A DNA stretch of 64,000 nt from Anaerococcus urinomassiliensis (GTDB lineage Bacteria > Bacillota > Clostridia > Tissierellales > Peptoniphilaceae). The notes below the pieces were generated by a model. It had not been told where the DNA came from. It was given only the letters and a program-made list of their open reading frames with translations, and searched no databases. The DNA lies in the NCBI RefSeq assembly GCF_900128425.1, contig NZ_LT635781.1, forward strand, positions 114,656-178,655. The letters run 5' to 3'. Numbering within the stretch: position 1 is the first letter of the stretch; the number at the start of each line of letters is the position of its first letter. Position numbers and translations under genes: made by a program. Shown here one piece after another: positions 1 through 64,000 of this stretch.

Positions 1-1
1 T

Positions 2-595
2 ATATTAAATGATAACGAATCTTCCATCATATATGGGCTAAATGCCAAGGATAAGGACGAGGCAGTAAAGCTTATAAATGAAAGAAAATGGGAAGAAGTT
101 TTAAAGGAAGTTCCAGCAAAAAATGGAGACTTTTTCTTTGTACCAGCAGGCACAGTTCATGCTATCAAAAAGGGCTGTTTAATACTAGAAATTCAACAAG
201 CTAGTGATGTGACCTACAGACTCTACGACTACGATAGAAAAGATAAGGATGGCAATTTAAGAGATCTTCACATAGAAAAATCTATAGAAGCTATAAAACT
301 TAATGATATTGACAATAAAACAGAAACAAGTGTCGATGGAGACCTAAGACTTACAAATCTTACCGATAATGAATTTTTCCAAGTGAGAAAATATGAAATA
401 AAAGGCAATAAAAGCTTTAATCGTGATAGCGACTATTTGATAGAAGCTGTAATCGATGGGGCTGGGGAATTAATAGTAGATGGAGAAACATATCAAATCA
501 AAAAGGGAGACTTTTTCATATTGACAAATTTAGTCTCTTCATATGAATTTGCTGGCGACTTGACTATTGTCGAATCTAACGTAGTTAATAAGTAA
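2..595 (+). CDS. manA: Mannose-6-phosphate isomerase, class I (C-terminal part)
   Basis: The frame is open from the left window edge, so the N-terminus lies outside; 197 codons are visible. It interconverts mannose-6-phosphate and fructose-6-phosphate in the cytoplasm. The cupin signature is seen directly: a VPAGTVHAI stretch followed by LEIQQASDVTYRLYDYDR, which matches the metal-site and active-site region of type I phosphomannose isomerases. The C-terminal third is the usual beta-barrel with a GELIVDG/KKGDFF cupin tail. It ends at a strong terminator, so it is not co-transcribed with the importer downstream. Its place next to alpha-mannosidase genes suggests it funnels released mannose into glycolysis (inference). 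Confidence 0.93.
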   Translation: MLNDNESSIIYGLNAKDKDEAVKLINERKWEEVLKEVPAKNGDFFFVPAGTVHAIKKGCLILEIQQASDVTYRLYDYDRKDKDGNLRDLHIEKSIEAIKLNDIDNKTETSVDGDLRLTNLTDNEFFQVRKYEIKGNKSFNRDSDYLIEAVIDGAGELIVDGETYQIKKGDFFILTNLVSSYEFAGDLTIVESNVVNK

Positions 596-600
596 TTAAA

Positions 601-641
601 ACAAACTCTTACAAAAATAACTAGTAAGAGTTTGTTTTTTA
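601..641 (+). terminator. Rho-independent terminator of manA
   Basis: A perfect 12-bp stem (601-612 with 624-635), an 11-nt loop, then a run of T residues. It starts 6 bp after the manA stop codon. Confidence 0.92.
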
Positions 642-712
642 CAAATAATGAAAATGCTTACATATTTTAGAGATTTTTATATAAATTTTGTGAAAATTTA
701 TACCTAAATGTA

Positions 713-730
713 TGAAAACGTTGCTATATT
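713..730 (+). promoter_or_regulatory. Candidate extended -10 overlapped by a cre-like site
   Basis: The 14 bases at 713-726 match the CcpA operator consensus TGWAANCGNTWWCA at 12 positions by eye, with a central AACGTT. They overlap TGCTATATT (722-730), which reads as an extended -10 element; no good -35 is visible. The site lies about 95 bp before the importer operon. CcpA control of sugar importers is established in Firmicutes; use of this site is inference. Confidence 0.4.
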
Positions 731-823
731 TTTTAATATGTATTAAAATTAGAGTGTTAGAAGTGAATAGAAATATTTAAAATACTTTTAAAAGATTTCA
801 GATAAATTGTTAAGGAGGGAAAA

Positions 824-1945
824 TTGGCAACATTAAATTTAAAAAATGTAGATAAAATCTATCCAAATGGCGTCCAAGCTGTTTTTGATTTTAATCTAGA
901 TATTGCCGATAGAGAATTTATAGTATTCGTTGGCCCGTCAGGTTGTGGTAAGTCTACAACACTTCGTATGATTGCAGGTCTTGAAGAAATATCTGCTGGA
1001 GACCTATACATAGATGGCAAGCTAATGAACGATGTTAGCCCAAAAGATAGAAACATAGCTATGGTATTTCAAAACTATGCCTTATATCCTCATATGAGTG
1101 TTTATGAAAATATGGCCTTTGGCCTAAAGCTCCAAAAAAAGGATAAAAAAGACATAGATGAAAAGGTAAAAAGAGCAGCAAAGATGCTCCAACTAGAAGA
1201 ATACCTAGATAGAAAACCAGCAGCCCTATCTGGTGGTCAAAGACAGAGGGTTGCCCTAGGACGTGCTATAGTTCGTGAAGCAGAAATATTCTTGATGGAC
1301 GAACCACTAAGTAACCTAGATGCGAAACTCCGTGGACAAATGAGAACTGAAATTGCTCGTATCCACGACCAATTGGATACAACAACTATTTATGTAACTC
1401 ACGACCAAACAGAAGCCATGTCCATGGCTAGCCGTATCGTAGTTATGAAAGATGGTTATATCCAACAAGTAGGAACGCCAGAAGAAATTTACGACAATCC
1501 AGCAAATGTATTTGTTGCAAACTTTATCGGTGCTCCTCCAATGAACTTCTTTAGTGGAAAGCTTGAAGATGGCCAATTGAAACTTGGTAGAAACACTATA
1601 GAAATTTCTGAACACACCAAAGATATTCTAAAGACTTACGAGAATTCTAACCAAGAATTAATTATAGGTATCAGACCAGAAGCATTTTCTTTAAATAATC
1701 TGGACAATTCAGACAACTATATCGAAGCAACGGTCATCAATATAGAAATGCTTGGAGATGAAACAATAATCTACGCAGAAGATAAGGCAAGCAGCATATC
1801 TATCGAAGAAGAAGGTGACAATAAAGTAGCTATCAAAGTCCAAGGCAAATGCAAGGGAATTGAAACTGGCGATATGATAAAGCTATTTGTTAACTTCGAT
1901 GATATCCATTTGTTTGATAGCAAAACACAGATGAGAATAAATTAA
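824..1945 (+). CDS. msmX: Sugar ABC transporter ATPase, MsmX/UgpC type
   Basis: 373-residue ATPase that energises a CUT1 oligosaccharide importer. Walker A GPSGCGKST is at residues 37-45, the Q-loop follows at VFQNYALYPH (81-90), the signature LSGGQ is at 135-139, Walker B IFLMDEP is at 155-161, and a C-terminal TOBE-like regulatory domain fills roughly 240-373. The start is TTG: AAGGAGGG at 812-819 lies 4 bp upstream and no ATG competes. It is the first gene of the operon and overlaps the next by one base (TAATG). CUT1 systems often share one ATPase encoded elsewhere; here it travels with its permeases, although it might also serve other importers. Confidence 0.93.
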   Translation: MATLNLKNVDKIYPNGVQAVFDFNLDIADREFIVFVGPSGCGKSTTLRMIAGLEEISAGDLYIDGKLMNDVSPKDRNIAMVFQNYALYPHMSVYENMAFGLKLQKKDKKDIDEKVKRAAKMLQLEEYLDRKPAALSGGQRQRVALGRAIVREAEIFLMDEPLSNLDAKLRGQMRTEIARIHDQLDTTTIYVTHDQTEAMSMASRIVVMKDGYIQQVGTPEEIYDNPANVFVANFIGAPPMNFFSGKLEDGQLKLGRNTIEISEHTKDILKTYENSNQELIIGIRPEAFSLNNLDNSDNYIEATVINIEMLGDETIIYAEDKASSISIEEEGDNKVAIKVQGKCKGIETGDMIKLFVNFDDIHLFDSKTQMRIN

Positions 1946-2586
1946 TGGAGTCATTTACTAGAGGGCTTTATAGAATTGGTGAAGTCATAATCTATGCAAT
2001 AGTGAGCTTTTTTTATAGCGGATTAATACTTTTGCCAATATTTGCTGTAGATCTTTTGGTAGAAGGTTCCATAAGTTCATATATTATCATCTTCATACCT
2101 TTAATTGGTCTTTTAGGTTTTGCCTTAGAAAGACAAGCAGTATCATTTACGGCAGCTTTTGTAAGTGACAAGAAAGTCTACCTACCTTATTTCAAGGAAG
2201 TATTTAACAAAGACTGGCTTTCAAAATACGGACTTTATACTCTATTATTTGCCCTTTATTACTATGCAAATGGATCTTTGAGTATTATTGGACAGACTAG
2301 CGCTGTTTTTGGGATTTTGAGAATTATTCTTATATATTTTTATAGAGGAATAATTTTTTATACCATATTACAAACATCTCATCGCCAATATGTTGGGATA
2401 ATAGCTAGCATAAAAAACTCACTGATACTTACTTACAAATATTTTATTTTTACTATTCTAATTTTTGTAATTTGGGAAGTATTTGAGAATCTATACATAG
2501 TAAATAGTGTTTGGATGCTAATATTTATAATAATATTTGCTGCCCTAATCAATACAATTAACGAATATGCCATAAAGAAGATATAG
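1945..2586 (+). CDS. Small polytopic membrane protein, YesL/DUF624-like
   Basis: 213 residues with about five or six hydrophobic segments (roughly 13-35, 40-60, 92-110, 122-145, 168-190, 190-207). The opening (FTRGLYRIGEVI) resembles YesL/DUF624 proteins, which are often encoded beside LplB/YtcP-type sugar permeases; that is a pattern match, not proof. It overlaps the ATPase stop codon by one base and sits 9 bp before the first permease gene, so translational coupling is likely. Its role is unknown; the position suggests an accessory to the importer. It could also be an unrelated membrane protein of the operon. Confidence 0.8.
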   Translation: MESFTRGLYRIGEVIIYAIVSFFYSGLILLPIFAVDLLVEGSISSYIIIFIPLIGLLGFALERQAVSFTAAFVSDKKVYLPYFKEVFNKDWLSKYGLYTLLFALYYYANGSLSIIGQTSAVFGILRIILIYFYRGIIFYTILQTSHRQYVGIIASIKNSLILTYKYFIFTILIFVIWEVFENLYIVNSVWMLIFIIIFAALINTINEYAIKKI

Positions 2587-2595
2587 GAGGAAGAT

Positions 2596-3609
2596 ATGGA
2601 AAAAGAACCAGTTAATAAACAAATGGAAAATGTAGCCATATCCAACCAACCTGGCATTGAGAATAAGAAAAAGGCTAAGAAAAAACCTTTCAAAGAAAGA
2701 TTTAAGACAAATTTACCCCTTTTAGTTTTTTCCTTGCCAGCTTTTATTTGGTTTGTAATTTTTGCTTACCTGCCAATGTTTGGACTTATTATTCCATTTA
2801 AGAGATATAAAATCTTCTCAAAGAACTTTTTCTACAACCTCTACATGAGTGAATGGTCAGGTTTAGATAACTTTAAGTTCTTTTTTAGAAGTAATGATGC
2901 TTGGATAATTATTAGAAATACTATTGGCTATAACTTTATTTTTATTGTTGTAAATATAGTTCTTGCAATGTTCACAGCTATAGCCTTACATGAAATTTTC
3001 AGCAAAAAAGCAGCGAAGTTTTACCAAACTTCAATGTTTTTACCACACTTTCTAAGTTGGGTTGTTATAAGCTATGCTGTATTTGCATTCTTATCACCAG
3101 ATAAGGGTCTTTTAAATAAACTTATTACATCTCTTGGTGGAAAGGGTGTAAACTGGTATACAAATACAAAATTTTGGCCAGTATTTTTAGTTTTGATCAA
3201 CTCATGGAAGGGTTTAGGATATAACACCGTAGTTTACTTATCGGCCTTATCCGGTATAGATAAGACCTATTACGAGGCTGCGGCCATGGATGGGGCTACT
3301 AAGTGGCAGATGACAAAATCAATCACAATACCACTACTAAGGCCTGTTGTAACAATCATATTTATTACATCCTTGGCAAATATATTTAGAGCAGACTTTG
3401 GTCTATTCTTCCAAGTGCCGAGAAACTCAGGCCCTTTGTACAACGTAACAAACGTTATTGACACATATGTATTTAGAGCCTTACTTGAATCAGGGGATAT
3501 TGGACTATCATCAGCAGTTTCATTGTTGCAATCTGTTGTAGGTACTATCTTGATCTTATTCTCCAATAAGATTGTAAAAAGATACGATCCACAAAGGTCC
3601 TTATTCTAG
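2596..3609 (+). CDS. Sugar ABC transporter permease, LplB/PulT type
   Basis: 337-residue CUT1 permease. A cytoplasmic, lysine-rich N-terminus (about 35 residues) is followed by six predicted membrane spans. The EAA loop that docks on the ATPase is seen around residues 225-245 (YYEAAAMDGATKWQ...IPLL). The family (LplB, YtcP partner, polygalacturonan/alpha-glycan importers) moves large oligosaccharides. AGGAGG lies just before the ATG. It pairs with the next gene as the heterodimeric channel. Confidence 0.93.
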   Translation: MEKEPVNKQMENVAISNQPGIENKKKAKKKPFKERFKTNLPLLVFSLPAFIWFVIFAYLPMFGLIIPFKRYKIFSKNFFYNLYMSEWSGLDNFKFFFRSNDAWIIIRNTIGYNFIFIVVNIVLAMFTAIALHEIFSKKAAKFYQTSMFLPHFLSWVVISYAVFAFLSPDKGLLNKLITSLGGKGVNWYTNTKFWPVFLVLINSWKGLGYNTVVYLSALSGIDKTYYEAAAMDGATKWQMTKSITIPLLRPVVTIIFITSLANIFRADFGLFFQVPRNSGPLYNVTNVIDTYVFRALLESGDIGLSSAVSLLQSVVGTILILFSNKIVKRYDPQRSLF

Positions 3610-3619
3610 GGGGTGATTG

Positions 3620-4540
3620 ATGAAAGAAGTAAAGAAAAACAATTTTGATCCTCTAAAGATTAGTAAGGGATCAAATATAGTTTTAAATATAGTCCTAATA
3701 CTTTTGACAATTTCTGCTATATTGCCATTCCTCTTTGTAGTTATGATTTCGTTTACAGATGAAGATATTATTAGGAGAAATGGTTACCAACTAATACCAG
3801 AAAAATTTTCTACAGAAGCTTACCAATATGTATTTAAGGGTGGTGGACAGATAGCAACGGCTTACAAAAACTCTGTTATAATAACAGTAGTAGGTGTAGT
3901 TATAGCCCTTGTTCTTACAACCATGTATGCATATGCCCTAAGCCGTGATGATTATGAGTATAAAGGATTTTTCACAAAAGTTTCTACAATACCAATGCTA
4001 TTTTCTGGCGGTCTTGTAGCAAGCTATTTGATAATGACACAGTTTCTAGGTCTAAAAGATAGTATGTGGGCCCTAATCTTACCACTACTAGTTGGACCAT
4101 ATAATATTATTTTGATGAGAACCTACTTTCAAACGTCTATACCAAAAGCTCTAATAGAGGCAGCTACTATAGACGGAGCAAGTGAGATGCAGATATTCTT
4201 TAAGATTATCCTACCTTTATCCTTGCCAATAATTGCGACAGTTGGACTTTTCGTAACACTTGGTTACTGGAATGACTGGTACCAAGCCATGCTTTATATA
4301 GATAGTGAAGATAAGATGCCTGTTCAATACATGCTTATGAGAATCCAAAACTCAACTAACTTCCTATCAATAAGGCAAGATGCCATAGGATCTCTTGCAG
4401 GAGAGATAAAAAAGACTCTTCCTCAAGAATCTCTAAAGATGGCAATAGTAGTTATCACAACAGCACCAATACTTATAGCCTATCCTTTCTTCCAAAGATA
4501 TTTTATATCAGGGCTAACACTTGGAGCTGTTAAGGAATAA
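3620..4540 (+). CDS. Sugar ABC transporter permease, YtcP/LplC type
   Basis: 306-residue CUT1 permease, second half of the channel. Six membrane spans are predicted and the EAA loop (ALIEAATIDGASEMQIFFKI) is near residue 185. I chose ATG 3620 over a TTG 3 bp upstream because the AGGGGGTG ribosome site at 3608-3615 then has normal spacing. It ends 20 bp before the first binding-protein gene. Length and C-terminus (QRYFISGLTLGAVKE) are typical for the family. Confidence 0.93.
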   Translation: MKEVKKNNFDPLKISKGSNIVLNIVLILLTISAILPFLFVVMISFTDEDIIRRNGYQLIPEKFSTEAYQYVFKGGGQIATAYKNSVIITVVGVVIALVLTTMYAYALSRDDYEYKGFFTKVSTIPMLFSGGLVASYLIMTQFLGLKDSMWALILPLLVGPYNIILMRTYFQTSIPKALIEAATIDGASEMQIFFKIILPLSLPIIATVGLFVTLGYWNDWYQAMLYIDSEDKMPVQYMLMRIQNSTNFLSIRQDAIGSLAGEIKKTLPQESLKMAIVVITTAPILIAYPFFQRYFISGLTLGAVKE

Positions 4541-4560
4541 GCTTTACAAAAAGAGGTAAT

Positions 4561-6108
4561 ATGAAAATTCAAAGTAAGATTTCTATACTATTAGCTTCCT
4601 TGCTATTAGTAACATCTTGTCAAAATCCAGATGAAAAAAATACATCTACAGACGATACAAAAGTAGAAGAAGCTGGCGAAGAAAATAAAGAAGCTAGCGA
4701 GGATAACAAAGAATCGGAAGAAAAAGATAAAAAAGTAGCAGATGGTGATCTGCCAACACTTATTTACTACAATGTCGGCACGCCACAACCTGCAACAGAT
4801 GATGTTGCAGCTGCACTAAACGAATATCTTGACAGCCAAGATGCAGGTTATCACATAGCTTTCCAATACTTTGATTGGGGGGACTACCAACAAAAACTTC
4901 AATTAGCATCAAATGCTGGTGACGATTGGGACCTAGCATTTACAGCAAGCTGGGCTGGTCCATACAAGGAAATGGTTGATAAGGGAGCATTTCTAGATAT
5001 CACTGACCTTGCCAAGGAAAAAGGCCAAGTTATGCTTGATTTAGTAAGTGATGATGTCCTAAAGGGTGCCTCAGTAGATGGCAGACTTTATGGAGCACCG
5101 GCAACAGCTGATAATATCACACCAGCAGACTTTTTCATATGGAATAAAGATCTTGTAGAAAAATACGATATCCCAATAGAAGATATCAAAGAAGAAAAAG
5201 ACCTAGAACCATACCTAAAAGAAGTTAAAGAAAATGAAGCAGAAGTAGAATATCCATTTGGTATAGCAAATGACTTTATCTTCCAAACAAGAATTCCAAC
5301 ATCTACTGCAGCTCCTGGAGTAGGAGTTAGAGAAGAAGATGGAAAACTTGTTGCTTACTCAGCTTGGGAAGATGATGGCTACAAAGACCTAGCATACACC
5401 ATGAAAAAATACATGGACGCAGGCTTTATAGATCCATCAGCTCCACAAATAGATGCTGGTCAATTGGCCAATGGTCCAACATGGCTAGTAAGAAAAGGTG
5501 AAGGTGGAGTAAAATCTGACGATATTTGGACTAAGAACTTTGGAGTACCTGTAGTTTCATCATATGCAGGAGACATGGTATATGTAACTAACGAAAAAGC
5601 AACAGGCTCACTTCTTGCTATAAACTCTCAAAGTGAATATCCAGAACTTGCAATGGACTTTATCAATAGAATGTATAGTGATAAGGTTTTAATGAGGTAT
5701 CTAGTAAATGGTATAGAAGGTGTCAACTATAATCTAGTAGATGATGCAATCGAACCAATAGAAGATACAGGATACGATGTGCCAGGATTTACCTTCCTTG
5801 CATCACAAATGATGACACCAAGTGTAAAAGCAGAAAAAGAAGATAAAGCTGAAAGAGAAGCCTTACTAAAAACTTATCTAGAAAGAGTCAAACCATCACC
5901 AATACTTGGATTTAACTTTGACAAAACAGGCAGCGAAAAAGAATACGAAAATGTATATCAAATAATAGAACAATATCTACGTAATATTAAAACAGGCGCA
6001 TTTGACGATGCGTATTACGATGAATTTATTGAAAAACTTCACACAGCTGGTATCGAAAAACTTGTAGAAGAAGTTCAAAAACAACTAGACAGCTGGGAAG
6101 ACAAATAG
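4561..6108 (+). CDS. Solute-binding lipoprotein 1 of the oligosaccharide importer
   Basis: 515 residues. A lipoprotein signal ends in the lipobox LVTSC (Cys at about residue 20). It is followed by an acidic, low-complexity linker rich in E, K and D to about residue 62, then an extracellular solute-binding domain of the LplA/family-1 type. It would sit on the outer face of the membrane and hand glycans to the permeases. It is clearly paralogous to the next gene: shared blocks include YLDSQDAGYHI, DWGDYQQKLQLA and the C-terminal KTGAFD. The ligand cannot be read from sequence; the neighbouring glycosidases point to N-glycan fragments. Confidence 0.92.
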   Translation: MKIQSKISILLASLLLVTSCQNPDEKNTSTDDTKVEEAGEENKEASEDNKESEEKDKKVADGDLPTLIYYNVGTPQPATDDVAAALNEYLDSQDAGYHIAFQYFDWGDYQQKLQLASNAGDDWDLAFTASWAGPYKEMVDKGAFLDITDLAKEKGQVMLDLVSDDVLKGASVDGRLYGAPATADNITPADFFIWNKDLVEKYDIPIEDIKEEKDLEPYLKEVKENEAEVEYPFGIANDFIFQTRIPTSTAAPGVGVREEDGKLVAYSAWEDDGYKDLAYTMKKYMDAGFIDPSAPQIDAGQLANGPTWLVRKGEGGVKSDDIWTKNFGVPVVSSYAGDMVYVTNEKATGSLLAINSQSEYPELAMDFINRMYSDKVLMRYLVNGIEGVNYNLVDDAIEPIEDTGYDVPGFTFLASQMMTPSVKAEKEDKAEREALLKTYLERVKPSPILGFNFDKTGSEKEYENVYQIIEQYLRNIKTGAFDDAYYDEFIEKLHTAGIEKLVEEVQKQLDSWEDK

Positions 6109-6114
6109 GTAAAT

Positions 6115-6135
6115 ACTTTTTATTAATTAAAAAGT
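6115..6135 (+). promoter_or_regulatory. AT-only hairpin between the two binding-protein genes
   Basis: An 8-bp stem made almost entirely of A and T (ACTTTTTA with TTAAAAAGT), loop of 5, followed by a T-rich stretch. It is too weak for a convincing terminator. It may be a processing or stability element that lets the second binding protein be expressed differently from the first (inference). Confidence 0.35.
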
Positions 6136-6161
6136 TTTTATAAAAAATTTTAGGGGGAAAT

Positions 6162-7763
6162 ATGAACAACAAATTTAAGAAAAGTGCACTAATTTTAGCA
6201 TTAGCACTAGGTATCACAGCATGTGGCAATGATTCTTCAAAACCTGCTGAAGAAAAAGACAAGAAGGCAGAAACTACTGAAACAGCTCCAGCTGAAGAAG
6301 AAAAAGCTACAGACGAAAAGGCTGAAGAAGAAAAAGCTACAGACAAAAAGGCAGAAGAAGAAGCTACAGACGAAACTGAAACAGCTAAAACAGATGGTGA
6401 AGTTCCAACACTTACCTACTTCAATATAGGTGGAGAACCAACAAGACACGCTGAAGTTGTAGCTGCTATTAACGAATATCTAGATAGCCAAGATGCTGGT
6501 TATCACATAGACACAGTTTTCTATGACTGGGGTGATTACCAACAAAAGCTTCAACTAGCAATTAACTCTGGTGAAGATTGGGATTTAGCATTCACAGCTA
6601 ACTGGGCAGGTCCATACAAAACTCTAGCAGATCAAAACGCTCTACTAGACTTAAATGACTACCTAGACAATGAACTAAAAGATGCTGCAGAATTAATCGA
6701 CGATAGAATGCTAGAAGGTTCAAGAATAAACGGTCCACTTTATGGTTTGCCATCAGCTTATCCTGGAGTTGTAGCAGCTAACCAATTCGTATGGAACAAA
6801 GAATATGTTGAAAAATACGATGTACCATATGAAGATTTAAAAACAACAACAGATATTGAACCATACTTAAAAGAAGTAAAAGAAAATGAACCAGATGCTC
6901 CATATCCTTATATAGTAGCTTCTGACTACCTATTTGCTAGAGAAAACCCAGTATTTGAAGTTGCTTCTGGTATAGGTGTTAAAGAAGAAGATGGGAAATT
7001 AGTAGCTTATAGCATCTATGAATCTGAAGATTTCAAAGCTGAAATTGACCAAATGAAAAAACTTTATGATGAAGGTCTAATCAATCCAGATGCTCCACAA
7101 CTTCAACCAGGTGAAGCTGACGGAAGCTATGAGTCAAACCTTGTAGGCCAAGCTGAAGGTGAACCAGGATCTCAAGCAGTATGGTCAAAACCAGATGAAG
7201 AAAAATTATCTTCAATAATCGGTGATTCAATAGTAATCGACAATGGCAAAGCAACAGGTAAGTTAGTATCTGTAAACAGCCAAACTGAAAATAAAGAAGA
7301 GGCACTAGACTTTATCAACAGAATGTTCACAGACAAGAAACTTCAAGACCTACTATCATATGGTGTTGAAGGTGAAGATTACGAACTTGAAGATGGAAAA
7401 GTTAAAAGACTTGGCGAATCTACAGAAGTATACGATGTAGCTGCATTCCAATACCTATCAATGTATAACAGAACTCCAATGGCTGGTGGCGTAGGTATTG
7501 GTGATCCAGAATTTGATGAAGAAGTAAAAGAATTTGAATCAAAACTTGTTGCTTCTCCAACACTAGGATTTAATATTGACAAGACACCAATCCAAGGTGA
7601 ACTAGAAAATATTGAATCTACAACTTCAAAATACTTTATAAACCTTAAAACAGGTGCTTTCGACGAAGCTTACTATGAAGAATTTTTAGACCAACTAAAA
7701 ACAGCAGGAATCGAAAAAGCAGTAACTGAAGTTCAAAACCAACTAGATGCTTGGAAAAAATAG
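6162..7763 (+). CDS. Solute-binding lipoprotein 2 of the oligosaccharide importer
   Basis: 533 residues. Signal and lipobox GITAC (Cys about residue 21), then a 50-residue acidic linker built from repeats of an EEEKATDEKA-like unit, then the same LplA-type binding domain as the preceding gene. The GGGGG ribosome site at 6153-6157 precedes ATG 6162. The binding domain differs from its paralogue mainly in the ligand-facing middle third, so the pair may bind different glycans or different ends of one glycan (inference). It is the last importer gene before an attenuator-like structure. Confidence 0.92.
   Translation: MNNKFKKSALILALALGITACGNDSSKPAEEKDKKAETTETAPAEEEKATDEKAEEEKATDKKAEEEATDETETAKTDGEVPTLTYFNIGGEPTRHAEVVAAINEYLDSQDAGYHIDTVFYDWGDYQQKLQLAINSGEDWDLAFTANWAGPYKTLADQNALLDLNDYLDNELKDAAELIDDRMLEGSRINGPLYGLPSAYPGVVAANQFVWNKEYVEKYDVPYEDLKTTTDIEPYLKEVKENEPDAPYPYIVASDYLFARENPVFEVASGIGVKEEDGKLVAYSIYESEDFKAEIDQMKKLYDEGLINPDAPQLQPGEADGSYESNLVGQAEGEPGSQAVWSKPDEEKLSSIIGDSIVIDNGKATGKLVSVNSQTENKEEALDFINRMFTDKKLQDLLSYGVEGEDYELEDGKVKRLGESTEVYDVAAFQYLSMYNRTPMAGGVGIGDPEFDEEVKEFESKLVASPTLGFNIDKTPIQGELENIESTTSKYFINLKTGAFDEAYYEEFLDQLKTAGIEKAVTEVQNQLDAWKK
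6291..6377 (+). repeat. 30-bp in-frame tandem repeat, about 2.9 copies
   Basis: Copies at 6291-6320, 6321-6350 and 6351-6377 (the last is 3 bp shorter). They encode the acidic linker just after the lipidated cysteine of binding protein 2. Such repeats vary in copy number by slippage without breaking the frame. Confidence 0.85.
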
Positions 7764-7774
7764 TAGATAAAAAA

Positions 7775-7825
7775 AGAGGCTTATGCACTTTTGTGTATAA
7801 GTCTCTAGTTTTCTAGAGACTTTTG
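7775..7825 (+). terminator. Two overlapping hairpins: terminator or attenuator
   Basis: Hairpin 1 pairs 7775-7788 with 7793-7806 (14 bp with wobbles). Hairpin 2 pairs 7800-7808 with 7813-7821 (9 bp, perfect) and is followed by TTTT. They share 7800-7806, so only one can form at a time. Hairpin 2 resembles an intrinsic terminator and hairpin 1 an antiterminator. Confidence 0.7.
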
Positions 7826-7890
7826 TAAGAATTTACAACATTTACCAATATATTTAGAAAATAAGAAAAGTAGTTTCTAAAGGAGTAAAA

Positions 7891-9180
7891 ATGACGAAAA
7901 TCAAAACAGGTATTATAGAAGGATTTTACAGCATACCTTGGACTTTTGAAGAAAGAAAATCACTTATTGAATTTCTATCAGAAGTTGGGATGAATCAGTT
8001 CTTCTATGCACCAAAAGATGACCCTTACCACAATGTAAAATGGAGAGAGCCATATCCAGCAGAAAAGCTTGATGAATTAAAAAAATTACAAGAAACCGCC
8101 ACAGAAAAAAACATAGAATTTGTTTGGGCTATCCATCCAGGACAAAACTTAATCAAATGGGATGATTATGATAATGAAATTGAAAAAATATTCAAAAAAT
8201 ATGACCAATTGCATGAAGTTGGAGTAAATAGCTTTGGCCTATGTATGGACGATGTTGATCGCAATCAAGCCTATGAAGATAGAAAATATCACCTAAGACT
8301 TGTTAAAGATCTAATACGACATATTTCTAAATACGATAACAAGGACTTGATATTTGTTAATCCATGGTATAACCAAGCATGGATAGATGAAAAAGGTAAA
8401 GAATACTATGATATGTTTAGAAATATTGATCATCTAAACATTATGTGGACAGGTTATGATGTTGTAACTCCTTTAAGACATGATTCAAATGAAGCCTTTA
8501 TAAAACTTTTGGACAAAAAACCACATATTTGGTTTAATTGGCCAGTTAATGACTACAAACGTGGTGAAATATTTATGGAAGTTTTTGAATTCTTTGATAG
8601 CAAAGAATTCAATTACGACTCTATTGTTCTAAATCCAATGAATCAAGCTGAATTATCAAAACTTTCCATCTACCAAGCGGCAGACCTATACAAGGATCCA
8701 GAAAACTATGAGCCAATAGAATCCTTCAAAAGAGGACTTGACTATCTGGACAAGAGTGTTGCAAAAGAACTTTTCATCATATCTGACTCCTTCTTCGGAT
8801 CTGATATTTATAAGAGGGAAGAAAATAAAAAATACCTAGAAGAAGCTAAAATCAATGAAGCCTTTAATAAGGCTAATAATGATGAAGTTATAAGACTTAT
8901 AGTTGAGAAAGTTACTGCAATAGATTCATACAAGGAAAATTATTCTAATCAGAAATTATATGATGAAGTGATCCCTTTCTTTGAAAGCTTAAAATACCTA
9001 TTATTAGCCGTAAAAGAAGCTATAAATGGAGAAGATAAAAAGGCAAAAGAACTTTATGATAAGAGCAAATCCTTTACTATAAAAATCTACAAAGAATTTA
9101 CCCAAGATGAGCTTATAGATAGGCAAGTTATCACATCAAAATCACTTGATGAAATTTACCACAAATTGATAGAGGAATAA
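7891..9180 (+). CDS. Beta-N-acetylglucosaminidase, glycoside hydrolase family 84
   Basis: 429 residues, cytoplasmic (no signal peptide). GH84 hallmarks are seen in order: GIIEGFY at residues 7-13, YAPKDDPYHNVKWREPYP near 39-56, FVWAIHPG at 77-84 and the catalytic aspartate pair D120-D121 in CMDDVD. GH84 enzymes use substrate-assisted catalysis to remove terminal beta-linked GlcNAc (O-GlcNAcase/hyaluronidase fold). It has only the catalytic barrel and a short helical tail, and lacks the secreted, multi-domain architecture of clostridial NagJ-type enzymes. Two bases separate it from the alpha-mannosidase gene, so the pair is co-translated. Expected job: trimming GlcNAc from imported N-glycan antennae. 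Confidence 0.93.
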   Translation: MTKIKTGIIEGFYSIPWTFEERKSLIEFLSEVGMNQFFYAPKDDPYHNVKWREPYPAEKLDELKKLQETATEKNIEFVWAIHPGQNLIKWDDYDNEIEKIFKKYDQLHEVGVNSFGLCMDDVDRNQAYEDRKYHLRLVKDLIRHISKYDNKDLIFVNPWYNQAWIDEKGKEYYDMFRNIDHLNIMWTGYDVVTPLRHDSNEAFIKLLDKKPHIWFNWPVNDYKRGEIFMEVFEFFDSKEFNYDSIVLNPMNQAELSKLSIYQAADLYKDPENYEPIESFKRGLDYLDKSVAKELFIISDSFFGSDIYKREENKKYLEEAKINEAFNKANNDEVIRLIVEKVTAIDSYKENYSNQKLYDEVIPFFESLKYLLLAVKEAINGEDKKAKELYDKSKSFTIKIYKEFTQDELIDRQVITSKSLDEIYHKLIEE

Positions 9181-9181
9181 T

Positions 9182-11818
9182 ATGAAAAAAACAGTCCACA
9201 TCATATCCCACACCCATTGGGATAGAGAATGGTATTTGCCTTTAGAAAATCATACTATGCGTCTGGTTGACCTAGTTGATGGACTTATAGAAGCTTGTGA
9301 AGATCCTCGTTTCAAGTATTTCCAGTTTGATGGTCAATATTTGCCTATAGAAGATTACCTAAAGGTTAGACCAGAAAATAAGGAAATATTAAAAGAATTA
9401 ATAGAATCAGGAAGAATCATAATAGGTCCTTGGTACATCTTACAAGATGCATTTTTGACAAGTGGAGAATCAAATGTCAAGGACTTAAGCCTAGGCATCA
9501 AAAAATCTTGTTACTGGGGAAAACCTGCTAGCATTGGATATTTCCCGGATACCTTTGGCAACATTGGCCAAGCTCCACAGATTTTAAATAAAGCTGGCAT
9601 TGATGTCTCTTACTTTGGACGTGGAGTCAAGGCAACAGGTTTTGACAATGCAGTCATAGAAGATTTCACATCCAAAAATTCTGAACTTATTTGGAAATCA
9701 AACGATGGGTCAGAAGTGTTGGGAATACTATTTGCGAATTGGTATTGCAATGGAGTAGACATACCTAGCAAGGAAGATAAGCTTAGAAAATACATGGATC
9801 AAAAAATAGCCGACATGGAAAAATACGCTTCGACTAAGCAGCTTCTCTTGATGAATGGTTGCGACCACTCTCCAGTACAAAAAAATATTGGAGAAATCAT
9901 AGAAAAGTTAAATACCATGTATGACGACTATGAGTTTGTCCATTCAAACCTAGATTTGTACTATGAGGCAGTAAATAAAGAAATAGATAGGAAAAATCTT
10001 GCTGAAATAACTGGCGAACTTCGTAGCCAGACAACAGACGGTTGGTACACCCTACAAGGAACCTCTTCATCTAGGTACTATCTCAAACATATGAACAAAA
10101 ACTTAGAGATGAGACTTGAGGAAGTGACTCAACCTTTACTTACTATTTTTGGTAAAAAGGAAGATTATCCTCATGATAGGATTGACTACATCTACGAAAG
10201 GCTTATTTCCAATCACCCACACGACAGCATCTGTGGATGTTCTATAGATTCTGTTCACGATGGAAATAGGAGAAGATTCAAAGATGCTGCTGAGGCTTTG
10301 GACTATATTGACCAAAAGCAAGGAGAATTTATAGGGAAAAACACCTACAATGACTCAGATTATGTGAGTTTTTGCTTGATAAATACCCTGCCATATGAAA
10401 GAAGTAGGATCGTTTCAATAGATTTAGACTATATGAAGGAGTTTTTTGGGGCGAATTTCCCAGAAGTTGTAAAAAAACTTCAAGAAATTGATCTGCCGGA
10501 CTTAACTTTAGTCGATGAAGATGGCAATGAAATACCTGGTCAAATCACAGATATAGGCACAAACTTTGGCTATGAACTACCAGAAGATGTCTTCCGCAAG
10601 CCTTATTTTTCAAGGCAAGTAAACGTTAAGTTTTTAGCAAAGCTTAAAGCATATGAAAAGAAAATATTTAGACTAGTAGAAGGAAAAAGTAAGTACGAAA
10701 TTATCTCTTATGACAAGGACCTAATTGAAAATGACTTCTACCAAATAAAAATAAATGACAATGCCTCCTTGGACATCAAGGATAAGAGGACAAATGAATC
10801 TTATACCAATGTTTTGATGGTTGAAGATAGTGGGGATATTGGAAACGAGTACATCTACAGGCAGTCTTACGATAATCTAAGGATTTTGGGCGGCAAGCTC
10901 ATAAAAAAAGAAGTCTTAAGGGAAAATGACAAGTACATCATAAAGCTTACAGAGGAAATTTCTATCCCAGAATCTTCCGACCAGACCTTGTTTGAAGAGC
11001 AAGTTACTCTAGTAGGTCTACCATTTAGGCAGGCAAAAAGATCAAAAGATTATGTAAAAATGAATATTTATAAAGAAATCATAGTCTATGATGAAAAATC
11101 AACAATGGATATTAAGATTAAACTTAAAAATATGGCCAAAGACCATAGGATGAGATTATTATTTGGCCACAAATTAGAGTCTGATTTTATTTATCCAGAA
11201 AGTATATTTGAAACAGTCAAAAGATCTGCCTACCCTCCAAAAACTTGGGAAAATCCAGATTATTCACAAAATTTGAGCAGGTATATCCAAGTAAAAGATG
11301 AATCTAACAAAGGTTTTACAGTATCCACTATAGGTATAGCAGAATATGAACAAGTAAAAGATGAAGGTCTATACCTAACTTTATTTAGGTCTACAGGTGA
11401 GCTTGGAGACTGGGGATATTTCCCAACACCAGATGCCCAGCTTTTGGGTGATTTGGCTGATATGGAATTTGACCTATACCTAGATATATTTGACCAAAAT
11501 CCATCTATTTCAATACAAAAAGCTTTGAAGGATAGAGTGCCTTTCTTTAAGGTTCAAATAGATAAAAACACTGATACCACAAGCTTTAATCCTGATATTC
11601 CAGATATAGACCTTGGAGAAAACTTATATTCTATTCTATACAGAAATTATGATGGAGATCCTATATTTAGGGCTTATAATCCAAGTAATGAAGATAAGCA
11701 AATTCCTAAGCTTAATGGAGAAAATTACGATATACTAGGGCAAAATCCAGATGATCGCAAGATTGATAAGGACAAATTGAGTCCGTTTGAGATTAGAACC
11801 ACAAAACTTGATTTTTGA
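9182..11818 (+). CDS. Alpha-mannosidase, glycoside hydrolase family 38
   Basis: 878 residues, cytoplasmic. Zinc ligands H12 and D14 are in the N-terminal SHTHWDREWY motif, the nucleophile is D123 in FPDTFGNIGQ, and another metal-ligand histidine is in NHPHDS (344-349); GCDHSPVQ is also present. Family length and the C-terminal beta-sandwich domains fit bacterial MngB/streptococcal GH38 enzymes, which remove alpha-1,3 (and other) mannose from N-glycans. Adjacent GH38 and GH125 genes are a known streptococcal arrangement for high-mannose N-glycan breakdown. Confidence 0.94.
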   Translation: MKKTVHIISHTHWDREWYLPLENHTMRLVDLVDGLIEACEDPRFKYFQFDGQYLPIEDYLKVRPENKEILKELIESGRIIIGPWYILQDAFLTSGESNVKDLSLGIKKSCYWGKPASIGYFPDTFGNIGQAPQILNKAGIDVSYFGRGVKATGFDNAVIEDFTSKNSELIWKSNDGSEVLGILFANWYCNGVDIPSKEDKLRKYMDQKIADMEKYASTKQLLLMNGCDHSPVQKNIGEIIEKLNTMYDDYEFVHSNLDLYYEAVNKEIDRKNLAEITGELRSQTTDGWYTLQGTSSSRYYLKHMNKNLEMRLEEVTQPLLTIFGKKEDYPHDRIDYIYERLISNHPHDSICGCSIDSVHDGNRRRFKDAAEALDYIDQKQGEFIGKNTYNDSDYVSFCLINTLPYERSRIVSIDLDYMKEFFGANFPEVVKKLQEIDLPDLTLVDEDGNEIPGQITDIGTNFGYELPEDVFRKPYFSRQVNVKFLAKLKAYEKKIFRLVEGKSKYEIISYDKDLIENDFYQIKINDNASLDIKDKRTNESYTNVLMVEDSGDIGNEYIYRQSYDNLRILGGKLIKKEVLRENDKYIIKLTEEISIPESSDQTLFEEQVTLVGLPFRQAKRSKDYVKMNIYKEIIVYDEKSTMDIKIKLKNMAKDHRMRLLFGHKLESDFIYPESIFETVKRSAYPPKTWENPDYSQNLSRYIQVKDESNKGFTVSTIGIAEYEQVKDEGLYLTLFRSTGELGDWGYFPTPDAQLLGDLADMEFDLYLDIFDQNPSISIQKALKDRVPFFKVQIDKNTDTTSFNPDIPDIDLGENLYSILYRNYDGDPIFRAYNPSNEDKQIPKLNGENYDILGQNPDDRKIDKDKLSPFEIRTTKLDF

Positions 11819-11828
11819 AAGGAGTTTT

Positions 11829-13106
11829 ATGGAAAAGATAGTTGAAAGCTTGATAGAAAAAGTAAACAATTCCAATCAAGTGACTGATGAAATTAAAAAA
11901 ATATTTGAAAAAGCTATAAAAAATACTTTTACGACTACCATGAAGCTTACAGATAGGGGAGATGTCTTTGTAATCACTGGCGATATAGAAGCTATGTGGC
12001 TAAGAGACTCTGCTGGACAGATTAGACCCTTATTTTATATAGATTCGGATGAGGCAAATGATTTAATCAAAAAAGTCATCCAAAGACAGTTCTTTTCAGT
12101 CGACAAGGACTACTATGCTAACGCCTTTAATAAAGAGTCAAATGGTAGGGCTTGGACCCACGACGATATAACAGATTTTGAATCTGATTGGGTTTGGGAG
12201 AGAAAGTATGAGCTTGATAGTCTAGCTTATATCATGCAAACTGCTCATTTGTATTACGAAAAGACAAAAAATTCATCTATATTTGATGATGAATTTATGA
12301 GAATTTTGACAAATGTAGTTGATCAAATTAAGCTTGAACAAAACCACGAAAACTCACCATATGAATTTGTAAGGCCAAATCCTGAAGCAGTCACAGAAAC
12401 TCTAAGAACTGGCAAAAAAGGCTCTCCAGTAGCCTACACAGGCATGAGCTGGTCAGGTTTTAGGCCAAGTGACGATTCTTGTATGTACCAATACCTAGTT
12501 CCTGCCAATGCATTTACAGTTGTAAGCCTTAGAAGACTTGCTGATTGCTTGATTGATGCCGGCAAAGATAATGACCTTGCTAATAAGATGAAAAATCTTG
12601 CTGATGAGATTGACAAGGGAATAAAAGAACACGGAAAAATTAATGATGATGAATTTGGTGAAATTCTAACTTATGAAGTTGATGGACTTGGCAATAGCAA
12701 TTTTATGGATGATGCCAATGTTCCAAGCCTATTATCCCTTGCTTACCTTGATTACATGGATAAGGACGATGAGCTTTACAAAAACACTAGAAAGGCAATC
12801 TTATCAGATAAAAACCACCTTTATTATGAGGGAAAGGCTGCTAAGGGTATAGGAAGTGACCATACTCCAAAAGATTATATATGGCATATAGCCCTAGCTA
12901 TGCAAATGATGACATCAACAGAAAAAAGCGAACAAGAAGAAATCCTCCACTATTTTGAGACAACACATGATGATAAGTATTTGATGCATGAAGGTTTCCA
13001 TAAGGATAATCCAAGTAAGTACACAAGAGATTGGTTCTCATGGTCAAATTCTATGTTCTGTGAGGCTGTTTTAAGATACATAGGCCTTGAAATGATCAAG
13101 GCCTAG
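11829..13106 (+). CDS. Exo-alpha-1,6-mannosidase, glycoside hydrolase family 125
   Basis: 425 residues. GH125 motifs are visible: WLRDSAGQIRPL (about residues 57-68), ANAFNKESNGR, WVWERKYELDSL, and MSWSGFRPSDD followed by YLVPANAF. The family removes alpha-1,6-linked mannose by inversion, complementing GH38. ATG 11829 is chosen because AAAGGAG at 11818-11824 is well placed; an in-frame ATG at 11787 lies inside the GH38 gene with no ribosome site. The 3' end overlaps the convergent rpiR-type gene by 11 bp. No signal peptide. Confidence 0.93.
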   Translation: MEKIVESLIEKVNNSNQVTDEIKKIFEKAIKNTFTTTMKLTDRGDVFVITGDIEAMWLRDSAGQIRPLFYIDSDEANDLIKKVIQRQFFSVDKDYYANAFNKESNGRAWTHDDITDFESDWVWERKYELDSLAYIMQTAHLYYEKTKNSSIFDDEFMRILTNVVDQIKLEQNHENSPYEFVRPNPEAVTETLRTGKKGSPVAYTGMSWSGFRPSDDSCMYQYLVPANAFTVVSLRRLADCLIDAGKDNDLANKMKNLADEIDKGIKEHGKINDDEFGEILTYEVDGLGNSNFMDDANVPSLLSLAYLDYMDKDDELYKNTRKAILSDKNHLYYEGKAAKGIGSDHTPKDYIWHIALAMQMMTSTEKSEQEEILHYFETTHDDKYLMHEGFHKDNPSKYTRDWFSWSNSMFCEAVLRYIGLEMIKA

Positions 13107-13836
13107 TAGCTTCGTAGATTTCACAGACTATATCTATAGAGACAATAAGGGGTGCCATTTTTGAGATGTTAAACTCATAAGTTGAATATGATGGAGTCAG
13201 AAAAACAAAGTCTGATTTTTGGGCCAAGGTAGACTTAGGACTTCTGGTGAGGGATAGGATTTTCGCCCCCTTTTCAAGAGCGTTATCAACCCCTTCTAGA
13301 AGGTTGGTATTTTCCCCGCTTAGGGAAAGAGCTATTAGTAAGTCTTCCTTATTTAAGCTATTGGTCAAAAGATTAATGGCATAAGGTTCCTTGGCGTAGT
13401 CAGAATTTATAATATTCATTTCATTTAATTTGTAGACAAATTCATTGGCGGCAAGGCCAGATGTGCCTATGCCAATTATTGCGATTTTGTGAAATTGGTC
13501 CAAATTCTTGATAAAATCATCAAGCTTAGGATCTACTTGCCCTATACTAGAAATCATATCTTCATATATGGACAAAGATTTGTAAGTCCTATTATCAGTT
13601 AAAGATTTGAGGGCGTAGCGAAACTCGAGATATCCATTGAAACCAAGTTTTTGTGAAAACCTAGTGGCGGTAGCTGTGGACACATAAAAAGTTTTGGCAA
13701 ATTCATTTATAGAAAGATTTGAAATATCGGACTCTAAACTTTTTAATTTTTTGACTATGGCTTGCTCACTTCTAGAAAGTTTTATATTATTTTTGCTGAT
13801 TATATCCATTATAAAATCATATGAATTGTTTGACAT
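13096..13836 (-). CDS. RpiR-family transcriptional regulator (HTH + SIS)
   Basis: 246 residues. Residues 1-80 form the HTH_6 domain (VSTATATRFSQKLGFNGYLEFRYALKSL); residues 120-240 form an SIS phosphosugar-sensing domain (IGIGTSGLAANEFVYKLN, SLSGENTNLL). RpiR proteins respond to phosphorylated sugars. It is transcribed away from the ROK kinase, with only 40 bp between the two start codons, and its 3' end overlaps GH125. It is the obvious candidate regulator of the glycan locus; activator or repressor cannot be told. AAGGAGT (complement of 13841-13847) supports the start. Confidence 0.93.
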   Translation of the reverse strand: MSNNSYDFIMDIISKNNIKLSRSEQAIVKKLKSLESDISNLSINEFAKTFYVSTATATRFSQKLGFNGYLEFRYALKSLTDNRTYKSLSIYEDMISSIGQVDPKLDDFIKNLDQFHKIAIIGIGTSGLAANEFVYKLNEMNIINSDYAKEPYAINLLTNSLNKEDLLIALSLSGENTNLLEGVDNALEKGAKILSLTRSPKSTLAQKSDFVFLTPSYSTYEFNISKMAPLIVSIDIVCEIYEATRP

Positions 13837-13876
13837 AATAACTCCTTATTAGATTATTATAACATAAAGGGAAAAA

Positions 13877-14773
13877 ATGTATTTAGTATTTGATATAGGT
13901 GGATCATCCACCAAGTACGCTTTAATAGAAAACGATATGATTATCGAGAAATCTTCAAAGGCTCAAGCGAAAACAATGGATGAATTTGTGAAGTTTTTTG
14001 AAGATACAATAATATATTACCAAAATAAATATAAAATCGAGGGCATAGGCTTATCTTCTCCGGGAACAGTAGACCCTCTCACAGGCAAAATTCTAGGCCA
14101 ATCAGCTGTGGAATTCATCACAGAATATAATTTTGCCTACCATTTAGAAAATAGATTTTCTTTGCCAGTAGCTATAGAAAATGATGCAAACTGTGCAGCC
14201 CTTGCCGAAGTTTATTACGGAAAGTACAAAAAAGATTATATAGCTTTTCTTATAATTGGTTCAGGAATTGGAGGAGCTGTTGTAAATAAAGGGAACATAG
14301 TAAGGGGTGCCAAGCTAGAAAGCGGTGAATTTGGCTATATGCTACTAAAAAATGAAGACGGTAATTATGAAAACTTCTCAACTCTTGCAACTTTACCGAA
14401 TGTAAGGCGCAAGATGGTAGAAAAATATGGAATTAAAGATACAACTTATCAAATTTTTGATAAGTACTTTAAGAAAGAAGAGCCATATTTTTCCCACGTT
14501 GACCTGATGTTTGATTACCTAGCCATGGGCATTTATAACATTGCATATACAATTGACCCGGAAATCATTTATCTAGGCGGTGGAATTTCTTCTGATGAAC
14601 GCTTTATAAATGAGCTAAAGAAAAAGCTTCAAAGTGGAATCTTTGCTAGCAAAGAATACGACATCAGACCTGTATCATTTTTTAATGACAATAACCTCTA
14701 CGGAGCCTATGCTAATTTAAAAAAGACAATCAAAGAAGGCAGAAGCCTTAAACAAAGGAGTGAAGATGATTAA
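13877..14773 (+). CDS. ROK-family sugar kinase or regulator-like protein
   Basis: 298 residues. The ATP-binding DIGGSSTKYALIEN is at 6-19, SSPGTVDP near 58, the catalytic aspartate is in IENDANCAA (about 104), and the GSGIGGAVV loop follows. It has no N-terminal HTH, so it is a kinase rather than a NagC-type repressor. The usual ROK zinc site (CxCGxxGC) after the SGE-FG motif is absent: this stretch contains no cysteines. Candidate substrates are GlcNAc, ManNAc or mannose released by neighbouring enzymes (inference). It overlaps the GH1 gene by 8 bp. Confidence 0.87.
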   Translation: MYLVFDIGGSSTKYALIENDMIIEKSSKAQAKTMDEFVKFFEDTIIYYQNKYKIEGIGLSSPGTVDPLTGKILGQSAVEFITEYNFAYHLENRFSLPVAIENDANCAALAEVYYGKYKKDYIAFLIIGSGIGGAVVNKGNIVRGAKLESGEFGYMLLKNEDGNYENFSTLATLPNVRRKMVEKYGIKDTTYQIFDKYFKKEEPYFSHVDLMFDYLAMGIYNIAYTIDPEIIYLGGGISSDERFINELKKKLQSGIFASKEYDIRPVSFFNDNNLYGAYANLKKTIKEGRSLKQRSEDD

Positions 14774-16148
14774 ATTTCCACAGGGTTTCCTATACGGATC
14801 TGCCACAAGTGCTGCTCAATCTGAAGGGGCGGCAAGTCTTGATGGCAAAAGTGAAAGTACTTGGGATTTTTGGTACAAAGAAGACCCGTACAAATTTCAC
14901 AATCTAATAGGACCCGAAAAAACAACGGATATTTACCATAACTATGAAAAAGATGTAGAATTACTAGAGAAAACTGGACATTCAGTATTTAGAACCTCCA
15001 TTGGCTGGTCTAGACTAATACCAGATATAGATGGAGGAGTTAACCCAAAGGCAGTCAAATTTTATAGGGATTATTTTTCAAAAATCAAAGAGAAAAACAT
15101 AACCCTATATATAAACTTATTTCACTTTGATATGCCTATGTATCTGATGGATATTGGTGGTTGGACCAACAAAGAGACTGTAAAGGCCTATGTTTCTTAT
15201 GCAAAGAAATGCTTTGAACTCTTTGATGATTTGGTTGACGGCTGGTTTACCTTTAATGAACCAATAGTCCATGTCCAATGCCAATATATGAGCGGCCACC
15301 ACTATCCGGCGGAAGTAAATCCACAAAAAGCCATTCAATGTGCTTTTTACACCCAGCTTGCCAGTGCTTCAGCTATAAAGGCCTACAAGGTAATGGATGG
15401 TAAGAAAAAAATCGGAATAATACTAAATCTTACACCATCATATCCAAGAAGTGACAATGATGGAGATCTAAAAGCTGCCGAAATTAGCGAGCTGTTTAAT
15501 ACAGCTTCATTTTTGGATCCATCTGTTAAAGGTTATTATCCAAAAGAATTAGTAGACATAATAGCGAATGAAGATTTATTGCCAGAATACACAGACCAAG
15601 ATTTACAAATAATCAAAGAAAACACCATAGACTTTTTAGGTGTAAACTATTATCAACCACTAAGAGTTATGGAAAATCCATATCTTTATAAGGATGATGC
15701 AATGTTTTCTCCAGGCAAGTATTATATGGGCTATGATATGCCAGGCAAAAGAATGAATCCATATCGAGGTTGGGAAATTTATCCAAAGGCCCTATATGAT
15801 ATTGCAATAAATATACGAGATAATTACGGCAATATAGAGTGGCTAGTCACAGAAAATGGTATGGGCGTAGAAGATGAGGAACGCTTTAGAAAAGATGGTC
15901 AAATCCAAGATGACTACCGCATAGAGTTTTTCAAAGAACACCTATACTGGCTTTCTAAGGCCATAGAAGAAGGGGCAAATTGCAAGGGCTACCAAGTTTG
16001 GACCTTCATAGATTGCTGGAGCTGGCTAAATGCATATAAAAACCGATATGGTTTAGTTGAACTAGACCTTAAGACAGGAGAGCGTAGGATTAAGAAATCT
16101 GGTGAGTGGTTTTATGAACTTAGAAAAAACAACGGATTTGAACTCTGA
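14766..16148 (+). CDS. Glycoside hydrolase family 1 beta-glycosidase
   Basis: 460 residues, cytoplasmic. The glycone-binding Q18/E20 (AAQSEG), acid/base E165 in FTFNEP and nucleophile E363 in VTENG are all present. In the C-terminal WTFIDCWSWLNAYKNRYG motif, the Glu of ordinary beta-glucosidases is Ser419, as in 6-phospho-beta-glycosidases, and Tyr428 is also kept. The phosphate-binding Lys position is Asn426, with a Lys one residue earlier (425). Whether it cleaves a phosphorylated or a plain disaccharide is therefore open. No PTS gene is in the window. ATG 14766 is preferred to a GTG 6 bp upstream on AAAGGAG spacing. Confidence 0.9.
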   Translation: MIKFPQGFLYGSATSAAQSEGAASLDGKSESTWDFWYKEDPYKFHNLIGPEKTTDIYHNYEKDVELLEKTGHSVFRTSIGWSRLIPDIDGGVNPKAVKFYRDYFSKIKEKNITLYINLFHFDMPMYLMDIGGWTNKETVKAYVSYAKKCFELFDDLVDGWFTFNEPIVHVQCQYMSGHHYPAEVNPQKAIQCAFYTQLASASAIKAYKVMDGKKKIGIILNLTPSYPRSDNDGDLKAAEISELFNTASFLDPSVKGYYPKELVDIIANEDLLPEYTDQDLQIIKENTIDFLGVNYYQPLRVMENPYLYKDDAMFSPGKYYMGYDMPGKRMNPYRGWEIYPKALYDIAINIRDNYGNIEWLVTENGMGVEDEERFRKDGQIQDDYRIEFFKEHLYWLSKAIEEGANCKGYQVWTFIDCWSWLNAYKNRYGLVELDLKTGERRIKKSGEWFYELRKNNGFEL

Positions 16149-17436
16149 TCAACACTTTGGCTTAAAAGAAACTTTTGATGGCACATTGCCAGAATACCTT
16201 GGGCCATTGCCAAATACTTCCCAAGTTAATTATCTAGTAGAAGGATGTGGGGCTTTCTTGCACTTTGGTATGAACACTTATACCGAAGTAGAATGGGGCA
16301 ATGGCAAGGAAAGCCTTGATGACTTTACCATGACTGACTTTGACTACGAATCCTATGTAAAAACTTTGAAGGATTTGGGTTTTAAAAGACTTATTTTTAC
16401 AGCCAAACACCACGATGGTTTTTGCATGTGGGATACAAAAGAGACTTCCCACAAGATTACTAATACTAGCTATGGTAAGGATTTTCTTTATGAGCTATCA
16501 AAAGCTTGCACTAAGTTTGATATGGATATGGGCATATATCTTTCACCGTGGGATGTCCACGAGCCTACTTATGGAAGTGGGGATGCCTATAACAAGTTTT
16601 ATATTAATCAGATCAAAGAGATTGTAAATAATCCCATATACGGCAACAAGGGCCATTTTGTAGAATGGTGGTTTGACAACGCCAAAGATGAGAATTACCC
16701 AGATCAAGAATATGATTTTGAAAGTTTTATGGCAGAGATTAGGAAAAACAATCCTGAAATCTTATTTTTTGGGGTCGGGGCTATGGGTGGCATCCACTGG
16801 GCTGGTAACGAGTTAGGCTTTGCCCCAAGTGAAAATGCTCCTAGGCTTAAAAAGGATACTTTTCAAATAGACTACGATTCTGCCTTTAGGTCAGCTGTGG
16901 GACACAATGAAGACTATGTTTTTTCTATAAGCGAATGCGACACTTCAGTTACCGACCGTTGGTTTTCTCACAAGGATGAGAGAATAAAATCTATAGAAGA
17001 ACTTTTCGAAATATACCTTAAATCTGTAGGACGTGGGGGTGTTTTGCTATTAAACATTCCTGCCAACAAGAGCGGGAAAATAGATGATAAAATCATAGAA
17101 AGATTAAAAGAAACTAAGGAAAAGGTTCAAGAAACTTTCTCTAAAAATATAGAAGATGATATCTTAATAAGTTGTGATGACATAGGAAGTGAATACTATA
17201 TTAGTGTAGAAAATCCTAATAATCTTGATATAAATTTTGTCACAATTGGGGAAGATATTAGAAAAGGATCACGCTTCACTCATGGATATATATTCATAAA
17301 TGGAGAAAGATTTAATATCGACTCTATTGGAAATAGGCGTATTTTCGACCTAAGACCTTATAGAAATATCAAGAAATTAAGACTTGCCTTGTATGGAGCA
17401 AGCAAGCTATACATTAACGATTTTAAAATTTATTAG
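16114..17436 (+). CDS. Alpha-L-fucosidase, glycoside hydrolase family 29
   Basis: 440 residues, cytoplasmic. GH29 motifs: GAFLHFGMNTYTEVEWG (about 46-62), TAKHHDGFCMWD (96-107), IYLSPWD (141-147) and the nucleophile D188 in WWFDNA. The GAMGGIHWAGNELG block and overall pattern resemble subfamily B (alpha-1,3/1,4-fucosidases), so Lewis-type antennary or alpha-1,3 fucose is the likely target. A short beta-sandwich tail ends the protein. The start is within the end of the GH1 gene; ATG 16114 has a GGTGAGTGG-like site, while GTG 16102 is possible. No carbohydrate-binding module or export signal. Confidence 0.92.
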   Translation: MNLEKTTDLNSDQHFGLKETFDGTLPEYLGPLPNTSQVNYLVEGCGAFLHFGMNTYTEVEWGNGKESLDDFTMTDFDYESYVKTLKDLGFKRLIFTAKHHDGFCMWDTKETSHKITNTSYGKDFLYELSKACTKFDMDMGIYLSPWDVHEPTYGSGDAYNKFYINQIKEIVNNPIYGNKGHFVEWWFDNAKDENYPDQEYDFESFMAEIRKNNPEILFFGVGAMGGIHWAGNELGFAPSENAPRLKKDTFQIDYDSAFRSAVGHNEDYVFSISECDTSVTDRWFSHKDERIKSIEELFEIYLKSVGRGGVLLLNIPANKSGKIDDKIIERLKETKEKVQETFSKNIEDDILISCDDIGSEYYISVENPNNLDINFVTIGEDIRKGSRFTHGYIFINGERFNIDSIGNRRIFDLRPYRNIKKLRLALYGASKLYINDFKIY

Positions 17437-17473
17437 TTTATATGTATAAATGTAATATTTCCCCTTCAAATAA

Positions 17474-17482
17474 TGTTATAAT
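17474..17482 (+). promoter_or_regulatory. Extended -10 promoter before the ROK fructokinase gene
   Basis: A consensus TGTTATAAT (extended -10) lies 57 bp before the start codon in the 102-bp gap after the fucosidase gene. No good -35 is seen, as expected for extended -10 promoters. It suggests the kinase has its own transcript. Confidence 0.6.
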
Positions 17483-17538
17483 GAAACTATAGGAAAATTT
17501 TAAAATCAATATTTGGGCTTTTAGGAAAGGAGCAATAT

Positions 17539-18399
17539 ATGTACGGTTCAATAGAACTAGGTGGAACAAAAATAAGGTGTGGGATTTTTGACGATGGGGG
17601 AAAACTCCTCACAGAAGATAGGATAAAAACGGCTGACCCATATGACAATGTAGAAGAAATTGTAGAATTCTTCAAGGACTCTGATATAAAATCTATTGGC
17701 ATTGGGGCATTTGGTCCAATTGATGTGGACAAAAATAGCAAAACTTATGGGTCTATTCTAGCTACGCCAAAAAGGCTTTGGAGAAATTTTGACTTGCTTG
17801 GTGAGCTTAAGAAGAAATTAGACCTACCAATGGGACTTACAACAGATGTTGGAGCAAGTGGTATTGGTGAATATGAATTGGGAGCAGCAAAAGAGAAGAC
17901 AAGCTCGCTATATTTAACTATAGGCACAGGTATAGGTGGTTCCTACATACAAAATGGTAAATTGCTTGAAGGATATTCTCACCCTGAAATGGGCCACTTT
18001 GAACTTCCAAAAGAAGATGGAGATGACTTTGAAGGAGTGTGCGATTATCACAAAAATTGCTTTGAAGGCCTTTGCTCAGGACCTGCTATAGAAAAAAGAG
18101 CAGGAGAAAAGGGAGAAAATCTCGACATCTCAGATAAAGCCTTTGCCATAACCGCAAAATATATAGCTAAGGGTCTTTATACCTACACAGCAATTCTTCG
18201 TCCACATATCATAATAATCGGTGGAGGAGTTTGCAATAAGGAAGGCATGATTGATAAAATCAGAGAAGAATTTGACAAGATAAAGGGCGACTACCTTGTT
18301 TTGCCAGATAGTAAAGAATATATAGTATTCCCGGAACTAGGCAACGAGGCTGGCCTTATAGGTGGCTATGTACTTGCAAAAGAGATAGCACGAGACTAA
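17539..18399 (+). CDS. ROK-family fructokinase/mannokinase (ScrK/GmuE type)
   Basis: 286 residues. ELGGTKIRCGIFDD at 6-19 is the nucleotide loop; VGASGIGEYELGA, TIGTGIGGSYI and the zinc-site region HPEMGHFELPKEDGDDF...CDYHKNCFEGLCSGPAIEKR are those of ScrK/YdhR/GmuE kinases, which phosphorylate fructose and mannose at C6. Unlike the ROK gene at 13.9 kb, it keeps the Cys/His zinc ligands. Mannose kinase activity would supply mannose-6-phosphate to ManA at the left edge of the window (inference). AAAGGAG supports the ATG. It ends at a structured bidirectional terminator. Confidence 0.9.
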   Translation: MYGSIELGGTKIRCGIFDDGGKLLTEDRIKTADPYDNVEEIVEFFKDSDIKSIGIGAFGPIDVDKNSKTYGSILATPKRLWRNFDLLGELKKKLDLPMGLTTDVGASGIGEYELGAAKEKTSSLYLTIGTGIGGSYIQNGKLLEGYSHPEMGHFELPKEDGDDFEGVCDYHKNCFEGLCSGPAIEKRAGEKGENLDISDKAFAITAKYIAKGLYTYTAILRPHIIIIGGGVCNKEGMIDKIREEFDKIKGDYLVLPDSKEYIVFPELGNEAGLIGGYVLAKEIARD

Positions 18400-18474
18400 A
18401 AAAAGGACTTTATGACCTAAACCCCAAAATCCGCAATACGGATAGAGGGGTTCAGCTCATTAGTCCCTTTTTAT
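18400..18474. terminator. Branched bidirectional terminator
   Basis: The outer stem pairs 18405-18409 (GGACT) with 18462-18466 (AGTCC), with flanking A and T runs on both sides. Nested inside are AAACCCC/GGGGTT (18420-18425 with 18447-18452) and ATCCG/CGGAT (18429-18433 with 18438-18442). A and T runs flank the stem, so it can stop transcripts from both the kinase gene and the convergent GH2 gene, whose last codons it overlaps. Confidence 0.8.
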
Positions 18475-21400
18475 TGTAAATTTTCTTATTTGTGATGAAT
18501 CTTCAGCTTGCAATAATATTATCCACTTTTTCTTTCGTCTGATTGTAGTAATTGATGCATTTTCTTTTGGGCTTATGGAAACCACTTCGATTTTACCATC
18601 ACAGATATATTCGCTAGCCTTAAGTTCATCATCTGAAAGCATGTAATCATTTACTTCCAATGACTCAAATTCAGTTGAATTATAAATTCGTGCAAGTTTT
18701 TTTATATTATACAAAGATATAATTTCCAGTTTACAAGCCTTATCTTCAAAGACAATTGTTAAATAAGTTGCCTTAACAGGGTCAAATTCATAAGTATATT
18801 CGCCCTTATTTTTAGTCATTTGGTAATTAATTAGAGTCCCCTTATCGTAAGTCATAGCTTCAGATACATAAATTTTTATGTCAGGATTTTTCACTTTGCT
18901 AATGACTAGTTTAGCAAAAACTTGCTGGGTGGCAAATCCTAGGGTGATCTTATTATCGTCTACTTCCTTGATCAAGGCAAGATTAGCTATATCAGCATTT
19001 ATTATTTGTTTTTCACATTCAACTCTTACAAATGCACTTGCTTCTAGCCTTTCTTCTCCTATATTTCCATAGCCTTTGACTAATAATTGCCCTTCTTCTC
19101 TAAGGTCGTCTTCATTAATGTCATCCCAAGAGATATCTATGAAATTACCACTAAGCTTGCCCTTTTTATCTACTAGTTCCAATTTGTGGGGAAGTTTTGG
19201 ATATATGTTTGGCAAGGTTGTTGTGGAATAATTTAAGATGCTTAAGCCCTTTTCTCCTATGAAAGATGGAGTCTGTATCTCTTGATTAATTTCTTCTCTG
19301 ATATTAAAAGTATTTGGACTTTCTTTAAGGTCAATTTTAAGGCTTGCTTCTTTAAGACCAGGACTTGTAATTTTTGCTTCTATTGGTTCAAGTCCGGATT
19401 TTCCTCCTATGATTGCAAGGAGTTTGCCAGCAAAGGCTTTTTTCTGACAAACTTTAAAGGAACCCATATCTTCTTGAAATCCGTTGTCAAGGCCTAGGAG
19501 GATTGCATTTTCTGATAGATCTACATTGATCAAATTATCCGCATTTGTAATGAGATTATCATTTTCATCAACTATGTCTATTGTGACATAAGCTAAGTCA
19601 TAAGAATCGTTATATATCCTATTTTTATTTGCCCTTGCCATAATTTTTGAGGCCTTACCACTTGTATTGATAATACTTCTACCAACAGTTTGGGTTATTA
19701 CGCGGCCCTTTTCATCATAAGCTATAGCTTGGATGCTTCCTTCTTCAAATGGGATTTCCCATTGGGCGTATAGGGAAAAGCCACGTTTTCTAGCATTATT
19801 AGATTTATATTTGTGGCCAGCCTTTGTCATTTGGCTTACAAAATATTCTTTGCCATAAGATTTGATCTTGCCATTTTGATCCTTGTAGACTAGCTCTACT
19901 GAGCTAGCATTTGTGTAGCAGATGACCTTAACTTTACCGTCATTTATTACGACTTCACCTTCATTCCAACTTGGTAATAGATGGCAGGTGACATCCTTAT
20001 CATTCCACAAGCTCCTATAAAGATAGTAGGCATCTTTTGGAAATCCTGCTAAGTCTATTATGCCGAAGTATGAAGAGCGAGGACTTGGCCAATTATCGAC
20101 AGGACCTCTGTCTACACCGTTAAAGGGAGTAGGTTCTCCAAGATAGTCAAAGCCTGTCCACACAGCTTCTCCAGCCACATAGTCTCTTGTTATGATATCA
20201 TACCAAGCATCAGATGCATGGCTACCCCAGGCAACTTTTGATGTGTCATATGAAGATAGCTTTCTATCTTTAGGTAGATAGTCTAATTCAAACCTGTCAT
20301 AAACTGACCTGGAATTGATATTTGAAGCTGTTTCGCTTGCCCGAAGTACCCAATCTGGGTAATCTTTGTGGATTTTATCATAGCGACCGCCTTCTGTATA
20401 ATTAAGGCCAACCATGCCAGAAGCTTTATTAACCTTATCATCGATATCAATCAGTTCGTCGACATAGTCATATCTTAAGATATTATCTCCAATTGTAAGC
20501 CATCTTTTAGAATCGACTTCTCTGGCCCATTTTATGAGACTTGCTGCTAGATTTGGATACAAGGATAAACTTGACCAATCAGTTCCCTCCATTATTTCAT
20601 TCCCTATAGATATCATAAAAATAGCTGGGGAATTGTAGTCTCTTTTGAGGACTTCTTTTAGGGAAAACTCTGCATAAGTCATAGAAGGATTTGAGCCTAA
20701 AAGCATACTTTTGCCAATTTCCTTTTCAAAATAGGTGGAAAAATCATTGTAATTGTTGTTTTTATCCAAAATCCACCCGTCAAAAATCTCACTTACTACT
20801 AGCATGCCTTTTTTATTGCATAGATCAATCAAAGTTTTACTTGCTGGGTTGTGGGAAAGCCTAATGGTATTGGCTCCCATATCCTTTAATATATCGATCT
20901 TGTATTCAAGGGCTGATTTATAATCACAGGCTCCTAGGGCGCCGTTGTCGTGGTGGAGGCATACTCCCTTTATCTTGATATTTTTGCCATTTAAGGAAAT
21001 GCCTTTTTGAGGATCTTTTTCTAAGCTTCTAAAACCGATATCTGCTACATTTTCATCAATAGATACACCATCTAGTAAAATCTCTGACTTAAGCTGGTAT
21101 AAGTTTGGATTTTCCAAGTCCCATAAAGAGATATTATCTAGTTCAAAAGGTAAATCTATATTATTTTTGCAAGCTGGATTGATAGTAAATTCTTCGCTTG
21201 TAAGCTCTTTTATTAACTTATTTTTAAAGTATAAGGAGTGCTTAATTTTAAAAGTTTTTGTATCTGTATAATTGTTGGATACTTGAGCTTTCACATTTAC
21301 TTTGACGTGTTTATCATCTATTTCATAGTCAATCTTTGGTCCGTATATGCCAAAGTTTAGCCTATCTTTTACAAGTATATTTACAGACCTATAGATGCCA

Positions 21401-21861
21401 GAACCAGAATACCAGCGGGAAGATGGGACTTGGTGGTTGCATCTTATAGCTAGGAGATTTTCTCCGTCTTTTTTTAAATATGGAGTTAATTCATAGGCAA
21501 AGGGATTGTAGCCATAGGGATTAAAGCCCAATTTCTCTCCATTTATATAAGTAGTTGAGTTTTGATAGGCTCCATCAAAGTATACAAATACTTGCTTTTC
21601 ATGAAGATTTATATCATCTATAATAAAACTTTTCCTATAATTGCCAACTCCTCCAGGCTTATAGGCAGATTCTGCTTCAAAATATGGGCTAAAGTTCTGG
21701 TCTATAGAGTAGTCGTGAGGAAGATTTATATTAATAAAATTGTCATCGCTAAAGTTTGGAAGATAGGCACCTGGTTGATCTCCCAGGTAAAACTTCCAAT
21801 TCTTATTAAAATTTTGTTTGCTATCTGAATTTATAAAATTAGTATATGATTTTTCGATCAT
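18460..21861 (-). CDS. Beta-galactosidase, glycoside hydrolase family 2
   Basis: 1133 residues, cytoplasmic. The jelly-roll sugar-binding domain (WYSGSGIYRSV near 160), Ig-like domain, and catalytic barrel are in the usual order. Catalytic E422 is in IGNEIMEG and nucleophile E510 is in RASETAS; KGVCLHHDNGALG and NTIRLSHNPAS are typical GH2 blocks. Extra beta-sandwich domains (DUF4982-like then others) extend the C-terminus. It would remove beta-galactose from glycan antennae. I chose ATG 21861, one base after the pncB stop; a TTG 24 bp upstream lacks a ribosome site. It is read together with pncB. Confidence 0.93.
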   Translation of the reverse strand: MIEKSYTNFINSDSKQNFNKNWKFYLGDQPGAYLPNFSDDNFININLPHDYSIDQNFSPYFEAESAYKPGGVGNYRKSFIIDDINLHEKQVFVYFDGAYQNSTTYINGEKLGFNPYGYNPFAYELTPYLKKDGENLLAIRCNHQVPSSRWYSGSGIYRSVNILVKDRLNFGIYGPKIDYEIDDKHVKVNVKAQVSNNYTDTKTFKIKHSLYFKNKLIKELTSEEFTINPACKNNIDLPFELDNISLWDLENPNLYQLKSEILLDGVSIDENVADIGFRSLEKDPQKGISLNGKNIKIKGVCLHHDNGALGACDYKSALEYKIDILKDMGANTIRLSHNPASKTLIDLCNKKGMLVVSEIFDGWILDKNNNYNDFSTYFEKEIGKSMLLGSNPSMTYAEFSLKEVLKRDYNSPAIFMISIGNEIMEGTDWSSLSLYPNLAASLIKWAREVDSKRWLTIGDNILRYDYVDELIDIDDKVNKASGMVGLNYTEGGRYDKIHKDYPDWVLRASETASNINSRSVYDRFELDYLPKDRKLSSYDTSKVAWGSHASDAWYDIITRDYVAGEAVWTGFDYLGEPTPFNGVDRGPVDNWPSPRSSYFGIIDLAGFPKDAYYLYRSLWNDKDVTCHLLPSWNEGEVVINDGKVKVICYTNASSVELVYKDQNGKIKSYGKEYFVSQMTKAGHKYKSNNARKRGFSLYAQWEIPFEEGSIQAIAYDEKGRVITQTVGRSIINTSGKASKIMARANKNRIYNDSYDLAYVTIDIVDENDNLITNADNLINVDLSENAILLGLDNGFQEDMGSFKVCQKKAFAGKLLAIIGGKSGLEPIEAKITSPGLKEASLKIDLKESPNTFNIREEINQEIQTPSFIGEKGLSILNYSTTTLPNIYPKLPHKLELVDKKGKLSGNFIDISWDDINEDDLREEGQLLVKGYGNIGEERLEASAFVRVECEKQIINADIANLALIKEVDDNKITLGFATQQVFAKLVISKVKNPDIKIYVSEAMTYDKGTLINYQMTKNKGEYTYEFDPVKATYLTIVFEDKACKLEIISLYNIKKLARIYNSTEFESLEVNDYMLSDDELKASEYICDGKIEVVSISPKENASITTIRRKKKWIILLQAEDSSQIRKFTIKRD

Positions 21862-21862
21862 C

Positions 21863-23308
21863 TTATAGGCCTTTTTTTGCCTCAAGGATTAGATTTTGTT
21901 TTAGATTCCACAAGTCATGAGAAAGATCGACATAGTAGTTGTGAGGTTGGTCGAATCTTTTTACCTCATCCCACAGGCTATCTATCTCACTTTTGCAATA
22001 GCTTTGAATCTCGTCAAGAGATGGTTGGTCATAGATTAATTTTCCATTTTCAAAAATCTTTTCTTGCATCAAACGAGCCTCATAATTTTCCATCTTTTTC
22101 ATCTTCCATGTAAAAAGTGGGTCAAAAATTACAAGAGGCTCATTATCTTTGACTTCTTCTTCTCTTAGGGTGATATAGTCAGCTTCTGCTTTTCTATTTT
22201 TCTTGCTATAAAGTCTATAGACTTTTTTAAAGCCAGGTGTTGTTATCTTCTCAACATTTTCTGAGACCTTTATTTTTGATATGAGCTTATCATCTTTATA
22301 AATTCCAACAAGCTTATAAACGCCGCCAAATACAGGGTCAGACTTACTTGTGATTAGCCTTTCACCTATACCAAAGGAATCAATCCTAGCTCCTTGGGCT
22401 GTTAGGGAATTGATTTTAAATTCATCTAGGGAGTTGCTTGCAACAATCTTAGTGTCTGTAAATCCATTTTCATCAAGGATCTTCCTCACTTCTTTTGAAA
22501 GATAGGCAAGGTCTCCTGAGTCAATTCTCACCCCTCCACTAAGTCCCTTTGGCTGTAAAACTTCCTTAAATACTCTCATAGCATTAGGAAGCCCGCTATT
22601 AATTGTGTCGTAGGTATCTATTAAGAGTATGCAATTGTTTGGATAAGCTTCTGCATAAGTTTTGAAAGCCTCATACTCATTGTCAAAGGCTTGGATCCAT
22701 GAGTGAGCCATAGTTCCGGATGGTTTGAAGCCATATTTTTGAGCTGATAAAGTATTAGATGATACTGGAACGCCAGCGATGTATGCAGCTCTTGCTCCAG
22801 TTATGGAAGCATCAGCTCCTTGGGCACGCCTTGCTCCAAACTCCATAACAAGTCTGTCGCCTGCAGCACGAACTATTCTGCTAGATTTTGTAGCAATAAG
22901 TGAGTTGAAGTTCATAGATAGTAGTAGGTAAGTCTCTAGGATTGAACATTCGATTATAGGTGCCTTTACTGTGATGATTGGCTCATTTGGGAACATAACT
23001 GATCCTTCTGGAAAGGCCCACACATCACCTGTAAATTTGAAATCAGCAAGATATTCTAAGAAATCATCAGTAAAATTACCAGAAGATCTTAGGTATTCTA
23101 TGTCCTCTTTGCTAAAGTGTAGATTTTCTATAAAATCTATAATGTCATTTAACCCTGCAAAGATAGAATATCCTCCATCATCTGGATTTGACCTATAAAA
23201 GGCATCAAAAACTGTAATAGTATCTTTCATACCGTTATTAAAATATCCATTGGCCATAGTAAATTCATAAAAATCACTAAGCATGGATAGGTTTCTTTTG
23301 TCTGTCAT
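21863..23308 (-). CDS. pncB: Nicotinate phosphoribosyltransferase
   Basis: 481 residues. It converts nicotinate and PRPP to nicotinate mononucleotide in NAD salvage. The start MTDKRNLSMLSDFYEFTMANGYF, the FGARRAQG motif, GTMAHSWIQAF with the catalytic histidine, and GVRIDSGDL are hallmarks of the family. It is first in a two-gene minus-strand unit with the GH2 beta-galactosidase, an odd pairing that suggests shared expression by chance of position. An inverted repeat lies in its promoter region. Confidence 0.95.
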   Translation of the reverse strand: MTDKRNLSMLSDFYEFTMANGYFNNGMKDTITVFDAFYRSNPDDGGYSIFAGLNDIIDFIENLHFSKEDIEYLRSSGNFTDDFLEYLADFKFTGDVWAFPEGSVMFPNEPIITVKAPIIECSILETYLLLSMNFNSLIATKSSRIVRAAGDRLVMEFGARRAQGADASITGARAAYIAGVPVSSNTLSAQKYGFKPSGTMAHSWIQAFDNEYEAFKTYAEAYPNNCILLIDTYDTINSGLPNAMRVFKEVLQPKGLSGGVRIDSGDLAYLSKEVRKILDENGFTDTKIVASNSLDEFKINSLTAQGARIDSFGIGERLITSKSDPVFGGVYKLVGIYKDDKLISKIKVSENVEKITTPGFKKVYRLYSKKNRKAEADYITLREEEVKDNEPLVIFDPLFTWKMKKMENYEARLMQEKIFENGKLIYDQPSLDEIQSYCKSEIDSLWDEVKRFDQPHNYYVDLSHDLWNLKQNLILEAKKGL

Positions 23309-23337
23309 AATACCCTCTTTTCTCTAAGATACTAATA

Positions 23338-23368
23338 TTTTACCCTAATGTATATACAATGGGTAAAA
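23338..23368. promoter_or_regulatory. Inverted repeat, candidate operator of pncB
   Basis: TTTTACCC (23338-23345) and GGGTAAAA (23361-23368) are perfect 8-bp inverted arms around 15 bp that contain the palindrome GTATATAC. A third GGGTAAA lies at 23430-23436, right after the -10 of the divergent HAD gene. Repeated, oriented motifs in a divergent gap suggest a regulator binding both promoters; no regulator is identified. Confidence 0.5.
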
Positions 23369-23397
23369 ATTATCAAAAAATAGTATTAATCTTATTT

Positions 23398-23428
23398 TTG
23401 CCCAAAAATTAATAAAATAATCTATAAT
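23398..23428 (+). promoter_or_regulatory. Promoter of the HAD phosphatase gene
   Basis: TATAAT at 23423-23428, with TTGCCC at 23398-23403 as a weak -35 (19-bp spacer). GGGTAAA overlaps the expected transcription start. Confidence 0.5.
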
Positions 23429-23465
23429 AGGGTAAATTAGGATGTAGAAGTGAAAAGGAGAGATT

Positions 23466-24116
23466 ATGTATATTTTTGATATTGACGGAACGCTACTAAA
23501 TACAATTGATGCTATAGATTATCACTTGAATACAACTTTCAAAAAATATGGCCTAGATCCTGTGCCAAAAGATAAGGTAAGAGAATTTGTAGGAAATGGA
23601 CCTAGAGTTTTAGTTGAGTCATCTCTTAGCTATGTTAGTTTCAAAGGAGACGATATTTTAAAAGAAAAAATTTATGACGCCTATAACCTTGCCTACGACG
23701 ACAACCCATCATATCTTACCAAGCCCTTTGATGGGATAAGAGGATCCCTTGATGAAATCAAAAGTCGTGGGGAGATAATAACTGCCTTTTCCAATAAGCC
23801 TGATTCTACATCAAACAAGGTTCTAAAAGACGTATTTGGCAATGATTACTTTGATTATATCTTAGGCTACAGGGAAGATTACAAGAGGAAGCCATCGCCA
23901 GAAGGGATTATGATAATTGCAGAAAGATTTGGAGTGAATTTTTCTGATATCTTATACTTCGGCGACAGTGAAGTAGATATGAAATGTGGGAAAAACGCCA
24001 GTATTTTTACCGTTGGATGTTCATGGGGCTTTCGTGAGAGAAAAATATTAGAAGCTGAAAACCCAGATGTCATTATAGATAATCCAAGCGAAATCACAAG
24101 TATCAGAAATATATAA
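23466..24116 (+). CDS. HAD-superfamily phosphatase, phosphoglycolate-phosphatase-like
   Basis: 216 residues. Motif I FDIDGTLLNT (4-13), motif II FSNKPD (about 103-108), a lysine in the YKRKPSPEG region and motif IV YFGDSEVDM (about 158-166) place it in the Gph/PpaX group, with a helical cap between motifs I and II. The substrate cannot be fixed from sequence: phosphoglycolate, pyrophosphate and small sugar phosphates are all possible. AAAGGAG precedes the ATG. It is divergent from pncB and followed by about 100 bp without a gene. Confidence 0.88.
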   Translation: MYIFDIDGTLLNTIDAIDYHLNTTFKKYGLDPVPKDKVREFVGNGPRVLVESSLSYVSFKGDDILKEKIYDAYNLAYDDNPSYLTKPFDGIRGSLDEIKSRGEIITAFSNKPDSTSNKVLKDVFGNDYFDYILGYREDYKRKPSPEGIMIIAERFGVNFSDILYFGDSEVDMKCGKNASIFTVGCSWGFRERKILEAENPDVIIDNPSEITSIRNI

Positions 24117-24216
24117 TCCATAATTAATATAAATATAATGGCTATCAATGACCGTGGCAATAAGTCTAAAACTTTGATACACTATTTAGGAAAACAATAA
24201 GTTATTGGAGGGATTG

Positions 24217-24918
24217 ATGCAATTATTAATAGAAAATTTATCTAAAAGTTTTGATGAAAAGTTAGTTTTAGATGGCTTAGACGCAATATTTGACCAAGGG
24301 ATAATTTATGCCCTCTTAGGAAGAAACGGTGCAGGCAAAACCACCCTTTTTTCCCTTATAGCAAAAGAATTAGCAAAAGATTCGGGTCAAGTTTTTCTTT
24401 TTGATGGAAAGCAAAAAAGACCTCTTGACTTAAACGACGTATTCTTCATGCTAGCTGAACCAGAGTTGCCAAGATTTCTTACAGGCAGAGAATTTATAAA
24501 TTTTTTTATAGATGTAAATAAAAAAAGGATTAAGGGAGACTTAAATCCTGATCTATATTTTGACCAAGTCAAATTTGATGAAGATGACAAGGATAGGCTA
24601 ATCCAAGGCTACTCAACTGGTATGAGAAATAAGCTTCAAATGATGATGTTTCTTATCACAAAACCAAAAGTGATTTTGATGGATGAGCCATTAAACTCCC
24701 TTGATGTAGTCGTACAAAAAGAGATGAAAGATTTGATAAAGTCTATAAAAGATGACCATATCATAATTTTTTCAACCCATATCCTAGACTTGGCCAAAAA
24801 TATGGCAGATGAGATTGTTCTTCTTCACAAGGGAAAAGCCAGTGAAGTTGATAGGGAGATTAAAAATAATCCGGACTTTGAAGAAAAAGTAATAAACTTA
24901 CTTCAAGTGGAGGATTAA
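24217..24918 (+). CDS. ABC transporter ATPase
   Basis: 233 residues. Walker A GRNGAGKTT (about 33-41), signature-like YSTGMRNK in place of LSGGQ, Walker B VILMDEP and the H-loop STHIL are present. The altered signature is common in ABC-2 type export/regulatory ATPases. ATG 24217 follows GGAGGG at 24207-24212; TTG codons upstream are less likely. Three bases separate it from the large membrane protein gene, its presumed permease. Substrate unknown. Confidence 0.88.
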   Translation: MQLLIENLSKSFDEKLVLDGLDAIFDQGIIYALLGRNGAGKTTLFSLIAKELAKDSGQVFLFDGKQKRPLDLNDVFFMLAEPELPRFLTGREFINFFIDVNKKRIKGDLNPDLYFDQVKFDEDDKDRLIQGYSTGMRNKLQMMMFLITKPKVILMDEPLNSLDVVVQKEMKDLIKSIKDDHIIIFSTHILDLAKNMADEIVLLHKGKASEVDREIKNNPDFEEKVINLLQVED

Positions 24919-24920
24919 TA

Positions 24921-26513
24921 ATGGAATATTACAAAAAATATAGGATCATAGAAAATATTTCGCTGACGGAATCTATAAATCATTTTATAGATTTTGTACA
25001 TAGGATTCCTTTACTAGGCAAGCTTACAGGCGACAAATATAAGCTTTATGGCTTTAAAAAGTTAGTATATATACTTGGGCCAATCTTTTCTTTGATGGGT
25101 CAAATTATTAAATCTATGCTTTCTTTTGTTTTATGTATTATCATAACAGGATCAATAATTTGGTCATTAAACAAGCTTGGGATATATAGGGTTCAAGAAT
25201 TTGAGGACTTGATGGACTACGGTGTTGTAAACCTGGCTTTTTTGAGCTTTTATCTGACACCAGCTCTCGTATCTAACAATATTGAGGGCCGCAAGTTAGA
25301 AATTCATAAATTAAATAAGCAATATAGGATGGAGGCTAAGGAGTCAGGATTAGTACTTGGCGTCTTTGATCCGTTGAGGATTTCCTTTGGTAGAGCTATA
25401 ATCTTTTGGATAATTTTAGGATTTAAAAAAGCTCTTATAATAAGCCTTAGCCTAGCCTTTATCAGGATAAGTACAAACACTTACAATTTATACATGTCTT
25501 TTAAAAAAGAGAAAAAATTGTCCGATAGATTTTCCTTTTTTATAGTGTTGGCAGTTATACTATTTGCCCTATTGATGCAATTGAAAAGTATATCTATAAG
25601 AATACTTATACCTATATTTTTGCTAAGCTTGGTGATTTTTATAGTATCTATTAGATATTTACTTAAATTTGATGGATATGACAGACTTTTGGAACTTGCA
25701 AAAAAAGAGAGCGCTAATATAGAATTAGACTTCGATAAGATTGCCAATGATAGCCTTGCCCTTAAGGATAGCGATATAGAAAAAGATAAAAAGACTAAGG
25801 GAAGGGGATATGAACTTTTAAATAATCTCTTTTTTCAAAGGCATAGTAGGCTTCTTATAAAACCAGTATTTAAAAAGGCATTGATAATATTTGCTATCAT
25901 TTTGGCCTTACTTTTTGGTGTAAAATTTATTTTTACAAGATTTGCAAGCTTTATAGAAGGCATCTTTATATTAGCCTTACCTATCATTACTATGATTATT
26001 TATAATGATACTGAAAGTGCTAGGGCATTTTTCCTAAACTGCGACAGGTCTTTGATGCAATATGGTTTTTATAGGGACCCCAAAGCAATATTTGATATGT
26101 ACAAATTAAGGTACATATCTCTATTAAAGATACAGTTTATAGAACTTGCATCAACTCTTATAAGCCTTATCACTTATTACTTTTTATACCAAAATATTGA
26201 CATAGAAACAGGACTTTTAGCTGGTGGATTTATAGTGGTTTCTTACTTGTTTTTTCCAGCCTTTAACCTATTTAACTATTATGTTTTCCAACCCTTTAAC
26301 CAGGATGCATCTGCTAAGGGAGGATTATATAAGTTTATAAATTCCCTCATAGGCTATGTCAATATTTTAATCATACCTGCTATAATGGGTAGGTTTGATG
26401 GGGATATGAATGTGGCTTTTATAGCATTAATAGTTATTATGCTAATTTTAATTATAATATTTCCGTTTGTTGTAAAAAAACATGGTAAAAACACCTTTAA
26501 GATAAGAAAATAA
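24921..26513 (+). CDS. Large membrane protein, presumed ABC permease
   Basis: 530 residues with about ten to twelve hydrophobic segments (around 50, 75, 100, 150, 205, 230, 325, 345, 400, 425, 475, 500). There is a charged central loop (about 255-295). I recognise no named family; position directly behind an ABC ATPase suggests the membrane half of the same exporter. The stop lies at the edge of a hairpin shared with the convergent gene. Confidence 0.75.
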   Translation: MEYYKKYRIIENISLTESINHFIDFVHRIPLLGKLTGDKYKLYGFKKLVYILGPIFSLMGQIIKSMLSFVLCIIITGSIIWSLNKLGIYRVQEFEDLMDYGVVNLAFLSFYLTPALVSNNIEGRKLEIHKLNKQYRMEAKESGLVLGVFDPLRISFGRAIIFWIILGFKKALIISLSLAFIRISTNTYNLYMSFKKEKKLSDRFSFFIVLAVILFALLMQLKSISIRILIPIFLLSLVIFIVSIRYLLKFDGYDRLLELAKKESANIELDFDKIANDSLALKDSDIEKDKKTKGRGYELLNNLFFQRHSRLLIKPVFKKALIIFAIILALLFGVKFIFTRFASFIEGIFILALPIITMIIYNDTESARAFFLNCDRSLMQYGFYRDPKAIFDMYKLRYISLLKIQFIELASTLISLITYYFLYQNIDIETGLLAGGFIVVSYLFFPAFNLFNYYVFQPFNQDASAKGGLYKFINSLIGYVNILIIPAIMGRFDGDMNVAFIALIVIMLILIIIFPFVVKKHGKNTFKIRK

Positions 26514-26533
26514 AGCGACCATTTGGCCGCTTT
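26512..26533. terminator. Bidirectional terminator
   Basis: AAAGCG/CGCTTT stem with GCC/GGC-like inner pairs. A T-rich tail is clearest on the minus strand, for the SdpI-like gene. Confidence 0.6.
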
Positions 26534-26882
26534 AGTCATCTTTGAGATTGAATTTTTTTCTAAGTCTTATTTTTACTATGAAGTATAAGAGGATAAAATA
26601 GATAATAGCAAACAATGTTATAATTCCTACTAGATATGACCTCTTAAGTTCTAAGTAAATTAGTATGGGAAGTATTATCGCAAATAAAATAATGCCAAGA
26701 ACTATGGAAGTAAGGCCAGCAAACTTATTGCCGTAATCCCAAGTTTTCTCATTATAGCAAACTTCCCAAATATGAAAACCTACTTTCATTTCGGGATATG
26801 GAGAATAGAAATTTCTAAGAAAAATTCCTATATAAATTGTAAATAGTAATAGTGTTATGTCTGATACGATTAAAGGACCCAT
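26532..26882 (-). CDS. SdpI-family small membrane protein
   Basis: 116 residues with three hydrophobic segments (about 5-22, 52-75, 80-103). The stretch KVGFHIWEVCYNEKTWDYGN, then KFAG, matches the G-(x)n-W-x-x-x-N-(x)-G pattern of SdpI/YhfL proteins. Bacillus SdpI gives immunity to the SdpC toxin; most homologues have unknown roles. It is monocistronic and no toxin gene is next to it. Confidence 0.72.
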   Translation of the reverse strand: MGPLIVSDITLLLFTIYIGIFLRNFYSPYPEMKVGFHIWEVCYNEKTWDYGNKFAGLTSIVLGIILFAIILPILIYLELKRSYLVGIITLFAIIYFILLYFIVKIRLRKKFNLKDD

Positions 26883-26992
26883 ATTTCACCTCATTTCTCA
26901 TAAATTATACTAATTTTTGTGGATAATGAAAGATGAGGATTTTTCCAAATTGTAAATGAAATAATAGAACATATAGTAATGTTGAGGATACT

Positions 26993-28156
26993 ATGAAAAT
27001 ACTTATAACAAGCGATTGGTACTATCCTGTTGTCAATGGGGTAGTCAGATCAGTACTAAATTTAAAAGAATATCTAGAAAGTAAGGGCCATGAGGTAAGA
27101 GTCCTAACATTATCAAATACTCTTATGTCCTATAAGAGTGAGGATGTTTACTACATAGGTTCTCTTTCTGCCAAGAAAATTTATCCTGAGGCTAGGATTA
27201 CAAATATTTTGGCCAACACCCACCTAAGATCTATAAAAAAATGGGAGCCAGATATAATCCACAGTCAGTGCGAATTTTCAACATTTATGATGGCCAAGAC
27301 CCTATCAAAGATGCTAAATATCCCATTAATCCACACCTATCATACAGTCTATGAAGACTACACCCACTATTTTACGACAAACAAAAAAGCTGGTGTGAAG
27401 ATTGTAGCCAAATTTTCAAAGGCTCTTTCTGATATGTGCGATTACTTTATAGCTCCAACAGCAAAAACTGCTGGAATATTGGAATCTTATAATATAGGGA
27501 AAGAAAAAATAGCAGTAATACCCACAGGTGTTCACATACCAGACTTATATGACAAAGAAAAATTGAGAGATGAACTAAAAATAGCTAAGGATAAAAAGAT
27601 CCTTTTATACTTAGGAAGGCTTGCCGAAGAAAAAAACATAGAAGAGATTATAAAGTACTATGACAAACTCGATGATCCAAGCATAGAATTTCTCATAGTT
27701 GGCGGCGGACCTCACCTTAATAAACTGATAGATTATAGCAAAAACTTTAAAAACAGAGCAAATTTCATAGGTATGGTAGATCCAAGTGAGGTTAACAAGT
27801 ATTACCAGGCTGCTGATATATTTACAACGGCATCTACATCAGAAACCCAAGGTCTTACCTATTATGAGGCTCTATCAAATGGAACAGTAGCCATTTGCAG
27901 GAAGGATGGCTCCTTAGAAGGGGTTATAGAAAATGGCTTCAATGGTTTTTGCTACGATGATTATGAACAATTTAAGGCATATATATACCAAGTTTTGTGT
28001 GACGAAGATTTGAAAAATAAACTTAGGGAAAATGCCAGAGCCTATGCCCTGGATAATTTTTCTGTCCAAAGCTTTGGTAGCAAATGTGAAGCCTTATACG
28101 AAAAAGCAGTAAATGAGTACGATTATGAAAGTCCTTTTATATACAAAAGATTATGA
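26993..28156 (+). CDS. Glycosyltransferase family 4, diacylglycerol glucosyltransferase-like
   Basis: 387 residues, GT-B fold. The N-terminal SDWYYPVVNGVVRSVLNL and HTYHTVYEDYTHYF stretches are those of monoglucosyl-diacylglycerol synthases; the sugar-nucleotide site has LGRLAEEKNIE and the EX7E-like SETQGLTYYEA near residue 285. It probably adds the first sugar to diacylglycerol at the inner membrane face. Its end overlaps the next glycosyltransferase gene, so the two likely make a disaccharide glycolipid. Sugar identity is not determined. Confidence 0.88.
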   Translation: MKILITSDWYYPVVNGVVRSVLNLKEYLESKGHEVRVLTLSNTLMSYKSEDVYYIGSLSAKKIYPEARITNILANTHLRSIKKWEPDIIHSQCEFSTFMMAKTLSKMLNIPLIHTYHTVYEDYTHYFTTNKKAGVKIVAKFSKALSDMCDYFIAPTAKTAGILESYNIGKEKIAVIPTGVHIPDLYDKEKLRDELKIAKDKKILLYLGRLAEEKNIEEIIKYYDKLDDPSIEFLIVGGGPHLNKLIDYSKNFKNRANFIGMVDPSEVNKYYQAADIFTTASTSETQGLTYYEALSNGTVAICRKDGSLEGVIENGFNGFCYDDYEQFKAYIYQVLCDEDLKNKLRENARAYALDNFSVQSFGSKCEALYEKAVNEYDYESPFIYKRL

Positions 28157-29126
28157 AACAGTAAGAGAATCTGGCGTTGGCAAGGCCATAGACCACCAAA
28201 TCAAGGCTTTGACAAAGGTCGGATGTGACTTCACCCTAGATGATACGGAAGACTTTGATATAGTTCACATAAACACAGTCTTTCCCAAATCTGCTGCCTT
28301 TGCATCTAAAGCAAAAAGAGCTGGCAAAAAAGTCATCTACCACGCCCATTCCACCAAGGAAGATTTCAAAAATTCCTTTATTTTATCAAATCAAATAGCC
28401 CCACTCTTTAAATCTTGGCTAAGGCATTGCTACAACAAGGGAGACTTAATCCTTACTCCAAGCGAGTATTCCAAGGAAATTCTTTCGACTTATGGACTTA
28501 AGAGAGATATCGAAGTAGTATCAAATGGAATAGATCTGGATTTTTGGAAGAAAAAAGAAAATGACAGAGAAGTTTTTTATAAGACTTATAATTTGGATCC
28601 AAACAAGAAATCAATTATTTCAGTTGGCCTACCTATCAAAAGAAAGGGCATAGATGATTTTATAAAGCTTGCTGAGCTTTTGCCAGAATACGAATTTGTC
28701 TGGTTTGGCAAGCTCAATCCTTCGGTAATGCCTGCAGAAATTAAAAAACTTATAGACAAGGCTCCGGCCAATCTCCACTTCCCGGGATATATATCTAGTG
28801 ATGAGCTAAGAGTAGCCTACAGCGGATCAGATTTATACGTATTTTTGACCCACGAGGAGACAGAGGGGATAGTCCTTTTAGAAGCCCTTGCCACCAAGGC
28901 AGATATATTAATTCGAGATATAGAAATATTTGAAAAAGATTATGTAGATGGAGAAAACATCTACAAGGGCAAGGATTTGGAAGGCTTTAAGGAAAAAATC
29001 ACTGGCATACTAAGTGGAACTTTGCCATCTTTAGTAGACTTTGCCTATGAGATTGCTAAGTCAAAGTCTATAGAAAATACAGGAAGAAAGTTAGTAGAAT
29101 GCTACGAAAAGGTGCTTAATTTATGA
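28125..29126 (+). CDS. Glycosyltransferase family 4, second glycolipid transferase
   Basis: 333 residues, GT-B fold, shorter than its neighbour. SVGLPIKRKGIDDFIKLAEL and the EEXEGIVLLEA-type motif (HEETEGIVLLEALA) mark the donor site. Overlap with the preceding gene by 32 bp and pairing with a diacylglycerol glucosyltransferase resemble the Spr0982/CpoA pair of streptococci. ATG 28125 gives the canonical MKVLLYTKDY start; an in-frame ATG 12 bp upstream is also possible. Likely adds the second sugar of a membrane glycolipid (inference). Confidence 0.85.
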   Translation: MKVLLYTKDYETVRESGVGKAIDHQIKALTKVGCDFTLDDTEDFDIVHINTVFPKSAAFASKAKRAGKKVIYHAHSTKEDFKNSFILSNQIAPLFKSWLRHCYNKGDLILTPSEYSKEILSTYGLKRDIEVVSNGIDLDFWKKKENDREVFYKTYNLDPNKKSIISVGLPIKRKGIDDFIKLAELLPEYEFVWFGKLNPSVMPAEIKKLIDKAPANLHFPGYISSDELRVAYSGSDLYVFLTHEETEGIVLLEALATKADILIRDIEIFEKDYVDGENIYKGKDLEGFKEKITGILSGTLPSLVDFAYEIAKSKSIENTGRKLVECYEKVLNL

Positions 29127-29815
29127 GATCAATTTTATTATTTATTATAATAGCCCTTATAACCATACTTATCCCAGCCATTGTAATGAGCATCGTTAGC
29201 CTCATAGGTGGAGGAGATTTATTAGTTATAATTGGGCAAATGCTAATTATTTTGACCTTTGTCTTAATTTTTACTAGATATTTAAAATATAAGAGAAAAT
29301 ATGAAATAGACACTGAAAATTTAATCAATGGACAAAAAGATATAGAAAAGCTAAAAAAACTAAGAGATGAACGCAGGACCTACCAATCAAAAGCAGCTAT
29401 CACTTATCAAATCCTAACCAATGAGTTTTCCAATGAAGAAGCATTAAATCTTAAAAAATATGCAACTAGGCCAAGCGATATGGAACACTATTATTCGGCT
29501 ATAATAGATAATGCTAGTAAGGAAAAAAGAGATGAAATAAGAAAAAAACGTGATTATTTCCTCAATCGCTATGGGAAAAAAACTATGATTTACCCAGATT
29601 TTAAAGGGAATTTAAAGACAAGCGGCAAATGGATAGGATTCTTTTTTTTACTTTATATTATTTATAGTATAATCGGCAATAAAGTTCGAATGGGAGAATT
29701 TGTTTATGCGTCCTATGTACTTTTGGGCATGTTGATTTTAGCGGTAGTTATGATAAATACTATACTTTGGATAGTTAGAACTTTGCGTTCCTACTGGGCA
29801 AAGGATTATATTTAA
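29123..29815 (+). CDS. Membrane protein of unknown function
   Basis: 230 residues. Two hydrophobic segments at about 3-27 and 32-48, a charged, helical cytoplasmic middle (about 50-160), then two more segments (about 168-186 and 195-217). Start and stop overlap as ATGA with the glycosyltransferase gene, so it is translationally coupled to the glycolipid pair. No family recognised; a membrane platform or regulator of glycolipid synthesis is conceivable but unproven. Confidence 0.75.
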   Translation: MRSILLFIIIALITILIPAIVMSIVSLIGGGDLLVIIGQMLIILTFVLIFTRYLKYKRKYEIDTENLINGQKDIEKLKKLRDERRTYQSKAAITYQILTNEFSNEEALNLKKYATRPSDMEHYYSAIIDNASKEKRDEIRKKRDYFLNRYGKKTMIYPDFKGNLKTSGKWIGFFFLLYIIYSIIGNKVRMGEFVYASYVLLGMLILAVVMINTILWIVRTLRSYWAKDYI

Positions 29816-29816
29816 G

Positions 29817-29844
29817 CCAGGCAAATAAAGCCTGGTATTTTTTT
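29817..29844 (+). terminator. Rho-independent terminator
   Basis: CCAGGC (29817-29822) pairs with GCCTGG (29830-29835), followed by TATTTTTTT. It closes the glycolipid operon. Confidence 0.9.
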
Positions 29845-29932
29845 GCCCTAAACTCTCACAATTAAAATTTACAAAACCTTAATGCAAATAATTAAAAATA
29901 TTATTTATTTTATTAAAAATATTAATTTGGAC

Positions 29933-29960
29933 TTTACAAATATTAAAAACGTAGTATACT
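29933..29960 (+). promoter_or_regulatory. Promoter of the DUF2089/LiaX-like operon
   Basis: TTTACA at 29933-29938 and TATACT at 29955-29960 with a 16-bp spacer, 22 bp before the start codon. The upstream 70 bp is almost pure A and T, which could act as an UP element. Confidence 0.6.
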
Positions 29961-29981
29961 TATATCAAAAGGAGGCTATCT

Positions 29982-30338
29982 ATGATAAATAAATGTCCAA
30001 ACTGTGGTGATGAGATGATCATCACATCATATAGATGCAATAATTGTTATACAGAAGTAAGCGGCGAATTTGAAATGGATAATTTCTCTAGACTTGATAA
30101 AGAAGATAAAGAATTCATTGAATTATTTTTACAAAAAAGAGGAAGTATTAAAGATGTAGGAGAAGAAATTGGTATTTCATATCCTACAGTTAGAAATAGA
30201 ATAGATAAGTTAGTAGCAAAATTGGGCGGACAAGTAGACAAGAAAGCTAGCCGCATAGATATACTAAATATGCTAGATAATGGCGAGATTACAGCTAGTC
30301 AAGCTCGCGAATTATTGGAGGAATTAAAAGATGAATGA
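29982..30338 (+). CDS. DUF2089-family zinc-ribbon/HTH protein
   Basis: 118 residues. An N-terminal zinc ribbon (CPNCG at 5-9, CNNC at 19-22) is followed by a helix-turn-helix (about 47-85, DVGEEIGISYPTVRNRIDKL) and a C-terminal helix GEITASQARELLEEL. DUF2089 proteins commonly precede YvlB/LiaX-like genes in Firmicutes. AAAGGAGG precedes the ATG and the stop overlaps the next start by 8 bp. Probably the transcriptional regulator of the pair (inference). Confidence 0.88.
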   Translation: MINKCPNCGDEMIITSYRCNNCYTEVSGEFEMDNFSRLDKEDKEFIELFLQKRGSIKDVGEEIGISYPTVRNRIDKLVAKLGGQVDKKASRIDILNMLDNGEITASQARELLEELKDE

Positions 30339-31392
30339 TGAAAAACAAATTATATTAGAGATGTTAAAAGAAGGAAAGATTACTGTTGAAGAAGCTAACA
30401 ATCTACTAGAAGCAATCGGTAGCAAGAAAAGTAGAAATGACAATGACTTCGTTTCCAAATTCACCCAATCAATGGAAGCTGTAATCAAAAAGACAACAGA
30501 AACCTTTGAAAACTTGGGCAATTTTGACCTAGACAATATAGATATAAATCAATTTAATATCAGAGGCCAAATAAATACTCACGATGAGATGAGAATTGAC
30601 GATGACATAAATAATATTAATATTGATATTCCTAGTGGCAAAATCTATATAGAAAGAGCTATCGATTCTGCCATAACCCTAAGCCAAGATATTTGGTCAA
30701 AAAAATCTAATTTAGACGATTTCTTAAATGTAGAAGTTTTGGGAGATTCACTAAATATCAGCATCAATGACGAACACAGAAACTACGATGCAACCCCAGT
30801 TATCCACCTATCTTTAGGAAAGAATATATATGATAGCCTAGCTATTGACCTTGTAAATGGTTCCATCGAAGTAGAAGATGTTGATTTTACAAATTCAACC
30901 ATAGATTCTGTAAATGCTAGAATCACTGTAATAAATTCTTGTGGCAAGCTTGATATAAACAATGTAAATGGAAAAATTGACATTAAAAACACCAACGGCA
31001 CTTTAAATATAGACAATGTCAACGGTTCTGTTTACCTATCCAATATCAGTGGCCAAGAAGCAAACGTAGATGCAGTAAGCGGCAATGTTAGAATCGATGG
31101 ACTAAATTCAAAGACATTTACTGCTGATACTACATCAGGCAATATTAGAATCTACCACGTTAAAGATGCTCGATCCATATCATTAGACTCATCTTCTGGT
31201 AATATTGTCATAGATAGTGAGGGATTTGAAGGCGAGATCAAGGCGAGGGTCGAAGCTAGTGATTTAAATCTTTCAGAAAAATATAAAAACAAGATGCAAA
31301 TTGAAAATGGCTATGAAGTATCAACAAATGCCAACAAGGAAGATTTAAATGTAAATATAGATGCTGGTTTTGGCAAAGTTTCTCTTAGATAA
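30331..31392 (+). CDS. DUF4097 beta-repeat protein, YvlB/LiaX-like
   Basis: 353 residues. The N-terminus (ILEMLKEGKITVEEANNLLEAI, residues 7-28 in part) is the SHOCT/LiaX-type helical pair; from about residue 110 a right-handed beta-strand repeat region (DUF4097) runs to the end, rich in repeats such as NVNGKIDIKNTNGTLNIDNV. No signal peptide. In enterococci LiaX senses daptomycin and antimicrobial peptides; YvlB is part of an envelope-stress operon in Bacillus. A similar envelope role is inferred here. Confidence 0.85.
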   Translation: MNDEKQIILEMLKEGKITVEEANNLLEAIGSKKSRNDNDFVSKFTQSMEAVIKKTTETFENLGNFDLDNIDINQFNIRGQINTHDEMRIDDDINNINIDIPSGKIYIERAIDSAITLSQDIWSKKSNLDDFLNVEVLGDSLNISINDEHRNYDATPVIHLSLGKNIYDSLAIDLVNGSIEVEDVDFTNSTIDSVNARITVINSCGKLDINNVNGKIDIKNTNGTLNIDNVNGSVYLSNISGQEANVDAVSGNVRIDGLNSKTFTADTTSGNIRIYHVKDARSISLDSSSGNIVIDSEGFEGEIKARVEASDLNLSEKYKNKMQIENGYEVSTNANKEDLNVNIDAGFGKVSLR

Positions 31393-31393
31393 T

Positions 31394-31420
31394 AAAAAAG
31401 GCACCATGGGGTGCTTTTTT
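31394..31420 (+). terminator. Rho-independent terminator
   Basis: The stem AAAAAGGCACC/GGTGCTTTTTT around a short loop, with seven Ts, begins 2 bp after the stop codon. Confidence 0.92.
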
Positions 31421-31438
31421 TGTGGGGAAAATAACAAA

Positions 31439-31537
31439 CAGTCAACACATTGTATAGTTGACTGCCTTGTTCTCACTTTGTTTGATATTTCTTTGTGAGA
31501 GATTAGTACAAAAGTTTGAGGGTAATTAGTTTTGTAC
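31439..31537. repeat. Three consecutive inverted repeats in a 370-bp gap
   Basis: CAGTCAAC/GTTGACTG (31439-31446 with 31457-31464), TCTCAC/GTGAGA (31471-31476 with 31495-31500) and GTACAAAA/TTTTGTAC (31506-31513 with 31530-31537), all perfect. The rest of the gap to 31793 is AT-rich and holds no credible gene; a TTGACA lies at 31552-31557 without a good -10. It may be a small RNA or the remnant of a mobile element. Confidence 0.55.
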
Positions 31538-31793
31538 AAAAAGGTAAACAGTTGACATAAATTTTATTTAAGGAAGAGTACGCATTTGCGATGAAAATTA
31601 ATAGTGTCAGCATTAAACTGTTTCCTTGATTTATATACTAAGCTAGTATTGTATTATTTGCATAAAAGTTTTGTAAAAATTGTGTTAAATATTAAAAATT
31701 TCTAAATGATATTGCATAATTCTCGGTCATTATCCATTTTATTTTGCATTTATAATCTGTTATAATAAGCTTAAGAATTTATGAGGAATATTT

Positions 31794-32912
31794 ATGGGAT
31801 TTACCTTATTTACAATAAGTGAGTTTTGCTTATTTATAATTAACAGCTTAATAAAGTTTAAAGATGAAAAGAAAAAAAGAATATTTGCATGGCTTATGTT
31901 CTTTATTATGTTTGTTTTTGCGGCCATAAGAGGATCTGGTGATGCAGATTATTACAATTATTTGTGGTTTGTAAAAGACATAGGAACTGATCTTTCCAAG
32001 GTCTTTAACTTTTCATATGCAGTAGAATTTGGATTTAGGTTTTTTTCCTATATCATCAATATCTTGGGCCTTTCACGCCAGTGGGTTATAGCTATAATGA
32101 ATGCCTTATCCATTTTTCCTATAGCCTACCTATCTATAAAAAAATCTAAAGATCCTTTTTTGTCGGCCATTATTTTCTTGCCGATTTTCATCCAATTTGA
32201 TATGCAAACAGCAAGAACGGCATCGGCTATAGGATTAGGACTACTTAGTATAAACTTTTTTGCTGAAAGAAAGTACATAAAAAGTTTACTGTTTTTCCTA
32301 TTTTCATTTTCCTTTCATAGGGCGGCAATTATACTTTTGCCATTCTTGTTTTTTATGGCCTTTGAAATGGGGAGAGCTTTTAAGATTGTAAGTGCAATAC
32401 TTGCCATCTTGGTAAGTGTATTTTCAAAAACAGTTTTTAGAATTTTAGCGCTTCTTTTGTCAAATGTAGGCCTTGCGAGAATGGCTACAAAAATTAATAA
32501 TTATACATTTACTGGTAAATTTGCCCAGTCTATGAGCCTATATGATCCTAGGATTATATTTGCTCTTGCCCTTTTTATTACGACACTTATGTATTTTGAT
32601 AAAAAGTCTTTTGTTAAAAACTCTATAGAAGAAACATCTATCAAGGCCATGTGGTTTAGTCTCTTGGTACTTTTAGTATTTAGATCATCAACTGCTATAG
32701 CCTTTAGATTTTCAACGTTTTTTACAGTTTTACAGATAATATACATTCCCCTTGTCCTAGAGCATATCAAAAACATAGACAAACTTGGCAGATTTTTGAT
32801 AATCCTTGCAATTTTGGTGTTTTTGATACCTTATGCGATTTTTTTGATGGTAAAGGCTCCAGCCTATGACTTTTTCTTTACAAATTTAAATGCAATATAT
32901 TCATTAAAATAG
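31794..32912 (+). CDS. EpsG/Wzy-like polysaccharide polymerase
   Basis: 372 residues with about ten membrane segments. The AAIRGSGDADYYNY loop near residue 45 and the RTASAIGLGLLSI and FSFHRAAI stretches match EpsG-type proteins that polymerise exopolysaccharide repeats. The ribosome site before the ATG is TGAGGA. It is followed after 8 bp by a Wzz-like gene, which supports a polysaccharide role, but no glycosyltransferase or flippase is adjacent, so the substrate must be made elsewhere. Confidence 0.85.
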   Translation: MGFTLFTISEFCLFIINSLIKFKDEKKKRIFAWLMFFIMFVFAAIRGSGDADYYNYLWFVKDIGTDLSKVFNFSYAVEFGFRFFSYIINILGLSRQWVIAIMNALSIFPIAYLSIKKSKDPFLSAIIFLPIFIQFDMQTARTASAIGLGLLSINFFAERKYIKSLLFFLFSFSFHRAAIILLPFLFFMAFEMGRAFKIVSAILAILVSVFSKTVFRILALLLSNVGLARMATKINNYTFTGKFAQSMSLYDPRIIFALALFITTLMYFDKKSFVKNSIEETSIKAMWFSLLVLLVFRSSTAIAFRFSTFFTVLQIIYIPLVLEHIKNIDKLGRFLIILAILVFLIPYAIFLMVKAPAYDFFFTNLNAIYSLK

Positions 32913-32920
32913 GAGATAAT

Positions 32921-33955
32921 ATGCAAAAATTAACTAGCAAACAAATTATAGAAGCGGTAAAAAGAAATATCTTGCTGCTACTTATTCCTGCCATCCTTCT
33001 AGCAGGTCTTAGCTTTTTCTTTACTGTAGTAAAAAGTGGTTCTTATGAGGCAAATTCAGTTTTGATTGTAACCAGCAATACTGAAGAACCAATAACCTAC
33101 AACAAGCTTATCTTAAATGAGAAATTATCCAATATCTACGGCCAATTCTTAGAATCAAATGACCTTTACGAAAAGGTGGCTTCTGAAATTTCTCCAGATA
33201 TGAAAGCTTCTGAAATTGAAAACAATTTGGAATATACTGTAAATCCACAAGGAGGGGTCATTGCCTTTACCTACAAGGATTCAAATGAAGCAAGAGCAAA
33301 GGATAGCCTAACTCTTATTACAGAGGAATTTAGAAATTTTGCCAAAGACTATTTGAATATGGAAAATATAGAGTACTTGCAAAATGTTCTTGTAAAAAAA
33401 TCTTCCAATACTCGTAATCTAATATTTACTATTGCTGCCTTCATAGTTGGTGGGCTTTTAGGTCTTGTCATCATCATCATAAAAAAAATCTTATCAGATA
33501 GGATAAATGATGCAAATGATATAAGAGAGCTTGATATAGAAGTTTTGGCAGATTTGTCAAAAGAAAGATCTGGTGAATTGGCGAAAATAAAAAGAAAAAT
33601 TGACAATATATCCCTTGAAAATATCATTGGATTTACTCCTTTGAAAGTATCAAATAATCAATTAGATATATCAAATGACCTTGCTAATATTCTTGATGCA
33701 AAAGTCATAGATGCAAGAATTCATAGAGAAAATTTTGCCGATTTTGAAAGCGAGATGGCAGAAAAATTAAAGGATTACAGAAATGTAATATTTGAAGAAA
33801 AATCAGCAAATGATCCAATTAGTATTAACTTGGCTAAATTCGAGGATTACAAAATACTTCTTGTAGATAAAAATTCTCACAAAAACGAACTTTTAGGCCA
33901 AGTAGATGAATACAAAAGACTTGGTATCAAGCTTTTAGGGGTGATTTATTATTAA
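32921..33955 (+). CDS. Wzz/CpsC-like chain-length protein with a degenerate kinase-like tail
   Basis: 344 residues. Transmembrane segments at about 17-37 and 167-187 bracket an extracytoplasmic Wzz domain. The cytoplasmic part (about 190-344) has the order and ending of a BY-kinase domain (KILLVDKNSHKNELLGQVDE and IKLLGVIYY resemble the CpsD C-terminus) but no Walker A, no A' motif and no tyrosine-rich tail. It therefore looks like a CpsC-CpsD fusion whose kinase half has lost catalysis. The stop codon TAA shares its first base with the apparent ATT start of the next gene. Confidence 0.82.
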   Translation: MQKLTSKQIIEAVKRNILLLLIPAILLAGLSFFFTVVKSGSYEANSVLIVTSNTEEPITYNKLILNEKLSNIYGQFLESNDLYEKVASEISPDMKASEIENNLEYTVNPQGGVIAFTYKDSNEARAKDSLTLITEEFRNFAKDYLNMENIEYLQNVLVKKSSNTRNLIFTIAAFIVGGLLGLVIIIIKKILSDRINDANDIRELDIEVLADLSKERSGELAKIKRKIDNISLENIIGFTPLKVSNNQLDISNDLANILDAKVIDARIHRENFADFESEMAEKLKDYRNVIFEEKSANDPISINLAKFEDYKILLVDKNSHKNELLGQVDEYKRLGIKLLGVIYY

Positions 33956-34304
33956 AAAGTTTTTTTTAATATGTGCCATCCTAATATTATCCTCTTGTTC
34001 AAAGTCAAATGAGTCCTACCAGGCACAAGATATAGAAATAAGAGATAATAAAAAACAGACTAAGGGAAATGATAAGCTTCAAATAAATGGACTTTATGAA
34101 GTAAAAGAAGAGACCTATATGTACGAATTTCCAGAAAAAAGCTCTAAGTATGATAAGCTGGATAAGTCTTCTGTTGTACAAGTCCTACAAGAAGCTGATG
34201 GTGGATTTGTTTGGGTAGATTTCAACGGAAGCCAAGGCTATGTTGAAGTTGATCTATTAAAAGAAATATAGTGTGGTTCTACTTACATTTTACAAATAAT
34301 TAAA
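33951..34304 (+). CDS. Short SH3-domain lipoprotein with an apparent ATT start
   Basis: 117 residues. The first codons read (ATT)-KKFFLICAILILSSC, a textbook lipoprotein signal with Cys16. AGGGGTGA at 33937-33944 is 6 bp before the ATT. An in-frame TGA at 33942 excludes any upstream start, and there is no ATG, GTG or TTG before the lipidated cysteine. Residues about 45-105 form an SH3b-like domain (GLYEVKEETYMYEFPE...SQGYVEVDLL). The start overlaps the TAA of the Wzz-like gene (ATTAA). The last 14 residues overlap a promoter and may be off the ancestral frame. Role: probably envelope or polysaccharide assembly (inference). Confidence 0.78.
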
Positions 34305-34318
34305 AGTCTATTATAATA
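34290..34318 (+). promoter_or_regulatory. Promoter of the thiT transcript
   Basis: TTTACA (34290-34295) and TATAAT (34313-34318) with an exact 17-bp spacer. Transcription would start just before the TPP riboswitch. The -35 lies inside the 3' end of the SH3 lipoprotein gene. Confidence 0.85.
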
Positions 34319-34324
34319 ATCATA

Positions 34325-34398
34325 CACTAGGGGTGCCAAATGGCTGAGATTTTACCCTTAAACCAGATCAAGATAATGCTTGCGTTGGAAAGTGAACT
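34325..34398 (+). promoter_or_regulatory. TPP riboswitch (THI element)
   Basis: Conserved blocks are seen in order: ACTAGGGGTGCC, GGCTGAGA, ACCCTT, AACCAGATCAAGATAATGC and GCGTTGGAAAGT. It precedes the thiamine transporter gene thiT by about 75 bp. The region to 34473 can form GCTAG/CTAGC and AATTC/GAATT stems near AAGGAGG, which suggests that start-site access may be controlled, but the exact switch is not clear. Confidence 0.93.
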
Positions 34399-34473
34399 AA
34401 ACTCTTTTTAATTCTGGTTTAATTGCTAGGCTTATTGGCTAGCCTTTAGTAGGAATTATAAGGAGGTTTTTTT

Positions 34474-35043
34474 ATGGAAAAAAACACAAATTGGTCAACC
34501 AGAATGGTTGTAGAAGGCGGAATAATGCTAGCCCTAGCATTTATACTAGATAAAATAGTTTTGTTCAAACTGCCTATGGGAGGATCGGTCACACTGGCTC
34601 GTAAATTACCACTAGTAATATTTGCTATTAGATGGGGTGTGAAGGCTGGAATGGTAGAAGGTGTTTTATTCGGTATTTTAAATATGTTAATAGGTGGATA
34701 CGTAATTCACCCAGCCCAAGCCATACTAGACTACATCCTATCAGCATCAATGATAGGTCTAGCTGGGATCAAATTTGGAGATGAGAGAAAGCTAACAAGC
34801 TATATACCATCAATAATAATTGCCTTTCTAGCAAGCGGAGTATTTAACGTAATAAGCGGACAAATCTTCTTTTACAGCATGACAAAAGCTAAAGAAGCAG
34901 GCTTTGATAACTTTATATTCTATAACATTGCACTAAACTATTCAGTATTATTAGCAGATATGGCCATACTACTTATAGTTTATGTTATAAGTTATAAGAG
35001 CTTAGGAAAGCTTTATGAGGACCAAAGGATAGCAAAAATATAG
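34474..35043 (+). CDS. thiT: Thiamine ECF transporter S component
   Basis: 189 residues, six membrane segments. The MGGSVTLARKLPLVIFAIRWG region and the VEGVLFGILNML and HPAQAILDY stretches are those of ThiT, which binds thiamine and works with the shared EcfA/EcfA'/EcfT module (not in this window). Location behind a TPP riboswitch confirms the vitamin. AAGGAGG precedes the ATG and a strong terminator follows. Confidence 0.95.
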   Translation: MEKNTNWSTRMVVEGGIMLALAFILDKIVLFKLPMGGSVTLARKLPLVIFAIRWGVKAGMVEGVLFGILNMLIGGYVIHPAQAILDYILSASMIGLAGIKFGDERKLTSYIPSIIIAFLASGVFNVISGQIFFYSMTKAKEAGFDNFIFYNIALNYSVLLADMAILLIVYVISYKSLGKLYEDQRIAKI

Positions 35044-35044
35044 G

Positions 35045-35078
35045 AAAAGACCACCAAAGTAAAAATGGTGGTCTTTTT
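35045..35078 (+). terminator. Rho-independent terminator of thiT
   Basis: AAAAGACCACC (35045-35055) pairs with GGTGGTCTTTT (35067-35077), 11 bp perfect, followed by more T residues. Confidence 0.93.
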
Positions 35079-35143
35079 ACTGTAAAAATTTCATTTGAAA
35101 AAGTAATAATCTATTTTTGTTGCTTGTATAGTTTTAATGAACT

Positions 35144-35190
35144 TGTCATCCTCGAGGGAGGTTCTTTTAAGAGCCGACTGAAGGATCTTT
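35144..35190 (+). repeat. REP-like element of the TGTCATCC...GGATCTTT type
   Basis: The ends TGTCATCCTC and GAAGGATCTTT, with GGTTCTT/AAGAGCC forming an inner hairpin, resemble the widespread TGTCATTCTGAGCG...GAAGAATCT repeat of Firmicutes. It stands at the left edge of the repeat island. The stretch from 35191 to 35284 is AT-rich with nothing recognised. Confidence 0.5.
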
Positions 35191-35284
35191 GTAAAGAAAC
35201 TGTAAATAAAAATGTTTATGTTGAACAAAAAAAGAATGAATGTCTTTTATTTATTTATAATTTAAGGTTATGACTTCGCCCTAA

Positions 35285-35445
35285 GGGGGAAAACCCAGGG
35301 GAGTTAATAAGCCTGTCCGGCTCGTTGAGGACTCTCACCAACCGGTTACGAAAACTCGCTTATGACGAAGCTCTTTCGTGCTACCGCACTATGTTTTCGG
35401 GGTAAAAGCCCAAAATCAATGGGCTTTTACCTCCCCTTAGACCCC
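35285..35445 (-). repeat. Structured element, full copy A (minus orientation)
   Basis: About 161 nt. Reading the minus strand: outer G-rich strands 35442-35445 and 35431-35437, a hairpin with an 11-bp stem and a 9-nt loop ATTGATTTT (35401-35431), one C, a 51-nt module closed by CGAAAAC/GTTTTCG (35349-35399), a 26-nt spacer, the 13-nt hairpin AGCCGGACAGGCT (35310-35322), then C-rich strands (35297-35303 and 35285-35289) able to pair with the first ones. The module contains GTGC-GGTA-GCAC and GCTT/AAGC hairpins. It aligns end to end with copy C. No coding potential was recognised. Confidence 0.8.
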
Positions 35446-35468
35446 AATTTCTGCTACCCCTCGAAACG

Positions 35469-35781
35469 GCCACTGCGTGGTGCTGGAACTTGTAAGAATT
35501 TGCTGTGCAAATTCTAGCGATTTGATAGGGTGAACTCTCATTATTAACTAAAAAAATTGGTGTTTTCTAAATCTTGAATTTCTAAAATCGCAAACTCGCT
35601 ACGCTCAAACAGTGCGATTTCTTAACGAAATTCTACGATTTGAAAACAGCACAATTTTCCAACCGCTAATCCAATGTTTGTTGCACTTGTAGGCTTAGTG
35701 GTGCAGTTAATATTAGGTAATCAGTCAAAACAAAAGAATTTGCGAAGCAAACTTCTTCTGCTCTGCGCACCACGCAGTGGC
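35469..35781. repeat. Core of the island: mirrored 15-mers and hairpins
   Basis: A perfect 15-bp inverted repeat (35469-35483 and 35767-35781, GCACCACGCAGTGGC on the right) is followed inward on both sides by a GAATTTGC-type hairpin (35496-35514 on the left, 35734-35757 on the right), the two being near-exact reverse complements. The left arm therefore mirrors the right arm, continuing outward into copies A and B. The middle (about 35515-35733) has no gene. Confidence 0.7.
35566..35640 (+). repeat. Central palindromic repeat of the island
   Basis: TCTAAATCTT, then AAATCGCA ... TGCGATTT (a hairpin around an ACTCGCTACGCTCAAACAG segment). A degenerate relative lies at 57501-57567, so this is a dispersed repeat family rather than part of a single element. 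Confidence 0.65.
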
Positions 35782-35788
35782 GGTGGGA

Positions 35789-35871
35789 GATAAATGACCG
35801 TTGATTTTGGTCATTTATCCCGAAAACATAGTGCGGTAGCACGAAAGAGCTTCGTCAGAAGCGAGTTTTCG
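35789..35871 (+). repeat. Structured element, partial copy B
   Basis: 83 nt: hairpin with stem GATAAATGACC/GGTCATTTATC and loop GTTGATTTT (35789-35819), one C, and a 51-nt module (35821-35871) that differs from module A at a single position. The 13-nt hairpin and C-rich closing strands are missing; copy C follows after a short G-rich stretch. Confidence 0.8.
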
Positions 35872-35885
35872 TAGTAGAAGGTTTA

Positions 35886-36045
35886 GGGGGATTTGGGGAG
35901 TTAAACAGCCGTTGATTTCGGCTGTTTAACCCGGAAACTCAGTGCGGTAGCGCGAAGGAGCTTTGAATAAAGCGAGTTTCCGTAGGAAAAAGGGGTCTGT
36001 CCTCTGTCAGCCGGACGGGCTAGCTACCCCTAATTCCTATCCCCC
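35886..36045 (+). repeat. Structured element, full copy C
   Basis: About 160 nt. Outer strands GGGGG (35886-35890) and GGGG (35895-35898) face CCCC (36027-36030) and CCCCC (36041-36045). Inside: hairpin GTTAAACAGCC/GGCTGTTTAAC with loop GTTGATTTC (35900-35930), one C, a 51-nt module closed by CGGAAAC/GTTTCCG (35932-35982), a 26-nt spacer containing GTCCTC as in copy A, and the 13-mer AGCCGGACGGGCT (36009-36021). From 36046 to 36150 only AT-rich sequence is seen. Confidence 0.8.
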
Positions 36046-36150
36046 GAGGTACAAGGGTACAATCCTAAATAACGAAAAGCCAAAAGATACGTATACATAA
36101 AAAATAAAATATTTAGTCCAAGATATTTTAAAAATATCTTCGATTTTCTA

Positions 36151-36205
36151 TTGCATATTTTCAAATCCATGATATAATATCATTGTACTAAGATAGTAAT
36201 ACAAT
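36151..36205 (+). promoter_or_regulatory. Promoter and operator of the GntR-ABC operon
   Basis: TTGCAT (36151-36156) and TATAAT (36173-36178), spacer 16 bp. Directly downstream is ATTGTA-N12-TACAAT (36182-36205) with an inner TACTA-AGA-TAGTA palindrome, placed over the transcription start. The half-site spacing resembles operators of YtrA-type GntR repressors, so autorepression is likely (inference). Confidence 0.65.
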
Positions 36206-36225
36206 AATACAAGTTGGAGGTAGCT

Positions 36226-36591
36226 ATGGAATTTGATAATCAAAGGCCAATTTATTTGCAACTTCTGGAAGAATTTAAGCTAAAGATATCAACTGGTCAG
36301 TGGCAAGCTGGTGAGAAGATTGATTCGGTGAGAAGTCTGGCAAGTTTTTATGAGGTAAATCCCAACACTATCCAAAAAGCTCTTTCTGAGCTTGAAAGAG
36401 AGGGGCTCACAGAGACTAGGAGGACAGCTGGTAGGTTTGTCACTGATAATACATCTTTGATCTTAGACCTAGAAGATGATTCCTTCAAAAAAATAGCCGA
36501 TGAATTTATTGAAGGAGCAAAGAATTTAAATCTAGAGAAAGATAAAGCGATAGATGATTTAAGGAATTATTGGGAGAAAAATTATGATTGA
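36226..36591 (+). CDS. GntR-family regulator, YtrA subfamily
   Basis: 121 residues. A winged-helix domain (about 7-72: PIYLQLLEEFKLKISTGQW, SVRSLASFYEVNPNTIQKAL) is followed by the short C-terminal helices typical of YtrA rather than a ligand-binding domain. TTGGAGG at 36214-36220 supports ATG 36226. It overlaps the ATPase gene by 8 bp. In Bacillus, YtrA represses an ABC exporter induced by cell-wall antibiotics; a similar role is plausible. Confidence 0.9.
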   Translation: MEFDNQRPIYLQLLEEFKLKISTGQWQAGEKIDSVRSLASFYEVNPNTIQKALSELEREGLTETRRTAGRFVTDNTSLILDLEDDSFKKIADEFIEGAKNLNLEKDKAIDDLRNYWEKNYD

Positions 36592-37267
36592 TATTAAGAA
36601 TTTAACTATGGTTTATAGTGGCAGGGCAGTTCTTGATAATGTAAACCTAAGCCTAGATCAAGGACAAATTGTTGGGCTTTTGGGAGAAAATGGTTCTGGG
36701 AAAACCACTCTTATTAGAATATTAGCAGGTCTTGAGAGAAATTACCAAGGCTTAGTAAGTATTTGTGGCAATATGCCAGGTAGACTTACAAATGACATAG
36801 TTGCCTATCAGCCAGACCACTTACCTTTGGATGAGAATTTAAAAATAGAAGAAGTTTGTAGTATATATAGTATTTTTTATGAGGACTTTGATCTTAATAA
36901 ATTTTATAAGCTTTTGAACAGCTTTGAAATTTCAAAAGAATTAAAGATTAAGGAATGTTCTAAGGGGATGAAAGAAAAGATTCAGATTGCCCTTACTTTA
37001 TCTAGGAAAGCAAAAATTTATATCCTTGATGAACCTATGAGTGGTATAGATCCAAAGTCTAGAAAAATAGTTTTAAATACAATAATAGATAATTTTGATT
37101 ACGAAGGTCTTATGATTATATCAACCCACCTTGTCCTTGAAGTTGAAAAAGTTTTGGATAGAGCTTTATTTTTGGATAATGGCAAGCTTATGGTAAATGA
37201 AAGTGTCGATGATATAAGAGAAAACCATCATATGGGTGTGGAAGAATACTTTACGGAGGTCTTATAA
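36584..37267 (+). CDS. ABC transporter ATPase, YtrB-like
   Basis: 227 residues. Walker A GENGSGKTT (about 31-39), a variant signature CSKGMKEK, Walker B IYILDEPMSGIDP and H-loop STHLV. The altered signature and small size fit YtrB/BcrA-type export ATPases. It overlaps the permease start by one base. The likely partner is the 266-residue membrane protein that follows. Confidence 0.88.
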   Translation: MIDIKNLTMVYSGRAVLDNVNLSLDQGQIVGLLGENGSGKTTLIRILAGLERNYQGLVSICGNMPGRLTNDIVAYQPDHLPLDENLKIEEVCSIYSIFYEDFDLNKFYKLLNSFEISKELKIKECSKGMKEKIQIALTLSRKAKIYILDEPMSGIDPKSRKIVLNTIIDNFDYEGLMIISTHLVLEVEKVLDRALFLDNGKLMVNESVDDIRENHHMGVEEYFTEVL

Positions 37268-38067
37268 TGGGAAAATTATTAGGAAGAATTTTTAAGGAAG
37301 ATATCAAGTCTACTATTTTATGGCTAATTTTGCCCCTTGTCCTTGCGTTAGTTTTTGCTAGTCTTTTGAAAGTATTTGGTGAAAATCCCTTGGTCATGAT
37401 CGGCATGGGTCTTACTATGGCGTTTGTAGTTATAGGTCCATTTGTGGCCTTAGTATCTGTAGCTATTAATGACTATGATAGGTTTTATGGCAAGTATTCA
37501 TCATTTTATTCAGCCATACCGATAGAGACTGGTTCAATATTAGGCGCAAGATTTATTAACTATATACTTATGACTATAATAGCAAGCCTCTTTGCTTTTG
37601 CTTACTTTATGGTTTTTGTAAATCTAGCTAACGGTCAAGCTATTTATATATCGGATATTTTTGAACCTTTTAAGCGTCTTCTGTCTGAAATAGGAGTAGC
37701 AAACTTGGCATCAATAGTTTTATACATGATTATAATGCTAGTTACAAATATTATTGAGGTGATATTTGCCATAACAGCAGGATCTTCTAGAATATTTGGT
37801 AGACCATCTAAGCTAAAAGTTGTCTTGGTATTTATGGCAGTATCTATTATCGTTGGCTTGATATTTGTATCAATTCAAGCAAATTCAGCCGTAGTTTATG
37901 AAAATTCCCTCTATATAGATAATAATTTGTCCAATATTGCAAATGCAGAAGTCCATAGCAAGGGCTACCAAATAACTATAGCACCTATAGCATATAATTT
38001 AATAATAGATTTGCTCTTAGTTGCTGGCACTTATTACCTACACGACAAAAAACTTTCAGTAGCATAA
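37267..38067 (+). CDS. ABC-2-type permease of the GntR operon
   Basis: 266 residues with six hydrophobic segments (about 15-35, 45-70, 95-118, 145-172, 185-205, 240-258). The sequence is not close to a named family that I recognise; membership rests on gene order and topology. The operon is closed by a hairpin terminator. Function probably antibiotic or lipid export or sensing (inference). Confidence 0.82.
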   Translation: MGKLLGRIFKEDIKSTILWLILPLVLALVFASLLKVFGENPLVMIGMGLTMAFVVIGPFVALVSVAINDYDRFYGKYSSFYSAIPIETGSILGARFINYILMTIIASLFAFAYFMVFVNLANGQAIYISDIFEPFKRLLSEIGVANLASIVLYMIIMLVTNIIEVIFAITAGSSRIFGRPSKLKVVLVFMAVSIIVGLIFVSIQANSAVVYENSLYIDNNLSNIANAEVHSKGYQITIAPIAYNLIIDLLLVAGTYYLHDKKLSVA

Positions 38068-38071
38068 ATTT

Positions 38072-38096
38072 GGGGTGTTTTATACACCTCTTTTTT
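38072..38096 (+). terminator. Rho-independent terminator
   Basis: GGGGTG (38072-38077) pairs with CACCTC (38085-38090, one wobble), then TTTTTTATTT. Confidence 0.85.
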
Positions 38097-38155
38097 ATTT
38101 ACAAAATACCAATAAAGCGTATATTTTACTTAAATAAACTATATAAGGAGGGCTT

Positions 38156-39061
38156 ATGAAAACTGCCCTATTTATCTACAATCCAAACAGTGGTCAGAGA
38201 ATCATAAATGAACAATTACCTTGGATTATAGACTATCTAAGTGAAAAAGAATATTTAACAAGCATATATGCAACCCAAGCTCCAAGAGATGCTAGTAAGA
38301 TAATTAGCAAATATGGAGAGAATTTTGAAGAAATTATTGTGGCAGGCGGCGATGGAACTCTTGATGAAGCAATAGCAGCGGTGTCAAAGGCTGAAATTGA
38401 CCCCCTTATTTCCTATATTCCTACTGGATCTACAAATGACTTCTCAAAGTCCTTAAAAATCCCGACAGATATAGAAAAAGCTGTAAAACTAGCCAGTCGT
38501 GGATATCAAAAAAGAATCGATATTGGTCAAATCGATGACAAGTTTTTTGTCTATGTTGCTGCCTTTGGCTCTATATCAGACGTTTCTTTCGATACTGATC
38601 AAGATGCTAAGAATATTTTTGGCAGAAGTGCCTATATCATTGAAGGTTTAAAGAAGGCTTTACCTCTATCTAACATGACAAGTTATAAAATGGATGTGTT
38701 GGTAGATGATGAAAATATAAATGGTGATTTCATCCACTTTATGGTAACAAATTCTGTATCTGTGGGAGGGTTTGAAGGGATAACTGGCGATAATGTATCC
38801 TTATCCGATGGAGTTTTTGAACTAACAATGGTTCGCCGTCCTCAATCATTAGTAGATGTAAATAAAATAATATCAGGCCTTACCAACAGAGAAGAAAACG
38901 ATATGTTAATCTTCCGCCAAGGCTCACATTTTGAAGTTAAGACTGACCAAAAAGTATCCTGGTCCCTAGATGGTGAATATGGTGGCACAACTACTTTTGC
39001 CCAAATAGATGCACTTAAAGAAAAAGTTAGGATGAGAACGGGTATTAGAGATAAGCAATAA
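38156..39061 (+). CDS. Diacylglycerol/lipid kinase, DagK/YegS family
   Basis: 301 residues. N-terminal NPNSGQ (9-14), the nucleotide-binding VAGGDGTLDEA (about 61-71) and PTGSTNDFSKSL (about 85-96) are family signatures; the C-terminal beta-sandwich contains DGVFELTMV. It phosphorylates diacylglycerol (or a related lipid) for phospholipid recycling. AGGAGG lies upstream and about 90 bp separates it from the next promoter. Confidence 0.92.
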   Translation: MKTALFIYNPNSGQRIINEQLPWIIDYLSEKEYLTSIYATQAPRDASKIISKYGENFEEIIVAGGDGTLDEAIAAVSKAEIDPLISYIPTGSTNDFSKSLKIPTDIEKAVKLASRGYQKRIDIGQIDDKFFVYVAAFGSISDVSFDTDQDAKNIFGRSAYIIEGLKKALPLSNMTSYKMDVLVDDENINGDFIHFMVTNSVSVGGFEGITGDNVSLSDGVFELTMVRRPQSLVDVNKIISGLTNREENDMLIFRQGSHFEVKTDQKVSWSLDGEYGGTTTFAQIDALKEKVRMRTGIRDKQ

Positions 39062-39095
39062 AATATTTGTATTTTATAGCATATAACATTTATGT

Positions 39096-39124
39096 TTTAC
39101 TAGTTTCTCAGGATTTGATATAAT
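39096..39124 (+). promoter_or_regulatory. Promoter of the carD-gpmA gene run
   Basis: TTTACT (39096-39101), 17-bp spacer, TATAAT (39119-39124) with an extended TG. It lies 25 bp before the CarD gene. Confidence 0.75.
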
Positions 39125-39149
39125 ATTAATGAGAACCTAGGAGGTAAAA

Positions 39150-39629
39150 ATGTTTAAAATAGGCGATAAAATCGTATACCCTAACCACGGTGCTGGGGTA
39201 ATAGATTCTATTGAGAAAAAAGAGTTTTTGGGAGAAGAAAAGGAATACTTTATCCTAAAAATGCCAATTGGTTCCATGGATATTTCAATCCCGATTTCAA
39301 ATATAGACAAAATGAATGTCAGAGATGTTATTGATAAGGAATCAGGTGATGAAGTTCTAAGGATTTTGGATGATGACCCAACACCTATGCCTGACAATTG
39401 GAATGTCAGATATAGAGAAAATCAAGAAGTTATAAAGACTGGTGATATATTTAAAATCGCAGAAATGGTAAGAAACCTTGCGATTTTGGATAAGGAAAAA
39501 GGCCTATCTACCACAGAAAAAAAGTTATTAAATAGAGCAAGAAGAATAATGGCCAGCGAACTAGTAATGGCAGGTTCTCTAGAAAAAGAAAAAGCAGAAG
39601 AGATGATTGATGAGTCAATCGGTCTATAA
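39150..39629 (+). CDS. carD: CarD/CdnL-family transcription regulator
   Basis: 159 residues. The N-terminal Tudor-like RNA-polymerase-interacting domain (FKIGDKIVYPNHGAGVI, then a YFILKMP segment) and the helical C-terminal DNA-contacting domain (about 65-155, with LLNRARRIMASEL) match CarD/CdnL proteins, which stabilise open promoter complexes, often at ribosomal genes. CTAGGAGG precedes the ATG. In Firmicutes this gene commonly sits next to yacL and ispD, as here. Confidence 0.92.
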   Translation: MFKIGDKIVYPNHGAGVIDSIEKKEFLGEEKEYFILKMPIGSMDISIPISNIDKMNVRDVIDKESGDEVLRILDDDPTPMPDNWNVRYRENQEVIKTGDIFKIAEMVRNLAILDKEKGLSTTEKKLLNRARRIMASELVMAGSLEKEKAEEMIDESIGL

Positions 39630-39647
39630 AAATCATAAGGAGCATGG

Positions 39648-40748
39648 ATGAAGCGAATATTTCAATTAGTTGTGACACTAATTGGAGCCGTGCTTGGTAT
39701 TGTGATACTAAATGTAGTAAATGCCGCAAGTTTGTGGATGGAAACAAGCGGCATTATCTTTATTGTCGCAAATTTCCTAGCAGGTCTAATAGGTGGAATA
39801 ATTTTTTATTTAATTTCAAAGTCGCTTGCAGGTAAGTTTATAGAAAACTTTTCCCATATTGAAGGGCAAATTAGTGAAATACCGGCAAGCAAGTTGATAG
39901 TTGGAACTATAGGAGCAATAATAGGAATTCTTGTTGCAACTCTAATATCAAGACCTTTAACCAGCCTACAATTACCATATGGAGGCAATTCAATTTTTGT
40001 GCTATTATCTATTTTATTATATATCGGTTTAGGTTACTTGGGATGGAGAGTTTCTACAAAAAATTCTGACGATTTTTATAATCTATTCAAGGGCATAAAA
40101 GAAAACAAGGAAAGCAGATCTTCTTTTAGGCACGATAAGAATAAAAATCTTGCAAGTCCAAAGATTCTAGACACATCAGTAATAATAGATGGAAGAATAG
40201 TAGATATATTGGAGACAGACTTTATAGAGGGAGACCTCATAATATCAGAGTTTGTCCTAGAAGAATTACAACATATTGCTGATAGCCCGGATGATTTAAA
40301 AAGAGAGCGTGGGCGCAGAGGCTTAGACATAGTAAATAATATCAAAAACAACAACAAAACCAACCTAGTAATTGTCGATACTGACTACCCTGACATTAAA
40401 GAAGTGGATAGCAAGTTATTAAAGCTAGCTGTTGATATGAACGGCAAAGTTTTTACCAATGACTACAATTTAAACAAGGTGGCTGATGTTCAAGGAATAC
40501 CAGTATTAAATATAAATGACCTATCAAATGCCTTAAAACCAATAGTAATTCCTGGCGAATCTATGGAAATAGAAGTAATAAAACTTGGGAAGGGCAGAAA
40601 TCAAGGCGTTGGTTATCTAGAAGATGGTACTATGGTTGTAGTTGAGGATGGGGATAAGTATCTTGATCAAACAATTCGAGCAACTGTAACAAGTGTTTTG
40701 CAGACATCTGCAGGTCGTATGATTTTTGTTAGAAGTGAAGAGGATTAA
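39648..40748 (+). CDS. PIN-TRAM domain protein, YacL family
   Basis: 366 residues. Four membrane segments in the first 130 residues, a PIN nuclease domain (about 165-285, ILDTSVIIDGRIVDI, LEELQHIADSPD, ERGRRGLDI, FTNDYNLNKVA) and a C-terminal TRAM domain (about 290-350, GKGRNQGVGYLEDGTMVVVE). PIN acidic residues are conserved. The family is probably a membrane-linked ribonuclease; its targets are unknown. Start and stop are tight with carD and ispD, so it is mid-operon. Confidence 0.92.
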   Translation: MKRIFQLVVTLIGAVLGIVILNVVNAASLWMETSGIIFIVANFLAGLIGGIIFYLISKSLAGKFIENFSHIEGQISEIPASKLIVGTIGAIIGILVATLISRPLTSLQLPYGGNSIFVLLSILLYIGLGYLGWRVSTKNSDDFYNLFKGIKENKESRSSFRHDKNKNLASPKILDTSVIIDGRIVDILETDFIEGDLIISEFVLEELQHIADSPDDLKRERGRRGLDIVNNIKNNNKTNLVIVDTDYPDIKEVDSKLLKLAVDMNGKVFTNDYNLNKVADVQGIPVLNINDLSNALKPIVIPGESMEIEVIKLGKGRNQGVGYLEDGTMVVVEDGDKYLDQTIRATVTSVLQTSAGRMIFVRSEED

Positions 40749-41450
40749 ATGTTAGATAGTAAGTTTATCTCAGCTGTCATAACAGCTGCAGGTTCTGGCA
40801 GACGAATGAATAGTCAGATTAACAAGCCTTTTTTAAATATTAGGGGCAAAAAAGTTATTGAATTAACCCTTGATACACTCACCAAGATAGATGTTTTTGA
40901 TGAAATTATCCTTGTCATTAGAAAAGATGATGAGGATGAGATAAAAAAAATTATAAAGGGCTATGCTAGAGAAATAAAGTATGTTTATGGCTCTAGCACT
41001 AGAGAACTTTCAACCTTTGAAGGGCTTAAAGCCTTAAATAGCAAATGTGAACTGGTCTTAACCCATGATGGGGTAAGGCCTTTTGCAAGTAGAGAACTTT
41101 TTTATAGGGTGCTTGAAGATTTGAAGTCTTACAAGGCTGTAATAAGTGCAACAAAAACAAAGGATACTATAAAAATCGTAGATGAGGATATGGTTGTTGA
41201 TTTCACACCAAATAGAGACTATGTTTATAATATTCAAACTCCCCAAGCCTTTGATAAAAATATTCTTTTTTCTATGTATGAAAAATATGTGAAAAGCGAA
41301 TTTAAAATCACAGATGACAGCCAGCTTTTTGAATTTTTCCATAGGGATATTCCTGTAAAAATTGTTAGCGGGGAATATTCCAACATTAAAATCACAACAA
41401 GAGAAGATATACTATTTGCAGAAGCCTATTTAGCAGAAAAAAGGATTTGA
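40749..41450 (+). CDS. ispD: 2-C-methyl-D-erythritol 4-phosphate cytidylyltransferase
   Basis: 233 residues. The CTP-binding loop AAGSGRRMN (about 13-21), THDGVRPF (about 100-107) and TPQAF are IspD signatures. It makes CDP-methylerythritol in the MEP isoprenoid pathway. Its ATG follows the yacL stop directly and ispF follows 7 bp later, the usual IspD-IspF pairing. No other MEP genes are in the window. Confidence 0.95.
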   Translation: MLDSKFISAVITAAGSGRRMNSQINKPFLNIRGKKVIELTLDTLTKIDVFDEIILVIRKDDEDEIKKIIKGYAREIKYVYGSSTRELSTFEGLKALNSKCELVLTHDGVRPFASRELFYRVLEDLKSYKAVISATKTKDTIKIVDEDMVVDFTPNRDYVYNIQTPQAFDKNILFSMYEKYVKSEFKITDDSQLFEFFHRDIPVKIVSGEYSNIKITTREDILFAEAYLAEKRI

Positions 41451-41457
41451 GGATATA

Positions 41458-41931
41458 ATGAGAATAGGAATAGGATATGACGTCCACAAACTAGTCGAGG
41501 ATAGAAAATTGATTCTTGGCGGGGTGGAATTTGATTATGAATTGGGGCTTTTGGGCCATTCTGATGCGGATGTTCTGACACATGCCATAATGGATGCGAT
41601 TTTGGGCGCCTTGGCAGAAACTGACATTGGAAAATTATTCCCTGACACTGATCCTAAGTATAAGGATATATCGTCCTTAATCTTACTAGATGATGTGGTC
41701 AAATTAATGGATGATAAGGGTTATAAAATCGGTAATATAGATACAGTAGTGATATGCGAATTACCAAAAATCAGTCCCAAAAGAGAAGAGATTAGAAAAG
41801 TAATAGCTACTCACCTTAAAACTGACATAGAAAATGTGTCAATCAAAGCCTCCACAAGCGAGGGACTAGGCTTTACTGGAAAAGCTTTAGGAATAGAGGC
41901 CAGGGCAGTAGTAATCTTGGAGGAAAAATAA
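41458..41931 (+). CDS. ispF: 2-C-methyl-D-erythritol 2,4-cyclodiphosphate synthase
   Basis: 157 residues. Metal ligands in GYDVH (6-10) and a histidine in LGHSDADVL (about 33-41), with FPDTDPKYK and [11 protein letters not shown], define IspF. It cyclises the IspE product in the MEP pathway. Start is GAGG-spaced ATG; its last base overlaps the metK start (TAATG). Confidence 0.96.
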
Positions 41932-43100
41932 TGAGAAAATTAATAACAAGTGAATCAGTAACAGAAGGACATCCAGACAAGGTCTGCGATAGGATTTCTG
42001 ATGCTATCTTAGATGAATGTTTAAGACAAGATAAAGACTCAAGAGTTGCTGTAGAAACAGTAACTTCAACCGGTTTAGTTTTAGTTGTTGGAGAAATTTC
42101 AACTAAAGCTTATGCTCCTATTGAGCAAATAGCAAGGGATACTATAAAAGAAATTGGCTATAACGATCCAAAAGTTGGCTTTGATTACTCAAATGTTGCT
42201 GTACTAACATCACTAATCGAACAATCAGCAGACATAGCTCAAGGAGTAAACCAAGCTCAAGAATATAATTCTACAAGTGAAAAATATGACAAAATTGGTG
42301 CTGGAGACCAAGGAATTATCTTTGGATACGCAGACAATGAAACCGATTCATATTTGCCAGTATCTATAGACTATGCTCATAAGCTTGCTCAAAGACTAGC
42401 AGAAGTTAGAAAAGATGGGACCCTAGCTTACCTTAGACCAGATGGCAAGAGCCAAGTAACTGTAGAATATGATGATGACAAGTTGGTAAGGATTGATAGC
42501 ATTGTAATATCAGCCCAACACACAGAGGATGTTAGCCTTGAAAAAATCCGTGAAGATATCATAAACGAAGTCATCAAAAAGGTAATTGACGAGAGCTTGA
42601 TTGATGAAAACACCAAAATTTATGTAAATCCAACAGGAAAATTTGTCATAGGTGGACCAAAGGGAGACAGTGGTCTTACAGGTAGAAAGATCATCGTAGA
42701 TGCCTACGGTGGATATTCTAAATCAGGTGGAGGAGCATTCTCAGGTAAAGACCCTACAAAGGTAGACAGATCAGCTGCCTATATGGCAAGATATGCTGCA
42801 AAAAACATGGTAGCAGCTGGCCTTGCAGCTAAGCTAGAAATAGGCATTTCCTATGCCATAGGCCTTGCTCACCCACTATCAATATACGTAGATAGTTTTG
42901 GAACAGGCAAATACGATGATGAGAAACTACTTGAAATCGTAAAGGAAAACTTTGACTTTAGACCACAAGCTATAATTGATTACCTAGACCTACAAAGACC
43001 AATTTACAAACAAACATCATCATATGGTCACTTTGGCAGAGACAATGACGACTTTACATGGGAAAAATTGGATAAAGTAGAAAAACTTAAAAATTACTAG
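41931..43100 (+). CDS. metK: S-adenosylmethionine synthetase
   Basis: 389 residues. [20 protein letters not shown] (7-26), [12 protein letters not shown] (about 121-132) and the [19 protein letters not shown] loop are all present. It makes SAM from methionine and ATP. No SAM riboswitch is possible upstream because the gene is coupled to ispF, so expression follows the operon promoter. Confidence 0.97.
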
Positions 43101-43108
43101 GAGAGATA

Positions 43109-44158
43109 ATGGCAAGATTTAGAAGAAGTGTGGCTATAGACCTGGGTAGCTCAGAAGTATTGGTATATATTAACAACAAGGGTCTGGTCCTAGAAGAACC
43201 GTCAGTTATTGCCATTGATGTACTAACAGATGAGATACTTGCAGTTGGAGAAGAAGCTAAAAAATTAGTAGGTAGAACTCCTGGAAATATAAAGGCCATA
43301 AAACCTATGAAAGATGGAGTTATAGCAGACTTTCCATCTACAGAAAAAATGCTAAAATATTTTCTAGATAAGACTATTACAAAGGCCCTCATAAAACCTG
43401 ATGTCCTAATTTGCGTGCCATCAAGATCAACTCAAGTAGAAAGAAGGGCAGTCCTTCAAGCAAGCGAAAATGCTGGAGCCCATAGGACTTATCTTATAGA
43501 AGAACCTCTTGCTGCAGCTATTGGAGCTGGGGTTGACATAACAGAAGCTAGTGGAGACTTGGTAATAGACATTGGTGGAGGAACTACTGACATAGCAGTG
43601 ATTTCTGCTGGAGCAATCATAGTAAGTAAATCCATACCGGTAGCAGGGATAACTTTCGATGAGGCTATAAAAGATTTCATCAGAAAAAGATATGGTCTGT
43701 TAATTGGAGATAACAAGGCAGAAGAGATCAAAATAAAGGCAAATAGCCTAAAAGACAATCAAACTATAGAAGTATCTGGTAGACAGATTAACGATGGATT
43801 GCCAAATAAAATTATCATAACCCTTGGCGAAATCCATCAAGCCCTAAAAGCTTCTGTGGATTTGATCGTAGATGGGGTAAAAAGTGTATTAGAGCTAACC
43901 CCTCCTGAACTAGCAAGTGATATTTATGAGAAAAATATAATACTCACTGGTGGAGGAGCCTATACACTAGGATTAAGAGATAGGCTAAGCGAAAAGTTCC
44001 AAGTTGAAGTCATAATAGCAGAAGATGCTCAAAAGTGCGTAATAAATGGGACTGGCAAGGCCTTAGGATGGCTTGATGAAGTAGACAAGGGACTTGATGA
44101 TAGTAGAAAAGCAAAGCAAAAAGAACTTGAAAATAAGGAAAAACTAAGGAGACGATGA
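43109..44158 (+). CDS. mreB: MreB/Mbl-type bacterial actin
   Basis: 349 residues. Actin-fold nucleotide motifs: [13 protein letters not shown] (8-20), [13 protein letters not shown] (about 152-164) and [13 protein letters not shown] (about 280). It forms membrane-bound filaments guiding cell-wall synthesis. The paralogue (MreB, Mbl or MreBH) cannot be assigned; MreC/MreD are not adjacent. If the organism is a coccus, as I suspect, this gene is noteworthy. It overlaps the next gene by one base with the start chosen. Confidence 0.9.
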
Positions 44159-44847
44159 TGACAAAAAAATTAGTAATGGTAAGACATGGCCAAAGTGAGT
44201 GGAACCTTGCAAACAAATTCACAGGCTGGGTAGATGTTGACCTATCAGAACAAGGAACAAAAGAAGCCATAGAAGCTGGTAAAAAAATCAAAGAAGCAGG
44301 CATAGTATTTGACCATGCTCACACATCTATACTTAAGCGTGCCATCAAAACTTGTAACTATGTCCTAGAATACAGCGAACAATTATTTGTTCCAGTAGAA
44401 AAATCTTGGAGATTAAACGAACGTCATTACGGTGCCCTACAAGGACTAAACAAGGCAGAAACAGCTGAAAAATACGGTGACGAACAAGTTCACATTTGGA
44501 GAAGATCTTACGATACACTTCCACCAGAACTATCTGAAGAAGATCAAGAAAAACAATTAAATATGAGACAGTTCAAGAATCTTCCAAAAGATGTAATACC
44601 AACAGCTGAAAATCTAAAAGTAACACTAGATAGAGCCCTACCATATTTCTTCGACCACATAGCTCCACAACTACTAAAAGATGAAACAATCCTAGTAGCT
44701 GCTCACGGAAACTCTCTAAGAGCTTTGGCAAAACACATCGAATCAATCTCAGATGAAGATATCATGGACCTAGAAATCCCAACAGGTCAACCATTAGTAT
44801 ACGAACTAGATGACGACCTAAAAATGGTAAATAAATATTATCTATAA
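44158..44847 (+). CDS. gpmA: 2,3-bisphosphoglycerate-dependent phosphoglycerate mutase
   Basis: 229 residues. The phosphohistidine motif VRHGQSEWN (about 7-15), [17 protein letters not shown] and [10 protein letters not shown] with the second histidine are complete. It interconverts 3- and 2-phosphoglycerate. Two adjacent ATGs exist at 44155 and 44158; the second has better spacing from AAGGAG (44146-44151). Its codons look strongly biased (many CTA and CCA), as for a highly expressed gene. It ends at a terminator. Confidence 0.95.
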
Positions 44848-44855
44848 AAATTATT

Positions 44856-44882
44856 AGACTTGCTTAGGCAGGTCTTTTTTTT
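44856..44882 (+). terminator. Rho-independent terminator of gpmA
   Basis: GACTTGC (44857-44863) pairs with GCAGGTC (44868-44874) around TTAG, followed by eight Ts. Confidence 0.92.
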
Positions 44883-44947
44883 GTATAGGTATGTACAAGA
44901 ATATTTCAATCATATTGCTTAATACAATAAATTTATATAAAAATATC

Positions 44948-44976
44948 TTTACAAAACTTCTTTTAAAATCTATAAT
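44948..44976 (+). promoter_or_regulatory. Promoter of the orphan response-regulator gene
   Basis: TTTACA (44948-44953) and TATAAT (44971-44976), exact 17-bp spacer. The mRNA leader would be very short before AAAGGAG. Confidence 0.8.
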
Positions 44977-44998
44977 ATTATATATAAAAGGAGTAAGT

Positions 44999-45655
44999 AT
45001 GAAAATAGCATCTGTTGAATATGAAAACGGTGTATCACAAATTTTGAATGCTCATTACGATAAAAATCAAGTACTTGTTGATAAGTTTGATAAATTGGAA
45101 GATTTGGTTGACAGAGACCTAACAGGCTATGACCTAATCCTCGTAGATATGAGCCACAACAAATGTCTACAAGTTATACATTATATAAAGCAAACGACAA
45201 ATATACCGGTAATATACCTAACGGACAGACATAGCAACAATCCCTATGAACAAAAAATTGACGATAAGGATTTTGTTATTCATTCAAATACGAGAGAAGA
45301 ATTTATCGATAGCGTCTTTAAAAAAGTACAAGAAATTAATGATACAAGCATTATAAATCTAGGTTTTTGTACTATGGAAGAAGACAATGGTATATTTAGG
45401 ATTGGCAATGATATACTTGATTTGACTAAGTTTGAAATAGCTATCTGTGCATGTCTAATTTCTAATATGGGTAAGATTCTATCCAAAGAAGAAATAGTAA
45501 AACTTATGGAAGAAAAGGATCTTAAAACTACAGAAAGATCTGTCAGAGAGCATATCAGAAAGATAAGATTAGAATTTAAAAAAGCTGACTTAAATCCAAT
45601 TGAGACTGTAAATCGTAAGGGTTACAGGTGGATACTTGATTCTTGTACACCATAG
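44999..45655 (+). CDS. Orphan OmpR-type response regulator with degenerate receiver
   Basis: 218 residues. The C-terminal winged helix (about 125-215, ILDLTKFEIAICACLISN, SVREHIRKIRLEF, ETVNRKGYRW) is OmpR/PhoB-like. The receiver keeps LILVDMS with a candidate phospho-Asp near 50, but the acidic pair at the N-terminus (normally VDDE) reads ASVEYE. No histidine kinase is adjacent. ATG 44999 has AAAGGAG; an upstream ATG (44891) would add 36 hydrophobic residues overlapping the promoter and is rejected. It is the first gene of the bacteriocin region and may regulate it (inference). Confidence 0.87.
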   Translation: MKIASVEYENGVSQILNAHYDKNQVLVDKFDKLEDLVDRDLTGYDLILVDMSHNKCLQVIHYIKQTTNIPVIYLTDRHSNNPYEQKIDDKDFVIHSNTREEFIDSVFKKVQEINDTSIINLGFCTMEEDNGIFRIGNDILDLTKFEIAICACLISNMGKILSKEEIVKLMEEKDLKTTERSVREHIRKIRLEFKKADLNPIETVNRKGYRWILDSCTP

Positions 45656-45667
45656 ATGGGGTGAATA

Positions 45668-46564
45668 ATGGATTATAATTTAGCCTATATAGGTAATGAA
45701 ATAAGGACTATAAGAAAAGAAAAAAAACTAACCCAAGAGGATCTGGCCTTTGCTGCTGATTTATCAGTAGATACAATAAGGAGACTTGAAAGCGGAAAGG
45801 TAGATATAAAGCTTAGCTCCTTATTGTTAGTACTAGAAGAGCTAGGAATCGAATTTGATGGAATATTTAACAACCTACAAGGTTCCATTTGGTCATCTAT
45901 AAGTTATTATACAACTGAAATAGATTATTATATAAGTGAACTTGACTATGAAAAAGCAAAAATTACTTTAGAAGAATTCGAAAAGGTTGATAAGGATAGT
46001 CTACCTAGATTTTATCAAAAAAAGTGTATTCAATATTTTAAATTTTATCAATCCATAATCTACAATCCCAAAAGGTCTAGTAAAGCTTTTATAAATGGTC
46101 TTAATGAGGCTATGAGTATATCTCATAAGGATTTTGATATTAAAAATTATAAGGAATATAACTATACGAATTTCGAGTATAGGATTCTATCTGCTATGGC
46201 CTTTTATTTTAGGGAAATTGATGAAACAGATTTTAGTTATCATATATTGCATTTCATACTAAAGAATATTAGTGAAAATAATTCTATCTATCCTAATATT
46301 TCATATAATACAGCAAGGTTCTATGCTTATGATAGAGATTTCGTAAATGCTAAAGACTTGAATGAAAAATCACTACATTCTTCAATTAGAAATAATAATA
46401 TTCTAGGGTTAATTTATGCATATTATCAAAAAGGTGATATATTAATTAAACAAAGAGATAGTGATGCAATGGTATATATAGGCATTTCATTAGATTTGTG
46501 CAGAGCATCAAAAAGATATAGCTTAGAAAATGCTTTAAAAAATTTGATCTATAAAAACTTTTAA
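45668..46564 (+). CDS. XRE-TPR regulator, RRNPP/Rgg-like
   Basis: 298 residues. An XRE helix-turn-helix (about 8-62, IRTIRKEKKLTQEDLAFAAD, DTIRRLESGK) is followed by helical TPR-like repeats (about 75-295). This architecture is that of peptide-pheromone sensors (Rgg, PlcR, PrgX). It sits 12 bp after the response regulator and before the bacteriocin gene, so quorum-type control of the bacteriocin is likely (inference). No convincing pheromone gene was found nearby. Confidence 0.87.
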   Translation: MDYNLAYIGNEIRTIRKEKKLTQEDLAFAADLSVDTIRRLESGKVDIKLSSLLLVLEELGIEFDGIFNNLQGSIWSSISYYTTEIDYYISELDYEKAKITLEEFEKVDKDSLPRFYQKKCIQYFKFYQSIIYNPKRSSKAFINGLNEAMSISHKDFDIKNYKEYNYTNFEYRILSAMAFYFREIDETDFSYHILHFILKNISENNSIYPNISYNTARFYAYDRDFVNAKDLNEKSLHSSIRNNNILGLIYAYYQKGDILIKQRDSDAMVYIGISLDLCRASKRYSLENALKNLIYKNF

Positions 46565-46590
46565 TAAGGCACTTAAGCCTTATTTTGTTC
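46563..46590 (+). terminator. Rho-independent terminator
   Basis: AATAAGGC (46563-46570) pairs with GCCTTATT (46577-46584) followed by TTGTTC. It separates the regulators from the bacteriocin transcript. Confidence 0.82.
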
Positions 46591-46687
46591 TTTACATATA
46601 AAAAAAGATATCTTTAAATTCATTAAGATTTTTAAATAATTATATTTAATTGAAATATCAATTTTTGTAAGTGTTTTTGTATAAGGC

Positions 46688-46726
46688 TTGTAAGCTATTA
46701 CAATTCATTTAGAAATGATTTATTAT
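46688..46726 (+). promoter_or_regulatory. Bacteriocin promoter with an inverted repeat over the -35
   Basis: TTGTAA-GCTA-TTACAA (46688-46703) is a perfect 6-bp inverted repeat. Its right arm is 17 bp before TATTAT (46721-46726), so it occupies the -35 position. It is a candidate operator for the XRE-TPR regulator or the response regulator. Confidence 0.55.
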
Positions 46727-46789
46727 ATAGTTATAGAAAGTATAGAACTCGAGATTATAGTTTCTAATAAAATAATTGGAGGTTACAGT

Positions 46790-47158
46790 ATGAACAGGAG
46801 TATTAAAGCACTAGTAATTGCAGGTGCATTTTTATTTTCATCATCAGTTTCTTTTGCGAGTGAACCAGAGGCGTTTAATGCTAATAATCTATCATCAGAA
46901 AAAGAAATTGTTAGCACCTATTCATCAAAAACCTACGACAGTGGAGTTAAGGATTGGTTAGGTGGTAAGTGGAGACATGGAGTTAACAGTTCCCATGTGT
47001 GGTCACAATTTTATCATGGAAGTAAATATCATAATACCAAGGTAAAGGGTGCAGGCGGAATGTTTGGAAAATCTGGTAGAACTGCTCCTCGTAAAAAAGC
47101 TTATGCTAGTTGGGAAAAAGCATTATTTGGTAATGAAGCATATGCAAATGTAGAATAA
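46790..47158 (+). CDS. Lactococcin-972-family bacteriocin precursor
   Basis: 122 residues. A Sec signal peptide (KALVIAGAFLFSSSVSFA, cleavage about 23/24) precedes a mature part of about 99 residues with no cysteine. The core W61-x-H63-G64, F/Y-x-HGSKYHNTKV (about 74-85) and a Trp near 108 match the lactococcin 972 pattern; lactococcin 972 binds lipid II and blocks septum formation. ATG 46790 has TGGAGG at 46777-46782. The gene is followed by the two transporter/immunity genes that define the family. Confidence 0.9.
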   Translation: MNRSIKALVIAGAFLFSSSVSFASEPEAFNANNLSSEKEIVSTYSSKTYDSGVKDWLGGKWRHGVNSSHVWSQFYHGSKYHNTKVKGAGGMFGKSGRTAPRKKAYASWEKALFGNEAYANVE

Positions 47159-47171
47159 AGTATTGTTAAGT

Positions 47172-47213
47172 CAACTTGTATGAAATCTTTTGATTTTATA
47201 CAAGTTGGTTTTT
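47172..47213 (+). terminator. Hairpin terminator after the bacteriocin gene
   Basis: CAACTTGTAT (47172-47181) pairs with ATACAAGTTG (47198-47207), extended inside by AAATC/GATTT, then GTTTTTAT. It is only 16 bp before the next start codon, so partial read-through would set bacteriocin expression above the membrane genes. Confidence 0.85.
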
Positions 47214-47229
47214 ATAAGGTAGTAAAGCT

Positions 47230-49380
47230 ATGAAAAAAATACTAAAGATATTAATAACAATAACATTCATCCTAAGCTCCCTAACTTATTTCTATTACAT
47301 AGATAGCAATCAGGCTATAGGTAAATTTCCTGATTTTGATAAGTTTGTAAATCTTGTCAACTATAATGATGAGGATATTAGAGATTACATTGCTAAAGCT
47401 GCATCAGATAATAATATCAATTTAATAAAGTTTGTCAAGAAGTCTAGAGTTGGTAAAAAAGAAAATATGGATGTAGATGCTTATTTATTTTTAAGTGATC
47501 CGAGTAGTTTTAATAAGTCCCATAAGGACTTAAAGATAAATGAAGATAGCAATACTTCTAATAAATTTGATAGCATAAGTTCTAATAATCTTTTAACTAA
47601 AAACAATATAGATATAAAAAAGTATGAAGATATCGACATAGATAATATATCTGGAGACTATGCTATAAGTGGAAATCAAAATAATGTTGAATCATTTATA
47701 GATGATTTGAAAGCTTATGCAGATATTGTACAGACACCTGATTATATGAGTACTTCTGAAATGACTATGAAAGAATTTTTCTTAATACTTGTCATTAATT
47801 TGATTAGTATTTTTGCTACTATATTTGCTTTGCTTATTTATAATAGAAGCCTAGTTAAGGAATTATCTATATCTCTCCTATTTGGATATGATGATAAGAA
47901 GATTGCAGTAAGTAAGTCTATAGGTCTTATGACGATTCCTATATTACTAACTTTAATAATTGATTCGGCCTTGCTCTATAGCTTAGTTAGTCCAGATAGC
48001 ATTGGTGGATTTTTTATAGCTATGAAGCCTATGTATATATTTATTTTATTATTTGCTTTAGTAATATTTTTATTAGAATTTATCCTATTATTATATAAAA
48101 CAAATCATGAAGATATATTAAGTGTATTAAAAGGGCAGAGAAGAATTTCTTCTAAGTTTTTATCTATATTCAAAATAATATTTGCAGGCTCTTTAGCTTA
48201 CTTATTAGCTATCACTTTCTTTTCTTTAAAAGACTATAAAGGTGTAAATGAATATTTAAGTGATTGGGACGATGCAAAATCATACGCCAACATAGCCACT
48301 GGTACGCCTTGGCAATATGTAGTTGATGAGGACGATTATAAATATAAAGAATTAGTTGCAAAACCTACAGAAGACTTGGCTAGACTTTTGGTAGATAGAG
48401 GGGCGGTATTGTTCCTAAATCCATACCAAGATATTGAAGGATTAAATATTGATGATGATATGTTTGGAGAATATAAGTTAAATAATGGAAAATTTGCCTT
48501 CATTAATCACAGTTACCTTACAAAGTTTGATATATTAGACGATAAGGGACATGCTTTAGATACTAAAGCAAAGGAAAATGAATGGGTTATTTTAGTTCCG
48601 GAAGATACCAAGCTTACTGATCAAGATTTAGAGGATATCAAAGAAAAACAAATATTTGAATCTAAAAATAGTGATGATTTAGTTGAGAATATTGTAAAAA
48701 TAAAAAGTGGTCAAAAGCTACCAAACCTGGATTCCAGAGCTAGGATAGATCAGCCTTATGCAGAAAATTATGTTTACATTTTAATAAATGAGGACGGACT
48801 TAATTCAGAAGAAGGCTTACTGTCTAAGGGATTAGTTAATTGGCAGCTACACCCTTATCTAGATAAGGGTGAAGAGAGTCTAGGAGACTTAAAGGAACTA
48901 ATATCCACCACACCAGCTAGTAAATATGTTCTTTGGATAGAGACAGCCTATGACTATGTAGAATACCAGGTTCAAAGATACAAAAATGAAACTATAATTT
49001 ATATTATAGCTTCAATCATCCTAATATGTATTTATTGGTTTATAGTAAAGACAGACCATAAAAATTACTATTTAAACTACGGAGATGAAGCTGCAGTAAA
49101 GAGCTTATTTGGTTATCCTTTTAAGGATATCCACAAGGCTAAGATAAGATCTATGGCTTTGTCATATTTATTAGCCCTAGCTATTTATTATATAGTACTA
49201 AGACTTAGTGTAATGTTTGGCGGATTAGGTTTTTATACTCCTCGAGAAGGTTGGACTAATGGGATAGTTTTAATTGGATTTGGTCTTAGCTTTCTTCTAT
49301 TTATAATATGTACCATTATTGAAGTAGCTATGTTAAGAAAAGATGGTAGTTTGATTAAAAGTTTAAAGGAGGATAAATAA
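47230..49380 (+). CDS. Bacteriocin-associated integral membrane protein
   Basis: 716 residues. Membrane segments at about 5-25, then after an extracytoplasmic domain of about 160 residues at 186-207, 231-252, 262-292 and 312-335; a second exposed domain (about 340-590) and three C-terminal segments (about 595-615, 645-668, 680-705). The topology is that of the seven-to-eight-TM permeases paired with lactococcin-972 ATPases. It overlaps the ATPase start by one base. Role: immunity or export-linked, as inferred for the family. Confidence 0.87.
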   Translation: MKKILKILITITFILSSLTYFYYIDSNQAIGKFPDFDKFVNLVNYNDEDIRDYIAKAASDNNINLIKFVKKSRVGKKENMDVDAYLFLSDPSSFNKSHKDLKINEDSNTSNKFDSISSNNLLTKNNIDIKKYEDIDIDNISGDYAISGNQNNVESFIDDLKAYADIVQTPDYMSTSEMTMKEFFLILVINLISIFATIFALLIYNRSLVKELSISLLFGYDDKKIAVSKSIGLMTIPILLTLIIDSALLYSLVSPDSIGGFFIAMKPMYIFILLFALVIFLLEFILLLYKTNHEDILSVLKGQRRISSKFLSIFKIIFAGSLAYLLAITFFSLKDYKGVNEYLSDWDDAKSYANIATGTPWQYVVDEDDYKYKELVAKPTEDLARLLVDRGAVLFLNPYQDIEGLNIDDDMFGEYKLNNGKFAFINHSYLTKFDILDDKGHALDTKAKENEWVILVPEDTKLTDQDLEDIKEKQIFESKNSDDLVENIVKIKSGQKLPNLDSRARIDQPYAENYVYILINEDGLNSEEGLLSKGLVNWQLHPYLDKGEESLGDLKELISTTPASKYVLWIETAYDYVEYQVQRYKNETIIYIIASIILICIYWFIVKTDHKNYYLNYGDEAAVKSLFGYPFKDIHKAKIRSMALSYLLALAIYYIVLRLSVMFGGLGFYTPREGWTNGIVLIGFGLSFLLFIICTIIEVAMLRKDGSLIKSLKEDK

Positions 49381-50039
49381 TGAAACCCCAAATAAGCTTA
49401 AAAAATATAAATAAAACTTATGGTGACCACGAGGTGCTTAAGGATGTAAATCTTGATATATATACTAAAGACTTTATAACTATTTTTGGGAAAAGTGGTA
49501 GTGGTAAGTCTACTTTGTTAAACATCCTAGGCACTCTAGAAAGTTATGATAGTGGTAGCATAGAAAGCTTCAGTTATTCTGACCCCTACAAAAATGTTAG
49601 TAAGGCTATGATGATTAGAAGGGAGAATATAGCATATTTATTTCAAAATTTTGCCCTGGTAGATAATATGACAGTTAAAGAAAATATAGATATAGCCTTA
49701 AAATATAGTGAATTTAAAAATAATAAGAAAGAAATAAATAAAACATTAGATAAGTTAGGTATAGCTGATAAACTAAATAACAAGGTTTATGAGCTATCAG
49801 GTGGAGAGCAACAAAGGGTTTCTATGGCAAGGATTTTGCTAAAACCATATGATGTTTTGCTAGCTGATGAACCCACAGGATCTTTAGATGAATTTAATAA
49901 GAGAATTTTAATGCAAGTACTTATAGAGGAAAATCGTAAGGGCAAGAGTATAGTGGTAGTAAGCCATGATAAAGATTTCACAAGTATATGTGATAAGACT
50001 TATGAGATAATAGATAAAAAATTGGAGGTTATTAAATGA
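49380..50039 (+). CDS. ABC ATPase of the lactococcin-972-type system
   Basis: 219 residues. Walker A GKSGSGKST (about 39-47), LFQNFALVDNMTV, signature LSGGEQQR (about 138-145), Walker B VLLADEPTGSLD and H-loop VVSHD are complete. It belongs to the MacB/LolD-like group used by lactococcin-972 immunity transporters. It is coupled at both ends to its neighbours by overlaps (TAATG and ATGA). Confidence 0.92.
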   Translation: MKPQISLKNINKTYGDHEVLKDVNLDIYTKDFITIFGKSGSGKSTLLNILGTLESYDSGSIESFSYSDPYKNVSKAMMIRRENIAYLFQNFALVDNMTVKENIDIALKYSEFKNNKKEINKTLDKLGIADKLNNKVYELSGGEQQRVSMARILLKPYDVLLADEPTGSLDEFNKRILMQVLIEENRKGKSIVVVSHDKDFTSICDKTYEIIDKKLEVIK

Positions 50040-50629
50040 AGAAAAGCAAAACTAAGCCAGCCTTATTTATACTAATAGGCTTAATAATTGTAGTTCTTAT
50101 AGCCTATTTTATAAAAGGAAATAATAAACCATCATCAGTTATAATAGAAAATGATACAAGTCAATCACTTGAAGCTGTAGGCATTTTTGATGATAGCCAA
50201 ATCCTTATTTGTAAAGACGAAAATAATAATTACCTGATACCAAATAATCTTTTTGCTAATGGGGGAACTTTTAGGATAGTTGCCAAAAAAGATAGAAAGA
50301 CTTACACTAGTAGAGAAATAACCATTAAAGAGAATGACAAGATAAAGATAAATAATATTAAAGATGATGAGCTTATCTTAAAAAATGAGACTAGTGGAGA
50401 AAAAAAGGCATTAGATTTACCAGATATAGAAAATTGGAATATAAGCAAAAATAGTGATAATATTAAGGCGGATTTTAGTTCGGATACAGGCTATAATTAT
50501 ACCTTATATGTACTAGGTAAGGATGGAGAACTTGGAACATCAGCTACTTTAAATAACGGTAAAGAAGTTAGTGCAAGTTGGGAAGCTGGAAAAAATATGA
50601 CTTCATTGGTTAAGTTTGACTTAAGATAG
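50036..50629 (+). CDS. Membrane-anchored protein at the end of the bacteriocin operon
   Basis: 197 residues. One N-terminal membrane segment (about 9-27, LFILIGLIIVVLIAYFI) and an exported, beta-rich domain with no recognised family. Four-base overlap with the ATPase gene places it in the same transcript. It may be a dedicated immunity protein that shields lipid II at the cell surface, or an accessory of the transporter; both are inference. Confidence 0.75.
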   Translation: MKKSKTKPALFILIGLIIVVLIAYFIKGNNKPSSVIIENDTSQSLEAVGIFDDSQILICKDENNNYLIPNNLFANGGTFRIVAKKDRKTYTSREITIKENDKIKINNIKDDELILKNETSGEKKALDLPDIENWNISKNSDNIKADFSSDTGYNYTLYVLGKDGELGTSATLNNGKEVSASWEAGKNMTSLVKFDLR

Positions 50630-50631
50630 AC

Positions 50632-50659
50632 TTGAAAAACATTTTCCTTGTGATATAAT
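50632..50659 (+). promoter_or_regulatory. Promoter of the ribU transcript
   Basis: TTGAAA (50632-50637), 16-bp spacer, extended -10 TGATATAAT (50651-50659), just after the bacteriocin operon stop. Confidence 0.8.
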
Positions 50660-50704
50660 AATGTTAAGAACTTAATAAATTAGCGCTTATAAGTTTATGG
50701 GCGT

Positions 50705-50812
50705 GATTCGGGGTAAGGTGAAATTCCTAAACCGGCAGTTATAGTCTGCGAGCCTTTATGGTTGATTTGGTGCAATTCCAAAACCGACAGTATAGTCTGG
50801 ATGAGAGAAGTA
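50705..50812 (+). promoter_or_regulatory. FMN riboswitch (RFN element)
   Basis: Conserved blocks in order: TTCGGGGTAAGGTGAAATTCC, ACCGGCAGT, AGTCTGCGAGC, GATTTGGTGCAATTCC, AAACCGACAGT and AGTCTGGATGAGAGAAG. It precedes a terminator hairpin and ribU, which fits FMN-dependent termination. Confidence 0.96.
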
Positions 50813-50873
50813 TACTTTATAATACTTTATTATTTGTTTGAGTTTAAAGACTTAATCTAGTAATTTGGATATT

Positions 50874-50902
50874 ACCCTGAGAAATCGGGGTTATTTTTAT
50901 GC
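50874..50902 (+). terminator. Riboswitch-controlled terminator
   Basis: ACCCTGA pairs with TCGGGGT around GAAA, then TATTTTT. The flanking AATTTGG and CCAAATT can also pair across it. Confidence 0.8.
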
Positions 50903-50921
50903 CCCAAATTAGGAGGTATTT

Positions 50922-51527
50922 ATGAATCAAAGTAGAAGTTCTAGCAAATCATTTTCTTTAGACCGTTTGGTAAAAGTGGGTATTTTGGCTGCACTTGCCT
51001 ATGTTTTAATGTTTGTGCAAATGCCAATTCCAATAGCACCACCTTTTATGAAACTTGACCTAGCTGATGTGCCGGCCCTAATAGGTGGTTTTGCCATGGG
51101 TCCTTGGTATGGAGTTTTGATCCAACTTATCAAAAACGTACTAAACTTATCAAAAACTATGACAGGTGGAGTTGGAGAATTATCAAACTTTATTGTAGGC
51201 TCAACTTATGTTTTAGTATCAGCTTATATCTACAAAAACAAAAAGACTAAAAAAACTTCTATAATAGCTTTAGCCTTTGGTGTACTTGCAATGACTGCAC
51301 TTGCAACCTTATCAAATGCTTTTGTAGTTTTCCCAGTTTATGGAAAAGTAATGCATATGGATCTTGAAGCTTTTGCTGGAATGGTAGGAGGAAATAGCCT
51401 AGTAAATAACTATGTTACACTTATGATTTTTTCTATAGCACCATTTAACATAATAAAGGGAGCGGTAGAAGCTATTGTTACTGAGTTAATATATAAGAGG
51501 ATATCACCAATAATAAAATCACATTAA
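50922..51527 (+). CDS. ribU: Riboflavin ECF transporter S component
   Basis: 201 residues, six membrane segments. VKVGILAALAYVLMFVQMPIP, LDLADVPALIGGFAMGPWYG and KNVLNL match RibU. It binds riboflavin and uses the common ECF module, absent from this window. The FMN riboswitch upstream confirms the substrate group. AGGAGG precedes the ATG. Confidence 0.95.
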   Translation: MNQSRSSSKSFSLDRLVKVGILAALAYVLMFVQMPIPIAPPFMKLDLADVPALIGGFAMGPWYGVLIQLIKNVLNLSKTMTGGVGELSNFIVGSTYVLVSAYIYKNKKTKKTSIIALAFGVLAMTALATLSNAFVVFPVYGKVMHMDLEAFAGMVGGNSLVNNYVTLMIFSIAPFNIIKGAVEAIVTELIYKRISPIIKSH

Positions 51528-51544
51528 ATTAGATCCCTAGTAAT

Positions 51545-51613
51545 GACCCAGCCCAAAAGTTAGAGTAAATACTAACTTTTGGGACTTGGCGCATAAGGCC
51601 AGGGTCTTTTTTT
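51545..51613 (+). terminator. Branched terminator of ribU
   Basis: Outer stem GACCC/GGGTC (51545-51549 with 51602-51606) encloses a perfect 12-bp hairpin CCCAAAAGTTAG/CTAACTTTTGGG (51552-51563 with 51572-51583) and a TGGC/GCCA hairpin (51587-51590 with 51598-51601), followed by seven Ts. Confidence 0.85.
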
Positions 51614-51662
51614 GTTTATAAATCTTCTTATTAATAGTATAATAGATGGATAAAGAGGTTTT

Positions 51663-52109
51663 ATGATAATAAATAATTTGGATGAGATGAAAGATTTTGC
51701 TAAGAAATTTGCTTCATCTCTTAAGGAAAATGATTTTATAAATTTAATAGGCGATATGGGGGCTGGGAAAACTACTTTTACTGGCTTTCTTGCTGAAAAT
51801 TTTGCCATCTACGATTCATCATCTCCAACTTTTGCTCTAGTTAATATCTATGAGGGTGATATTTTGATTTATCACTTGGATTTGTATCGTTTGGATGATC
51901 CAGATGAGCTCTTGGATATTGATTATGAAACTTATTTCTATCCACAAGATGCTATTACCATCATAGAATGGGCCGAAAATGCTGGCGAATTCCTGCCGGA
52001 TGAAATGATTAATCTAGAGATTAAGAAGCTTGATGGTGATAAGAGAGAAGTTACTATAGCGAATGATTCGATAAGGGGGCGTGAAATAAATGAATATCTT
52101 GGCAATTGA
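51663..52109 (+). CDS. tsaE: tRNA t6A biosynthesis ATPase TsaE
   Basis: 148 residues. The P-loop GDMGAGKTTFT (about 31-41), SSPTFALVNIY and HLDLYRLDDPDELLD are family signatures. TsaE cycles the TsaB-TsaD complex in threonylcarbamoyl-adenosine synthesis. A TATAAT at 51638-51643 is a likely -10. It overlaps tsaB by 20 bp. Membership of an operon with tsaB, rimI and tsaD is classic. Confidence 0.95.
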   Translation: MIINNLDEMKDFAKKFASSLKENDFINLIGDMGAGKTTFTGFLAENFAIYDSSSPTFALVNIYEGDILIYHLDLYRLDDPDELLDIDYETYFYPQDAITIIEWAENAGEFLPDEMINLEIKKLDGDKREVTIANDSIRGREINEYLGN

Positions 52110-52761
52110 TACTTCAACGATGATTTCTACTGTGACTATTGCAAGTGACAATGAAATCATCGGTGATTTTAATGTAAACCAACAAAAAACTCACAGCGAG
52201 TCCTTGGTGCCTATGATTGAAAGTTTATTGGACCTACTTGGAATGGCTATAGATGACATAGACGCTTTTGTGATTTCACAAGGGCCAGGATCTTTTACAG
52301 GCCTTAGGATTGGCATGACTGTTGCCAAAACCCTAGCCCAAGTAAATGGCAAAAAACTAATCCCTGTATCCACCCTCCTTGCCCTAGCTAACAACTCATC
52401 AAGCAAGTCTTTGAAAGCTCCTATGCTAGATGCTAGGGGAAATAGAGTCTACGCTGCAGTTTATGACAAAGATGACAAGGAGATTATCAAAGAAGACCTA
52501 TATGAGATAGATGATTTTGTAGAACTTGTTGATGATTTGAAAGAAGAAGTTGAACTAATTGGAGAGATTAGTAGCAAATATTGTGATAGATTTCAAAAGG
52601 CAAGAAAACTTCCGATAAACTTTAATAATTGCATAGGTAAGTCACTAATAAAGCTTGGGCTTAGCAATATAGATCAAGATTACAATCTTTTTGAAATCAA
52701 GCCAAATTACCTTAGAAAATCTCAGGCGGAAAGAGAATACGAAAAAAAGAACAAGGCATGA
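52090..52761 (+). CDS. tsaB: t6A biosynthesis protein TsaB
   Basis: 223 residues. LAIDTSTMISTVTIA (4-18), SQGPGSFTGLRIGMTVAKTLA (about 62-82) and LDARGNRVYAAVYD define TsaB, an inactive TsaD paralogue that scaffolds the t6A complex. The start lies inside tsaE; an RBS-like GGGGGCG lies before it. Confidence 0.94.
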   Translation: MNILAIDTSTMISTVTIASDNEIIGDFNVNQQKTHSESLVPMIESLLDLLGMAIDDIDAFVISQGPGSFTGLRIGMTVAKTLAQVNGKKLIPVSTLLALANNSSSKSLKAPMLDARGNRVYAAVYDKDDKEIIKEDLYEIDDFVELVDDLKEEVELIGEISSKYCDRFQKARKLPINFNNCIGKSLIKLGLSNIDQDYNLFEIKPNYLRKSQAEREYEKKNKA

Positions 52762-52765
52762 GACC

Positions 52766-53200
52766 ATGATAAGAAAAATGCAAACTTATGATATAGACAG
52801 AGTCTACGAAATTGAAAACCAGGCATTTTTTGAACCGTGGTCTAAGAAAAACCTCATCAAAGACCTTGAAACAAACACTTTGTTAAAGCACTTTGTCTTT
52901 GAAGAAGATGGAGAGATTCTAGGATTTTACATAGCAAGCCAGGTTCTAGATGAGCTAGAAATTTTTACTATTGCTGTTGACAGAGCCTACCATAATCGTG
53001 GTATAGGTTCAAAACTTTTGGACCACTTGATGGTTTGGGCCAAGGATGAATCAATCAAAAAGATTTGGCTAGAAGTTTCTACAAAAAACCAAGCTGCAAT
53101 TAGTCTTTACCAAAAATTTGATTTTAAGGTCATGGGACTTAGGAAAAATTATTACCAAAAACTTGGCGAAGATGCCTACAATATGTTGAAGGAAATATAA
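52766..53200 (+). CDS. rimI: Ribosomal protein S18-alanine N-acetyltransferase
   Basis: 144 residues, GNAT fold. The acetyl-CoA loop R-x-x-G-x-G reads RAYHNRGIGSKLL (about 73-85), and CTKN-type ending NQAAISLYQKFDF is typical of RimI. It acetylates the N-terminal alanine of S18. ATG 52766 gives the normal length; an extension from 52691 would only overlap tsaB. Its stop overlaps tsaD (TAATG). Confidence 0.92.
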   Translation: MIRKMQTYDIDRVYEIENQAFFEPWSKKNLIKDLETNTLLKHFVFEEDGEILGFYIASQVLDELEIFTIAVDRAYHNRGIGSKLLDHLMVWAKDESIKKIWLEVSTKNQAAISLYQKFDFKVMGLRKNYYQKLGEDAYNMLKEI

Positions 53201-54210
53201 TGAGCGATTTTTATACTATTGGAATTGAAACAAGTTGTGATGACAGCTGTGTTGCTATTTTAAAAAACGAGAGAGATCTTATAGTAAATTTAATATCATC
53301 TCAAATAGATATCCACACCCTATTTGGAGGAGTAGTGCCAGAAATTGCAAGCAGAAAGCACCTAGAAGCTATCAATCCCCTTATAGAAAAGGCCCTAGCT
53401 GATGCGAATCTTAGATATAGCGATATTGATTTAATATCTGTCACCAAAGGACCAGGACTTATGGGATCTTTGTTAGTAGGAATTTCTGCAGCTAAGGCCC
53501 TATCCCTTGCCGCAAATAAGCCAATGATTGGGGCAAACCACATGGAGGGTCACATTTGTGCCAACTATCTTGCCAATAAGGATTTGAAACCACCCTTTGT
53601 AACCTTGGTTGTAAGTGGGGGCCATACATATCTGGTCAAGGTCAAATCCTACACAGACTATGAAGTGGTGGGTAAGACCCGTGATGATGCTGCCGGTGAA
53701 TCCTATGACAAGGTAGCTAGAAAGATGGGATTAGGCTATCCTGGCGGACCAAAAATTGATAAGCTTGCCAAAGAGGGTGATCCAAAGGCGGTTGATTTTC
53801 CAAGAGTTATGCTAGAAAAAGACTCTTATGATTTTTCTTTTTCTGGCCTAAAGACAGCGGTAATCAACTATATGCACCAATTGGAACAAAAAAATATTGA
53901 CTATAACAAAGCAGATGTTGCAGCAAGTTTCCAAGATGCGGTAGTTGATGTTTTGGTAGCAAAATCAATGAGACTCATTAAAGAAAGTGGATACGATAAA
54001 CTTGCCCTAAGCGGGGGAGTAGCTGCAAACTCTAGACTTAGAGGAAGGCTAGAAGAAGCCTGCAGAGAAAATAACATTAAATTTTATTATCCACCTATAG
54101 AACTTTGTACAGACAATGCTGCAATGATTGCTATGACAGGATATTTGCACTATCAATCAGGAGAAGTTAGCGACAAATTTATGAAAGTTTATCCTAATTT
54201 GGAAATATGA
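53200..54210 (+). CDS. tsaD: tRNA N6-adenosine threonylcarbamoyltransferase
   Basis: 336 residues. GIETSCDDSCVAI (8-20), the metal-binding HMEGH (114-118), VSGGHTYLV and LSGGVAANSRLR are all present. It is the catalytic subunit that transfers threonylcarbamoyl to A37 of ANN-decoding tRNAs. Co-translated with rimI. Confidence 0.97.
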   Translation: MSDFYTIGIETSCDDSCVAILKNERDLIVNLISSQIDIHTLFGGVVPEIASRKHLEAINPLIEKALADANLRYSDIDLISVTKGPGLMGSLLVGISAAKALSLAANKPMIGANHMEGHICANYLANKDLKPPFVTLVVSGGHTYLVKVKSYTDYEVVGKTRDDAAGESYDKVARKMGLGYPGGPKIDKLAKEGDPKAVDFPRVMLEKDSYDFSFSGLKTAVINYMHQLEQKNIDYNKADVAASFQDAVVDVLVAKSMRLIKESGYDKLALSGGVAANSRLRGRLEEACRENNIKFYYPPIELCTDNAAMIAMTGYLHYQSGEVSDKFMKVYPNLEI

Positions 54211-54213
54211 TTT

Positions 54214-54573
54214 ATGAGAAGAAAAAAACGCTATGACGATAATTCATTAAAAAAATATAATAGCATGAAAAAAATATCCACTATACTGTGGATTTTGACA
54301 GGTCTTGGTGTCTTGGGCTTTGGAATATATTTTAAGGAAATTTTTGAGATTATCTTTGGTATAGCTGGCGTAATCTATGGGATTTATAATCACAGAACGA
54401 AAATAACAAGCCTTACATCTATATCAAGAATTGAAAAAAATAAGTTGAGCTTTCTGGCTCTTTGTATAGTAGTATATTCCTTGGTCAATCCTTTGGCCAA
54501 TATAGCTGTAATCTACGACTTGTTCAAGAGAGATTATGTGATAAATGGAGGATTTGATGAAAAAACACTTTAA
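54214..54573 (+). CDS. Small membrane protein of unknown function
   Basis: 119 residues, basic N-terminus and about four hydrophobic segments (around 20-38, 40-58, 80-96, 96-106). It lies 3 bp after tsaD and overlaps the next gene by 17 bp, so it belongs to the operon. No family recognised. Confidence 0.7.
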   Translation: MRRKKRYDDNSLKKYNSMKKISTILWILTGLGVLGFGIYFKEIFEIIFGIAGVIYGIYNHRTKITSLTSISRIEKNKLSFLALCIVVYSLVNPLANIAVIYDLFKRDYVINGGFDEKTL

Positions 54574-55954
54574 AATTTTTTGTCTAATCCTTGTTTTTGT
54601 GCTTGTGACTACAAGCTGTGTCAAAAGAAGATATGACCAGCTAGAGGCTAGGAGAAAAGGAGTATCTACTAATAATGTAAAAACTTCTTCTGATAACTTT
54701 AATCCTGATGACATAGACAAGTTTGATGTTGATTCATACCTCATATGGTACAAGAATTTGGAAAATCCACCAAAGTTGGACCTAGCAGCTAGTAAGAATC
54801 CAAAGCCAATGACTAACAAAGAAATGGTCGATGATTTTAATTATGTTTTTCGTGAACTAAAAGAAAATTATCCTTTCTTTGAGGCCCTAAAAAGAGAGAA
54901 AAACATAGACTTCATAGGAGACTATGACAAATACCTAAAAAGAATAAAAGAGGCAAAAAACGACCAGGAATTTATTGATGAAATGACTGGTATTATGGGG
55001 GAATTAAACAACCACCATGCTAGAATTGCCGATCAAAATTATGTAGATAAGACTCTCAAATATTATGCCAAAAACTGGAACAGCCCATCAATCTATTATG
55101 AATTTTTGAAGCTAAACAAGCAAGTTGTTAGAAATAGATATGGACTAAAAGGAGAGCAAACAGCTAGTGAAACAAGCGTAAGTAAGAGAAATTCTGGATC
55201 TATATTAAATCAAGACAAGTCTGCCAATATGACCTTGGATACAACAAATGAGGGTATAGCCATATTAAAAATCAAACAAATGGTCGATCCTCAAAGTGTC
55301 AAAGAAGATGAGGCTGTTTTGAACAGTTTTTTAAAAGATAAACATCTTTACAAGGCTTTAGTAATAGATATCCGCCAAAACTATGGGGGTAATGCAGAAT
55401 ATTGGCAAAAATTCTTGCTTCCAAAAATTTTGCCTAGTCAAAAGTCAGTGACTAATCATTTATTTTTTAAAGATTCGCCTAGGGCAAAGCTTATATTAGC
55501 TGACGATACTCTAAATGTTGAGTCCATAAAAAACGTTGATATATCGGCAATAAAATTAGATCATGCTAATGATATCAAAGATTTTGATTATTATATTAGA
55601 GATACTATAAGCATAAGTCCAGACGAAAGCGAAAAAGACTATGGATTTGATGGCAATATATACCTGCTCGTAGATAAGGCAGTATTTTCAGCAGCAGATG
55701 GCATGGCAAGTTTTATGAAATTCTCGGATGCCGCAACCTTAATAGGTGAAGAGAGTGGAGGAGACGGGCTAACACTTGGAGTAATAAACGATGTGATGCC
55801 AAACTCTGGTCTGGTATTTACCTACACCAATACCCTCGGCTATGCTCCAGATGGAACAATTAATGCAGAAGAAAAAACAAAGCCAGACATAAAATCTAGC
55901 TCATACAAAGATACCATAGATACAATAATAGAAATAGAAAATGGAAATTTTTAG
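54557..55954 (+). CDS. Lipoprotein with S41 (C-terminal processing) peptidase-like domain
   Basis: 465 residues. Lipobox LVTTSC (Cys about 21). The S41 core runs from about 230: ALVIDIRQNYGGNAEYW, then VFSAADGMASF with the candidate nucleophile S378, and LIGEESGGDG. No PDZ domain is seen, so it is closer to tricorn-like S41 proteins than to CtpA. A lysine in the LLVDKAVFSAADG context may be the partner base. GGAGGA at 54547-54552 selects ATG 54557 over an ATG 12 bp upstream. Substrates unknown. Confidence 0.87.
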   Translation: MKKHFKIFCLILVFVLVTTSCVKRRYDQLEARRKGVSTNNVKTSSDNFNPDDIDKFDVDSYLIWYKNLENPPKLDLAASKNPKPMTNKEMVDDFNYVFRELKENYPFFEALKREKNIDFIGDYDKYLKRIKEAKNDQEFIDEMTGIMGELNNHHARIADQNYVDKTLKYYAKNWNSPSIYYEFLKLNKQVVRNRYGLKGEQTASETSVSKRNSGSILNQDKSANMTLDTTNEGIAILKIKQMVDPQSVKEDEAVLNSFLKDKHLYKALVIDIRQNYGGNAEYWQKFLLPKILPSQKSVTNHLFFKDSPRAKLILADDTLNVESIKNVDISAIKLDHANDIKDFDYYIRDTISISPDESEKDYGFDGNIYLLVDKAVFSAADGMASFMKFSDAATLIGEESGGDGLTLGVINDVMPNSGLVFTYTNTLGYAPDGTINAEEKTKPDIKSSSYKDTIDTIIEIENGNF

Positions 55955-55961
55955 ACAAAGA

Positions 55962-56011
55962 AAAAGAGGATTGCCAATCAAGATTATTACTGATTCAATC
56001 CTCTTTTGTTT
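55962..56011. terminator. Bidirectional terminator between convergent genes
   Basis: AAAAGAGGATTG (55962-55973) pairs perfectly with CAATCCTCTTTT (55996-56007), with T runs on both strands. Confidence 0.88.
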
Positions 56012-57355
56012 TTATTTTCTCATATCTTTTGAATTTTTCTTCATAAAGTAGTAGGCGATAATTGCAACTATGAGAATTATTGCAACACTTCCTAGACCTT
56101 TAATTCCTGTTTTTACAACTGATCCAGCATTTGTATTATCTGGTTGAGCTTCAGATTCTTTGAATTCTTCTTGTTCCTCATTCTTATCATCCTTATCATC
56201 CTTTTCTGCATCAGTAGCAAGTTGTGGAGATTTTGTAGTATTGTTATCAATTGTAACAGTTTTTGGGGTTTCTATTTCTTGGGAACTTGTTTGATCACTG
56301 CTAGATTCACTGGTTTGACTAGAACTTTCACCATCTTGGCTAGCCTCGTTTAAAGCTTTTTCTGTAAATGGATATAGCCATGATGATTTGTCTAGATTTG
56401 GCGTAAAGTTTTCTGAACTTTCAAGTTCGCTTTCAGAAATTTGTCCATTCTTGTCTGTATCGATTATACCCAATTCCTTTTTTTGGTCATCTGTAAGCTC
56501 GCTGTATTTATCTTTTGTCTTTTCGTTTTTCAAAAAGGCTGACTCTTCTTTGCTTTCGCTACTTTCAGCTTCCATATCATTGCTATCAATGCTTGTAGTT
56601 TCAATAACTTCGTTTTCATTAACTTGTGTGATACTTGTATCATTTGAAGAGTTATATTTTTGGTTTTGTGCAATTTCGTTAGTTGAAATCAAGTGATCTT
56701 CGAAGTTTAGCTTATCTTCAGTCTTTAAAAAATCTTCCAAAATCCTAAAGGCAGCTTCTTGGTCAAAATCCTTATCTATTACATAGGAAATTACTTCCTT
56801 ATACTTATCCTTTGTTTTCTCATCAGCAAGTTCATAGGATTTTGAATTTAGAATAGAATTTTCGAACAAATCTAAATCTTTTGCCTTGGCTTCAAATAAT
56901 AGACCACTCGTTAGATAAGTCTTCAATTGTTTTTCTAAATCGTCTTTTTCTATAGGGGTAAGTGATAGCTTTTCTTTTATATTATATAGGCTTGTGATTT
57001 CAGAAAGCTTGTCACTTTGTGTTTTGATACTTTCCATATCATCGGAATTTAGTATATGTGTGGATTCTTCGATTAATTTTTCATTAGAAGAATCATCAGC
57101 CTTTTTTAACAACTCGATATTTTCCACTAATTTTAGCCTATTTTCATATTCTTGGCCGAAATTAATGATGTCCTTGTTTGCTTCATATTCTTTGATTTCT
57201 CTAGCAGAAGCCTTATCAAAGTTTGGCAAAGTTTCCAGCTTATTATCAATTTCACTGATTATTATATTTTCATCTAATTCTTGAGCACTAGCATTACTTA
57301 CTGTAGCCAAACATAAGCTAAAGGCTAGAGCTCCAAAAAATTTATTTATTTTCAT
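56012..57355 (-). CDS. Surface-anchored acidic protein with EF-hand-like loop
   Basis: 447 residues. Signal peptide (FFGALAFSLCLATVSNASA, cleavage about 24). A long acidic helical region (about 30-225) is followed by a loop DTDKNGQISESE (around residue 300) that fits the calcium-binding EF-hand/dockerin consensus, a Ser/Gln-rich stalk, and a C-terminal VVKTG, hydrophobic segment and KKNSKDMRK tail. VVKTG resembles a divergent sortase motif; if it is not cut, the segment is a plain anchor. The minus-strand gene has its own leader. Function unknown. Confidence 0.82.
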   Translation of the reverse strand: MKINKFFGALAFSLCLATVSNASAQELDENIIISEIDNKLETLPNFDKASAREIKEYEANKDIINFGQEYENRLKLVENIELLKKADDSSNEKLIEESTHILNSDDMESIKTQSDKLSEITSLYNIKEKLSLTPIEKDDLEKQLKTYLTSGLLFEAKAKDLDLFENSILNSKSYELADEKTKDKYKEVISYVIDKDFDQEAAFRILEDFLKTEDKLNFEDHLISTNEIAQNQKYNSSNDTSITQVNENEVIETTSIDSNDMEAESSESKEESAFLKNEKTKDKYSELTDDQKKELGIIDTDKNGQISESELESSENFTPNLDKSSWLYPFTEKALNEASQDGESSSQTSESSSDQTSSQEIETPKTVTIDNNTTKSPQLATDAEKDDKDDKNEEQEEFKESEAQPDNTNAGSVVKTGIKGLGSVAIILIVAIIAYYFMKKNSKDMRK

Positions 57356-57419
57356 AATATACTCTCTTTTATCCTTATATTATCTCTTCTTATTATTATA
57401 TTAATAAATGGTGAAATTT

Positions 57420-57448
57420 CAATAAAAAAACTAGGGTAATACCCTAGT
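57420..57448 (-). terminator. Terminator of the minus-strand TelA/XpaC group
   Basis: On the minus strand ACTAGGGT-ATT-ACCCTAGT (57430-57448) is followed by seven Ts. It ends transcripts coming from 57.7-61.2 kb before the surface-protein gene. Confidence 0.88.
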
Positions 57449-57500
57449 AAAGTCCTAGGCAAATCCCAAAATACTTAAGCTACTTAAGAAATTGACTAAG

Positions 57501-57567
57501 TCTAAATCTTATAATACTACAAATCGCAAATTCACTTACCATCAAAGAGTGCCATCTATGGTCGAAT
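57501..57567 (+). repeat. Degenerate copy of the island's central repeat
   Basis: TCTAAATCTT, AAATCGCAAA and TCAAA-AGTGC-AT blocks occur in the same order and spacing as at 35566-35632, with scattered changes. It lies in a 220-bp gap (57449-57666) with no gene; a CTTAAG-CTA-CTTAAG palindrome is also there. Confidence 0.6.
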
Positions 57568-57666
57568 TACTTGGATTGCTTGCATATTTTTTAAAACAGA
57601 ATGAATTATTTTGAGATTTGCTAAAGTTTTATAATTTTAAGCAATACTAGCTATTTGCCTTAAACA

Positions 57667-57927
57667 TTAACCTTGAAGTCCCTCGGCTTGTCTTAGCATA
57701 TTTTCTACAACTATGTCGTGGATTTCGCCAAGGCTTGCTGCATATTCTAGGATTTCCCAAGGTCTATTGGTGTGAAAATGAATTTTGATTAGTTCCTCAT
57801 CACCAACAGCAAGAAGGCTATCTCCCTCAAAATTTGCTGTTATATGGTCAAAAATCTCATCTTCGTCTAGATTTTCTCCAGCTATTAGCATTTGTGTATC
57901 AAATTTAAAATCTCCTATATCTACCAT
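57667..57927 (-). CDS. Stand-alone FakA-middle-domain-like protein
   Basis: 86 residues. TQMLIAGENLDEDEIFDHI, GDSLLAVGDEELIKIHFHTNRPWEILEYA and a final IVVENMLRQ match the middle domain of FakA/YloV (fatty-acid kinase) proteins, where the H-x-H-T motif is conserved. The kinase and EDD-binding domains are absent, and AGGAGG just before the ATG argues for a genuine gene rather than debris. It is 8 bp after telA. Function unknown. Confidence 0.8.
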   Translation of the reverse strand: MVDIGDFKFDTQMLIAGENLDEDEIFDHITANFEGDSLLAVGDEELIKIHFHTNRPWEILEYAASLGEIHDIVVENMLRQAEGLQG

Positions 57928-57935
57928 AAATCCTC

Positions 57936-59054
57936 CTAATTACTATTTCCTTGTTTTAAATTTCTCTTTAGTTCTTCTTCTAGCCTTGCTATCTCAGCTT
58001 GGGCAAGAGTTCTATTTTTCTTGCCCTCAATTTGGATATTTCTAACTTCTTCTATAGTTGAAATCAATTGATCGTTTGTATGTTTTATTGTATCAAGGTC
58101 AATTATACCACGTTCAGTTGCCTTTGCTGTTTCTATAGTATTTTGTTTTAGAGTATCAGCATTCTTTCTTAATAATTCGTTTGTAAGGTCAGTTACTCTT
58201 TGTTGGCTTCTGATGGCTTGGTTGGTGTGGTTCATTCCAAGGGCCAATACCATTTGGTTTTTCCAAAGTGGGATGGTATTTACAATAGTTGTTTGGATTT
58301 TTTCTGCCATAATTGAATTTGATGATTGAACCATCCTAATTTGAGGAGCCATTTGTATAGAAACCATACGGGTCAAATCAAGATCGTGAAGTTTTTTCTC
58401 GAATCTATTGGCCTGGGCTTTAAGGTCGTTTACTTTCTGTGCGTCTAAAGGCAAGTTTGATTCGTTGGCCTTTGATTCAAGGGCTGGTATTTCGCTAGCA
58501 TAAGTTTCCTTTAGCTTTCTATTTCCAGCTTCGATGTACATGGTGATTTCTTTGTAGTATTCTTCGTTTAAATCATACATTTGATCAAGCATAGAAATAT
58601 CTTTCATCAAGGTTATTTGATGGTTTTCCAAAGTTTTTGCTACTTCGTCTATATTTTTTTCTGCTGATTGGTAGCGGTATTTCATATCTTCAATTTTGTT
58701 GACTTGTTTTTTGAAAAATCCTAGAGGCCCGTTAGTTTCTTCTCTATCCATTGATTTGATATCCATTACAACAGAATCGAGCAGATCTCCAATTTCTCCC
58801 AAATCCTTGTTTCTTACAGTATCTAGGGTTTTTTCAGAGAAGTTAGAAATCTTCTTTTGTGCTCCAGATCCGTATTGGAGGATGATATTTGTATTATCCA
58901 AGTCAATCTTCTTGGAGAAATCATCAATCATCTTTTCTTCTTCTGGTGAAAACTTAATATTGTTTTCTACTAAGTCTGGTCCTTCATTAGTTATACTTTC
59001 AAGCTTATTGTCATTTTCATTATCGCCGTCAAGGGTTAGTTTTATATCACTCAT
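57936..59054 (-). CDS. telA: TelA/KlaA-family toxic anion resistance protein
   Basis: 372 residues, almost entirely helical and charged. NTIPLWKNQMVLALGMNHTNQAI (in part) and LLRKNADTLKQNTIETAKATERGIIDLDTI (in part) near the C-terminus are TelA hallmarks. Family members are linked to tellurite, antibiotic and lipid-stress resistance; the biochemical role is unclear. GGAGG lies before the ATG. It overlaps the XpaC gene by 4 bp. Confidence 0.92.
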   Translation of the reverse strand: MSDIKLTLDGDNENDNKLESITNEGPDLVENNIKFSPEEEKMIDDFSKKIDLDNTNIILQYGSGAQKKISNFSEKTLDTVRNKDLGEIGDLLDSVVMDIKSMDREETNGPLGFFKKQVNKIEDMKYRYQSAEKNIDEVAKTLENHQITLMKDISMLDQMYDLNEEYYKEITMYIEAGNRKLKETYASEIPALESKANESNLPLDAQKVNDLKAQANRFEKKLHDLDLTRMVSIQMAPQIRMVQSSNSIMAEKIQTTIVNTIPLWKNQMVLALGMNHTNQAIRSQQRVTDLTNELLRKNADTLKQNTIETAKATERGIIDLDTIKHTNDQLISTIEEVRNIQIEGKKNRTLAQAEIARLEEELKRNLKQGNSN

Positions 59055-60067
59055 TTACTCCTCCAATCATTGTATTTAAGTCCTTCTTGATTTAAAAGTA
59101 GGTTTATTGTGTCAATATCGGCTTTAACTTCCATAGTGCTATCGCTTAGAAAATCTAATTGTAATCTTTCAAAAGCGTTAGTCAGATCAACTATTGTTTC
59201 ATCTATTTGTTCCATTGATTTTAATATTTTTGAGTTCCTTGATGCTATTTGCTCAAACTCGTAATATGCATTTATAAGTTTTACGCTTGTTGGCAAATAA
59301 TATTCAGAAAATTTATTTAATCCATGAGAACTTTCAGGATGGTTTTCGATTACTTTAAGGATATCTTTGCTTGAATTTTCGAAATCTTCTATGTGGTCAA
59401 TAAAGGTTTTATTTTCAATTTTATTTTTAACCAAGTTTATGGCAATTAAATCTTTATTTGCAGATTCGATTATTTCCTTAGAACGTACTAGGTTAATTTC
59501 TTCTAAGTTTTGTTCATTTGAAATTTGCCTGATATCCGAAGCTTCAGATAATATCTCGTTTTTTCGTTCTTTGTACAAGCTATAGGTTGGAATATCTAGA
59601 ATAAAAAGAGACTTATTTTCAACTATTCGAGCCTCGGGGAAATAGTCTTCTTTTATCATATGCCTTAAGTCACTATATGTTTCTTCAATGTCTTGGTCTA
59701 CTGAGTTTGCCAAATCGTTAATGGAAATGACTTTATTGCCATTAAGCTCTCTAATATATCTCTTGTAGTTTTTCTCAAGTCTTTCGTATTCCAATTTTCC
59801 TCTATATCCTGTAAGCATAATAACTATAGAAATAAAAAGAGAAATTATAAAAATTATTAACCAAGATGATAGGTCACCAAATATCCAAGCTATAAACATT
59901 AATAGAATAATCACGAAGCTAACAACAGAAAAGATAATGCCAAGGGCTAGCATTCCATTAGCTCTATTGATTTCCTTTGCTGGAAGTCTAAAGAGTTTTT
60001 CTTCTATTTTATTGTCTTTTTCTGTAGACTCATCTACCAGTCTAATGCTATATCTGCGTTTTTTCAT
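59051..60067 (-). CDS. XpaC-like membrane protein, copy 1
   Basis: 338 residues. Two membrane segments (about 40-62 and 68-90), then a cytoplasmic domain with a winged-helix-like VISINDLANSVDQDIEETYSDL, RHMIKEDYFPEARIV, SLFILDIPTYSLYKER and a long helical tail ending near LLNQEGLKYNDW. The family was named for hydrolysis of a chromogenic phosphate; its real role with TelA is unknown. It is a clear paralogue of the next gene. Confidence 0.87.
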   Translation of the reverse strand: MKKRRYSIRLVDESTEKDNKIEEKLFRLPAKEINRANGMLALGIIFSVVSFVIILLMFIAWIFGDLSSWLIIFIISLFISIVIMLTGYRGKLEYERLEKNYKRYIRELNGNKVISINDLANSVDQDIEETYSDLRHMIKEDYFPEARIVENKSLFILDIPTYSLYKERKNEILSEASDIRQISNEQNLEEINLVRSKEIIESANKDLIAINLVKNKIENKTFIDHIEDFENSSKDILKVIENHPESSHGLNKFSEYYLPTSVKLINAYYEFEQIASRNSKILKSMEQIDETIVDLTNAFERLQLDFLSDSTMEVKADIDTINLLLNQEGLKYNDWRSK

Positions 60068-60088
60068 AATTTCCCCAAGTTAAATTAA

Positions 60089-61189
60089 TTAGCTCTCCCA
60101 ATCATCTTCTGCGTAACCTTCTTGATTTAAAAGTAAGTTTATTGTGTCTATATCAGTCTTCACATCCATGGCTCTATCAGCTAATAGTTCCACTTTGATT
60201 TTATCAAAGGCTTCTGCTATTGTGAGTATTGACTCATTGATCTGATTCATTGAAGTCAAGATTTTCTTATCATTTGTGCGCATCATCTCAAAATCGTTGT
60301 AGGTTTCTACAAGTTTTGCAGCTGTAGGTAAGTAGTAATCTGAAAACTTGTTTAGGGCGTAGGACTTGTCTGGATACTTTTCTACAATATTTAATATATC
60401 CACTGAATTTTTGATAAGTTTATCTACATTGATTCTGAAATTAGCATCGTTAGTCCTAGCTTGACTTAGTTTTATCCTATCAAGAGAATTCTTACCCTGG
60501 TTAATGATTTCTCTTGCTCTTTCAAAGGATAGATCTTCTACCAAGACCTCATCTTCATCCTTATTTACTGTCTTTGTTTGGATGCTTTCCTTGCTCTTTT
60601 CCTTATATAGCCTAAATGTCGGTATATCCAGGATAAATAGGGAGTCGTCTTCTACTATACGAGCTTGGTAAAAATAGCCTCTTTTCATCATTTTCATAAG
60701 GTCGGATACAGTTTTTTCTTCGCTTTGGGCAACAGAACTTGCCAAATCTCTGATAGATATAACTGTGTTGTTACCAAGCTCCCTTAGAAATCTCACGTAG
60801 TTATTAGTTAGTCTAAAATATTCCTTGGAAACCTTCCAAGATAGATAAGGTACTACAAAAGTAGCCATGGCCGAAAGTACTAAAAATAAGAAATATCCAA
60901 AGCCTCTCCAAGCAAAAAAACCATCAAGGGCAACAATTGTCATCATAGCAAATCCAATAGCAGTCACAATGGATATGGCACGCCAACCCTGAGCCTTATT
61001 AATTTCTGGCGGTTTTTGGGCACAGACCTCCTTGTTTTTTGTTTGAGGCAGGTTTTCATTATTTTTCTTTGATTTTGTAAAGGTCCTGATAGTTGCATTT
61101 ACAGATTCTTTTATTGTATTTCCAATCTCATCAAAATCGATGTCAGATAGTATGTCATTTATTTTAAAATTGTTCTTGTTATCACTCAT
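60089..61189 (-). CDS. XpaC-like membrane protein, copy 2
   Basis: 366 residues. It has the same plan as copy 1: membrane pair at about 73-95 and 100-120, VISIRDLASSVAQSEEKTV, KRGYFYQARIVEDDSLFILDIP and an identical DTINLLLNQEG tail. It has an extra N-terminal acidic/lysine-rich 70 residues. It is the first gene of the minus-strand group; 21 bp separates it from copy 1. Confidence 0.87.
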   Translation of the reverse strand: MSDNKNNFKINDILSDIDFDEIGNTIKESVNATIRTFTKSKKNNENLPQTKNKEVCAQKPPEINKAQGWRAISIVTAIGFAMMTIVALDGFFAWRGFGYFLFLVLSAMATFVVPYLSWKVSKEYFRLTNNYVRFLRELGNNTVISIRDLASSVAQSEEKTVSDLMKMMKRGYFYQARIVEDDSLFILDIPTFRLYKEKSKESIQTKTVNKDEDEVLVEDLSFERAREIINQGKNSLDRIKLSQARTNDANFRINVDKLIKNSVDILNIVEKYPDKSYALNKFSDYYLPTAAKLVETYNDFEMMRTNDKKILTSMNQINESILTIAEAFDKIKVELLADRAMDVKTDIDTINLLLNQEGYAEDDWES

Positions 61190-61264
61190 ACACTCTCCTT
61201 AGAAACTTACCATAATTATACCTCAAAGCTTGATATACTTAAATGAAAGTTAATTATTTTAAAA

Positions 61265-64000
61265 TTAATTCTTCAAATCTATAATCTTGTCAAAATTATC
61301 TTTTACTTCTAATATACTTTCTCTATTGCCAAAGACACATATATTTTCTTCGTCAATGGCAGCTTTAAAGAGTTTCTTATATTCTTTAATTTCATCAAGA
61401 TTTGAGTGTTTGATATCAGCAAGGATCTTTTCGTGATCTGTAGGCTTTTCCTTCTTATACCTAGCATAGTCTTCATCAGCCAAGCCTTGCGGTGACTTTG
61501 GTCTTAAGAATGTACCCATTGAAGAGATTTGTTGGTTTTCAAAGTCTCTATCGCTAAGTGATATATTTTCTGTCAAGGATGGAATTTGTCTATAAGTTTC
61601 CAGAGTTTTTACTATGTGTGGGTCTCTATAGGAATATGCTGACAAAAGTCCTGCCTTATTTATTGTAAGTCCACCACCATAGGCGCCTGCCTTGGCACGG
61701 ATTAGCTCATATAGGTATGGGTTTGAAAGTATAGAACTTGCTAAAACTAACTTTCCTTCAAAGTTATGACCGTATTTTTTAATATCAGCACTTTGACCTA
61801 CATAATTGACATTGGCATCTGACATGATAGCTTCTTTGTAAGATTTTGGGCTAAATTCAATTTCTACTGTATCTTTTTTATCCTCAAGGTTAGCAAAACT
61901 TGTATTTATTATTTCCTTAACTTTTTCAAAGTCATGTTTTGAACAAGTGATATTTATTTCAAGATCATTTGAAAATAAGCTAGAATAAATTTCCATAATC
62001 TTATCTTTAAAGTCATCGAAATTATTTTTTGCCTGATTAATCACTTCTTCCAAAAACAAATAAGATCCAATGCCAGATAGCTCATCTCTTAACATAGTCG
62101 CCTTATCAATATGAGCGTTTGCCCTGTTTATGGCTAGTATGTGGCCCTGGTCATACATTGCTGAGGCAAAATAAGCCTTTTTCATCCTAAGGATTTCAAG
62201 GATTCTCTTTTGATTGTCGAATTTAGAGTTTAACATGAATTCTTTCATTAGCTCCAAAGCTTTGTCGAAAGACTTGGATGTGCTTATAAAGGAAACTTTT
62301 TCTAGCCTTGCAAGGTCTTTTTCATTAACATTTATAAATGAATTTGAAAAGTTTGGACTTGCCAAGTGTTGGAACAAGATGTCATCAATTTGTGTATAGG
62401 CCATATTACTTGTATCAACAGATCCCATAAAGTCGTTTATTAGAGATAGGTATTGCAAGTCTTTCAAATCCAAATGGTCGATGTTAAAGTAAAGGGAGGT
62501 GTAGATAAGGCCAGCTGTATCCATATCGTGGTAGATATACTTATCATCTATCAACTCTCTTGGAGTTTTGTCAACTTTTGTAGGCACATCTTCAATGTTT
62601 AAAACTGGAATACTTGCCTTTTGCTCTTTTGTATCAGCTGTATTTTGGTGGATTTCAAGTTTAGCTAGATTATTTTTGATTATTTGTAATTCTTCTTGGC
62701 TAATATTTTTATTTAGATTATCAATATAAGCTTCTAGATTTTCTTGTTTTTTCTTATTATAAGTGCTACTTGGTTTTGCGATGTAGGTTAGTTTTGTTGG
62801 ATTATCTATAAAGTTTTCTTTGATGAAGTTTTCGTAATAATCAGTTTCTACAAGCTCTCCTAGCTCGTTTAAGTAGTTAACAATTTCAAAACTTTCAAAG
62901 ATAGACTTGTTAAAAGACCACATCAAAAAGTAATTCAGTCCTCTGCTTACTGAATTTAACTGGTCTCTTTGTCCATATTGGAAGATTGAAAATGCTGATT
63001 TTAGACTTTCTTTGTTAAGGCCAAGGCTTGCTTCTTTCAAGCCATCTTCTATAATTTCTACAAATCTATCAAGTTTTTCACCGTCTGTCTTTTGAGCTAG
63101 TAGAACTAATGAGCTTCTTACTCCATAGCCGACTCTTGCATAAAATGATTCAGGGTCAATTTCTTCGTTGATTTGCTTCTTGATAATAGATGAATCCATG
63201 TGGAAGAGGGCACTTATCAAAATAGCAAGGGTCAAAGTGTATTTCGTGTCTGGATTTGCCTTGGTTAGAAAACCATAGGCCAAATAATCAGAATTCTCAC
63301 TAGTCATACTTGATGGATAAGTAGATTCAATCACGCCATCAAAATAATTATCAGAAACTTTGATATCATAATCTAAATCCTTGTAATCATAATTTGATAG
63401 ATATTCCTTATTGAGATGGTCTAGGTAATAATCTATATCTAAGTCCCCATAAAAATAAATGTAGGCATTTGATGGATGGTAGTGGTTTTTGTAAAATTCT
63501 ACAAATTCATCATAAGAGATTTTATATATTTCTGCTGGATCTCCGCCAGATTCATATTGGTAAGGGCTATTTTTATATAAGTGTGAGATTATGTCGCTAT
63601 ATACAATTTCATCGGGATCTGTGAGAGCTCCTTTCATTTCGTTGTAGACAACCCCAGAAATACCAGTGATTTTATCTCCGTCCATCTCGTAGTGCCAGCC
63701 CTCTTGGTCAAGGATTTCTCTTTTGTTTACTACAGCTGGATTAAAGACAGCATCTAGGTAAACATCTGTAAGGTTAAAAAAGTCCTTGTCATTTTCGCTA
63801 GAAACTGGATATACAGTCTTGTCTGGATAGGTCATTGCATTTAGAAAAGTTTGTAATGATGAGCTAGCCATATCCATAAAAGGCTCGCGAGTAGTGTATT
63901 TTTTGGAACCATTTAATACAGAGTGTTCCATAATATGGGCCATACCTTTGGAATTTGTTGGTGGGGTCTTAAAACCTATGCCAAAGGTCTTATTTTTGTC
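61265..64000 (-). CDS. M16C metallopeptidase (PreP/insulinase type), N-terminus cut by window
   Basis: 911 residues are visible; the frame is open through the right edge. The inverse zinc motif HIMEH is in GMAHIMEHSVLNGS, preceded by KTFGIGFKTPP, as in presequence-protease-like enzymes. The distal zinc-ligand Glu is expected in the DQEGWHYEM/YNEMKG region, where glutamates are seen. Family members degrade unstructured peptides in a closed chamber. The 75-bp gap downstream holds nothing recognised. Likely cytoplasmic peptide clean-up. Confidence 0.92.
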   Translation of the reverse strand, partial: DKNKTFGIGFKTPPTNSKGMAHIMEHSVLNGSKKYTTREPFMDMASSSLQTFLNAMTYPDKTVYPVSSENDKDFFNLTDVYLDAVFNPAVVNKREILDQEGWHYEMDGDKITGISGVVYNEMKGALTDPDEIVYSDIISHLYKNSPYQYESGGDPAEIYKISYDEFVEFYKNHYHPSNAYIYFYGDLDIDYYLDHLNKEYLSNYDYKDLDYDIKVSDNYFDGVIESTYPSSMTSENSDYLAYGFLTKANPDTKYTLTLAILISALFHMDSSIIKKQINEEIDPESFYARVGYGVRSSLVLLAQKTDGEKLDRFVEIIEDGLKEASLGLNKESLKSAFSIFQYGQRDQLNSVSRGLNYFLMWSFNKSIFESFEIVNYLNELGELVETDYYENFIKENFIDNPTKLTYIAKPSSTYNKKKQENLEAYIDNLNKNISQEELQIIKNNLAKLEIHQNTADTKEQKASIPVLNIEDVPTKVDKTPRELIDDKYIYHDMDTAGLIYTSLYFNIDHLDLKDLQYLSLINDFMGSVDTSNMAYTQIDDILFQHLASPNFSNSFINVNEKDLARLEKVSFISTSKSFDKALELMKEFMLNSKFDNQKRILEILRMKKAYFASAMYDQGHILAINRANAHIDKATMLRDELSGIGSYLFLEEVINQAKNNFDDFKDKIMEIYSSLFSNDLEINITCSKHDFEKVKEIINTSFANLEDKKDTVEIEFSPKSYKEAIMSDANVNYVGQSADIKKYGHNFEGKLVLASSILSNPYLYELIRAKAGAYGGGLTINKAGLLSAYSYRDPHIVKTLETYRQIPSLTENISLSDRDFENQQISSMGTFLRPKSPQGLADEDYARYKKEKPTDHEKILADIKHSNLDEIKEYKKLFKAAIDEENICVFGNRESILEVKDNFDKIIDLKN

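Follow-up and report, generated by a model that had tools for sequence, protein, structure and literature searches.

The inverted repeats at positions 35,285 to 36,045 of the window, the whole 64,000-nt stretch of Anaerococcus urinomassiliensis DNA analyzed here, are composites of host repeats and smaller inserted modules, the main one of which, M1 (about 83 nt), is on balance best explained as a mobile but non-autonomous module of DNA. M1 has a conserved structure, is dispersed, has known empty sites, shows no target duplication, and occurs nested.

The locus had been described in a preliminary account as two full inverted copies, A and C, of a structured element of about 160 nt. On inspection of the sequence, the described parts of both copies are present where they had been placed, and the arms of copy A, on the minus strand, match the plan of copy C; the first hairpin, P0, had been given as 11 bp with a 9-nt loop, and in copy C we find 12 bp and a 7-nt loop. 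Copy A forms an ungapped inverted repeat of 111 nt with copy C (73% complementary) and one of 89 nt with a further copy, B (91% complementary). The predicted fold of copy C reaches −78.6 kcal/mol (z −5.9; none of 200 shuffles equally stable), and that of copy A with its flanks has a z of −2.6, with one of 200 shuffles equally stable. Only two mechanical open reading frames of at least 50 codons, of 51 and 58 aa, overlap the copies. The locus is intergenic, one neighbor being the gene behind a TPP riboswitch and the other a gene that we take to encode a GntR-type regulator. The window contains an FMN riboswitch at 50700-50816 and a TPP riboswitch at 34319-34407 (Rfam).

Copies lacking the inner modules show how the 160-nt unit was assembled. 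A side-by-side reading of matches in the same genome identified versions of the surrounding repeat, E, without M1 and M2 (L015-L019), and a version of the related repeat E' without either module is found in L150; L014 carries another related E' copy. Because such hosts exist, the 160 nt are not an evolutionary unit but the sum of a host repeat, M1, and M2, a hairpin (AGCCGGAC) of about 24 nt. In copy C, E has received both M1 and M2; that E also holds copy B, which is another M1; and copy A is M1 plus M2 inside E' on the opposite strand. The outer strands, M1, and M2 are gained and lost independently of one another. The insertion point of M1-C has GGGA on its left and TAGG on its right. Copy C gives 27 matches in its own genome at E ≤ 1, many of them partial, and the spacer region (query 164-518) matches several genome places, whole or in parts. 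Another palindromic repeat (GTCATCCTCGAGG..GATCCTTCGGTC) lies at 35145-35190 of the window and in the right flanks of several E copies, often adjoining E.

Table 1. Features of the locus, in window coordinates.
Feature	Position	Strand	Description
Host repeat E'	35262..35497	-	Contains copy A; G-rich and C-rich arms carrying the insertions M1-A and M2-A; boundaries approximate, placed by eye
M2-A	35310..35332	-	Hairpin GTCC..AGCCGGACAGGCT within the loop closed by the inner E' stem GGGGAG/CTCCCC; identified by comparison with empty E'
M1-A	35349..35431	-	83 nt, P0 hairpin and three-way junction; empty E' known
Spacer between E' and E	35500..35730	.	Repeated elsewhere in the genome
Host repeat E	35733..36063	+	Contains copies B and C; ends approximate, placed by eye
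M1-B	35789..35871	+	83 nt, E site 1; empty site known, net-exact
Copy C, G-rich strand	35886-35899	+	
M1-C	35900..35982	+	83 nt, E site 2; empty site GGGA/AAGG (slash, insertion point), net-exact
Copy C, P0 hairpin	35900-35930	+	12 bp, 7-nt loop
Copy C, three-way-junction module	from hairpin to 35982	+	
M2-C	35999..36022	+	Hairpin AGCCGGAC within the loop closed by the E stem AGGGG/CCCCT; absent in L015-L019
Copy C, AGCCGGACGGGCT	36009-36021	+	
Copy C, C-rich strands	within 36026-36046	+	

M1 is 83 nt long: P0, a hairpin of 12 bp, comes first, and P1, P2, and P3 then form a three-way junction. In an alignment of 29 copies, 97.4% of the cells are paired and 20 of the 28 pairs carry two-sided changes, against a mean of 8.8 in shuffled alignments; none of 500 shuffles equaled the alignment on four measures, and two did so on pair types. 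Pairing falls to 36-45% when the partner is shifted by one to three columns. A larger alignment, fitted to the model (124 model matches reduced to 102 distinct rows), gives 97.8% of cells paired and 26 of 28 pairs changed on both sides (0/500 shuffles). Some of the loci overlap, and with flanks included the 124 matches come down to 110 distinct ones. The many copies, covariation, and defined ends anticipated in the preliminary description therefore belong to the inner module (102 distinct copies; 14 hosts with filled and empty versions). A mini-form of M1, made of P0 and a short CGAT hairpin, occurs in L119 (808-856), L104 (682-730), and L118 (749-797), with empty hosts identified for L119 and L104.

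For 14 hosts both filled and empty versions are available; 13 were measured and the 14th, in L139, was read from the outputs, with counting by hand and with M1 taken to run, in the model's placement, from the first P0 base to the final P1 base. The insertion is net-exact in 11 hosts: E sites 1 and 2, the P2 tetraloop, the uvrB end, the guaA end, the M2 loop, two forms of the CATCTCGA palindrome, the L073 and L075 hosts, and the 5S 3' end in L139. It is off by one base in three: E' (the window copy), 5S loop C, and 5S helix IV. None of the 14 shows a target-site duplication. The nearest flank bases are replaced, often by A and T, and not duplicated: in 12 of the 14, T stands directly to the right of M1, and in several hosts it replaces an A of the empty version. 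The palindrome copies L119 and L110 (347-436) equal flank and empty site summed, with no alteration. The ends of M1 are nearly identical across the measured hosts, while left flanks vary with the host and have no constant motif, and right flanks vary as well (TAGG, TAAC, TGTC, TGAC, TTAG). Among the contexts listed, each host site carries M1 in a single orientation.

The hosts include the tetraloop of other M1 copies, 5S and tRNA fragments, palindromes, and the ends of guaA and uvrB. Among 110 contexts, 16 distinct ones have M1 nested within the P2 tetraloop of a second M1, and M1 lies in a hairpin loop at several hosts (P2, CATCTCGA, M2, 5S loop C, guaA). Its flanks pair more strongly than permuted ones (−4.59 versus −3.99 kcal/mol, fraction 0.031 of 2000 permutations) over 20 clusters, one of which is a truncated copy. 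In a direct test over 17 site definitions, the insertion points were not significantly unpaired in the empty hosts (mean percentile 0.59, z 1.2). With this result, and with the flank complementarity being weak, a strict preference for apical loops was rejected, and survival of composites with intact stems may be a sufficient cause of the loop placement.

Several copies sit in partial gene duplicates adjoining the intact gene. Downstream of an intact 5S gene, L140 (295-1123) has three partial copies of 5S rRNA in tandem, at intervals of about 219 bp, and all three hold an M1; in L082 (1450-1720, minus strand), intact uvrB precedes a diverged copy of its own 3' end, within which M1 lies; and L034 has M1 in tRNA-Met pieces. 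M1 is antisense to 5S in loop C (L140, L090, L032, and one L139 copy) and in helix IV (L092). Four L139 matches are in sense relative to the 5S 3' end, so the argument against an RNA target from a constant antisense orientation in 5S and tRNA hosts was dropped.

M1-like copies directly 3' of guaA were found at L157, L159, and L181, three of the 30 loci from the genus, and in another genus (L100), and L098 has a guaA-like end without an adjoining guaA gene; this guaA-type set leaves out L099 and L101. Being common to several genera, these copies could be old conserved 3' elements instead of mobile ones. In L093 (G030, near 990 kb), an M1-like copy lies about 31 kb from guaA, beside an open reading frame that is presumably relaxase-like; an integrative element may have entered there at the end of guaA.

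The preliminary description had called for a search for relatives beyond the locus, and these proved abundant within the genus: M1 is present in 26 of 31 Anaerococcus genomes, with the highest match counts in G004 (60) and G002 (42). Order-wide and class-wide searches used stricter filters, under which weak matches are lost; they returned M1 in 31 of 249 genomes and three of 92 genera of the order, and in three of 391 genomes sampled from the class, all three within the family and none outside it. An exact pattern of the repeat core matches four A. provencensis stretches. Plasmid and phage collections had no match to the E region or to a guaA-type M1 copy, and viral contigs none to two exact patterns. 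The element also lies outside known Rfam families, as had been claimed: scanning the whole window returned only the FMN and TPP riboswitches, located elsewhere, and the best hit at the locus was PrrB_RsmZ with 13.8 bits (E 1.3) against a gathering threshold of 44. The open-access texts retrieved, in the portions available, name no such family in Anaerococcus. On contig C10 of G000, 10 of the 11 M1 places among those listed fall at 1.21-1.58 Mb, a stretch picked post hoc. Clustering at the replication terminus was considered and rejected: G025 has nine of 15 matches at 0.85-0.97 Mb, and its skew, estimated from 20 sampled stretches, switches near 0.5 and 1.25 Mb.

Whether the recognized form is RNA or folded DNA had been left open in the preliminary description, and the composition of the pairs favors the DNA reading. 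Among 2804 M1 cells there are 26 G-U and 21 A-C pairs, so that G-U (0.9%) is not commoner than A-C; because it is both rare and similar to A-C in frequency, we favor folded DNA over structured RNA. In the tRNAs of the same loci, G-U makes up 49 of 647 pairs (7.6%), a control in which the ARAGORN pairing rules may conceal A-C pairs, and the TPP riboswitches of 30 loci have 16 G-U and one A-C among about 330 (G-U about 4.8%), one wobble pair supplying 14 of the 16 G-U cells. A functional structured RNA, such as an sRNA or a 3'-UTR or terminator element spread with host repeats and covarying for its RNA function, whether M1 or the composite, would agree with the strong two-sided covariation, the very stable fold of copy C, and the copies right after guaA, but the scarcity of G-U, the diverse contexts among the copies listed, and the lack of an Rfam match make it rather unlikely. 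Template switching during DNA replication is described as able to make and mend hairpin arms (PMC8794818), and therefore covariation alone is no proof of RNA here.

Among DNA-level alternatives, insertion by a Y1 (HUH) transposase, either of the IS200/IS605 type or REP-associated, with M1 as its single-stranded hairpin substrate, would account for the missing target duplication, the end hairpins, and the constant orientation at each host site among the contexts listed, and Y1_Tnp genes are common in the genus (21 of 31 genomes). As regards the RAYT gene that goes with REPs, open frames measuring 241-242 aa occur only in G002, G014, and G017. Yet M1 has no constant left motif, and Y1_Tnp does not track with it, being absent from nine of the 26 genomes with M1 and present in four of the five without. 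An insertion-sequence end, raised in the preliminary description as a competing identity, was looked for in two IS200 copies (L064 and L067), whose ends, read by eye, are unlike M1; an IS200 origin was accordingly rejected, and we regard the Y1 route as unlikely. Still more doubtful is an origin without dedicated transposition, in which breakage of hairpin loops, for instance through SbcCD-like cleavage, leads to capture of M1 fragments in repair, and stems are then perfected by template switching. The replaced flank bases and the position of M1 within partial duplications of 5S, uvrB, and tRNA genes are in keeping with it, whereas random capture would not be expected to leave ends that are near-constant over the measured hosts.

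Under the mobile-module reading, one strand of M1 would fold into the P0 hairpin and then the three-way junction, and an enzyme would copy it into new places, where it would be added net-exactly without target-site duplication, with T on the right in most hosts and often A on the left. Many surviving insertions would be located where other hairpin repeats, M1 included, form loops or are unpaired, and the resulting nested composites (E or E' with M1 and M2) would then spread as wholes. Many copies of M1 descend from few insertions on account of this joint spread, which weighs against the reading. We infer that the DNA hairpin, not RNA, is the recognized form and that movement proceeds via single-stranded DNA; stem pairing would be maintained by recognition, by template-switch repair of the arms, or by both. 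No enzyme was linked to M1 in these genomes. A search for longer gene-bearing relatives, biased by loci mostly retrieved using M1, came out negative: each of 106 5' halves had a 3' half within 75 nt.

We rate M1 among the small palindromic mobile repeats, and each group compared here differs from it in some respect. PATEs and other miniature derivatives of IS200/IS605 have hairpin ends and no target duplication. M1 shares both features, but it has no fixed target or left motif and no ends in common with an insertion sequence of the genome, as judged from the two copies read (L064, L067). Classic DDE MITEs do not fit, given the lack of duplication in 14 hosts and ends that, by eye, are not mutual inverted repeats. 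Rickettsia palindromic elements lie in frame within proteins. They are described in PMC3733652 as palindromic repeats inside genes, unlike the M1 at the uvrB end, which lies in a duplicate adjoining the intact gene. REPs are described there as small dispersed palindromes of 20-40 bp with a GTAG or CGTC tag, some dimers lying inside longer palindromes and some intragenic copies in repair genes (PMC3733652); REP/BIME and M1 are alike in being small, dispersed, and partly within longer palindromes, but M1, with 83 nt, a three-way junction, and no constant tag, departs from the REP pattern, and it nests in itself and has empty hosts. Pneumococcal BOX, compared here through its published description (PMC3049150), is likewise a modular folded composite, with optional inner boxB modules between boxA and boxC; boxB is described there as a module of BOX, whereas the hosts that M1 enters are many and unrelated. 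Insertion in REPs is known for IS1397, IS621, and further IS elements (PMC1525189), which resemble M1 in having palindromic repeats as targets, but these elements bear genes and M1 is gene-less. It is conceivable, though we hold it only tentatively, that a gene-less, enzyme-driven module of folded single-stranded DNA, inserting net-exactly and duplication-free in DNA-hairpin loops including its own, and hence recursively, represents a new class of mobile element in Anaerococcus. With its naturally occurring nested hairpins, present in filled and in empty form, the M1 system allows a DNA-level origin of near-perfect covariation to be tested against an RNA-level one. It is therefore relevant to whether covariation may be taken to prove a functional RNA, and also to the way in which small palindromic repeats without genes are mobilized.
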